Of a stretch of 37,355 bases of DNA, positions 1-37,355 are shown one piece after another. The stretch covers positions 1 to 37,355 of the forward strand of contig CAIOKD010000062.1 in assembly GCA_903858835.1 (NCBI GenBank). The letters run 5' to 3'. The translations under genes and the position numbers were made by a program. A model generated the notes under the pieces. The model saw only the letters and a program-made list of their open reading frames with translations. It did not search any database and had not been told where the DNA came from. This DNA comes from an uncultured Verrucomicrobiota bacterium. Its GTDB lineage: Bacteria > Verrucomicrobiota > Verrucomicrobiia > Limisphaerales > UBA9464. Position 1 is the stretch's first letter; every line of letters starts with the position of its first letter.

Positions 1-156
1 GACCTCCAACCCGCAGAATGCCGACAGGGTCATGAGGATCTCGGAGAGCTTCTCCCGGCACGCCTCGTCCAAGAGCTTCTCCCCACCGACCGTCCGCGAG
101 ATGCAATGGTACACCGCCGCCGCCCCCTCCACCCCCTTGATCCGCGCCAACCTCAT
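1..156 (-). CDS. REP-associated tyrosine transposase (Y1_Tnp), N-terminal part, cut by the window edge
   Basis: The minus strand is open from an ATG at 154-156 to the window edge, giving 52 residues with no stop. The peptide starts MRLARIKGVEG and contains AVYHCISRTVGGEKLL, the typical first beta strand and HCISRTV segment of REP-associated tyrosine transposases (IS200-like Y1_Tnp fold) that are frequent in Verrucomicrobiota and Planctomycetota. The catalytic HUH motif and tyrosine would lie beyond the left edge and cannot be checked. These single-copy enzymes are thought to act on chromosomal REP hairpins rather than to form classical IS elements. It is divergent from rex with about 85 bases between the starts. 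The family call rests on the short N-terminus only. Whether the gene is intact is unknown. Confidence 0.72.
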   Translation of the reverse strand, partial: MRLARIKGVEGAAAVYHCISRTVGGEKLLDEACREKLSEILMTLSAFCGLEV

Positions 157-186
157 GGACAAACCATGAATCCCAACCAACTCATG

Positions 187-199
187 TCAAATACTTTGA
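187..199. promoter_or_regulatory. Small inverted repeat in the AT-rich region upstream of rex
   Basis: TCAAA-TAC-TTTGA is a perfect 5-bp inverted repeat in a locally AT-rich stretch (about 181-225) between the divergent transposase and rex. It could be an operator, possibly for Rex itself, since Rex proteins bind AT-rich palindromes. It does not match the classical Rex box (TTGTGAA, four bases, TTCACAA), so the assignment is weak. Confidence 0.25.
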
Positions 200-241
200 A
201 CCTGTCACTTTATTTATTTTGACGGCTTGCTGTTGCTGTCG

Positions 242-895
242 ATGTCTTGCATACTCAGAAAAGTGAATCGGGCAGCTCGCTCAGAGATCCCGCGTAAGAC
301 GGTCTATCGTTTGTCTCAATATCTGCGATGCCTGCAGCGATTGAAGGCAAATGAAATCCAGACGGTCAGCAGTGAGGCGTTGGCCAAAGCTGCGGGGGTC
401 AAGCCAACCCAGTTGAGAAAAGATCTGACCTACTTGGGGCAGTTCGGTACTCGTGGGCTTGGTTACGACGTCGTCCAGTTGGCGGAAATGATCACCTCCC
501 ATTTGGGAACCAATCGGCTTCAACCCGTCGTTCTGGTGGGGGTTGGAAACCTCGGGAGCGCACTGCTGCAGTACCGAGGGTTCGAGCCGGAGGGATTCGA
601 GATCGTGGCGGCGTTCGACCAGATGCCGGATCGCCATCGAGAAATCCCTCTCCGGGTGCCCCTGTTGGGTATGGATCGGCTGGAATCCACCCTCTCAGAG
701 CACCATATCCGCATGGCGATCCTCTCCGTTCCCGCCGCCGCAGCTCAGGAGGTGACCAATCGCTTGGTCGATGCCGGGGTGCTGGGAATCCTCAACTTCG
801 CTCCCATCGTTCCTGTGGTTCCAGAGCATGTGGTTGTGAACCATGTGAACCTCGCCATCGAGCTTGAGAATCTCAGTTACTTCCTCAATGATTGA
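242..895 (+). CDS. rex: Redox-sensing transcriptional repressor Rex
   Basis: Rex senses the NADH/NAD+ ratio and represses respiration and fermentation genes when NADH is low. From the ATG at 242 the protein has 217 residues, the usual length. Residues about 17-76 form the winged helix, with PTQLRKDLTYLGQFGTRGLG as the recognition region. The Rossmann glycine motif VGVGNLGSALL follows at about 99-109. The C-terminal segment ends in IELENLSYFL, the domain-swapped helix of the family. A TTG at 227 would add five residues and a GTG at 263 would remove seven; none of the three has a clear Shine-Dalgarno site, so the start is uncertain. The gene lies 91 bases upstream of the chosen rlmN start, in the same direction, so the two may be co-transcribed. 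Confidence 0.94.
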   Translation: MSCILRKVNRAARSEIPRKTVYRLSQYLRCLQRLKANEIQTVSSEALAKAAGVKPTQLRKDLTYLGQFGTRGLGYDVVQLAEMITSHLGTNRLQPVVLVGVGNLGSALLQYRGFEPEGFEIVAAFDQMPDRHREIPLRVPLLGMDRLESTLSEHHIRMAILSVPAAAAQEVTNRLVDAGVLGILNFAPIVPVVPEHVVVNHVNLAIELENLSYFLND

Positions 896-986
896 AGTCG
901 GCCATTCAGGTGGTTCTGTGATCCCGGATGCGATCCGTCTCGAAATGCCCACCATCCACAGGGCTCGGCCAAGCGCGAATACCGGC

Positions 987-2150
987 ATGCTGTCGGACAT
1001 CCGGGACGAAACCCGGGAGTCCTTGGAACTCCAATTCTCGGAATGGCACCAGCCCGCCTACCGCCTCGACCAGATCCTGGAATGGCTTTACCCCCGTCGG
1101 GCGGACCAGTGGGAGGCCATGAGCAACCTACCCGGATCGCTCCGGGCACAGATGGCGGCCCGATGGTCCCTGGGCTCCTTGGATCTGGTCCGCAAACAGG
1201 GTTCCCATGACAGCACCCAGAAATTCCTGTGGCGATTGACCGACGGGGCCCTCGTGGAAAGCGTCCTGATTCCGGCCAACCCCGCCCTGTACGGTGAGGC
1301 CGCCGACCGGCACACGCTCTGCGTCTCCACCCAGGTGGGGTGCGCCTACGGTTGCCGTTTCTGCGCCAGCGGTCTGGAGGGCTGGAAACGCAACCTCGCG
1401 CCGTGGGAGATCATCGGACAGATCCTCGGCGTGGAACGTTGGCACGCCCGTCAGAAGGCCGAGATCCCCGGAAGCCCGACCACCGCACGGAGCCCCGGTA
1501 CTCGACTGATCAACAACCTGGTCATCATGGGTATGGGCGAACCATTGGCCAATTACGACCACCTGCTGAAGGCCCTTCGCACACTCAACGCCCCCTGGGG
1601 TGGTGGGATCGGCGCCCGGAAGATCACCATCTCCACCAGCGGACTGGCCCCACGGATCCGCCAGTTGGCCGAGGAGCCTGAGCAGTTCCGCCTGGCGATC
1701 TCACTGCACGGGGCCACCGATGCCGTCCGCAGCCAGATCATGCCCGTGAACCGGAAGTATCCGCTGGCCGAGCTGACCCAGGCCTGCGGCTACTACCTCG
1801 AGAGGAAGGGCAGGATGATCACCCTCGAATACATCCTGATCGAGGGCATCAACGATGCCCCGGCCGAGGTGAAGCCGCTGGCCTCCCTCGCGCGACGCCT
1901 TCACGCCAAGGTGAACCTCATTCCCTACAACTCGGTCGAGGGGTTGCCCTGGAAACGCCCCAACGAATCCCGCTGCCAAGGCTTCGCCGACGCGCTGTCC
2001 CGCAGCGGCATCGCCTGCACGCTGCGGCTCGAGAAGGGGCACGACATCGACGCGGCCTGCGGGCAACTGCGGCTCAAGACCGAGCGCGAGTCGGCGATCC
2101 GGCCCTCCGATCCCGTCTCCGGCATCGACCCGGCCCCGGTGCGCCCCTAG
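987..2150 (+). CDS. rlmN: Dual-specificity RNA methyltransferase RlmN (23S rRNA A2503 and tRNA A37)
   Basis: RlmN is a radical SAM enzyme that methylates C2 of adenosine in 23S rRNA and some tRNAs by a ping-pong mechanism. With the ATG at 987 the protein has 387 residues, close to the family length. The frame is open further upstream and ATG 945 is an alternative, but homology to RlmN begins only near the LELQFSEWHQPAYR segment. The radical SAM cluster motif CAYGCRFC gives C119, C123 and C126. The methyl-accepting C112 lies in TLCVSTQVGC, and the second catalytic cysteine C358 in DIDAACGQL. All functional cysteines are therefore present. It follows rex and is followed after 10 bases by hisH. 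Confidence 0.97.
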   Translation: MLSDIRDETRESLELQFSEWHQPAYRLDQILEWLYPRRADQWEAMSNLPGSLRAQMAARWSLGSLDLVRKQGSHDSTQKFLWRLTDGALVESVLIPANPALYGEAADRHTLCVSTQVGCAYGCRFCASGLEGWKRNLAPWEIIGQILGVERWHARQKAEIPGSPTTARSPGTRLINNLVIMGMGEPLANYDHLLKALRTLNAPWGGGIGARKITISTSGLAPRIRQLAEEPEQFRLAISLHGATDAVRSQIMPVNRKYPLAELTQACGYYLERKGRMITLEYILIEGINDAPAEVKPLASLARRLHAKVNLIPYNSVEGLPWKRPNESRCQGFADALSRSGIACTLRLEKGHDIDAACGQLRLKTERESAIRPSDPVSGIDPAPVRP

Positions 2151-2160
2151 TCTCCTCCCG

Positions 2161-2808
2161 GTGATCGCGCTCCTCGATTACGATTCCGGCAACATCCGCA
2201 GCGTCGAGAAGGCCCTCCGAAAGGCCGGTGCCGAGGTGGTGCGAACACGCACTCCGGAGGCGATGGCCGGGGCCTCGGGCATCGTGCTGCCGGGCGTCGG
2301 TGCCTTCGACGACTGCATCCAGGCACTTGAGCGACAGGGTCTCCTCGACGCGGTCCGCCGGTGGATCGCCGAAGACCGGCCGTTCCTGGGGATTTGCGTC
2401 GGATACCAGGCCCTGTTCGAGCGCAGCGACGAATTCAACTCCCGCGCGCGCGGGTTGGGGATCTTCCGCGGATCGGTGGTGCGCTTCCAACCCACCGCCG
2501 AGATGCCGAACCTGAAGATCCCGCAGATCGGCTGGAACCAGATCCACCTGTGTCAATCCGACTGTCCGCTTTACCGGGGCATCGCCGAGGGCAGTTGGTT
2601 CTATTTCGTCCATAGTTTCCACCCGAGCCCCGAGGATGCCACGATCGTGGCCACCGAGACGACCTACGGCCCCACCTTCGCGTCGTCGGTCTGGCGCGGG
2701 AACACCTTCGCCACCCAGTTCCACCCCGAGAAGAGCCAGGACAACGGCCTCCGACTGTTGGCCAATTTCGTGGCCTTGGCCGAGTCGACCCCGCCGCCGG
2801 GCCGCTGA
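2161..2808 (+). CDS. hisH: Imidazole glycerol phosphate synthase, glutamine amidotransferase subunit HisH
   Basis: HisH hydrolyses glutamine and passes ammonia to HisF for formation of imidazole glycerol phosphate in histidine synthesis. The protein has 215 residues from a GTG start at 2161, ten bases after the rlmN stop, so the two genes are probably co-transcribed. Class I amidotransferase features are complete. The nucleophile elbow GICVGYQ carries C79, and QFHPEKS carries H188 and E190 of the triad. The oxyanion strand reads LPGVGAFDD. The GICVGYQALFERSDE stretch differs slightly from the common GICLGMQ form but keeps the catalytic residues. The obligate partner hisF is not next to it; the next gene is convergent. 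Confidence 0.97.
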   Translation: MIALLDYDSGNIRSVEKALRKAGAEVVRTRTPEAMAGASGIVLPGVGAFDDCIQALERQGLLDAVRRWIAEDRPFLGICVGYQALFERSDEFNSRARGLGIFRGSVVRFQPTAEMPNLKIPQIGWNQIHLCQSDCPLYRGIAEGSWFYFVHSFHPSPEDATIVATETTYGPTFASSVWRGNTFATQFHPEKSQDNGLRLLANFVALAESTPPPGR

Positions 2809-2932
2809 TCCTTTGGCGGGCCGGTTGTTCGCCGTCGCCCGGACACAGCCCCACCCAGCGCATCGCTCGTCGGTCGCAGATCACCGGGAGCACGCGTCCT
2901 CCGCGAGCACCTCCTGGTCCTCCTATCGGCCC

Positions 2933-4039
2933 TCAGAGCCCGGCAGCCCAGGGTTCCAGGGCGTCCAAGACCGACGCCACGGAGACCGACGCCATGAGCG
3001 CGACCAGCGCCTCTGCAGTGCCGGCGATCGGCCGCCCATCGTATCGATAGAACTCAAGATGCCGCCCCCCGATCGCCGGATTGGGAATCAGGGTCCACTC
3101 CCGCCGGCGCGGATGGACGGGCGGATTCAGCGTCGGCGTCTCGATCACCCACTGGCGGGGAACCCCCATCGCCGACGCGATGTGCATGAACACGGTGTCG
3201 ACGCTCAGGAATCCCCCGGCATGCCCCACCAGGGCCATGGCCTCGCGCAGCCCCGGAGACTGCGCCTCCAAGAATTCGGCGCCCGCCGCCCGCAACTCGC
3301 CGTGCAGAGCGCGCTCCTCGTGCGCCCCGAACAGGACGATGGGAATCGCCGGATGCCGTCGGGTCCATTCCTGGATCAGCGCGGCATACCGCGCCACGGG
3401 CCAACGGCGCAACGCGAGGTTCTTGGTGCCCCCCGATCCGGTGTGGATGCCCAACCAGGGGCGGCCCGCGAGGTTCCGTTCCTCGAGCCATCCGCGGGCC
3501 CAAGCCCGCTCGTCTTCGGTGAGGAACACCTCGTACCCGGGATGTCCAAGCCGCGGGGCCAAGCCCAGCAACCCGATCAGCCGGGCGTTGTTCTCCATCA
3601 CGTGCACCGAATAATCCTGTGGCAGCGAACGGGTCACCAGCCATCGGTCCATCCACGACTGGTTCTCGTATTCGTGACTGAGCCGCGTTTCGGCGCCGAT
3701 CAACCGGGCGATCAGTCGATAGCCCCGGCGTCCCTGGGTGTGGGTGTTGATGGAGAGATCATACCGACGCCGACGCAGTTCCAGACATCGGGCCACCGAT
3801 GACAGACTCCCCTCCTTGAGGAAATCATGCCGGATCACCTCGCGGACGTTCGGATTGCTCCGGAGAACCTCTGCCGCACCCGCCCACAGGACCAACACAT
3901 CGATCTCCGCCGACGGAAACTGGAGATGCAGCTCATGCAACAGCGGGGTCGCCATGAGCGTGTCGCCGATGCCGGAGAGGGACAGGACGAGGATTCGCTT
4001 CACCGTGCCGACACGGTATGGACCGGTGACGATGGCCAC
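2933..4039 (-). CDS. Glycosyltransferase family 9 protein (heptosyltransferase-like)
   Basis: GT9 enzymes transfer ADP-heptose or related sugars during lipopolysaccharide core or glycan assembly on the cytoplasmic face of the membrane. The protein has 368 residues and a two-Rossmann GT-B plan. The N-terminal glycine loop LSGIGDTLMATPLL is at about 21-34. The nucleotide-sugar segment HTGSGGTKNLALRRWP is at about 199-214. The conserved SVDTVFMHIASAMGVP segment is at about 279-294. A GTG at codon 13, just before KRILVLSLSGIGD, is an alternative start that fits the family better, so the first 12 residues may not be translated. The acceptor cannot be told from sequence. It is convergent with hisH and divergent from rho. 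Confidence 0.92.
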   Translation of the reverse strand: MAIVTGPYRVGTVKRILVLSLSGIGDTLMATPLLHELHLQFPSAEIDVLVLWAGAAEVLRSNPNVREVIRHDFLKEGSLSSVARCLELRRRRYDLSINTHTQGRRGYRLIARLIGAETRLSHEYENQSWMDRWLVTRSLPQDYSVHVMENNARLIGLLGLAPRLGHPGYEVFLTEDERAWARGWLEERNLAGRPWLGIHTGSGGTKNLALRRWPVARYAALIQEWTRRHPAIPIVLFGAHEERALHGELRAAGAEFLEAQSPGLREAMALVGHAGGFLSVDTVFMHIASAMGVPRQWVIETPTLNPPVHPRRREWTLIPNPAIGGRHLEFYRYDGRPIAGTAEALVALMASVSVASVLDALEPWAAGL

Positions 4040-4113
4040 AAGGCGGGGGAAGATCCGCTCCGCAGGGACCTTCAGGTGCCATCGAGGATGGGCCTCTCCA
4101 TCGGGCGCGTTTT

Positions 4114-4198
4114 TGTCGCCCTAAATGACTTGCGGCGACCGGAGTTCAGCACAATCTTGTCTCTCCGCAGGTGGCGACACACTCCTCGAGTGTCGCCC
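4114..4198. promoter_or_regulatory. Repeated GGCGAC/GTCGCC stem-loops in the rho upstream region
   Basis: Four copies of one hexamer alternate in orientation: GTCGCC 4115-4120, GGCGAC 4134-4139, GGCGAC 4173-4178 and GTCGCC 4192-4197. The first and last are embedded in an identical TGTCGCCC. They can form stem 4115-4120/4134-4139 plus the stronger 8-bp stem GGCGACAC/GTGTCGCC (4173-4180/4190-4197). Alternatively the copies can pair crosswise. This is attenuator-like geometry about 105-185 bases upstream of the rho ATG. The copies could equally be DNA operator sites for the divergent pair. Confidence 0.45.
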
Positions 4199-4301
4199 AT
4201 ATTCCCCCCGGTCCTATTTCCGCTCGGAACTGCGTTGGCGTCTTTGAGGACGCTCCCGAGGCAGACCCATCCCAAACCCATTTCCAAGGAACCGTTTCCC
4301 A

Positions 4302-5906
4302 ATGCCCCGCGCACCGAAAGACCCGTCCGCACCCAAAAAGGCACGGACGCCCCGAAAGAAGTCCGAGATCCCGCCGGAGTCCGCGGATGAATCGCCGAAA
4401 TCCTCCAAACCCGAGGCACCGATCGCAGCCGCGGAATCCACCCCCCGGATCAACACCGCCGAGGACACCTCGCTGAACGTGCCGCCGCCCCAGCCCGGAC
4501 AGGTCCGCACCCGGGAGGCCGACGAGGAGCCCTTGGTCGTCAAAGCATCCCCGCTGCCGCCCCGGGCACGCATGGCCCCGCCCAACGAGGATGCGCCCGT
4601 GCCCGATGCCCCCGAGAAACCCCAGGTGGTGATCGAGCCGAAGACCCTCAACCTGCACGAATTGCAACCGATGCCCATCGGGCCTCTGGCCGACGTGGCC
4701 AAGCATTTCGGCATCGAGAACTACGGCACGCTCAAGCGCCAGGAGATCATCTTCCAGATCGTCCAGCGCAACCTGGCCGCCGGCGGCATCATCAACACCC
4801 GCGGCGTCCTGGAGGTGATGCCGGAGGGCTTCGGTTTCCTGCGTTCCCCGGCCTTCAATTACCTGCCCTGCCCCGAAGACATCTACGTGTCCCCGTCGCA
4901 GATCCGCCGCTTCGACCTGGCCACCGGCGACGATGTCGAGGGACAGGTGCGCCCGCCGAAGGACAAGGAGAAGTTCTACGCCCTGCTGAAGGTCGAGCGC
5001 GTGGCCGGACTCGATCCCGACAAGGCGAAGGAGAAGACCCACTTCGAGAACCTCACCCCGCTGTTCCCGAATCGGCGCTTCCTGCTCGAGACCTCGCCCG
5101 ACGAATACAGCACCCGGGTCGTCGACATCGTCTGCCCCGTCGGCAAGGGGACCCGCGGCCTGATCGTCGCCCCGCCCCGCACCGGCAAGACCGTGCTGAT
5201 GCAGAAGCTGGCCAACGCCATCCTCAAGAACAACACCGACTGCCACCTGATCATCCTGCTGATCGACGAGCGCCCGGAGGAGGTCACCGACATGGAGCGT
5301 TCCTGTCGCGGGGCCGAGGTGGTGAGTTCCACCTTCGACGAGCCGCCCGAGCGTCACGTCCAGGTGGCCGAGATGGTCATCGAAAAAGCCCGGCGCATGG
5401 TCGAGCACAAGAAGGACGTGGTGATCCTGCTCGATTCGATCACCCGCTTGGCGCGCGCCTACAACACGGTGCAGCCGCATTCGGGCAAGATCCTCTCGGG
5501 CGGCGTCGACGCCAACGCATTGCACAAGCCCAAGCGCTTCTTCGGGGCAGCCCGCAACATCGAGGAGGGCGGATCCCTGACGATCATGGCCACGGCGCTG
5601 GTCGACACCGGCAGCCGCATGGACGAGGTGATCTTCGAGGAGTTCAAAGGCACCGGAAACATGGAGATCCACCTCGACCGTTCGCTGGTCGATCGCCGCA
5701 TCTTCCCCTCGATCAACATCGAGAAGTCCGGCACCCGCAAGGAGGAGCTCCTGTACCATCCCGACGAATACCAGCGCATCTCCGTGCTGCGCCGCGCCCT
5801 GGTCGGTGTCCCACCCGTGGAATCGATGGAACTGCTGCTCGGCAAACTCAAGAAGACGCCGAACAACATCATGTTCCTGCTGTCCATGGGCGCGCCCTCG
5901 CGTTGA
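4302..5906 (+). CDS. rho: Transcription termination factor Rho
   Basis: Rho is the hexameric RNA-dependent ATPase and translocase that terminates transcription. The protein has 534 residues, over 100 more than E. coli Rho. The excess is an N-terminal extension of about 115 residues rich in Pro, Lys, Glu and Ala. The Rho N-terminal helical domain starts near [21 protein letters not shown], then the cold-shock-like RNA-binding domain with GFGFLRSP. The ATPase core has the P-loop APPRTGKT (290-297, K296), Walker [17 protein letters not shown], and the Q- and R-loop region running from [17 protein letters not shown] to [25 protein letters not shown]. The P-loop has RT where E. coli has KA. It is convergent with the CarH-like gene. 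Confidence 0.98.
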
Positions 5907-5921
5907 GGGCCGAGGCACCGA

Positions 5922-5937
5922 CGCGGTTTCAACCGCG
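5922..5937. terminator. Short GC hairpin between convergent rho and carH-like genes
   Basis: CGCGGT-TTCA-ACCGCG forms a 6-bp stem with a 4-base loop, just after the rho stop and overlapping the stop codon of the minus-strand gene. No U-run follows on either strand, so if it acts in termination it is not a classical intrinsic terminator. Confidence 0.3.
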
Positions 5938-6951
5938 CCCAAGCGGACCATGTGATCCGTGGGCGGACTCTCCGCGCAGGCGATTGAGTTGGTCGCGCAG
6001 ATCGTCGAGCCCGCCCACCAGAACCGCTCCGATCGATTCGATCTCGGAACGGTAGGCTGCGCTGGCTCGCCCCCCCACCAAGATCCGGGTGGAGGCGGGC
6101 AGCAGACGCCGGAGCAGCTTCAGCTCCAGAGCGAGTGACGGATCGCCGGTGGGGTGCACCACGCTCAACCCGACGGCCTTCGCCCCCTGCTCGGTGGCCA
6201 TTCCGGCGATCTCCTCGGCCGGAAGGCACGCACCGCCGTAGACCACGCGCCAGCCCAGGCCGGTGGAGGCAGCGGCAACGATGATCGCCCCCAGTTCATG
6301 CACCTGTCCGGAGGGCGTGGTGACCACCATCACCGGGGCCCGCGGGTGCAGAGCGATCGGCCGGGCGATGTTCCCCAGGAAGGTACGGAGGACCGACGTG
6401 GCCACGTGCTCCTGCGACACCTTCACCTCGCCGCGCAGCCAACCATCCCCGATGCGCTCGACCAGCGGCACGATCAGCTCAGCCAACAGCCGCATCTGAC
6501 CCATCGCCACGGAGGCTCGTTCCAGCAGGCCCTCCAGGCCCGCAGCGTCGGTCCGCAACACCGCCTGGAAGGCTCCCTCCAGGAAGCCCAAGGTTTCTTC
6601 GGCGGCTGGCGCGCTCCCGACAACGAAGGGCACTCCGATGCCCCCGCCGACGGGCGAGAATTCTCTGGAATGCTCTACGGAGGCGAAACCCCGATCGGAG
6701 CCCGATAGAAGGGAGCGCAGGGAATCGACGGAAAGAGACGCGATGGTTCCGATCGAAAACCCGGCCTCGGTCGCGCGACGCAGCAGAGTCAATCGCTCGA
6801 TGTCCGCGGCCGAATACAGGCGCTGCCTGCCCTCGGAACGGGCCGGACGAACCGTCTGATAGCGTTTTTCCCAAGCCCGAATGACATGGGGACTCAAACC
6901 CGTTTGCTGTGCGACGGTCCTGATCGAATGCTTGACCGCGGGATCACTCAT
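5929..6951 (-). CDS. CarH-like MerR-family regulator with B12-binding domains (putative light and adenosylcobalamin sensor)
   Basis: The protein has 340 residues from ATG 6949-6951; the frame is open further upstream but homology starts at [12 protein letters not shown]. Residues 8-75 are a MerR winged helix ([23 protein letters not shown]). A linker of about 40 residues follows, then the four-helix cobalamin cap (about 120-195) and the Rossmann B12 domain (about 205-325). The CarH photoreceptor signature W-x9-EH is exact: W171, then E181-H182. The lower axial histidine H218 lies in QVHELG, where the usual E/DxHxxG motif has glutamine first. CarH proteins bind adenosylcobalamin as tetramers in the dark, repress, and fall apart in light. 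Light sensing here is inference from the W-x9-EH signature. The gene is divergent from a sigma factor, with repeated putative operators between them. Confidence 0.92.
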
Positions 6952-6962
6952 TTCCGAACAAC

Positions 6963-7010
6963 GTTGACCGAAAGTTGAACACAAGCAAGACATACGAATC
7001 CAACTTAGAC
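6963..7010 (-). promoter_or_regulatory. Putative operator for the carH-like gene (CTAAGTTGG copy and 11-bp-spaced GTTGA repeats)
   Basis: On the minus strand, GTCTAAGTTGG (7010 down to 7000) matches the motif found twice on the other side of the spacer. It lies directly downstream of a TTGAAA box (plus-strand 7017-7022), that is, where a MerR-type protein usually binds. Nearer the gene, GTTGA occurs at 6963 and 6974, exactly 11 bases apart. No good -10 box was found at the standard distance. Confidence 0.45.
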
Positions 7011-7079
7011 AAAGGATTTCAAAAAGGACCAACCAAACACCAAAAAACCATGAAATCAGGTCTTTGTTGAAAATTGTTA

Positions 7080-7134
7080 GACATTTCGAAATCCATTTGT
7101 TGACATTTCGTCTAAGTTTGAACTAAGTTGGTTG
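7080..7134 (+). promoter_or_regulatory. Promoter with phased 11-bp repeats upstream of the sigma factor gene (putative CarH operator)
   Basis: Five consecutive 11-mers can be aligned without gaps from 7080: GACATTTCGAA, ATCCATTTGTT, GACATTTCGTC, TAAGTTTGAAC and TAAGTTGGTTG. GACATTTCG recurs after exactly 22 bases and CTAAGTT after exactly 11. A perfect -35 box TTGACA (7100-7105) sits inside the array; the -10 region 17-18 bases downstream is weak (TAAGTT). Weaker units may extend upstream to about 7058. CarH of Thermus binds 11-bp direct repeats overlapping the -35 region, so the arrangement fits repression by the divergent regulator. Confidence 0.6.
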
Positions 7135-7189
7135 CAGCTCGCTTCCAAAGGTCCGTCCACGGAAATCTCAACTCCAGAAATCTACGCTG

Positions 7190-8341
7190 ATGAAATCCAG
7201 AAAGCTCCCCCGCAGCAAGGCGACCTCCCCGTCAAAGCCCTCCAAAGCCACGAAACGGGCCGCCCTCACTCGGGCCACCTCCTCCAAGCGGAAGCTGCAG
7301 CGTAAAAAATCAGCCTCTCGGAAAAACATATCGCCCACCCCTCCGGCTCGCCCGGTGACCGTGCGGTCGATCTCCCAAGCTCCTCGCGCGGCCAAGGGTC
7401 GCGGTGAACCCGTCGCGCAAAAGCCCGGGGTGCTCATGGTCGACGGAATCCCCGTGGTGCCAACCCCGGCCGAGCCGGTCCGCGACCTGTACGAGTCGAA
7501 GAGCGCCCTCAATCTCTACATGCGCGAGGCTGTGGAAGTGCCTCTGCTGACCGTGGCCGAGGAGAATGCCCTGGCTGCGAGGATCAAGAAGGGCGACCCG
7601 GTGGCACGTGAACACATGATCCGGGCGAACCTGCGTCTGGTGGTGAAGATCGCCAAGGATTACGACGGTCTCGGGCTTCCCCTGCTCGATCTGATCAACG
7701 AGGGGAACATGGGCCTGATGAAGGGTGTTGAACGTTTCGACCCCTCCAAGGGCGGCAAGCTCTCCACCTACAGCTCCTGGTGGATCAAGCAATCGATCAA
7801 GCGGGCCCTGGCCAACCAGTCCAAGACCATCCGCCTGCCGGTGCACCTGGTGGACAAGATTTCCCGGATGCGCCGGGTGGCCATGGAACTGCAGGAACTC
7901 TTCGGCCGCGAAGCCACGGACGAAGAGATCGCCGAGGAGATGGAGGTGCCGCTCCGGAAGGTGAGGCTGTGGCGCCGGGCGTCCCTCCGCACCAGCTCCC
8001 TCGACGAATCCCTTGGCGACGAGGATTCCAGCAAGCTGGGCGACGTGGTTCCTGATGAGTCCTGCCAGACCCCCTACGAGGACCTCGAGAGCCGAACCAC
8101 CCATCAACTGCTCCAGAACAGCCTGCACATCCTGGACTCGCGCGAGATGACCATCCTCCGGGAGCGATTCGCCCTCGACGGCGGTCAGGAGAAGACCCTC
8201 GACGAGATCGGGCAGAAGTTCGGCGTCACCCGAGAGCGCATCCGCCAACTCCAGAATATCGCGCTGGCCAAGCTTCGGAAGAAGATCGAAGCGGTCGAGG
8301 CGGTCCGGATCCCGGAGACCGCCGAGGACGGCATCCACTGA
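7190..8341 (+). CDS. RNA polymerase sigma factor, sigma-70 family (RpoD/RpoS-like, group 1 or 2)
   Basis: The protein has 383 residues. The first 90 or so form a basic Lys/Ser/Pro/Ala-rich tail without a recognisable region 1.1. Region 1.2 is at about 105-138 (NLYMREAVEVPLLT). Region 2 is at about 139-212, with DLINEGNMGLMKGVERFDP and the -10 recognition part LSTYSSWWIKQSIKRAL. Region 3 is at about 219-295, and region 4 at about 305-367 with the -35 helix GVTRERIRQLQNIALAKLRK. Regions 2 and 4 are very close to primary sigma factors, so it should read ordinary -35/-10 promoters. The short size suggests a group 2 (RpoS-like) factor, but a primary role is not excluded. It is divergent from the CarH-like gene behind phased repeats, which suggests light- or B12-controlled expression. 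An intrinsic terminator follows. Confidence 0.96.
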   Translation: MKSRKLPRSKATSPSKPSKATKRAALTRATSSKRKLQRKKSASRKNISPTPPARPVTVRSISQAPRAAKGRGEPVAQKPGVLMVDGIPVVPTPAEPVRDLYESKSALNLYMREAVEVPLLTVAEENALAARIKKGDPVAREHMIRANLRLVVKIAKDYDGLGLPLLDLINEGNMGLMKGVERFDPSKGGKLSTYSSWWIKQSIKRALANQSKTIRLPVHLVDKISRMRRVAMELQELFGREATDEEIAEEMEVPLRKVRLWRRASLRTSSLDESLGDEDSSKLGDVVPDESCQTPYEDLESRTTHQLLQNSLHILDSREMTILRERFALDGGQEKTLDEIGQKFGVTRERIRQLQNIALAKLRKKIEAVEAVRIPETAEDGIH

Positions 8342-8361
8342 TCCGCCAAAGGCTTCGAACG

Positions 8362-8406
8362 AAACCTCCCGACAGCCTCCCGCAAGGGATGCTTCGGGAG
8401 GTTTTT
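8362..8406 (+). terminator. Intrinsic terminator of the sigma factor gene
   Basis: AAACCTCCCGA (8362-8372) pairs perfectly with TCGGGAGGTTT (8394-8404), and the run of five T ends at 8406. The 21-base loop contains a further CCTCCCG copy that could pair alternatively. It lies 21 bases after the sigma factor stop, between convergent genes. On the minus strand only three T follow, so it mainly serves the plus strand. Confidence 0.85.
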
Positions 8407-8450
8407 CGTTGGGGCCCGCTCCGGCGTGGGGAGGAGGGCAACCGGGTCGA

Positions 8451-8828
8451 TCATCCCTCCAAGATGGCAACGGCCGAGGCGTAGCGGGCCGTATGGGTGA
8501 GGTTGAGGTGGAGAATTTGCGCCCCCCTGCGACGGAACAGCTCCGCTCCCGCCCCGTGGAGTTGGACTCGTGTGCTTCCGGTGTCCATTCGCACCACCTC
8601 GATGTCGAGCCAACCGATGTCTGCACCGATGCCCGTCCCAAAGGCCTTGCTCACCGCTTCCTTCGCGGCGAACCGGGCGGCGACGTGAGTAGCGGGATCT
8701 CCGTGACCGAAGCAGTAGTCGTACTCGGGAGGGAGCAGAATCCTGCGGGCGAATCGTTCGCCCAGTCGCTCGAGCGAATCTCGGACCCGCCCCACCTCCA
8801 CCAGGTCGATGCCCACCCCGAGGATCAT
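8451..8828 (-). CDS. acpS: Holo-[acyl-carrier-protein] synthase AcpS
   Basis: AcpS transfers 4'-phosphopantetheine from CoA to the serine of apo-ACP, activating it for fatty acid synthesis. The protein has 125 residues, typical for the trimeric AcpS type. The first motif [12 protein letters not shown] at about 4-15 holds the Mg-binding Asp, and the second, [17 protein letters not shown] at about 52-68, holds the Mg-binding Glu and the CoA-contacting lysine. Its ATG overlaps the pdxJ stop in a 4-base ATGA (8825-8828), so translation is probably coupled. The pdxJ-acpS pair is a common bacterial arrangement. Confidence 0.97.
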
Positions 8829-9589
8829 GACGCCGCGACGGAACGGGAAGCCCCTCCGTAACCTTCCATGACTTGGAGGATCTCCTTCACCGCGTTCTCC
8901 AGGCCGACAAACACCGCCCGGCTGATGATGGAGTGCCCGATGTTCAACTCCTCCAGGTGCGGAACCACGTGGATGAGAGGCAGATTCTCGCGGTTCAAGC
9001 CATGCCCGGCATTCACCCGGAGCCCGGCCCGATGCGCACTCTCGGCGGCCGCCACGAGGCGCTGCAGTTGCCGGTTCCTCTCCGATTTCTGGTGGAAGAC
9101 CTCGGCGTAGGCCCCGGTGTGCAACTCGATGAACTGGGCACCCACCCGGGCGGATGCCTCGACCTGCGCTGGGTCCGGGTCGACGAACAGGCTCACCTCG
9201 ATGCCGGAGCCATTCATTCGGCGGAGGGTGTCCCGCAAGGCCGCCTCTTGTCCCACGACATCCAGACCGCCCTCGGTGGAGATCTCCTCCCGCTTCTCCG
9301 GCACCAGGCAGACGATGTCGGGCCGGGTCGCAAGCGCGATCTCCACGATCTCCGGGGAATTGGCCATCTCCAGGTTGAGCCGCGTCCGGATGGCCTTCCT
9401 CAAGGCGGCGATGTCACGGTCGATGATGTGGCGACGGTCCTCCCGCAGGTGGGCGGTGATCCCGTGGGCACCGGCCTGCTCGCACAAGAGCGCTGCGGCG
9501 ATGGGATCAGGCTCACCGCGTTCCATGCCCCGGTATCGGGCCTGACGCAGGGTCGCGACGTGGTCGATGTTGACGCCAAGTTTCAGCAT
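8825..9589 (-). CDS. pdxJ: Pyridoxine 5'-phosphate synthase PdxJ
   Basis: PdxJ condenses 1-deoxy-D-xylulose 5-phosphate with 3-amino-2-oxopropyl phosphate to give pyridoxine 5'-phosphate, the last ring-closing step of the DXP-dependent B6 pathway. The start is ATG 9587-9589 ([18 protein letters not shown]), giving 254 residues. The upstream extension of this open frame is low-complexity and lies antisense-like over the end of the preceding gene. Visible motifs are [21 protein letters not shown] (catalytic His and phosphate-binding Arg), the [11 protein letters not shown] loop, the phosphate-binding RVNAGHGLN and the C-terminal [13 protein letters not shown]. It starts 7 bases after the lipoprotein stop and overlaps acpS by 4 bases, forming a three-gene operon. 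Confidence 0.98.
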
Positions 9590-9596
9590 GTCGGGC

Positions 9597-11126
9597 TCAG
9601 GGCTTGGCGGTGGTCTTCGGAGCGGGGGCGGCCTTCGGAGCCGCAGGAGCTTGGGTAGCGGGGGCCTCGGGCATACCCATCGGCGCGGGCGGAGCCACAC
9701 GGACACTCCGAGGCTTGCGGGGCGTGGCGGGATCCAACCAACGGCCCAAGGCGACCCATTCGAGGGCGCTCAACCCCACCGGGGCCTTGCGGCTCCAAGT
9801 GAAGGTCCCCGGACCGGACTGCCGGACCTGGGTCACCGTATTGTCCACTTTGCCAAGCCCATCGGTCAGCCAAACGTAGGCCAAACCGTCGCCTGGAGCA
9901 GGGTTGAGACCGAGGGACAGATCGCGCGCCTGCAGGTTGGCCCACCAATGCACGAAGTTCTCGGAGGTGACTTCCCAATCGTAGAGCACCAATCCGGGTT
10001 GCTGGAGCTGCTGGAGCAATTCCTTGGGAACCGGTTGCACCGAACGTTGTCGGCGGAACATGCTGAAACCCAGAAAACCTGGCTTGTGGTTCTCGGTCCC
10101 GGTGAGCATCGGCACGACACCCGGAGCGCTGCTGAGTCCGAGAATCTGCTTCTGGGCATCGTACATCACCAGACCATCCAGCTTGCCGGGTTCGGTGTTG
10201 GTGGAGTAGCGGTGCATCAAATCGGCATTGGCGGCCTGGAGGACCGGGGCCGAATCGTTCACGTGCACCACCGCATAACTCTGAAACGGGGATTCAGCCT
10301 GGGCCCAGAGGTACATCTGACCGAGTTCCTGACCCTGGAAGTACTGCTCCAAGCCGAGGAGGCCCATGACTTGGGGAGTGACACCGCGGATGGCCGTCAA
10401 CGAGACCAACGGATCATAGATCAGGTTGGTCGGATACCGCCAGTCGCGCAGGGAAAGCTCGGCCAACCCCGGTTTGCTCAAGGTCCCCGTCCAGGCCACG
10501 GACCCATTGGTGGCCACCGCCGTGGCCTGAATTCCGGGCCATAAGCCGGGTGCCTTCTGGAATTCCAGAAGCCGTGACGGATGGGAAGGAGTCGAAAGCA
10601 CGCGGGACCGGAAGGCCTTGGCCCTCGGCGAATCCGAGGGGCTCACCGCGAAGAGCCAGCCTTTTTCGGCGCTGATCCATGCGCCGGAGACGCCCGAACC
10701 CGGGGTCTTCACGACAGCCGAATAACGGTCGTTCCAGATCGGTGCCCGCTCGGCGGTGATGCGCACGGCCACGAACACCTCGCGCCCCCCGTCGCCGCGG
10801 CGCCAGACCTCGCCGGCCGATTCATGGGCCAACAGATCGGCCACCAATGGTTGGGCCTGGATCACGGCCGCATCGGCCGGAGTACCGTCCGACAACCACT
10901 CCAACGCGACCCGCGTGGCACGGGGACGAAGACGCTCGGCCAGGGCGGGCGCGTTGCTATGCGACAGGAACGTCCTCAACAGCGGGGCCCCGATCTGGCT
11001 TTTCAGACCGTCGCCCCCGGCGAAGTGCCATCGGGCCGACAACTCGGGCGCCTCCTCCTTGCACCCGGAGAGGACCGCCACCAATGCAACGGCCAACAGC
11101 CAGCGAATCGAGCGTGGGTTCGTCAT
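9597..11126 (-). CDS. Predicted outer-envelope lipoprotein of unknown function
   Basis: I do not recognise the family. From ATG 11124-11126 the protein has 509 residues. The N-terminus [22 protein letters not shown] has two arginines, a hydrophobic core and a lipobox LSGC with the lipidated cysteine at position 22. The body is a soluble periplasm-facing domain of mixed alpha/beta character, without cysteines or metal motifs. It includes [22 protein letters not shown] and [21 protein letters not shown]. The last 45 residues or so are a Pro/Ala/Lys tail that may span the cell wall or be disordered. It is the first gene of an operon with pdxJ and acpS, with a 7-base gap, but nothing in the protein suggests a B6 or lipid enzyme. 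It is divergent from the LipM/LplA-like gene. Confidence 0.82.
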
Positions 11127-11211
11127 CAGAACGGTTTGGTTGCCAGAGAAAGCCGCCCGAGGCAATCCGCCTTTGCGCCATCCTCACCCAGGGATCACCT
11201 TTGGCACCGAC

Positions 11212-11898
11212 ATGAGCGACGAATGGTTCTGGATGGACGCATCGACCGGAGACGCTCCCGGCAACATGGCCTGGGACGAGGCGCTCCTAGAGGCATCCGC
11301 GGATCTCGGTCGACCGATCCTCCGGAGCTATGCCTGGGCGACCCCGGCGGCGACCTTCGGATACTTCCAACGGTACGCCGACATCGCCGCTTGGACACCG
11401 TTGCGCCCGCTCATCCGCCGGCCGACCGGAGGCGGCCTGGTCCCCCACGAGGCCGACTGGACTTATGCGGTGATCATCCCACCCCGGCATCCATGGTATT
11501 CGATGCCGGCGGTCGAGAGCTACCGACGCGCCCACTCCTGGCTGCAGCGGGCCTTCGCCCATGGCGGCCTCGAAACCCGGCTGGCTCCCTGCTGTGATCC
11601 GGCCGGGCCCGGACAATGCTTCGTGGGTGCCGAGCGTGAGGACCTGCTGCTGCAGGGCCGCAAGATCGCCGGTGCCGCACAACGGCGGAACAAGTGGGGA
11701 CTGCTCATCCAGGGGAGCATCCAACCCATCCCGCCGGGCCTCGCGAGGATCGATTGGCACCAGGCCATGCTCCGGGTCGCCGAGAACGACTGGGGAGTCC
11801 GCTGGATCCCTTGGCCCGGCACCGCCGAGGCCCTGCTCCGACGCGTCGAGGAACTCCGGCTACGCTACGCCTCCAAGGAATACATCGAACGGCGTTGA
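11212..11898 (+). CDS. Lipoyl/octanoyl transferase of the LipM/LplA (BPL_LplA_LipB) family
   Basis: The family attaches lipoate to proteins, or transfers octanoate from octanoyl-ACP to lipoyl domains. The chosen ATG 11212 gives 228 residues, covering the catalytic domain only; the open frame extends upstream but over the divergent lipoprotein start. The ligand-binding motif RRPTGGGLVPHEADWTYAV is at about 69-87. The conserved lysine is K151 in LQGRKIAGAAQRR. C136 in GQCFVGAEREDLL aligns with the place where LipM-type octanoyltransferases carry their catalytic cysteine, so a LipM-like transferase is more likely than an ATP-dependent ligase. The C-terminal accessory domain of LplA ligases is absent, which fits. 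Final substrate specificity is not settled by sequence. Confidence 0.88.
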   Translation: MSDEWFWMDASTGDAPGNMAWDEALLEASADLGRPILRSYAWATPAATFGYFQRYADIAAWTPLRPLIRRPTGGGLVPHEADWTYAVIIPPRHPWYSMPAVESYRRAHSWLQRAFAHGGLETRLAPCCDPAGPGQCFVGAEREDLLLQGRKIAGAAQRRNKWGLLIQGSIQPIPPGLARIDWHQAMLRVAENDWGVRWIPWPGTAEALLRRVEELRLRYASKEYIERR

Positions 11899-11952
11899 GG
11901 GAGACTCCCGCCGTCGCCTCGAGCCCGGGGTCCGACGCCCACCGGCACGGAT

Positions 11953-12714
11953 TCACGCCTCCTCCCGGCGGCTTTGACGAAACCGGGTGGGTGTCATGCC
12001 CGTGGCGGCGCGGAAGGCCCGGGTGAAGGCGCTGTGATCATAGAAGCCGCAGGCGTGGGCGATCTCGGCCACCGGCTTGCCGGTTTCCTCCAGCAGGCGT
12101 GAGGCGGCCGTCAGTCGGGTATGGGCGATCCACTGGCTCGGGGTGGTCCGGAACAGTCGCTTGATGAGTCGAGCGAACCGAACCGGGGGGATGCCCGCCT
12201 TGTCGGCCAGGACCGTCGGGCTCAGTTCCTCGTCGTAGTGGGCTTCCAGGTATTCGAGGGCCGCCGCCAGGCCGGCCGGGATCCTGGCGGCACCCGCCGG
12301 CACCTGCAGATCGCGGGAGATGCCCACCAGGCCCGCAATCCTTCCGCCGTCGTCCCGGATGGCGAATTTGGTGGTGAAGCACCATCCGGTCTTGCGCCGG
12401 GGATACCAATGCAACTCGAGCTTCTCCACGATCGGCCGCCCCGTCCTCAGGACCGCTTCGTCCTGACGGGCGAAACGCGTCGCCAACTCCTCCGGATACA
12501 CGTCTCGAACCGTCTTGCCCACCAGGTCCTCGGCCCTCTGGAAACCCACCCGCTCGGCGAGAGATCGGTTCACTGCGGTGTAGCGACCCGCGGTGTCCTT
12601 CACGAAAAACGCGGTGTCGGGCACATGCTCGAAGATCTCGGCCAAGAGCTTCACTGGAAGTCGGGGCAATCCGGGCGCACCCGCGGCCCCGCCTGTGCGG
12701 ACTTTGGCGGACAT
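11953..12714 (-). CDS. AraC-family transcriptional regulator with N-terminal PAS domain
   Basis: The protein has 253 residues from ATG 12712-12714. Residues about 20-140 form a PAS domain (IFEHVPDTAFFVKDTAGRYTAVNRSLAERVGF, ending VGISRDLQ), which usually senses a small ligand or redox state. Residues about 150-250 are the double helix-turn-helix of AraC regulators. The second helix-turn-helix contains PVAEIAHACGFYDHSAFTRAFRAATGMTPTRFR. There is no receiver domain or membrane segment, so it should be cytoplasmic. The gene is divergent from the S9 peptidase with only 51 bases between starts, so the two promoters must overlap and the peptidase is the most likely target. The ligand is unknown. 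Confidence 0.93.
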   Translation of the reverse strand: MSAKVRTGGAAGAPGLPRLPVKLLAEIFEHVPDTAFFVKDTAGRYTAVNRSLAERVGFQRAEDLVGKTVRDVYPEELATRFARQDEAVLRTGRPIVEKLELHWYPRRKTGWCFTTKFAIRDDGGRIAGLVGISRDLQVPAGAARIPAGLAAALEYLEAHYDEELSPTVLADKAGIPPVRFARLIKRLFRTTPSQWIAHTRLTAASRLLEETGKPVAEIAHACGFYDHSAFTRAFRAATGMTPTRFRQSRREEA

Positions 12715-12765
12715 GTTCGGAGGGTGCTGCAAGACCCGCTCCCGGGCGATGTCAGAGTGGCAGCC

Positions 12766-15342
<2,577 letters not shown>

Positions 15343-15357
15343 TCAAGGACCAACGAT

Positions 15358-16827
15358 TCAGGCCAGGAGCGCCTGGATCGGATGGGATTCCTCGACGCCG
15401 GTCAGGCGCTGGTCGAGTCCCTGGCTCTTGAAGGTGAACCGGCGGTGATCCACCCCCATGCATTGCAGGATGGTGGCGTTCAGGTCGTTGATGTGGACCG
15501 GGTTCTCCACGACGTTGTAGCTGAAGTCGTCGGTCTCACCGTAGGAAATCCCGCCCTTGATGCCGCCACCGGCCATCCACATGCAGAAATTGCGCGGATG
15601 ATGGTCGCGACCGTAGTCGGTGCGGGTCAGGCGCCCTTGCGAATAGACCGTCCGCCCGAACTCCCCGCCCCAGATGACCAGCGTGTCCTCGAGCAGACCG
15701 CGAGCCTTGAGGTCGTGGATGAGTGCGGCGGAGGCCTGGTCGATATCCTTGCACTGGGCCCGGATCTCGGAGGGCAGGTTGCCGTGCTGGTCCCAGCCCC
15801 GGTGCAGGATCTGCACGCAGCGCACGCCGCGCTCCACCAGGCGCCGGGCCAGCAAGGTGCTGGCCGCGAAGGTGCCCGGCTTCTTCACGTCGTCGCCATA
15901 CAGGTCGGTGGTGGCCTTCGACTCGCCGGAGAAATCCACCAGGTCGGGCACGCTGCTCTGCATGCGGAAGGCCATCTCGTACTGGGCGATGCGGGTGAGC
16001 GTCTCGGGATCTCCCCAGCGCTCGTGGGTCCGGGCATTGAGCCGGTTGAGGGCATCGAGCATCCCGCGCCGATCCTCGCGGCTGACGCCCGGGGGATTGT
16101 CGATGTACAGGACCGGGTCGCCGATGGAGCGCAACGCCACGCCCGTGTAGCGGGTCGGAAGGAACCCGCTGCTCCACATGCGGGTGAAGAGGGCCTGCGC
16201 ATCGGCCTTGGAGGACCAGTTGGGCGTCAGCACCACGAAGGCCGGCAATTCGTTGTTGTCGCTGCCCAGGCCGTAGGCCAGCCAAGAACCGAGGCTGGCC
16301 TTGCCCGGGACCTCGCTGCCGGTCATCACGAAGGTGCAGGCCGGGTCGTGGTTGATGGCGTTGGTCTGGACCGACTTGATCACCGCCAATTCGTCCACGA
16401 CGCGGGCCGTGTGGGGCAGCAATTCGCTGATCCACCGGCCGCTCTGCCCGGCCTGGTGGAACTTGAACATGGTCGGGGCCACCGGGAATCGGGCCTGGCC
16501 CGAGGTCATGGTGGTGATGCGCTGACCATTGCGGACCGAATCCGGAAGGTCCTTGTCGAAATATTCCTGCAGCTTCGGCTTGTGATCCCAAAGGTCGAGC
16601 TGGGACGGGGCGCCGTTCATGTGCAGGTAGATCAGGCGCTTGGCCTTCGGCGCGAAGTGAGGGAACCCCGGCAACGGCGGATGAACGCGGGCAACGGCTT
16701 GGGCGCCGGTGGCCTTCAATCCGCCCGCGCCCAGCGCGGCCAGGGCCAGCCCCCCGAGACGGATGCCCGTGTCGCCGAAGAACTGACGCCGGGTCTGGTT
16801 CCGATGGAATTCGAAGAGAGGATTCAT
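15358..16827 (-). CDS. DUF1501 protein, Tat-exported (module 1)
   Basis: DUF1501 proteins belong to the alkaline phosphatase/sulfatase superfamily and are encoded beside PSD1 proteins in Planctomycetota and Verrucomicrobiota; their substrate is not established. The protein has 489 residues. The N-terminus has twin arginines R13-R14 ([25 protein letters not shown]), a Tat signal with FF after RRQ. Landmarks are [19 protein letters not shown] near the start, [25 protein letters not shown] in the middle, and the putative metal-site segments [15 protein letters not shown] and [12 protein letters not shown] near the C-terminus. The start lies two bases after the stop of the PSD1 gene, so the two are co-transcribed and possibly translationally coupled. 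It is convergent with the S9 peptidase gene. Confidence 0.95.
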
Positions 16828-16829
16828 GG

Positions 16830-19800
16830 TCAGTTGCGGGTCACGGTTTCGTCGAGGTTCAGGAGCAGGTTGGCCGTGAGGGTATAGGCGGCCAGTTCGG
16901 TCTCGGGCAGCCCTGCGGGCGGCGCCGATTCGCCGACGCGGATGGCCTTGCGGGCCGATTCCGGATCGGCCTGATACCGTTGCCGGAACCGGTCCAAGGT
17001 GGACCGGACGACCTCGAGTTCCGGCGCGGTCGGCGGCCTGGACAGGAGGGTCTTGAAGGCGAATCCGATGCGGTCGTCGGGTCGGGAACCGCCCTCAGTC
17101 ATCATGCGGCGGGCCAGCCCGCGGGCGGCCTCGAAGTGCTGCACGTCGTTGAGGAGTTGCAGCGCCTGCAGGGGCGTGTTGCTGCGCTCGCGGCGCGAAC
17201 AGAATTGCTCGCGGTTCGGCGCATCGAAGGTGGCCATGAAGGGCGGCGGCGCGGTGCGCTTGAAGAACACGTAGAGGCTGCGCCGATAGAGGGCCGCCCC
17301 CGATTCCTGCCGGTAATTGCGGGTGTTGGAACCGCTGTAGCCCACCGGCTCCCAGATGTTCGGCGGTTGGTACGGACGGACGCCCTTGCCTCCGAGCGTG
17401 CCATCCAGGAGCCCGGAGACGAACAGGGCGTTGTCGCGCAACTGTTCGGCGTCCAAGCGGAAACGGGGGCCACGGGCCAGCCAGCGATTCTCGGGATCCC
17501 GCTGCAACAGCGCGGGCGGGACGGACGCCGACTGCCGATAGGCCGCCGAGGTCACGAGCATCCGGACGAGGGCCTTCACGTCCCAGCCGGATTCCTGGAA
17601 GGTGACGGCCAACCAATCGAGCAACTCCGGATGACTGGGCGGCTCCCCCTGCGAACCGAAGTCGTCGGAGGTCTTCACCAGGCCCACTCCGAAGAACTGC
17701 TGCCACAGGCGGTTCACCGTCACCCGAGCCGTCAGCGGGTGTTCCGAGGACACCAGCCACCGGGCCAGGTCGAGACGGTTGGGTACGGGCCCGGAAGGTT
17801 TGAGGGCCGGGAAGGCGGCCGGAACGGCGCGGGTGACCTTGTCGCCCGGGGCGTCGTACTGGCCGCGCACCATCACGAAGCTCTCCCGGGGCTTGTCCAT
17901 GTCGCGCCAGATGAAGGTCTGGGGAATCTGCCCCTGGAACTGGTCGCGCTGCTGGCGCAGATCCGCGACCGCGGCGTTCAACGGATCGAGAACCGGTCGG
18001 GTCTCCGAGCACACCTTGCCCAGGTAGTGGTCGCGGAGGAGGCGGGTCTGCTCAGGGGTCCGCTGGTCGGCGGAGACCTCCTTGAGGATCTTCCGCAGGG
18101 CCTCGGGGATTTCCTTCGATTCCTTGCCCTGGTTCTGCGCGAGCCAGACCGAGAACGAACTTCGGGGATCCCGGGCGGGGTCGATGCGGCCCGTGATTCC
18201 GGCGTGGTCCCAGTGGACCCGGCCGCCATGCTGGGTGTAGGCGATCCCGGTGACGGGCTGCCCCGCCTTCAGCCCCACGGCGTCGGCATCGAACTCGAGT
18301 CGCACCCACTCGCCTGCCGCGGGCAACGGACCGGCGTGCTGGCGGCTCGGCTTGCCCTTGGCCCCCCAGTCGGTCGCATCGACATCGCCCCACACCACAC
18401 GGTGTTCCCAGTCGCCCTGGAAGAACTGGAGCATCACCAACTTGGGCAGCGAGGCCGGATCGAGACGGACCCACGCGAAGACCTTGGCCGAGGCCGGCAC
18501 CTCCAAGGACAGGCCCTCGTAGACCGTCTGGATCAGTCCGTCGCCCCGCTGCTGGAGCGAGGATTGCCCGGATTTCACGGGGCCTTCCGGGGCTTTCACC
18601 CAGACGGGCGATCCCTGCACGCGGGCCCCGGCCGGGGTGCCGTCTTCCAGCCAGATCGTCTCGATGTCCCGGGCCTGGGGCGGCGGCTGGAGCGTCGCCG
18701 GATCGGTGTAGGCGAGGCCGCGAACCCGGGTCTCAACCGCCTGTTCGGCCTCCCGGATGCGCCCGTCGAACTCCGCGAGCTTCTGGGCGTCCTTCTCGGA
18801 CTTCACCGGCACGACCGGGGGCGTGCGCAGCGCGTTGCCATCCATGGCCGGATCGGCGGCGCTGTGGAAGAACGCGTACATCGAGTAGAACTCCTTCTGG
18901 GAAATGGGATCGAACTTGTGGTCGTGGCAAACGGCGCATCCGGCCGTCAGTCCCATCCAGGCTTGGGCGGTCGTCGCGGTGCGCTCGACGGCGTAGCGGA
19001 AGATGAACTCGGCATCGATGGCCCCGCCCTCGCCCGTGGTGACGTTGTTCCGATTGAAGCCGGTGGCCACCAACTGGTCCTGCGAGGGGTTGGGCAGAAG
19101 ATCGCCGGCCAACTGCTCGATGGTGAATTGATCGAACGGCAGATTCCGATTGAAGGCGCCCACCACCCAATCGCGGTAGGGCCAGATCTGGCGCTCATTG
19201 TCGAGGTGAAGCCCGTGCGTGTCGGCATACCGCGCGACATCGAGCCAGTGGCGGCCCATCTGCTCGCCGTACTGCGGGGTGCCCATCAGGCGATCGACGC
19301 AGCGCTCGTAGGCCCCGGGACGCGCATCGGCCAGGAAGGCATCCACCTCGGCCGGCGTGGGGGGAAGGCCCCGAAGGTCCAGGCTCAGGCGGCGCAGCAC
19401 CGTGGCGCGATCGGCCTCCGCGCCCGGATTCACCCCTTCCTTCCGCCAACGTTCCGCCAGGAAGGCATCGATGGGATGGACCCCGCCCTCGGCCATCCCC
19501 GGTGACCGGACCTTTCGAGGCGCCTCGAAGGCCCAGTGCTTCTGGTAAGGGGCCCCCTGCTCGATCCATCGCCGGAGGATGCCCTTCTGCGCGGCCGTGA
19601 GTGTCTTGTGGGATTCCGGAGGCGGCATGATCGATTCCGGGTCCTGCGTCTCCAAACGGTGCCACAACTCGCTGGATTTGAGGTCACCCGGCCGGATGGC
19701 CACCCGGCCGTCCTTGTTGGGAGTGAATGCCCCCTCCGCGGTATCCAGTCGCAGTCCCGCCTTTCGCTTCTTGGCATCGAATCCGTGGCAGGAGAAACAG

Positions 19801-19928
19801 TTGTCCGACAGGATCGGGCGGATGTCCCGATTGAAGGTCAAGTCTGCCGCCAATACGGAGAAAGCGGAGGCGGTCGCCAGCGCCATCATTCCCCGGATCG
19901 AACACGACACCACACGCTTGGGAAGCAT
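16830..19928 (-). CDS. PSD1 and planctomycete cytochrome C domain-containing protein (PSCyt1-DUF1549-DUF1553), module 1
   Basis: The protein has 1032 residues. The signal peptide ends near SVLAA; ATG at codon 14 is an alternative start. The domain order is typical. A planctomycete cytochrome domain (about 30-130) has one heme motif CFSCH at 44-48. The DUF1549 domain (about 150-360) contains [31 protein letters not shown] and a second CxxCH in [12 protein letters not shown] LamG-like insert of about 170 residues is rich in Trp and Gly. The DUF1553 domain contains [38 protein letters not shown] and [23 protein letters not shown]. Such proteins are secreted and thought to take part in polymer breakdown, but no reaction is proven. 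It is co-transcribed with the DUF1501 gene after a two-base gap. Confidence 0.96.
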
Positions 19929-20072
19929 GGGAGTATTGTGTCGGGAGAACGCCGAGTTTCAACCCCCCAACCACCCATTTCAGCCCCATTCGATCTGCAA
20001 TCAGGGACAGGCTGCACGGATGAGGGGAGACCACCCAGGGGATGCGAAAAATCCTCGGGGAAATATCTGAAA

Positions 20073-20092
20073 GTGCGCCCCGCCAGGCGCAC
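20073..20092. repeat. Small perfect hairpin downstream of the fecR-domain gene terminator
   Basis: GTGCGCC-CCGCCA-GGCGCAC is a 7-bp stem with a 6-base loop, located between the fecR-domain gene terminator and the start region of the PSD1 gene. It may lie in the 5' leader of the PSD1 transcript or simply back up the terminator. The function is unknown. Confidence 0.4.
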
Positions 20093-20097
20093 CCAAC

Positions 20098-20125
20098 AAA
20101 AAACCCGGGGAAGACCCCGGGTTTT
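20098..20125 (-). terminator. Strong intrinsic terminator of the fecR-domain gene
   Basis: On the minus strand AAAACCCGGGG-TCTT-CCCCGGGTTTT forms a perfect 11-bp stem with a 4-base loop. The T-run continues to six T at its 3' end (20103 down to 20098). It lies about 55 bases after the stop of the FecR-domain gene and upstream of the PSD1 gene, so it separates the two transcripts. Confidence 0.92.
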
Positions 20126-20179
20126 GAAATTAATTAACGTTGTGCATTTCAACCACCAGCCGAAAGCTCGGCGGGCGGA

Positions 20180-20872
20180 TCAGTTGCCGCCGCCGTTGCC
20201 ACCGGTGGTGACCGGCGAAGCCACGGGCTGGGGCCGGGTCGGAACCACCGCAGGCACCTTGACATTGGCCGACTGCTGGATCGCAGAGGGCATGCCCGCC
20301 GGCAACGGCATAGTGTTGGCCACCACGGAAGCCGCGGCGGGGTCGAACATCTGACCACCGCAGACCTCGTACGAGACACCGCGGTAGGAAACCGTCACGC
20401 ATCCGGACCAGACCGCAACGGTGCCGTTGTCGGTGATCTGATACTCGGAAGTACGGATCACGGCGGACACCGTCGGGCCCTTGACGATGTAAGAGGACTG
20501 CGACGACGTCTTCTTCACGTAGCCGGCGACAGTGCCCACCTTGAGGTTGATCTTGGTGGTGATCACCGGCTCAGCCCCGGACTTGTCGACAGTCAACTCG
20601 TCGAAGGAGACCGAGGAGTCGGGGAGAACCACAACGGTGGGGCCATTGTCGGCCAGATAAAGGTTCGCCTGAGCGCCAGCACCGGTCTCGATCTTCTGGC
20701 CGGGCTTGATCGACTCACCCACGAACGCGGCTTGACCGTCGATCTTGACACTGCCCTTGACCCCGGTGAGTTCAGCCTTGCCGGTTTCGGCGGCGTAAAG
20801 GGAGGAACCCGCCAACATCGCGGAAACGGCGAGGAGGCCGGCAAAACGGGGAGAGAACCCGATCATTTTCAT
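20180..20872 (-). CDS. Secreted FecR-domain protein
   Basis: The protein has 230 residues from ATG 20870-20872. The start MKMIGFSPRFAGLLAVSAMLAGSSLYAAE is a classical signal peptide with cleavage after residue 28. The mature part is a small FecR domain: GSVKIDGQAAFVGESIKPGQKIETGAGAQANL, then TVVVLPDSSVSFDELTV, NLKVGTVAGYVKK and KGPTVSAVIRTSEYQI. The FecR fold also appears in structural or polysaccharide-associated proteins of this phylum. No TonB, sigma or anti-sigma gene is next to it, so a role in iron signalling is not supported. Two cysteines (WSGCVTV and YEVCGGQ) could form a disulfide. The C-terminus is a Pro/Ala/Gly tail ending GGNGGGN. A strong terminator suggests a monocistronic, well-expressed gene. 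Confidence 0.86.
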   Translation of the reverse strand: MKMIGFSPRFAGLLAVSAMLAGSSLYAAETGKAELTGVKGSVKIDGQAAFVGESIKPGQKIETGAGAQANLYLADNGPTVVVLPDSSVSFDELTVDKSGAEPVITTKINLKVGTVAGYVKKTSSQSSYIVKGPTVSAVIRTSEYQITDNGTVAVWSGCVTVSYRGVSYEVCGGQMFDPAAASVVANTMPLPAGMPSAIQQSANVKVPAVVPTRPQPVASPVTTGGNGGGN

Positions 20873-20909
20873 GTTAACTCGTGTGAGAGGTTGAATTGTT
20901 GTTGGATGG

Positions 20910-20938
20910 AAGGTGTGGAACCGACCTCGGGAAGTCAA
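20910..20938 (-). promoter_or_regulatory. Candidate promoter of the fecR-domain gene
   Basis: On the minus strand TTGACT (plus-strand 20933-20938) matches the -35 consensus in five of six bases, about 60 bases before the ATG. The hexamer 17 bases downstream (CACCTT) is a poor -10 box. A transcription start is therefore only suggested. Confidence 0.35.
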
Positions 20939-21020
20939 CCGGGAATTCGGTGGCAACCCACCGGGAAACCCAACCGATCTTGCTGGTCCTTGGGCAATCC
21001 TGATGGAGCCCCTCCAGGAA

Positions 21021-21959
21021 TCAAGACTTTGCGCCCAGGATTTCACTGTCCTTGGCCCAGATCTCCCATTGGTCCAAAAGGCTCCGAACCTCGTCGGCAC
21101 CGGGGGGACGCAGGGGCAGACGGACCGGACCCACCGGGATTCCCAGGTGTGTCAGGACGGTCTTGAGCGATCCAAGATACCCCTGGCGGGCGAGGATCTC
21201 GACCATGCGGAGCGCATGACCCTGCAACCGACGAGCCCGGGACCAATCCCCTGCCGATGCCGCCGTCTGCATGGCCCGGTACAAGGGGGCTGTCAGATGG
21301 TAGGTCGACCCCACCGCGCCGGTGGCCCCCAGAGCCACGGCTGGCAACAATTGCTCGTCGCAACCGAAGAGTAGCTCCTGCCCTTCGCCCAGGGTCGCCA
21401 CGCACCGTTGCAGGAGCATCAGGTCCGGGTTGCTGAACTTCAGTCCCGCCATCGTGGGAATCTTCCGGGTCGCCTCGGCCAGGAACCGGTCCGATGCCAG
21501 ATGGATCCCCGTCATTGCCGGAAGGTCATAGGCATGGAATGGCAGCCCCGGAGCCCCACCGGCTAGGAAGGCGGCACACTCGACCCAGGTCCCTACGTCT
21601 GCGGGCTTGAAGTAGCTCGGCGCCAGGGCGGCGATGCCAGAGGCCCCGATCCGCTGCGCGTGTGAGGCCAGTTCCCGCCCCTCCCGGAGACAATTCGATC
21701 CCACATGAATGATGCACCGGAGGGAGCTTCCGCGCAGGACCTCCACCCAACGCTCGGCCAACTGCATGCGCTCGATGGCGGTCAGCGAGTGGCTCTCACC
21801 GGTCGTCCCATTGACGAAGACCCCGTCGACGCCCTGCCGGACCAACCATTGCGCCAGGGCCTCGACCGTCCCCAGGGCAAGGTCTCCCTCCGGGGTGAAG
21901 GGGGTCACCGGGGCGACGATCAGCGGAATCCGGGCTGGAAGGGAAGCAGGGGTCAACAT
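21021..21959 (-). CDS. DapA/NanA-superfamily aldolase, N-acetylneuraminate lyase-like
   Basis: The superfamily forms a Schiff base with pyruvate and makes or splits 2-keto acids. The protein has 312 residues, the normal length. GTTGES (51-56) binds the pyruvate carboxylate, Y144 lies in FHAYDLPAMTG and the Schiff-base lysine K174 in AGLKFSNPDL. GLKFSNPDL, and later LLFGCDEQLLPAVALGATGAVGSTYHL and PVGPVRLPL, resemble animal-type N-acetylneuraminate lyase more than dihydrodipicolinate synthase. Cleavage of sialic acid to N-acetylmannosamine and pyruvate is therefore the best guess, but other 2-keto-3-deoxy sugar acids remain possible. No sialidase, transporter or NanE/NanK gene is in the window. 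It is divergent from the adenylate-forming enzyme. Confidence 0.88.
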   Translation of the reverse strand: MLTPASLPARIPLIVAPVTPFTPEGDLALGTVEALAQWLVRQGVDGVFVNGTTGESHSLTAIERMQLAERWVEVLRGSSLRCIIHVGSNCLREGRELASHAQRIGASGIAALAPSYFKPADVGTWVECAAFLAGGAPGLPFHAYDLPAMTGIHLASDRFLAEATRKIPTMAGLKFSNPDLMLLQRCVATLGEGQELLFGCDEQLLPAVALGATGAVGSTYHLTAPLYRAMQTAASAGDWSRARRLQGHALRMVEILARQGYLGSLKTVLTHLGIPVGPVRLPLRPPGADEVRSLLDQWEIWAKDSEILGAKS

Positions 21960-22097
21960 GAGGCGGGCAGTGAGTCTCGATGGTGCCCGGGAGCGAATGC
22001 AACGAGGGAAACGCCCCTTCGTCCCATCCGGGACATCGGCCCGGGCGACGAATGCGCACTGTCAGCAGGAGTCACTTTCCGAGTTTAAAAAGTACGG

Positions 22098-22125
22098 ATA
22101 CGTATTATCCTTTCGGGAACCGAGG
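22098..22125 (+). promoter_or_regulatory. Candidate -10 box and strong ribosome binding site upstream of the adenylate-forming enzyme
   Basis: TATTAT at 22103-22108 is a good -10 box in a locally AT-rich stretch; no convincing -35 box lies 17 bases upstream. The box overlaps an 8-bp palindrome ATACGTAT (22098-22105), a possible operator. GAGG at 22122-22125 is a clear Shine-Dalgarno site five bases before the ATG and supports the chosen start. The initiation distance is short, so the leader would be about 15-20 bases. Confidence 0.5.
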
Positions 22126-22130
22126 TAACT

Positions 22131-23213
22131 ATGCCCATCCCCACCGTCGCTCCGGAAGCCGTCGCCGCCGCCAAGAGCCAACTCGACCAGCACCTGCTGG
22201 AGATCATCGAATGGCACTTCAATCCCGCCACGGGTTGCCCCTTCTGGCTCGATTGGGCCCGCAAGAACTGGGATCCCCGCAAGGAGATCCGCAGCTTCGA
22301 AGACATGCTCAAGTTCCCGCACTTCCAGGACGAGTCGCTGCGCGACCTTCAGCCCGAGGTCTGGGTGCCGGCCGAGTTCAAGGGCAAGCCTTTCAACATC
22401 TTCGAGACCGGCGGCACCACCGGCATGCCGAAGCAGCGCATCGGTTGGAACGACTACAGGGTCGATTACTCCGAGTTCAGCGACAAAATCGACGACACCC
22501 ACTTCCCGCGCGGGGGTGCGTGGTTGATGATGGGCCCGACCGGCCCCCGCCGCCTGCGTCTGGCGATCGAGCACTTGGCCAACGTCCGGGGCAGCTCCTG
22601 CTACTTCATCGACCTCGACCCGCGCTTCGTGAAGAAGCTCTTGTCGAACAAGCAGTACGATGTGGCCAAGCAGTACATGGCCCACGTGGTCGACCAGGCC
22701 GCCACGATCCTCAAGCACCGCAAGGTCAGCGGCCTGTTCACCACGCCGAAGCTGCTGGAGGCCCTGGCCGAGCAGGTCAACCTCTGGGAGGCGGGCATCC
22801 GCGGCGTGTTCTGCGGCGGCACCTCGATGAAGCCGCAGGAAGTGCGGTTCATCGTCGAGGAATTGCTCGAGGGCCGGATCGGGTTCTACCCCACCTACGG
22901 CAACACCCTGATGGGCCTGGCCGCCAGCGTGCCGCTGCAACCGGAGGACAACTTCAGCGTGACCTACTACTCGCCGCAGCCCCGGGCGGTCCTGCGCGTG
23001 GTGAAGCCCAACGCCACCCAGGAACTGGTGAACTACGGTGAGTTCGGCCGCGTGGAGCTCACCACCCTCACCCGCGAGTTCTTCATGCCACGCTTCCTCG
23101 AGCGCGACGAGGCCATCCGCCGCGCTCCGCGTCCGCCCTACGCCTGGGATGGCGTGGGTGATGTCCGTCCGTTCGGCGCGATGGAGAAGACCATCGTCGA
23201 GGGCGTGTACTGA
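22131..23213 (+). CDS. Adenylate-forming enzyme, PaaK/LuxE-like, without the C-terminal lid domain
   Basis: The protein has 360 residues with ATG at 22131 behind a good GAGG ribosome site. The nucleotide-binding loop of AMP-forming ligases is FETGGTTGMPKQ (91-102). The adenine-binding segment is FYPTYGNTLMG (252-262), and an acid-containing stretch GEFGRVELTTLTREFFMPRF follows at 303-322. It ends soon after, at KTIVEGVY, so the C-terminal domain with the catalytic lysine that PaaK-type ligases use for thioester formation is missing. The length matches LuxE-type acyl-protein synthetases better. It probably activates a carboxylic acid as acyl-AMP; the acid and the acceptor are unknown. It stands alone between a divergent aldolase and a dedicated terminator. 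There is no carrier protein or thiolation domain nearby. Its codon use is strongly GC-ending, suggesting good expression. Confidence 0.82.
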   Translation: MPIPTVAPEAVAAAKSQLDQHLLEIIEWHFNPATGCPFWLDWARKNWDPRKEIRSFEDMLKFPHFQDESLRDLQPEVWVPAEFKGKPFNIFETGGTTGMPKQRIGWNDYRVDYSEFSDKIDDTHFPRGGAWLMMGPTGPRRLRLAIEHLANVRGSSCYFIDLDPRFVKKLLSNKQYDVAKQYMAHVVDQAATILKHRKVSGLFTTPKLLEALAEQVNLWEAGIRGVFCGGTSMKPQEVRFIVEELLEGRIGFYPTYGNTLMGLAASVPLQPEDNFSVTYYSPQPRAVLRVVKPNATQELVNYGEFGRVELTTLTREFFMPRFLERDEAIRRAPRPPYAWDGVGDVRPFGAMEKTIVEGVY

Positions 23214-23248
23214 GGTTCCGGGCTGTCTTTGCCCGAAGACCCAAGAAC

Positions 23249-23284
23249 AACGCCGACTCCGTGTCATCCACGGGTCGGCGTTTT
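23249..23284 (+). terminator. Intrinsic terminator of the adenylate-forming enzyme gene
   Basis: AACGCCGACTCCGTG (23249-23263) pairs with CACGGGTCGGCGTT (23269-23282) with a single bulged T, then a run of four T ends at 23284. It is 35 bases after the stop codon. The minus strand has no T-run after the stem, so it acts on the plus strand. Confidence 0.88.
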
Positions 23285-23342
23285 CACTTTGGGACGGACT
23301 TCACAGAAGCCCCGACATCATCCGCAGAGGAACTCAAGGCGC

Positions 23343-25601
23343 CTAGGCCGCCTTGGGCACCGAATTGGTCTCGGGTTTTGCCGGGTCGGCTTTGGTTCCA
23401 GCGTCCTTCTTTGGGAAGTGATAGCGGTGCTTCAACACGTCGGGGAGGTATTCCTCAAGCTTGTCGGCCCTCCATTGCAAGCCGATCAAGCCCGCGACAA
23501 CCAACGCGCCGTACAGTTTCCAAGGCCGCCGGGTTTCCTCGAACGGATCGACCAGGTCGCGGCTTGATCCGGGAGGCAATTCCGCGATGGCCGTCAGCCG
23601 GGTGCCGAAGGGCACGTTGATCCGGGCCTTGGCGTTCACGGCCCAGCCGTTGGCATCCAGGATCGGCCCCAGGTTGCGCTTGCGCAGCTTGATGTAGGTC
23701 ATCACCAGCGACGGTCCCGAGATCAAGGCCATCACGCCGACGATGGCCCCGACCATGGCGAACGCCCCCTGGGCCCATAGATCCTTGCCGAGGGTGGCCA
23801 CCGCGGTGAAGAAGCCGCCGATGGCTCCGAAGGCCACACCCAACGCGGCGACCGTGCCCACATCAACCTTCTGCGGAGCGGCGGCTGCCGCCGGAGTCAC
23901 CGACTTGGTCGCCACCGTAGTAGCCGCGGCCGCGAGCTTCTGGCTGGCGGCGGCATCGGCCTCGGCCGCCCGTTTGGCGATCTGCTCCTCCACCCAGCGG
24001 ACGAACCGCTTGTAGGGTTGCCAGAAGGCCTGTCGGAGGCTGATGGGATTGGCCACGATCTTGGTGATGGTGGCGTCGTAATCGAGCCCCTTGCGGTCGT
24101 AGAACACACCGTTGCGGCCCACCATCAGGTTCTCGTCGTCGCCCTGGGAGAAGATGGCCACCACGGTCAGTTTCTGCCCGGTCGCCTTTCGGAGGCAGTC
24201 CACATAGGCCAAGTAGGCTCCGGCCAGGCTGGCCATCACCGCATGCTTGGCGGGATCCACCACGGTGATGCAGAGGTTGCATGACCGCTGGTCGAGATAG
24301 AGGGTGCCCGCCTGGAAGATCGCCGGCGATCCCCCGTCGTAGAGGTCGCGGAAATTCACGAAATTGGTGGCGAGCACGATCAGGTCCCGATGGAAGCGTA
24401 CGAACTTCTCGACCGAGGCGACGCCGGAGGCCTCCATCTCCAATTCCTTATCGCGGGCGATGAGACCCGTGATCGCCGCCCGGGCATCGCCCCGCAGGAT
24501 CTCCCGCACCCGGGCGATGCCGAGCGACTCGACGCGCATCCCTGCCTTGGCGGTCTGCCAAGCCTCGTACGGGGCCAATCGCGCTTGGACGACCGACCAA
24601 TCCTCTTCGGTGAGCACCTCGCGCGCGCCCAGCAGCGGTTCCACCGTCGCCGAGCGGAAGGTCGCGATGGCCTGGGCATGGGCGGGATTGAGACCCGAAA
24701 CCAACGACAACGGTTGCCCCGGGACGATCCGGGATACGGGAAACCCGGAGACCTCCTGCGCGGAGAGGCTCAGATCCTTGGTCAGGAGACCCTTGTACTC
24801 CTCCTCAGTGCGGTTGAGCAGCGGGGATAATCGGGCCTCGAACGTCGCCAGGCGGCAGCGACCGAAGTAGTCGTCGATCTTGGCCTTCACCGCCTGCATC
24901 GCAGCGGCAGCCGCAGCCGTCGCGGGCCCGGCGGGGAGGATCTTGGCCGCATCGGCTTCGGAGGTGTTCACCCAGGCATCGAACCGGGCCAATTCCGTGA
25001 AGAACTCCTCCACCTTGGCCGCATCGACGCCCGGCTTGCCGCTCCGGTCCATCACCGACCCGACCGCCGCCATGGCCTCGCGGATGACCTGCTGGACGGT
25101 GGTGTCTTCAGCCGATTCAGGGATGATCACCCCGTCACCGTTGAAGACCGTGTTGGCGAAGCTCTTGGACGCGGCGGCGGCATCGTCGACCGTGATGACC
25201 CCGGCCTCAGCCTTGCTCAACTGGCGCAGGATCACCCTGGCCGACCCGAGGATCTGGCGCCCCTCGGGGACTTGGTCGTTGATCGCCGTGAGCGCGACAC
25301 CGTCCCGGCCTTTCACGAGATCATCGGGGTCCCGCAGCATCGACCCCGCCCATCGGATCGCCGCAATCAACTCCTGCGCCCGGATGCGCCCATCTCCATC
25401 GGAGTCGATCAGCGCGGCGGTCTTGGGATCAAACTCGATGCCCGTGGTCGGACAGGCCAGGGCCACCCAGAGTTTCTGGTCCAACTGGTCCAGGTTCATC
25501 AGGTCCGCCCCCGTCTGGAGCTTGACCTGGTCGAAACCTCCGGCACGGAAGAACTGCCAGGTGTGCGGTTTCCGAGGAGCGTTGGTCTGCGGCGATTGCA
25601 T
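23343..25601 (-). CDS. Large EF-hand protein with C-terminal membrane segments, unknown function
   Basis: The protein has 752 residues from ATG 25599-25601. No known family with a defined activity is recognised. A canonical EF-hand loop lies at 66-77 (DSDGDGRIRAQE, with Asp at 1, 3 and 5 and Glu at 12), so it should bind calcium. The next 500 residues are soluble and partly helical, with an Ala-rich region and the segment RSCNLCITVVDPAKHAVMAS followed by FSQGDDENLMVGRNGVFYDR. An Ala/Thr/Lys-rich linker leads to two hydrophobic segments (VAALGVAFGAIGGFFTAVA and FAMVGAIVGVMALISGPSLV) and a third near the end (LYGALVVAGLIGLQW). No N-terminal signal peptide is seen, so the EF-hand part is probably cytoplasmic. 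It is a single gene between a plus-strand terminator and the Rsm22-like cluster. Confidence 0.82.
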   Translation of the reverse strand: MQSPQTNAPRKPHTWQFFRAGGFDQVKLQTGADLMNLDQLDQKLWVALACPTTGIEFDPKTAALIDSDGDGRIRAQELIAAIRWAGSMLRDPDDLVKGRDGVALTAINDQVPEGRQILGSARVILRQLSKAEAGVITVDDAAAASKSFANTVFNGDGVIIPESAEDTTVQQVIREAMAAVGSVMDRSGKPGVDAAKVEEFFTELARFDAWVNTSEADAAKILPAGPATAAAAAAMQAVKAKIDDYFGRCRLATFEARLSPLLNRTEEEYKGLLTKDLSLSAQEVSGFPVSRIVPGQPLSLVSGLNPAHAQAIATFRSATVEPLLGAREVLTEEDWSVVQARLAPYEAWQTAKAGMRVESLGIARVREILRGDARAAITGLIARDKELEMEASGVASVEKFVRFHRDLIVLATNFVNFRDLYDGGSPAIFQAGTLYLDQRSCNLCITVVDPAKHAVMASLAGAYLAYVDCLRKATGQKLTVVAIFSQGDDENLMVGRNGVFYDRKGLDYDATITKIVANPISLRQAFWQPYKRFVRWVEEQIAKRAAEADAAASQKLAAAATTVATKSVTPAAAAAPQKVDVGTVAALGVAFGAIGGFFTAVATLGKDLWAQGAFAMVGAIVGVMALISGPSLVMTYIKLRKRNLGPILDANGWAVNAKARINVPFGTRLTAIAELPPGSSRDLVDPFEETRRPWKLYGALVVAGLIGLQWRADKLEEYLPDVLKHRYHFPKKDAGTKADPAKPETNSVPKAA

Positions 25602-25685
25602 GGCGGGCGACAGCGTTGGCGATAAACAATAGCAGCGGAGCCGGGGCGATGCCACCCAGCGTATCGGTGGATCCCGGGCGGAGCT

Positions 25686-26645
25686 TCAGCCGGGAATCCG
25701 AATCTCGGGAGGCGGCGGCGATTCCTTGAGGCGGCGATGGGCCTCGGGATCCGACCGCTTGAGGAGTTCGAGACGTTCCACTAGACCATCCACCCCGGGG
25801 CCGCCGCTATGGCACACGTCGAGGCGGGTGTAGGGCTTGAAGTGCTGGGGCAGGCCGATCACCCGGGCACGATCCGGCGCCCACTCAGCGACCGGACGGC
25901 GGTCGAGGACCAGCCAACTGTAGGGCAGGCTCCTCAGATCGATGCCCGCCCTGCGGCCGAACTGGACCCACTCCCCATCGGTGAAGGCCTCGGTCGGAGC
26001 CTTGGCGAAGAAGTGGCACCAATCGGATTCCCTGACGGGTGCCTGGAGACCGCAGGCCTGACGATGGGGACAGGGTGCAACGATGTGGAACTCGTCGCGC
26101 AACTGTTCCCGCAAGGTGATGAGGCCACGACTGCAGGCATGGGTGCCGGGCTCGAGCCACAAGACACATTGGGCCGCCCTCACGGCCGCCATCAGGCGCG
26201 GCAGGTCGTCTCGGTGCAACTCGTTGAGCACATGGCTGATCACCAACGTGGTGCAGGACCCCTGCCCCGAGGGATCGGGTTCGGCCCGGAGACCCGGGAA
26301 GCGATCCCGGGCTCGCCCCGAGGCGAACTGCATGGCCAAAGCGGATCGATCGTGCAGTCGGACTTCCGGGAGGTTCGCCTGACCGAACGTATCGACCACA
26401 CAGCGCGAGGCCACACCGCTGCCGCATCCCCAGTCGAGCATCGGACCCGCGGGCGGCGCCCAGCCCAGGCGCAACAGTTCCGACAAGGCCGCCCCCCACT
26501 TCCAGGCGATGCGCTGGGCGTAGGTGAAGTCGTAGCTGGCGAGATCCGAGAGGTTGCGCCAGTAGGGTTCCCGCACCGGCTCGGAGCGCAGGAAGAGGGC
26601 CCTCAGCCGGTCCAGAGAGGCCCAGTCCACCTCGTCCCAGGTCAT
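25686..26645 (-). CDS. Rsm22/METTL17-family protein (methyltransferase-like, putative Fe-S cluster)
   Basis: The protein has 319 residues. The SAM-type motif LDWGCGSGVASR is at 70-81. The family hallmark APCPHRQACGL is followed by ESDWCHFF. Four cysteines, C192, C198, C210 and C278 (RLDVCHSGG), occupy the positions that ligate a 4Fe-4S cluster in mitochondrial METTL17. Eukaryotic members are needed for assembly of the small mitochondrial ribosomal subunit; bacterial members are little studied. Its ATG overlaps the stop of the preceding Methyltransf_32 gene as ATGA, so translation is coupled. Together with the upstream RNA methyltransferase gene this suggests a job at the ribosome or rRNA. Enzymatic activity is unproven for the family. 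Confidence 0.88.
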   Translation of the reverse strand: MTWDEVDWASLDRLRALFLRSEPVREPYWRNLSDLASYDFTYAQRIAWKWGAALSELLRLGWAPPAGPMLDWGCGSGVASRCVVDTFGQANLPEVRLHDRSALAMQFASGRARDRFPGLRAEPDPSGQGSCTTLVISHVLNELHRDDLPRLMAAVRAAQCVLWLEPGTHACSRGLITLREQLRDEFHIVAPCPHRQACGLQAPVRESDWCHFFAKAPTEAFTDGEWVQFGRRAGIDLRSLPYSWLVLDRRPVAEWAPDRARVIGLPQHFKPYTRLDVCHSGGPGVDGLVERLELLKRSDPEAHRRLKESPPPPEIRIPG

Positions 26646-27856
26646 GGTGTTGCGGGGTTCGGAACGGCCGTGGCGGCGGGGACCAGAGCGAAGCCGAGGC
26701 GCTCGGCTAGGCGCTGGCGGACGATGCCGTGGAATCGGGCGAACTCCACCACGGCCCGCGCACGAGCCTCGGTGTCACTCGGGGATTTCCGACGAATGGC
26801 CGCGATCATCAGGTTCTTGCCCGTGTGTTCGGTGGAGATGAACTCGAAGACGCGGGTGTCATACCCGGCCCACTCCAGCAGCAGGGCACGCAACGCATCG
26901 GTGGCGAACTCGGCCTGTCGCTCGCGGAAGATGCCGTGACGCAGCGAACCGGCCAATGGGGCCGGCACCGACAACTGGGGGCGCACCTCCTGATGGCAAC
27001 ACGGCGAGACCAGGATCAGCGGGGCTCCGGATTGGACCCCCTTGGCCAGAGCCTCATCGGTGGCGGTGTCGCAGGCGTGGAGAGCCATCACCACGGAAGC
27101 CTCCTCCAGACGGCTGGAGGCGATGTCGCCGGCCTCAAACTTCAACCGGGTGAATCCGCAACGGCCGGCCACGGACCGCCCCTGCTCGACCAGACCCGGG
27201 CGCACCTCAACTCCGATGGCCGTGACTTCTCCGGTGCGGGTTTTGGACAGATGATCGTAGGCCGCGAAGGTCAGATAGGCCTTGCCGCAGCCCATGTCCA
27301 CGAGGTGCAACGGGGCCGCCGGATCGAGTTGGGCCGCGACGAGCAACGGCTGCAGCACTTCGACAAAGCGATTGATCTGACGGAACTTGGCTTCCATGCC
27401 CGCCTTCACGGATCCGTCGGCCGCGGTGACGCCCAATTCACGGAGCCAGGTCGAGTGTCCTGGCACGGGCCGCTCCTTGGCCCGATCGTGGGCGAGGTCG
27501 GGCACCTCGGTCACCTCGGGCTTGCCCAGGAGCATCCGGGTGGGCCGTCCCTTGCGGAAGGTGAGCTGAGCGGTGCCGGTGGTGGTCGACAAGAAACCGT
27601 TGAGGAACTGCTGTCCCAGCAGGTCGCGCAGCAGGTCGATCGCCTCGTCGTACGGGAAATTCTTGGTCACATCCCGCGTCGGGTGGCGGTACACGAAGGA
27701 CAACACCGGGGCGTCCTTCAGGCGGACCGGCCGGATGAACACGTTGCGGATCCCGTCCGGCTGCACCGAGGCCCCGAGGTTCAGGCGAACCAGGGTGCCG
27801 TCTTGGGCGCTCTGGCGCACGCGGTCCAGGAACTCGTCCACCGTCTTGGAACTCAT
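26642..27856 (-). CDS. SAM-dependent methyltransferase, Methyltransf_32 type
   Basis: The protein has 404 residues from ATG 27854-27856; the open frame upstream belongs to the opposite reading of the preceding gene. The N-terminal half (about 1-170) is a separate domain with VRLNLGASVQPDGIRNVFIRPVRL and a run of conserved basic residues, possibly for RNA binding. The C-terminal half is the Methyltransf_32 domain, with VDMGCGKAYLTF (186-197), VEVRP (217-220), the ALHACDTATDEAL motif (258-270) and SPCCHQE (284-290). This domain is shared with METTL25-type and RRNAD1 proteins. The substrate is unknown; RNA is plausible from the neighbours. It lies 11 bases after the RlmD-like gene and overlaps the Rsm22-like gene by 4 bases. 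Confidence 0.86.
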   Translation of the reverse strand: MSSKTVDEFLDRVRQSAQDGTLVRLNLGASVQPDGIRNVFIRPVRLKDAPVLSFVYRHPTRDVTKNFPYDEAIDLLRDLLGQQFLNGFLSTTTGTAQLTFRKGRPTRMLLGKPEVTEVPDLAHDRAKERPVPGHSTWLRELGVTAADGSVKAGMEAKFRQINRFVEVLQPLLVAAQLDPAAPLHLVDMGCGKAYLTFAAYDHLSKTRTGEVTAIGVEVRPGLVEQGRSVAGRCGFTRLKFEAGDIASSRLEEASVVMALHACDTATDEALAKGVQSGAPLILVSPCCHQEVRPQLSVPAPLAGSLRHGIFRERQAEFATDALRALLLEWAGYDTRVFEFISTEHTGKNLMIAAIRRKSPSDTEARARAVVEFARFHGIVRQRLAERLGFALVPAATAVPNPATP

Positions 27857-27867
27857 GGGCGCAAGGT

Positions 27868-29064
27868 CTAACCGATCGCTGGAGCCGGTGACAGGACGCT
27901 TTCCGCCGGCAGGGGGCCCGCCAGGCGCAGGTCGGCCACGCATTCCACATGCTGGGTCTGCGGGAACATGTCGAGGGGCAGGACCGTCTCCAGCCGGTAG
28001 CGCCCGTCGGCGCAGAGGATCTTCAGGTCCCGGGCCAGCGTGGCGGGATGACAGGAGACGTAGAGGATCTGACCCGGGCCCGTCTTCCGCAGGACCTCCA
28101 GACTGGGCGGGCGACACCCGACCCGCGGCGGGTCGAGCAGCACGGCCGTCTGGGCGGGATTCCATTTCGCCAACAGGCCGGGGAGCACCTGGTCGGTGTC
28201 ACCGGCGACGTAAGATCCATTGCGGATGCCGCGGGATGCCTGGTTGCGACGGGCCGCCTGGATCGCGGGCGCGTCGAGTTCGACCCCGACGAAGTTCTCC
28301 ACCGTATCGGCGACCTCGAGGCTAAAGAACCCGACCCCGCAATAGGCATCGACCAGGTTCCGCGCCCCGTGGCTGCGCAGGCGGTCTTTCACCACCCGCA
28401 CCAACTCAGGCAGCAGTAGGAAATTGTTCTGAAAGAAAGAGTGCTCCGGCACTTCCCATCCCGGGGCCTCCATGCGCAACACCGTCTTGATCCCGCCCTT
28501 GGGCGGCGGGTTGCGGCGCCACTCCGTGATCGCCTCGTTGATGGCAGGCTCGGCGATGGCACAGGACTCGATGTCGCAGACCAGGCCGCAGTCGGTGCGC
28601 ATGAATCCCAGGTTCAGCTTCTGGGCGGGTTTGTTCCACTGGCTGCGAACAAGCACACGGTTGCGGTAGTGGTAGGGATTCGGGCACGGGATCACCGGCT
28701 GGACAACCGATGGATCGAACCCGCCGACACGCCGGAAGAGCTCGCCGATCTGCCGATGCTTCCAGCGGAGCTGTGCGGCGTAGTCGAGGTGCTGGTACTG
28801 GCAACCGCCGCATTCGCCGAAATAGGCGCACTTCGGCTCCACCCGCTCCGGCGAGGGCTTGAGGATCTTCACCAGTTCGGCACGGCCGAAGCTCTTCTTC
28901 ACCTCGGTGAGCTTGGCCTCGACCACATCGCCGGGCGCGGTGAACGGGACGAAGAGGACGAAATCGCCCACCCGCCCGACCCCTTCGCCCCCGAAGGCGA
29001 GGTCGGTGATCTCCAGTCGCAGCCGTTGGCCGGCCACGGGCAGTCCGTTGGGCAGTGTTTCCAC
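27868..29064 (-). CDS. 23S rRNA (uracil-C5)-methyltransferase, RlmD/TrmA family
   Basis: The protein has 398 residues. Domain order: an N-terminal TRAM domain (about 12-70, LEITDLAFGGEGVGRV), then the 4Fe-4S cysteines C79, C85, C88 and C168 in CAYFGECGGC and DIESCAI, as in RumA/RlmD. The methyltransferase domain has FFQNN (210-214), the SAM motif DAYCGVGFFSLEV (239-251), LDPPRVGC (310-317), the nucleophile C338 in LYVSCHPATLARD and the general base E374 in QTQHVEC. The residue after the nucleophile is His where RlmD usually has Asn. The Fe-S cysteines point to an RlmD- or RlmCD-like rRNA enzyme rather than TrmA, but the exact uridine is not settled. It is in a minus-strand cluster 58 bases downstream of pheA. 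Confidence 0.94.
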   Translation of the reverse strand: METLPNGLPVAGQRLRLEITDLAFGGEGVGRVGDFVLFVPFTAPGDVVEAKLTEVKKSFGRAELVKILKPSPERVEPKCAYFGECGGCQYQHLDYAAQLRWKHRQIGELFRRVGGFDPSVVQPVIPCPNPYHYRNRVLVRSQWNKPAQKLNLGFMRTDCGLVCDIESCAIAEPAINEAITEWRRNPPPKGGIKTVLRMEAPGWEVPEHSFFQNNFLLLPELVRVVKDRLRSHGARNLVDAYCGVGFFSLEVADTVENFVGVELDAPAIQAARRNQASRGIRNGSYVAGDTDQVLPGLLAKWNPAQTAVLLDPPRVGCRPPSLEVLRKTGPGQILYVSCHPATLARDLKILCADGRYRLETVLPLDMFPQTQHVECVADLRLAGPLPAESVLSPAPAIG

Positions 29065-29122
29065 CCCGCCGAATTGCCACGAATCGGGTCCCGGACAAAA
29101 GGACGGACTTTGGCCAACGACT

Positions 29123-30184
29123 CTAGTCGCCGTTGGGATAGGAACCCAGGATCTTCACGAAACTGCAGTGCTGGCCGAGCATTTCGATGGCCTTGGCGAC
29201 CTTGGCGTCCTCGGCATGGCCGTCGATGTCGGCGAAGAAGAAGTATTCCCAGGCCTTCCGCTTCGAGGGGCGCGACTCGATCTTGGTCATGTTGATGCGG
29301 AATCGGCGGAACGGCGCCAGGGCGCGGTGCAAGGCCCCGGCCTCGTCGCGCAGACTGAACATCAGGCTGGTGCGGTCGGCCCCGGAACTGGGACCGCACT
29401 GACGGCCCAGGACCAGGAACCGCGTGGCGTTGGCCGAGTTGTCCTGGATGTCGCGCTCGAGGATGGGGACCTTGTAGCGCTCGCCCGCCAATTCGCCGGT
29501 GATGGCCGCCGCGTGCTTCTCCTTGGCCGCCAATTCCGCCGAGCGGGCGTTGGAGCTGGTCTCGACCACCTCGGCCTGCGGCAGGCTGCGTTGGATCCAA
29601 CCGCGGCATTGAGCGAGCGTCTGGGGGTGGACGTAGAGCTTGCGTATGTCCTCGCGGCGCCCCTTGGCCGCCAGGCAGTGCGAGATCTTCAGGACGATCT
29701 GGGAGACGATCTTCAGGTCGCTGTCCACGAACATGTCCAACGTGTGGGTCACCACGCCCTCGGTGGAGTTCTCCACGGGCACGACCCCGTAGTCGGCCTT
29801 CTGGCGGGACACCTCGTTGAACACGTCGGCGATGGTCCTCTGGGGCGCATAGGCCAGCGACGCCCCGAAACGACGCAGGGCCGCCTGGTGAGTGAAGGTG
29901 GCCTCGGGCCCGAGGTAGGCGATGGTCAGGCTGCGTTCCAATGAGAGGGCGCAGGACATGATCTCGCGGTAGATGGCCCGGAGCCCCTCGTGGGTGATCG
30001 GCCCCTGGTTGTGGCGAAAGACCTTCTGGAAGACGGCGCGCTCGCGGTGTGGCGCGTAAATCTCCTGGCCGTGACGGGTCTTGATCGCCCCGATCTCAAG
30101 CACGTGACGCGTGCGTTCGTTGAGCAGTCGCACGATCTCGGCGTCCAGCGCATCGATGGCTTGGCGGTGTTCCTGCAGCGACAT
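29123..30184 (-). CDS. pheA: Bifunctional chorismate mutase/prephenate dehydratase (P-protein)
   Basis: The enzyme converts chorismate to prephenate and then to phenylpyruvate in phenylalanine synthesis. The protein has 353 residues from ATG 30182-30184. Residues 1-85 are an AroQ-type helical chorismate mutase (LQEHRQAIDALDAEIVRLLNERTRHVLEIG). Residues 88-262 are the prephenate dehydratase, with VPVENSTEGVV and the catalytic TRF in SANATRFLVLG (T254). Residues about 270-350 are the ACT domain for phenylalanine feedback, with KIESRPSKRKAWEYFFF. All regulatory and catalytic landmarks are present. The gene starts the minus-strand cluster that continues with the RlmD-like gene; its upstream region overlaps the plus-strand orphan cytochrome frame. 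Confidence 0.97.
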   Translation of the reverse strand: MSLQEHRQAIDALDAEIVRLLNERTRHVLEIGAIKTRHGQEIYAPHRERAVFQKVFRHNQGPITHEGLRAIYREIMSCALSLERSLTIAYLGPEATFTHQAALRRFGASLAYAPQRTIADVFNEVSRQKADYGVVPVENSTEGVVTHTLDMFVDSDLKIVSQIVLKISHCLAAKGRREDIRKLYVHPQTLAQCRGWIQRSLPQAEVVETSSNARSAELAAKEKHAAAITGELAGERYKVPILERDIQDNSANATRFLVLGRQCGPSSGADRTSLMFSLRDEAGALHRALAPFRRFRINMTKIESRPSKRKAWEYFFFADIDGHAEDAKVAKAIEMLGQHCSFVKILGSYPNGD

Positions 30185-30216
30185 GGCTTCCGGCACGATG
30201 CCGCAACTCGCGGGCG

Positions 30217-30240
30217 GGGCGAAGGAGGTTTTTTTCGCCC
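30217..30240. repeat. Stem-loop in the pheA leader region
   Basis: GGGCGAA (30217-30223) pairs with TTCGCCC (30234-30240) around a ten-base loop GGAGGTTTTT. It lies 33-56 bases upstream of the pheA ATG and could be in its transcript leader. No phenylalanine-rich leader peptide was seen, so attenuation of the classical type is not supported. Confidence 0.25.
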
Positions 30241-30263
30241 GATGCGGATTTTCCCGCCCGACG

Positions 30264-30629
30264 GTGCTCGCCCCGGACAGCGGTTCCACTTGGACTCTGC
30301 AATTGCCCGAGGGCCAGGCGGAGCGTGGGCGTGCGGCTTTCAATATGCTTTGGTGCCACGGGTGCCACGTGGCGAAGGGGTACGAGAAGGAGTTCGAGGC
30401 GCCCCACGCCCAACCGGCCGTCCCTGTCGTGCTGGGGCGGGAGAACCGGAAACCCAGCCGGATGGAACTGGTGAACTCCATCGTCAACCCCTCGCACCGC
30501 ATCGAACCGGGCTTCCAACGCAACCTGGTGACCCAGGGGAAGTTCTCGCGGATGGGCGATTACAACGAAACCATGACGCTCCAGCAATTGAGCGACCTCG
30601 TGGCGTTCCTGGAGTCGCTGCAGCGCTGA
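30264..30629 (+). CDS. Orphan cytochrome c domain, possibly a truncated remnant
   Basis: A single-heme cytochrome c domain is clear from LPEGQAERGRAAFNMLWCHGCH, continuing ELVNSIVNPSHRIEPG, GKFSRMGDYNETMTLQQLSDLVAFLESL and ending QR. CHGCH binds the heme and the M of SRM may be the axial ligand. This type normally sits behind a signal peptide or lipobox, but none of the three upstream plus-strand frames shows a hydrophobic segment before the pheA start at 30184. The GTG at 30264 is the shortest plausible start that keeps the domain; ATG 30183 in the same frame would overlap pheA. Without export it could not receive heme, so the gene is probably a remnant or misses its 5' part. A frameshift at the T-run 30229-30235 was considered but does not restore a signal. 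Confidence 0.5.
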   Translation: MLAPDSGSTWTLQLPEGQAERGRAAFNMLWCHGCHVAKGYEKEFEAPHAQPAVPVVLGRENRKPSRMELVNSIVNPSHRIEPGFQRNLVTQGKFSRMGDYNETMTLQQLSDLVAFLESLQR

Positions 30630-30667
30630 ACCCGAACCCGGCCGAAGGATCATCGGCCTCCAAAGGA

Positions 30668-30703
30668 AACGGCCCGCCGGATCGCGGAATCCGGGGGGCC
30701 GTT
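30668..30703. terminator. Bidirectional hairpin between the cytochrome remnant and fructose-bisphosphate aldolase
   Basis: AACGGCCCGCCGGAT (30668-30682) pairs with ATCCGGGGGGCCGTT (30689-30703) with one G-G mismatch, a 6-base loop and no long T-run. On the minus strand TTTCCTTTGG follows, which is moderately T-rich, so it most likely ends the fba transcript. Confidence 0.6.
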
Positions 30704-30755
30704 GTGTTCATGGGGACCGGAGCGGGGCTCCGGGAAAACCCGATGGGAGGATTTC

Positions 30756-31721
30756 TCAGTCGAAGGCGTGACCGGCGCAGCAGAGGACGTTGCGGAGCTT
30801 GTGGCGCACGAGTTCCTTCACGGCCTTGCGGGCGGGTCCGAGGTACTTCCGGGGGTCGAATTCCTTCGGCTTGGTGACGAGGACCTCGCGGATCGCGGCG
30901 GTCATCGCCAGGCGGAGATCGGTGTCGATGTTGACCTTGGTGCAACCCACGCGGCGGGCCACCTCGATGTCGGCCTCGGACACGCCGGCGGTCTCTTCGC
31001 CGAGGTCGCCACCGTACTTGTTGATCTTCTGGGCCAGATCTTTCGGGACCGAGGAGGCTCCGTGCAACACCAGCGGGTAGTCGCCCATGCCAGCGTCGAG
31101 CAGGGCCTTCTTGATCGCCTTGAGGCGCTCGAGGTCGAGGTGCTGCTCGCCCTTGAACTTGTAGGCGCCGTGACTATTGCCAATGGCGACGGCCAGGGAG
31201 TCCACGCCGGACTGTTTGACGAACTGGACGGCCTCTTCGGGGTGGGTGTAGGCACCACCCTTGGAGTAGCTGCCGCCCTCCTCGCCGTCGTCGTGCTGGG
31301 CTCCTACGAGCATGCCCAACTCGCCCTCGACCACACAGTTGTGCTTGTGGGCGTACTCGACGACCTTGGCGCAGATCTCGACGTTCTTCTCGAACGGATC
31401 GTGCGAGGCATCGATCATCACGCTGGTGAAGCCCTCGTCGATGCACTGCTTGCACAGCTCGAAGCTGTCACCGTGGTCCAGATGGACCGCGATGGGGATG
31501 GTGGACAGCTTGACCGCGGAGTCGATCAACCCCTTCAGGTACACCGGGTGGGCGTAATCGCGGGCGCCCTTGGAGATCTGAAGCATCACGGGGGCCTTCT
31601 CTTCCTCACAGGCCTCGATGATGGCCTGGAGCAGCTCCATGTTGTTCACATTGAAGGCTCCGAGGGCGTACTTGCCCTTCAGGGCCTTCGCGAACAGGTC
31701 GCGGGTGTGGGTCAGTGGCAT
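30756..31721 (-). CDS. fba: Class II fructose-bisphosphate aldolase
   Basis: The enzyme splits fructose 1,6-bisphosphate into glyceraldehyde 3-phosphate and dihydroxyacetone phosphate, or makes it in gluconeogenesis. The protein has 321 residues from ATG 31719-31721. Zinc and catalytic segments are visible: VHLDHGDSFE (H83), VMIDASHDPFE, NCVVEGELGMLVG (catalytic Glu region), IGNSHGAYKF (H184) and VLHGASSVP (H220). The TKVNIDTDLRLA phosphate-binding segment is near the C-terminus. The GGSYSKGGAYTHPEEA loop resembles the type B class II enzymes of about 310-320 residues. It is a single gene between a hairpin terminator and the pseudopilin gene. Confidence 0.97.
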   Translation of the reverse strand: MPLTHTRDLFAKALKGKYALGAFNVNNMELLQAIIEACEEEKAPVMLQISKGARDYAHPVYLKGLIDSAVKLSTIPIAVHLDHGDSFELCKQCIDEGFTSVMIDASHDPFEKNVEICAKVVEYAHKHNCVVEGELGMLVGAQHDDGEEGGSYSKGGAYTHPEEAVQFVKQSGVDSLAVAIGNSHGAYKFKGEQHLDLERLKAIKKALLDAGMGDYPLVLHGASSVPKDLAQKINKYGGDLGEETAGVSEADIEVARRVGCTKVNIDTDLRLAMTAAIREVLVTKPKEFDPRKYLGPARKAVKELVRHKLRNVLCCAGHAFD

Positions 31722-31832
31722 AGGTCTAGGTGGATATCTCACCGGCGTTTGCCAGCCGGCTGGGAAGGGACACTAGGAAAGCGGACCGGCGCTGGAAACT
31801 GGTTTTTTACCCCCTCCGGCCCACGAGGCGAC

Positions 31833-32627
31833 TCACCACCACAGCCCGTTGATGTCCACCTTCTGCGACATGTCCGAGGGGTCGTAGTCCTTGGGAAAGC
31901 GGAACAACGCCACATGGCCGTCGCCGTAGGCCATGTTCCAGCCGCGCTGACCACGGTTGTTGTGCCACACACTCCGGTCGCGGTTGGCCCCGGCGACCTG
32001 TCCGTCCCCGGAGTCGCGGCTGCCATGCCACGGCCAGTCGCCCTGCATGATCTTGGTCGCTGGGGCCAGGGCGATCTCCGAATTCTTGATGGGCTTGGAA
32101 TCGCCCGCAACCGTGGGTGAGGCCAGGTTCCCGGTGATGTGCTTCACCCCGAACCAGTCGACGGCCCACATGACCAGATAGCTGTTGCCCCAGGCAGGGT
32201 AACACCCCTTCTTGGACTCCGCCGCCCAGTAGCTGTCGCCCTTGTCGGAGGGGCAACGGAAGGCCTCGGCGGCCGACACATAGGCGTTGAGGGGACGATT
32301 GGTCTCCCAGGCGTTGCTGTCGTGGACGATGCTGACCTTGGTCTTGCCCGGTGCGGCCCTCAGGGGGACTCCCGGGGTTCCCGACCAGATCTCGCCCCCG
32401 ACGGTGGCCCAATCGCCGTGCGCCGGCATGAGGTCCTGGTTGTCGGCGGAGTACATCGCATAGCCCAGGTACTGCTGCTTCTGGTTGCTCACGCAGCGGG
32501 TGGCGTTGGCCTTGACCTTCGCCTTGGCGAGGGCGGGCAGGAGCATCCCCGCCAAGATGGCGATGATGGCGATGACCACTAGCAGTTCGATGAGGGTGAA
32601 TGCTCTTCGAGAGGGGTTGGGCTTCAT
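31833..32627 (-). CDS. Type II secretion/pilus-like pseudopilin (prepilin N-terminal cleavage, H-X9-DG domain)
   Basis: The protein has 264 residues from ATG 32625-32627, behind GGAG about seven bases upstream. The prepilin signal is clear: [20 protein letters not shown], processed before FTLIEL, with the following [20 protein letters not shown]. The globular part includes [17 protein letters not shown] and ends in [18 protein letters not shown], the H-X9-DG style end of the large DUF1559/pseudopilin families of Verrucomicrobiota and Planctomycetota. These families exist in tens of copies per genome and are thought to build extracellular fibres or help secretion. The specific role of this copy is unknown. 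It lies beside the second DUF1501/PSD1 module in the same direction, about 105 bases after it. Confidence 0.95.
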
Positions 32628-32732
32628 GAGAACACTCCAAGGTGGGAGTCGCTGGGAATTCAACGGTTTGCTACCCCCTTCCCCAGGGCCGCGCCAGCAA
32701 CATTTTGCACCGTCCCCGAGTCCAGAGCGGAC

Positions 32733-34187
32733 TCAAGCAATGAGCTTGTCGACCACCTCGCCGAAGACGTCGGTCAGGCGGAAATCGCGGCCCTGGAACC
32801 GGTAGGTGAGCTTCTCGTGGTCGAAACCCAGCAGTCGCAGGATCGTGGCATGCAGGTCGTGGACATGGACCTTGTCGACCGCGGCATTGAAGCCGAAGTC
32901 GTCAGAGGCGCCCACGGTAATGCCCGGACGGACCCCCCCGCCGGCCAGCCACATGGAAAAACAGTTCGGGTGATGGTCACGCCCGTCGTCGCCGCCCTGC
33001 ACCATGGGCGTGCGGCCGAACTCCCCACCCCAGATCACCAGGGTGTCGTCGAGCAACCCCCGGGCCTTGAGATCCTGGATCAACGCAGCGTTGGCCCGGT
33101 CGGTGTCGGCGCAGTTGCGCTTGAGGTCGCCAGCCAGGTTGCCGTGCTGGTCCCAAGCCTCGTGGAAGATCTGCACGAACCGCGTGCCGCGCTCCACGAG
33201 CCGGCGCGCCAGGAGGCAGGCCGTGCCATAGGTCGTCTTGCCGGGGGTAGCCCCATAGAGGTCCAAGATATGCTGGGGCTCGCTTCGGATGTCCATGAGC
33301 TCGGGCGCGCTGGATTGCATCCGGTAGGCCATCTCGAACGAATTGATGCGGGTGGCGATCTCGGGGTCCCCCACCCGTCCCAGGCGCTGCCGGTTGAGTT
33401 CCTGGATGGCGTCCAGGGTCTGCCGTTGGGCGGTGCCATCCACCCCCTTCGGATTGGAGAGGTAGAGCACCGGATCGCCCCCACTTCGGAACAGCACTCC
33501 ATTGTGCACGCTGGGGAGGAAACCCGCCCCCCAATTGGAGGCGCCGCCGCTGGTGCCCTTGCTGCCGGTGGAGAACACCACGTAGGCGGGCAGGTTGCTG
33601 CTCTCGCTGCCGAGACCGTAGGTTGTCCAGGCGCCGAGGCTCGGCCGACCGAACTGCTGGGACCCGGTGTTCATGAAAATCTGCGCCGGGGCATGATTGA
33701 AGGCGTCGGTGTGCATCGATCTCACGATGGCGATGTCGTCGGCCACGCTCGCCAGGTGCGGCATGAGTTCCGAGATCTCCTGACCAGAACGGCCATGCCG
33801 AGCGAACTTGAACTTGGGGCCCAGCAGCTTGGAATTCGGGCTGATGAAGGCGGCCCGGTATCCCTTCAGCAACTCGGCCGGCGGCAGCTTGCCGCTCCAC
33901 TTGGCCAGCTCCGGCTTGTGGTCGAAGAGTTCCAGGTGACTGGGGGCCCCGGCTTGGAACAGGTAGATGACCCTCTTGGCCTTGGCCGGGAACGGGGACG
34001 GCTTGGCGGACAAGTGCCCGGCGGCGGAGACCGGCGAACGGCCGGTGGCCGCCTGGGCCGAATCGCCGAGCAGCGCGTGCAGGGCGGCCATCCCGAGACC
34101 CACCCCGCAGTCCCGAAAGAACCAACGCCGAGTCAGGTGGGCCCGATGCTCCGAAAGGGCGTGCTGGAGAACGGAGATGCGATTCAT
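32733..34187 (-). CDS. DUF1501 protein, Tat-exported (module 2)
   Basis: A paralog of the DUF1501 protein at 15358-16827, 484 residues long from ATG 34185-34187; the open frame continues upstream but over the PSD1 end. The Tat signal has R20-R21 in [25 protein letters not shown]. Landmarks are [59 protein letters not shown] and [17 protein letters not shown]. The metal-site segments WGGEFGRT and GRDHHP are shared with module 1. The stop lies 105 bases before the pseudopilin ATG, and the start is five bases after the PSD1 stop, so it forms an operon with the gene upstream. Its enzymatic substrate is unknown. Confidence 0.95.
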
Positions 34188-34192
34188 AGGGT

Positions 34193-37078
34193 TCACTCCT
34201 TGGTGATGGTCTCGTCGAGGTTCAAGAGGGCCCGGGCCACGGCGGCATGGGCGGCCAGGGTGGCCGGGGTGACTCCCGGAGGCAGGTCTCCCACCGGGCC
34301 CGTACCGCCGGTGGCGAGTTCCGAGGCATTCAACCAACCCTCGGCGATCCGGGTCCGCTGTTGGAGCAGGAGATGACCAAGCACCTTCAGTTCCTCCGGG
34401 CGGGGCGACCGGCCCAAGACCTGCCGGAAGGCGAAGGTGATCCGCTGCTCGTCGGTCTTGCCGCCCTCGTTCACCGATTTGAGCGCCAGCGCCCGCGCGG
34501 CCTCCACGAACTGGGGCTCGTTGAGCGAGGTCAGGGCCTGCAATGGCGTGTTGGACCTCAGACGCCGGACACACGAGGCGTCGCCGTTCGGTGTGTCGAA
34601 GGCCTGGAGGACCGGATAGGGAATGCTGCGGAAACGGAACGCGTACAACGACCGTCGGTACCGGTCGGGCCCCTTCTCCTCGATCCAGGTCTTCGGCCCG
34701 TAGCTGGCGGGCGGCTGGAACAGGAACTCCGGAGCCGGCGGATAGACCGCACGCCCACCTAGGGCTGGATTCAGAAGCCCGGACACCGACAGCGCGATGT
34801 CACGAACGATTTCGCCCTCGACCCGGAACCGCGGCCCGCGGGCCAGAAGACGGTTGTCGGGGTCCCGCTCCCGCAGGGCTTCATTGAAGCGACTGGACTG
34901 ACGATACACGGCCGAACCGGTGATGAGCCGGTGCAGATGCCTCAAGGACCACGGGGGCACCCCGGGCTGGGAGGGCTCCATGAACTCGACGGCCAACCAG
35001 TCGAGCAGTTCGCGATGCGAGGCCGGCGGGGACTGCGTCCCCAGGTCTTCCACGGTCTCCACCAGACCGACCCCGAAGTACTGTTGCCAGACCCGATTGA
35101 CCGCCACGCGCGCGGTCGTGGGTGAACGGCGATCGGTGAGCCAGCGGGCCAATGTGAGTCGGGAATCGTCGGCGCCCGGCGGCAGCGGATGCAGGAATGA
35201 CGGGGTCGCGTGGCCGACCTCGCGGTCCGGCTTGAGCCAGTCACCCCGGCGGAAAACCCGGGTCGCCATCCGAGCCTCGCCGGGCCCCTCTCCGCGACGG
35301 GCCGCGAACACCAGCGCGGGCGAGCCTTCGGGCCATTGCTTCCAGAGCGCCTCGATCCGGGCATTGGCTTCCGCGAATTCCGGGCGGGTGGTGCGCCAGT
35401 GGGAGAACACGGCCGCGGTCTGGCCAGCGGTGCGACGCTCGGCCGGGACCATCACCACGATCTCGCGCACGGCCGCCGGCAGCGGGTCGGCCACGGCATG
35501 GGTGGCGGCGGTGACCGAGATCCGGAAACGACCGAGGTTGTGGGTCTGGAGGTCGTCGGAATTCCACCCGCCATGCTCCTGGTGGAGTTCGATCTCCAGG
35601 ATGGCTCCCTTCGGGAAGGCCACGGGTTTCTCGGCGACGAACACGGCCTTGCGGGACTGGTTCCGCCGTCCCGGCCCGGCGTCGATGCCCCAGGCGGTGT
35701 CCATCTTGCCGTCAATGGCGTGGGACACCGGACCATAGGTACGCTTCTTGCCCGAGCGGTCGTCGAACTCCGCCTCCAGGGGTTTCTCCTCGTTGGAGAA
35801 ATCGGCGGTCGCGCGGACGAATTTCACCGAGGTCTTGTTGGTCGGATTCTGTCGGTCCCAGGCGGTGACCTTGAACTCGCTCAGGGCCGCCATGCCGCGG
35901 ATGGATCGGCCAGGGCCCTGGCAGGGCAGGTTCGGGTCGGTGAGCTGCTCGAGGCGGAAAGCCGCGATCGAGGGAAGATCATTGGTGCCCCGGAAGTGCG
36001 CGGCCCATTGGGTGGGCGCATAGCTGGCCGCTCGGATGGATCCGTCTTCGTACTGGTAGAAGCGTTCACCGTTGTCGCCGACATGCTCGCAGCGGACCAC
36101 GGACCATTCGGGCTGCTCACCCCGCACCGAGGCCTCCCAGGCGGCCATGCGGGTTTCCCAGTCGGGCGTGGTGTGGCGGAGCCCCTCCTCCTCTTCACGG
36201 ATCTGCCGGGCCAACTGGTCGCGAAGGCGTTGCTCGGTGGGACTGTAGGCGACCATCGAGGATTCGTGGTCGTTGTTCAGGAAGGCGAAGAGCCGGTAGT
36301 ACTCCTCCTGCGAGATCGGGTCGTACTTGTGGTCATGGCATTGGGCGCACTGGATCGTGATGCCCAGCACCGCCTTGCCGATGCAGTCCATGCGGTCGAT
36401 CAGGCCGTCGATGCGGAACTGCTCGGGATCGGCCCCGCCCTCTTCGTTGAGCATGGCATTGCGCAGGAACCCGGTGGCCACACGCTGGGAATCGGTGGCC
36501 CCTGGCAATTGATCACCGGCGATCTGCTCCACAAGGAACCGGTCGTAAGGAAGGTCGCGGTTGAGAGCGTCGACCACCCAGTCGCGGTAGGCCCAGACGA
36601 AGCGGGGCTTGTCCTTCTCGAAACCGTCGGAATCGGCGTACCGGGCCGCATCCAGCCAATGCCGTGCCCAGCGCTCGCCATGATGGGGCGAGGCCAGCAG
36701 GGCCGAAACCGCCCGATCCCAGGCCTGCGGGGACTTGTCGGTCACGAAACGATCGACCTCGGCCGGCGAGGGCGGCAGTCCAGTGAGATCGAGGTGCAGG
36801 CGACGCAACAGGGTGACCCGGTCGGCCTCGGGAGAGGGCTTGAGACCCTCCGCCTCAAGGCGGGCCAGAATGAACCGGTCGATGGGATTGCGGACCCATT
36901 CCACTCGGCGCACGGGGGGCAACCCAGGGCGGACCGGAACCTTCCAGGCCCAGTGGTCGCGGCGCACGGCATTCGTCGGCGAGGCTCCCCAGCCCGCTAC
37001 GCCCATGCAGAACCACCCCAGGAGCGCGAACCGGACGCCCCAGCGTGCAGGGATGGAGGAAAAGGCGAGGGTGTTCAC
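34193..37078 (-). CDS. DUF1549/DUF1553 (PSD1) protein without the N-terminal cytochrome domain, module 2
   Basis: The chosen GTG start at 37078 gives 961 residues; a TTG 39 bases upstream is possible. The N-terminus ARWGVRFALLGWFCMGVAGWGA is a signal peptide. DUF1549 starts straight after it, with IDRFILARLEAEGLKPSPEADR, DLTGLPPSPAEVDRF, DRFLVEQIAGDQLPG and the CxxCH of CAQCHDHKYDPISQEEYYRLF. The PSCyt1 domain of module 1 is absent. The central insert differs from module 1 and carries GPVSHAIDGKMDTAWGIDAG and FRISVTAATHAVADPLPAAV, reminiscent of a discoidin-like carbohydrate-binding segment. DUF1553 has TARVAVNRVWQQYFGVGLVE, RVEGEIVRDIALSVSGLLNP and [20 protein letters not shown]. It is upstream of the DUF1501 gene with a five-base gap. 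Confidence 0.95.
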   Translation of the reverse strand: MNTLAFSSIPARWGVRFALLGWFCMGVAGWGASPTNAVRRDHWAWKVPVRPGLPPVRRVEWVRNPIDRFILARLEAEGLKPSPEADRVTLLRRLHLDLTGLPPSPAEVDRFVTDKSPQAWDRAVSALLASPHHGERWARHWLDAARYADSDGFEKDKPRFVWAYRDWVVDALNRDLPYDRFLVEQIAGDQLPGATDSQRVATGFLRNAMLNEEGGADPEQFRIDGLIDRMDCIGKAVLGITIQCAQCHDHKYDPISQEEYYRLFAFLNNDHESSMVAYSPTEQRLRDQLARQIREEEEGLRHTTPDWETRMAAWEASVRGEQPEWSVVRCEHVGDNGERFYQYEDGSIRAASYAPTQWAAHFRGTNDLPSIAAFRLEQLTDPNLPCQGPGRSIRGMAALSEFKVTAWDRQNPTNKTSVKFVRATADFSNEEKPLEAEFDDRSGKKRTYGPVSHAIDGKMDTAWGIDAGPGRRNQSRKAVFVAEKPVAFPKGAILEIELHQEHGGWNSDDLQTHNLGRFRISVTAATHAVADPLPAAVREIVVMVPAERRTAGQTAAVFSHWRTTRPEFAEANARIEALWKQWPEGSPALVFAARRGEGPGEARMATRVFRRGDWLKPDREVGHATPSFLHPLPPGADDSRLTLARWLTDRRSPTTARVAVNRVWQQYFGVGLVETVEDLGTQSPPASHRELLDWLAVEFMEPSQPGVPPWSLRHLHRLITGSAVYRQSSRFNEALRERDPDNRLLARGPRFRVEGEIVRDIALSVSGLLNPALGGRAVYPPAPEFLFQPPASYGPKTWIEEKGPDRYRRSLYAFRFRSIPYPVLQAFDTPNGDASCVRRLRSNTPLQALTSLNEPQFVEAARALALKSVNEGGKTDEQRITFAFRQVLGRSPRPEELKVLGHLLLQQRTRIAEGWLNASELATGGTGPVGDLPPGVTPATLAAHAAVARALLNLDETITKE

Positions 37079-37124
37079 AACCCCAGCATCCTGCCCCCGG
37101 CATTCCCGGCGGTCCAATCGGATT

Positions 37125-37355
37125 TCAGGATCCCGCCTCGCAATGGGGACAGGCCCCGCCCGACGAAGGACTCAAGTAGGGGATCCCCAGGGACAGACCC
37201 CGGAGGATCAACAAAACCCCGACACCGGACACCACCCAGGGCACGGCCTTTTGAAGGCGGGCCCGCGAGGCGAAGCCCAATCGCTGACCCACACCGTCGA
37301 CGACCAGGAGCAACGGCAGGGTTCCGAGGCCGAAAACGGCCATCGAGAGGGCCCC
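37125..37355 (-). CDS. UreH/SafE-type (TauE-like) membrane protein, C-terminal part, cut by the window edge
   Basis: The minus strand is open from the window edge to a stop at 37125-37127, giving 76 residues that begin GALSMAVFGLGTLPLLLVVDGVGQRLG and continue to VVSGVGVLLILRGLSLG. This is the last two transmembrane helices of the sulfite exporter TauE/SafE or UreH_2 family, often found next to cytochrome oxidase maturation genes. The C-terminal tail ends with a CPHC motif (GGACPHCEAGS), which could bind a metal. The N-terminal helices are outside the window. It lies 46 bases upstream of the PSD1 start. Confidence 0.85.
   Translation of the reverse strand, partial: GALSMAVFGLGTLPLLLVVDGVGQRLGFASRARLQKAVPWVVSGVGVLLILRGLSLGIPYLSPSSGGACPHCEAGS

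Follow-up and report, generated by a model that had tools for sequence, protein, structure and literature searches.

The window, i.e., the whole 37,355-nucleotide stretch of DNA analysed here, is contig C62 of a 3.0 Mb, 78% complete genome whose named relatives are Verrucomicrobiota metagenome-assembled genomes (MAGs), lake or pond isolate names being common among them. It carries, as the preliminary description had proposed, a MerR/B12 regulator gene of the CarH/LitR type (5929-6951, reverse strand), encoding a MerR winged helix, a cobalamin-binding four-helix bundle and a Rossmann domain, divergent from a group-2-like sigma-70 family gene (7190-8341, forward strand), encoding regions 1.2, 2, 3 and 4 and a basic low-complexity N-terminal tail. 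The 238-bp spacer between them (6952-7189), a divergent promoter and putative operator region, was rightly described as AT-rich, with 40% G+C against 66% in the window. The two genes are adjacent and divergent in nearly all relatives. Other neighbours at the locus are rho and, judging from the open reading frame translations, acpS-like and pdxJ-like genes; no carotenoid gene was found among the neighbours examined, nor under the operator-array matches discussed below, which lie at sigma, fasciclin and PQQ-propeller genes.

The regulator and the sigma factor

The regulator, 340 residues long, scores above the Pfam cut-offs for MerR_1, B12-binding_2 and B12-binding, and its top sequence matches in the PDB are those of Thermus CarH (3whp and 5c8d, E about 1e-30). 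Thermus CarH structures also rank first in a fold search with its AlphaFold2 model (mean pLDDT 88.7, with low confidence in linker 88-113), the B12 domain of which compares with that of Thermus CarH at a TM of 0.86 and 2.4 Å. The domain test for CarH/LitR B12-binding MerR regulators (class I type) assigns the protein to that group, and on the NCBIfam CarH equivalog (NF052513) it reaches 135.5 bits, under the curated cut-off of 400. Judged from domains, signature and operator, it is a CarH/LitR-type B12 regulator outside the narrow CarH equivalog.

The signature referred to (GxxW/EH/GxxH/GxxxP), given for light-responsive B12 domains (PMC11796333), is complete in the regulator: G168..W171, E181 H182 (Wx9EH), G215..H218 and G240...P244. 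W171, E181, H182 and H218, which correspond to the residues capping or ligating adenosylcobalamin (AdoCbl), are invariant in 28 orthologues, and when the GxxW-x9-EH, GxxH, GxxxP pattern was counted over wider relatives as well, the signature proved to be kept across the sigma-linked clade. The window genome encodes two PF01923 cobalamin adenosyltransferases. The position of Thermus His132, the residue after W171, is leucine in the window regulator, and the sigma-linked orthologues of the family have L, M, I, R, Q or E there, never histidine. This residue is the upper ligand of the light state (bis-His) in Thermus CarH and is variable in other B12 photoreceptors, so that it does not define the family. 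The H132A variant of Thermus CarH photolyses, yet largely remains tetrameric in the light (PMC10442372), and CtMerR, with arginine at the same position, retains AdoCbl photolysis (PMC11796333). No sigma-linked orthologue of the family has His132, so the light step could be a different one; together with the behaviour of H132A and of CtMerR, this suggests that AdoCbl-dependent light sensing by the regulator is likely, and that the coupling of light to DNA release may differ from that of Thermus CarH. Natural CarH homologues lacking His132 are directly relevant to which step after Co-C photolysis releases the DNA.

The sigma factor (383 residues) exceeds the Pfam cut-offs for regions 1.2, 2, 3 and 4. 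On the NCBIfam model RpoD_Cterm (TIGR02393) it obtains 262 bits, below the cut-off of 354, and thus fails as RpoD; the primary RpoD of the genome is a separate gene on contig C24 (398 bits). An ECF identity, as for LitS or CarQ, which have regions 2 and 4 only, is ruled out by regions 1.2 and 3. By its domain content the sigma factor is group 2-like, neither RpoD nor ECF. Its N-terminal tail (7190-7500) has roughly 100 residues rich in Lys, Arg, Ser and Pro, and tails of a similarly basic kind occur in relatives.

Repeats and promoter in the divergent spacer

An array of five ungapped 11-mers (7080-7134) had been proposed in the spacer, together with a 9-mer recurring in reverse in front of the regulator gene, and all these motifs lie where they had been placed: GACATTTCG at 7080 and 7102, 22 bp apart; TTGACA at 7100; CTAAGTT at 7112 and 7123, 11 bp apart; and CTAAGTTGG at 7123, with its reverse complement at 7000. 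From the window sequence alone the significance of the array is modest: of 1000 dinucleotide shuffles of the spacer, 79 contained a 55-bp block equalling the lag-11 identity of 7080-7134, and 6 had an identical 9-mer recurring at a distance divisible by 11. An alignment of 13 congeneric spacers has as its only strongly kept words tTAGACAa (7077-7084), TTGAca (7100-7105) and GTT.ac....T..acA.aatCAAGac (6963-6991); neither the CTAAGTT pair nor the 9-mer at 7000-7008 is generally kept. The proposed 11-mer frame, weak on its own in the shuffles and unconserved in its CTAAGTT units, was therefore not taken at face value, and 7000-7008 was discarded as a second operator. The 11-bp phase is real, and only part of the array appears to be the functional unit.

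CarH operators of Thermus, Bacillus and myxobacteria have been described as 11-bp repeats, nnnnTnnACAn, in three to five copies, some degenerate, that lie over the -35 or -10 and may include pseudo-repeats (PMC9304148, PMC8156234). Direct repeats of this form overlapping the -35 are present in the spacer, all on the forward strand. Two cores match the consensus exactly, TAGACA (7078-7083, in the direct repeat 7074-7084), kept in the genus alignment and in the 11-bp register of 37 spacers, and TTGACA (7100-7105, in the direct repeat 7096-7106), kept in the genus alignment and placed by its -10 spacing as the -35 of the sigma gene; between them, in register, lies a degenerate pseudo-repeat (7085-7095, core AATCCA at 7089-7094) that reads ...nCA in many congeners. 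Weaker flanking pseudo-repeats, identified by sequence and register, are centred on TTGAAA (7067-7072, in 7063-7073) and TCTAAG (7111-7116, in 7107-7117). The candidate operator has therefore two strong cores and pseudo-repeats, not three perfect repeats, of which a pattern search found none in the window genome, and its DR-dr-DR order (7078, 7089, 7100) resembles myxobacterial arrangements.

Conservation of the 11-bp register, which had been put forward as a check, was examined in 37 orthologous spacers, where TnnACA is kept in exact 11-bp register. On the sigma sense strand, lags 11, 22, 33 and 44 give 40, 23, 7 and 8 TnnACA pairs, respectively, with shuffle means of 0.33 to 0.38 (0.38 at lag 11 and 0.35 at lag 22; maxima 3 and 2), and most other lags from 6 to 29 give 0 to 5 pairs (lag 19 gives 8). 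The exact 11/22 register is found in 32 of the 37 spacers, 0.7 being expected. When the set is pruned for similarity to 26 spacers, 30 pairs remain at lag 11 and 16 at lag 22, and 22 spacers have at least one pair (0.54 expected). TnnACA also lies mainly on one strand of the orthologous spacers (171 vs. 36).

On the regulator side, congeners keep T..ACA-N5-.AAGAC (6976-6991), and several distant spacers have a repeat pair no more than about 30 bp from where the regulator gene starts. In the window this pair is formed, on the forward strand, by the direct repeat core TGAACA (6976-6981; T..acA kept in the 13 congeneric spacers) and, 11 bp on, by AAGACA (6987-6992; CAAGac kept in the same spacers), and the conservation of the pair is consistent with autorepression. 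An extra TAGACA half-site (7006-7011, forward strand) is unconserved.

TTGACA is spaced as a true -35: with a 17-bp spacer, 19 of 24 aligned promoters have A at the second -10 position, the most constant downstream column. The candidate -10 of the sigma gene, backed by this conserved A in relatives, is CTAAGT (17-bp spacing) or TAAGTT (18-bp spacing), within 7123-7129 on the forward strand. In most relatives the putative -10 starts with C or G (CAnnnT-like), not T; a sigma factor different from RpoD may recognise it. The candidate -10 of the window is a poor match to TATAAT, and a sigma-70 consensus scan gave no promoter above threshold. A classical MerR activator site, with a dyad between -35 and -10 and a 19-20 bp spacer, was rejected, the window having instead direct repeats over and upstream of the -35 and a 17-18 bp spacer.

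The probable target gene and repeats elsewhere

In two family genomes (G030 and G069) the regulator and its sigma partner are found on different contigs; there the unlinked sigma promoter keeps TAAACA-11-TTGACA and a perfect triple TAGACA-11-TGAACA-11-TTGACA, respectively, and no repeat pair was found in the upstream regions of the regulator genes thus orphaned. A more distant sigma gene (65% identity), also unlinked, is preceded by TAGACA-11-TAAACA in G028 and by TAGACA-11-TTAACA in G034, and as a control none of 20 upstream regions (600 bp each) of paralogous group-2 sigma genes has a pair. A sigma orthologue (at least 71% identity; one split gene) occurs in 39 of 50 family genomes, all 39 of which also have the regulator, and the four of the 50 that lack the regulator lack the sigma orthologue too; these four belong to one genus, and may thus represent one or two losses. 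The regulator very probably shuts off the sigma gene through the conserved 11-bp repeat. The earlier proposal of a CarH-type regulator acting on 11-bp repeats over the sigma -35 hence comes out of the conservation test stronger than before, and probably extends to the regulator's own promoter, whereas CTAAGTTGG and CTAAGTT do not stand as its units.

The pattern TWGACA-N16-TWGACA has 13 matches in 19 congeneric genomes, 11 of them being TAGACA-N16-TTGACA at the regulator/sigma spacer. This 22-bp pattern was used for the congeneric search in place of two tandem T[AT]GACA at 11 bp, which has zero matches in the window genus except in G008, because the pseudo-repeat lies between the strong cores and sets them 22 bp apart. 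As the strict pattern is almost confined to the divergent pair, the direct regulon in the window genus may include little beyond it.

In relatives, fasciclin (FAS1) genes have 11-bp arrays upstream in G008 and G021, and in G012 such an array separates a FAS1 pair from a second CarH paralogue. PQQ-propeller genes are preceded by arrays at L137 and L148, from two species that share a genus. At the CarH-like locus L088, three perfect repeats precede an operon ending in a PQQ-propeller gene, with a textbook TTGACA-N17-TATACT promoter. Such arrays before genes of secreted proteins (fasciclin at L139, L138 and L150; PQQ propeller at L137, L148 and L088) suggest further direct targets in relatives. 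No fasciclin gene was found in the window genome. A fasciclin gene, RSP_1409, is among the photo-oxidative-stress genes of Rhodobacter sphaeroides (PMC7074977), and an Azospirillum fasciclin is reported to be under RpoE-ChrR control (PMC10949492); these links, together with the arrays before fasciclin genes, favour, without proving, a photo-oxidative role of the circuit. Array matches at L134, L136, L144, L146, L149, L153 and L156 were judged from their context to be due to chance.

In a deltaproteobacterial MAG (L093:2353-5918) a CarH-like gene is divergent from DUF4397-FAS1-sigma70 genes, and the region between them holds TTGACA/TAGACA repeats spaced by 11 bp. Methanotrophs (Methylotuvimicrobium, Methylomicrobium and kin) have a CarH-like gene with WH (His132) divergent from a sigma-70 gene (L116, L117, L122 and L124-L128; the regulator lies at about 5001 and the sigma gene at about 3415-4860), the sigma factor being about 480 residues long in those examined. 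The methanotroph pairs were not accepted as the same system, as the spacers examined are without 11-bp TnnACA pairs and thus point to a parallel CarH-sigma association only.

Proposed circuit and known systems

We consider it quite probable that the locus encodes an AdoCbl-dependent CarH/LitR-type repressor with a non-ECF sigma-70 factor as its main conserved target. This reading is built on the computed family, fold and signature, on the repeats and their conservation, on their retention at the unlinked sigma promoter and on the co-occurrence of the two genes, from which we infer that the regulator represses rather than activates, binds AdoCbl and responds to light, and what the sigma regulon contains. 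In the dark, with adenosylcobalamin present, oligomers of the regulator would bind the 11-bp repeats (DR 7078, dr 7089, DR 7100 and the weaker flanks), covering the -35 of the sigma gene and blocking RNA polymerase; the regulator would also sit on the second conserved pair (6976/6987) beside its own start and repress itself. Green-to-UV light, through Co-C photolysis, or a lack of AdoCbl would release it, and the sigma factor would then be made and transcribe a secondary, probably photo-oxidative-stress, gene set.

The replacement of His132 in all sigma-linked family orthologues speaks against such a repressor, as Thermus H132A stays largely assembled in light, and so do the score on the CarH equivalog (135 against 400 bits) and the make-up of the window array, which has two strong cores and pseudo-repeats in place of three perfect repeats. 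A CarA-like or B12-only variant, which would use the same repeats and control the same sigma gene while sensing B12 status, redox or a partner protein and not light directly, would account for a position that is never His in the sigma-linked clade; it is in line with the largely tetrameric state of H132A Thermus CarH in the light (PMC10442372) and with CarA of M. xanthus, which needs no B12 and is released by CarS. We nevertheless regard this variant as rather unlikely, given that the clade keeps every residue of the published photoreceptor signature, the adenosyl-capping W and the EH among them, that CtMerR with its Arg still photolyses AdoCbl (PMC11796333), and that other sigma-linked CarH-like proteins, those of the methanotrophs, keep WH.

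The weak -10 of the window is a further point against repression, since it would equally suit a promoter needing activation. The changed, light-state form of the regulator could then recruit RNA polymerase from the repeats to the weak sigma promoter, as an activator or as a dual regulator similar to Streptomyces LitR, which has been described as repressing litS in the dark and activating it in the light (PMC12705666). The repeats, however, overlap the -35 itself, which is the repression layout of Thermus, Bacillus and myxobacteria, and the classical MerR dyad with a 19-20 bp spacer is absent, the spacer here being 17-18 bp, so that activation appears improbable to us. That the repeats are due to chance or to ordinary promoter composition (TTGACA in A+T-rich DNA), with no relation to the regulator, might be argued from the 8% of shuffles reaching the lag-11 similarity of the window; the 11/22 register of 32 out of 37 spacers (against 0.7), the repeats kept when the genes are unlinked and their absence from the 20 paralogue upstream regions leave this explanation scarcely credible.

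At even chances, in our estimate, the repressor and its sigma gene form a family-wide circuit of Verrucomicrobiota, in which a B12 photoreceptor without the bis-His residue controls a group-2-like sigma-70 factor as its main conserved target, and green light or B12 supply reaches a large gene set by sigma switching, not by carotenoid derepression. Such a circuit would put a B12 photoreceptor in control of an alternative sigma factor that has housekeeping-type regions and is not of the ECF kind, and would predict light/B12 control of transcription in lake Verrucomicrobiota, the family being mostly freshwater. If this is true, the methanotroph pairs and the deltaproteobacterial CarH-like gene divergent from an operon ending in sigma-70 would make it a recurrent design. 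The operator grammar (TnnACA every 11 bp) is kept well enough for such circuits to be mapped in MAGs from sequence alone. A literature search, incomplete in its coverage, found no paper on light/B12 control of transcription in lake Verrucomicrobiota, nor any joining Verrucomicrobia, CarH and a sigma factor.

The closest known logic is that of LitR-LitS in Streptomyces coelicolor, where the B12-dependent LitR controls its own gene and a sigma gene, and LitS transcribes photo-protective genes (PMC5401885, PMC12705666); LitS is, however, an actinobacterial ECF factor, while the sigma factor of the window has regions 1.2 to 4, belongs to Verrucomicrobiota and has no carotenoid cluster at its locus. 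With CarH of Thermus thermophilus, Bacillus megaterium and the Myxococcales, the regulator shares domain architecture, fold, Wx9EH, the lower His and nnnnTnnACAn over the -35, but those proteins are known to target carotenoid genes (and, in Thermus, the gene of a CRP-type activator), whereas the window regulator is without His132 and has a sigma gene as its best conserved target. In CtMerR and the other B12 photoreceptors retrieved with SignatureFinder the GxxW/EH/GxxH/GxxxP signature is complete too and the His132 position is taken by a residue other than His; they differ in that the available text of the report describes no sigma-gene target (PMC11796333). In CarQ/CarR of Myxococcus xanthus and RpoE/ChrR of Rhodobacter a sigma factor is likewise the output of a light or singlet-oxygen signal, and the photo-oxidative-stress genes of R. 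sphaeroides include a fasciclin gene, as do the apparent CarH-type targets in the relatives of the window; there, however, an ECF sigma factor is held by an anti-sigma factor, not by repression of its gene. CarH repression over the -35 and the LitR-LitS logic being already known, the new part would be a non-ECF sigma-70 factor as the main target kept across a Verrucomicrobiota family.

Follow-up and report, generated by a model that had tools for sequence, protein, structure and literature searches.

The window analyzed here, a stretch of 37,355 nucleotides from an uncultured Verrucomicrobiota bacterium, encodes an adenylation core that ends before any C-terminal domain. This raises the questions of whether the protein is complete, to which family it belongs, and what receives the acyl group that it may activate. 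Features of the gene, and of related genes on other contigs (C numbers) of the same genome, are listed in Table 1.

Table 1. Features of the adenylation core gene and of its putative partners in the same genome. Positions refer to the window unless a contig is given.
Feature	Position	Strand	Basis or remark
EhpF-type lid-less adenylation core, 360 aa, monocistronic in own genome	22131..23213	+	ORF, homology, selection
ATP/phosphate loop ETGGTTGMPKQ, residues 92-102, motif A3	22404..22436	+	alignment
YPTYGNT, residues 253-259, A5-type motif	22887..22907	+	alignment
ERDEAIR, residues 324-330, family signature	23100..23120	+	alignment
C-terminal EGVY, natural family end	23199..23210	+	alignment
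Operator-like palindrome GTACGGATACGTAT (GTACG-GATA-CGTAT), -39 from ATG	22092..22105		sequence, conservation
Upstream block TTTCCGAGTTTAAAAAGTACGGATACGTATTATCC, probable promoter/operator region	22076..22110	+	conservation in genus
GAGG, probable ribosome-binding site	22122..22125	+	sequence read by eye
Terminator-like hairpin, 9+5 bp stem, then TTTT	23249..23282	+	folding
Partner ALDH	C128:16042-17475		78% identity to query ALDH
ALDH operator copy	C128:16002-16015		-40 of ALDH gene
MarR ortholog	C142:18213-18668		73% identity
Fe-ADH ortholog	C177:2862-4076		61% identity

Both motifs noted in an earlier, sequence-only reading of this DNA, ETGGTTGMPK (residues 92-101) and YPTYGNT, were invariant in an alignment of 30 verrucomicrobial relatives (30/30), as was the ERD of the ERDEAIR signature. 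The ETGGTTGMPKQ loop aligned with ESGGTTGAPK of EhpF, and ERDEAIR aligned with RTRD (motif A7, containing the ribose-binding Asp) of PaaK-like ligases. The Glu that usually comes after the A5-type motif was missing behind YPTYGNT, as it is in EhpF. Hinge and lid (A8-A10) were absent after EGVY. No lid domain was found in any frame between the stop codon of the core and the convergent gene at 23343, and a lid with the catalytic Lys was absent from both the core gene and its relatives. Full-length relatives, including distant ones across phyla, stopped at the same C-terminus, usually -EGVY and also -EGLY. Comparison with 10 relatives gave dN/dS values of 0.04-0.14, and GC content at codon positions 1, 2 and 3 was 0.62, 0.42 and 0.92; the gene is therefore under strong purifying selection, in agreement with the earlier view that it is not decayed. 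Judged by its sequence, the core is an intact, naturally lid-less adenylation enzyme that probably adenylates a carboxylic acid.

The length of the protein had previously been taken to fit acyl-protein synthetases of the LuxE type, and this assignment did not hold. Among solved structures, core residues 18-360 matched EhpF by phmmer (PDB 3hgu/3l2k; E 1e-40, 31% identity). When an AlphaFold model of the core was used as a Foldseek query, the top five matches were EhpF chains, with PaaK ligases next; the PaaK-like adenylating enzymes NatL2 and ClxA were also among the structural matches. The model was of modest confidence (pLDDT 64), too weak for reading the acyl pocket. The LuxE profile PF04443 gave no match in the core, whose sole Pfam match was AMP-binding PF00501, below the cut-off. 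LuxE membership was therefore rejected in favor of the proper relative, EhpF, which matched over the full length. The names F390 synthetase and PaaK-like were likewise rejected, their matches being partial and far below the cut-offs. By homology, the core is an EhpF-type lid-less ANL adenylating enzyme. In its title, the paper on the EhpF structure (Bera et al. 2010, cited in PMC3175449) terms EhpF an atypical ANL enzyme. Elsewhere in the genome, contig C47 carries adjacent LuxE-like (PF04443) and LuxC-like genes (L122:3592-6346); another AMP-ligase gene lies close to them.

Lid-less adenylating enzymes of the EhpF type are known from antibiotic clusters. The sequence-only reading considered delivery of an acyl-AMP to an acceptor and placed that acceptor outside the neighborhood, which proved true only locally. 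The genes flanking the core in the window, a DHDPS-like gene upstream and one for a 770-residue protein downstream (23343-25655, minus strand), were rejected as partners because they lie beside the core only in its closest relatives; the 770-residue protein had no Pfam match. The proposed search for conserved neighbors in other genomes found an ALDH as recurrent partner and settled the acceptor question. An ALDH gene came immediately after the EhpF-like gene in Pantoea, S. goshikiensis, Burkholderia, the haloarchaeon Halalkalicoccus and an E. coli plasmid, and at another Streptomyces locus an ALDH gene lay near the EhpF-like gene. An adenylase/ALDH gene pair is named ehpF/ehpG in Proteus (PMC11278526). 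On a plasmid of Streptomyces sp. NBC_00316, an EhpF-like gene annotated as arylcarboxylate reductase immediately preceded a type I polyketide synthase gene. No ALDH was in view beside the EhpF-like gene at this locus (L126), and its neighbor suggests another acceptor in that EhpF-like branch.

Deep Verrucomicrobiota relatives showed the gene order MarR (divergent), two propellers, SSS symporter, core, ALDH and Fe-dependent alcohol dehydrogenase (Fe-ADH), and the core and ALDH genes were adjacent in several of these genomes. The cultured Chthoniobacter flavus Ellin428 carries the genes together in a single cluster (L076). In Chthoniobacterales the symporter is replaced by an MFS protein, the best NCBIfam match of which was the aromatic acid/H+ symport family, below the cut-off. 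PQQ-like propeller genes occurred in 56 of 81 verrucomicrobial core loci; in most relatives the core is accompanied by two such beta-propellers, which have apparent signal peptides (e.g., L038:6019-9959). Across 195 genomes of the phylum, strong matches to the core and to the ALDH were found in the same five (Fisher 4.5e-10, uncorrected for shared ancestry). Among 59 close genomes, 49 had both genes and 5 had neither, and the 5 discordant genomes were all drafts from the window's genus.

Residues of the partner ALDHs were compared by aligning 12 of them, from Verrucomicrobiota and from EhpG-type loci; P0001 was also aligned with KauB. All 12 retained the catalytic Cys and the cofactor-binding Glu399, and in all of them the general-base (hydrolytic) Glu was replaced by H, Q, R, L or Y. 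An acyl-cysteine can thus form and should be poorly hydrolyzed, as would suit an enzyme that reduces an acyl group taken over from acyl-AMP. Verrucomicrobial and EhpG-type ALDHs were 22-32% identical, not far from the level between ALDHs in general and too low to mark the partner as an EhpG ortholog in particular.

In the window's genus the operon is scattered and the core stands alone; orthologs of the ALDH, MarR and Fe-ADH genes are still in the genome. The sequence-only reading had credited the core gene with its own promoter, a good ribosome site, a palindrome and a terminator. The ribosome site was found by eye and the palindrome GTACGGATACGTAT was conserved in the genus, within an upstream block whose flanks were not conserved; in a related genus the palindrome varied with compensating changes. 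The promoter was not borne out, as no sigma-70 consensus was found for the core gene. The terminator was confirmed in part: the hairpin is stable (-24.1 kcal/mol, z -6.5) and kept in the closest relatives (L083, L085), but its tail has only four T and a terminator pattern scanner did not call it.

The palindrome corresponds to the pattern RTACG-N4-CGTAY, which had five sites in the 3.0-Mb assembly, one at -39 of the core gene and one at -40 of the ALDH gene. As a reversed control pattern also had five sites, frequency alone shows no excess and the evidence for an operator is its placement. For stand-alone cores the sites fell between -34 and -41, and for 23 ALDH entries between -31 and -51; 16 operon-type loci had a site upstream of their first propeller gene. 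The chance rate was about 3e-4 per 330-bp upstream window; the counts include some loci entered twice and relatives that are not independent. At L038 the MarR and propeller genes diverge and the site falls between them, making MarR the natural candidate binder, and a MarR-family repressor probably binds the operator. In the window's genus no operator was found near the MarR genes, even when one mismatch was allowed, and none was found in Fe-ADH upstream regions, including that of the genome's own Fe-ADH gene.

Of the remaining sites in the assembly, one on contig C9 overlaps the start codon of a gene for a tryptophan-halogenase-like FAD protein (L209:2293-3588), which may be a third regulon member. 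The sites at C3:6953 and C286:1492 had no convincing target gene. Contig C31 holds a second EhpF-like core fragment (L121:3258-3821), cut by the contig end and preceded by two propeller genes. This fragment was 63% identical to the window copy and 80% identical to that of a distant genome (G219), and no operator was found on C31. We did not use it as evidence; the contig is probably contaminating or foreign, with horizontal transfer also possible.

Operon conservation elsewhere, exact co-occurrence in the phylum sample and the shared operator together make the ALDH on contig C128 the candidate acceptor. Another protein probably receives the acyl group, as had been suggested. We infer from homology that the core would bind ATP together with a carboxylic acid and form an acyl-AMP; the acid is probably an aryl or another cyclic one. 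The acyl group would then pass to the catalytic Cys of this dedicated ALDH, where the thioester would be reduced by NAD(P)H to an aldehyde, and the Fe-ADH may carry the aldehyde to the alcohol. The genes form one operon in many Verrucomicrobiota and, in the window's genus, would make up a scattered regulon joined by the RTACG-N4-CGTAY operator. We consider it likely that the core is the adenylating half of a two-component carboxylate reductase, like EhpF/EhpG and GriC/GriD, under MarR-type control.

A broader reading is put forward more tentatively, at somewhat less than an even chance. The exported beta-propellers, acid transporter, lid-less adenylase, hydrolysis-blocked ALDH and Fe-ADH may together constitute a MarR-controlled, non-phenazine carboxylate reductase regulon of Verrucomicrobiota that acts on an environmental acid by a route not described before. 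The enzyme type is already known, and it is the conserved non-phenazine regulon in Verrucomicrobiota that appears to be new. A literature search found no description of a verrucomicrobial carboxylic acid reductase; one may exist elsewhere. GriC/GriD is reported as a carboxylic acid reductase with 3-amino-4-hydroxybenzoate as substrate (PMC10179220).

Other fates of the acyl-AMP were weighed against transfer to the ALDH. The core might pass it to a carrier protein, a polyketide synthase or an amine, yielding a thioester or amide and no aldehyde; the polyketide synthase beside one Streptomyces EhpF-like gene and the structural matches to PaaK-like NatL2 and ClxA are consistent with such a role. 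We regard it as unlikely, since neither a carrier protein nor a synthase was found repeatedly beside verrucomicrobial cores, whereas the ALDH does recur and is tied to the core by the operator. The same enzymes could also run in the oxidative direction, with the Fe-ADH converting an alcohol to an aldehyde and the ALDH forming the acyl-enzyme, from which acyl-AMP would be made, the acid released and ATP regained. Uptake transporters together with an alcohol dehydrogenase are found in many catabolic operons, and an ALDH that lacks the hydrolytic Glu needs another acyl acceptor. However, making ATP from AMP and PPi is unfavorable in cells with pyrophosphatase, and both the homologous EhpF/EhpG and the analogous GriC/GriD have been assigned to acid reduction; we give this direction slightly less weight still.

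Equally improbable is that the core is part of a two-domain CoA ligase with its lid supplied by a separate protein, or that it is a relict that only binds nucleotide. Weak, partial matches to coenzyme F390 synthetase and PaaK-like ligases point that way, but the frames between the core stop codon and the convergent gene hold no lid, the EGVY family end is uniform across phyla, and purifying selection on the core is strong. Least credible of all is a LuxE-type acyl-protein synthetase, despite the similar length and the similar logic of an activating enzyme with a reductase. PF04443 gave no match, EhpF matched over the full length, and the genome has its own LuxE-like and LuxC-like genes elsewhere, adjacent to each other; a mechanistic analogy remains.

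The core places a strongly conserved lid-less adenylase of the EhpF type in common freshwater and soil Verrucomicrobiota, beyond antibiotic clusters. Sequence alone tied an orphan adenylation core to a partner enzyme and to transporters, with an operator and a candidate for the regulator, and so turned it into a testable enzyme pair. Such a pair could yield compact carboxylate reductases that work without a carrier protein. The case also shows how partners in function can be traced through a common operator once an operon has been scattered.

The closest known system is EhpF of Pantoea (Enterobacter) agglomerans (PDB 3hgu, 3hgv, 3l2k), an enzyme of D-alanylgriseoluteic acid biosynthesis. Bera and co-workers reportedly described EhpF as lacking a C-terminal domain, and are said to have proposed that EhpF and EhpG reduce phenazine-1,6-dicarboxylate to the aldehyde via an adenylate. 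Core and EhpF share full-length homology, the missing lid, the motifs and the C-terminus. They differ in that the core, at 31% identity, lies outside any phenazine cluster, is widely conserved in free-living Verrucomicrobiota and may have a completely different substrate. Moreover, the EhpF gene adjoins its ALDH gene (EhpG), whereas the window core is separated from its ALDH and shares an operator with it.

The LuxE/LuxC fatty acid reductase resembles the proposed pair in that an activating enzyme passes the acyl group to a reductase, but LuxE belongs to another family (PF04443), and this genome has separate LuxE-like and LuxC-like genes on C47. The PaaK and coenzyme F390 synthetase family has the same N-terminal fold and gave the second-best structural matches; unlike the core, its members have a C-terminal lid, and the F390 match was far below the cut-off. 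GriC/GriD of Streptomyces griseus (grixazone) follows a similar two-protein logic, with an adenylating enzyme and a reductase converting an aryl acid to an aldehyde, although in another pathway and taxon; this likeness is one of logic.
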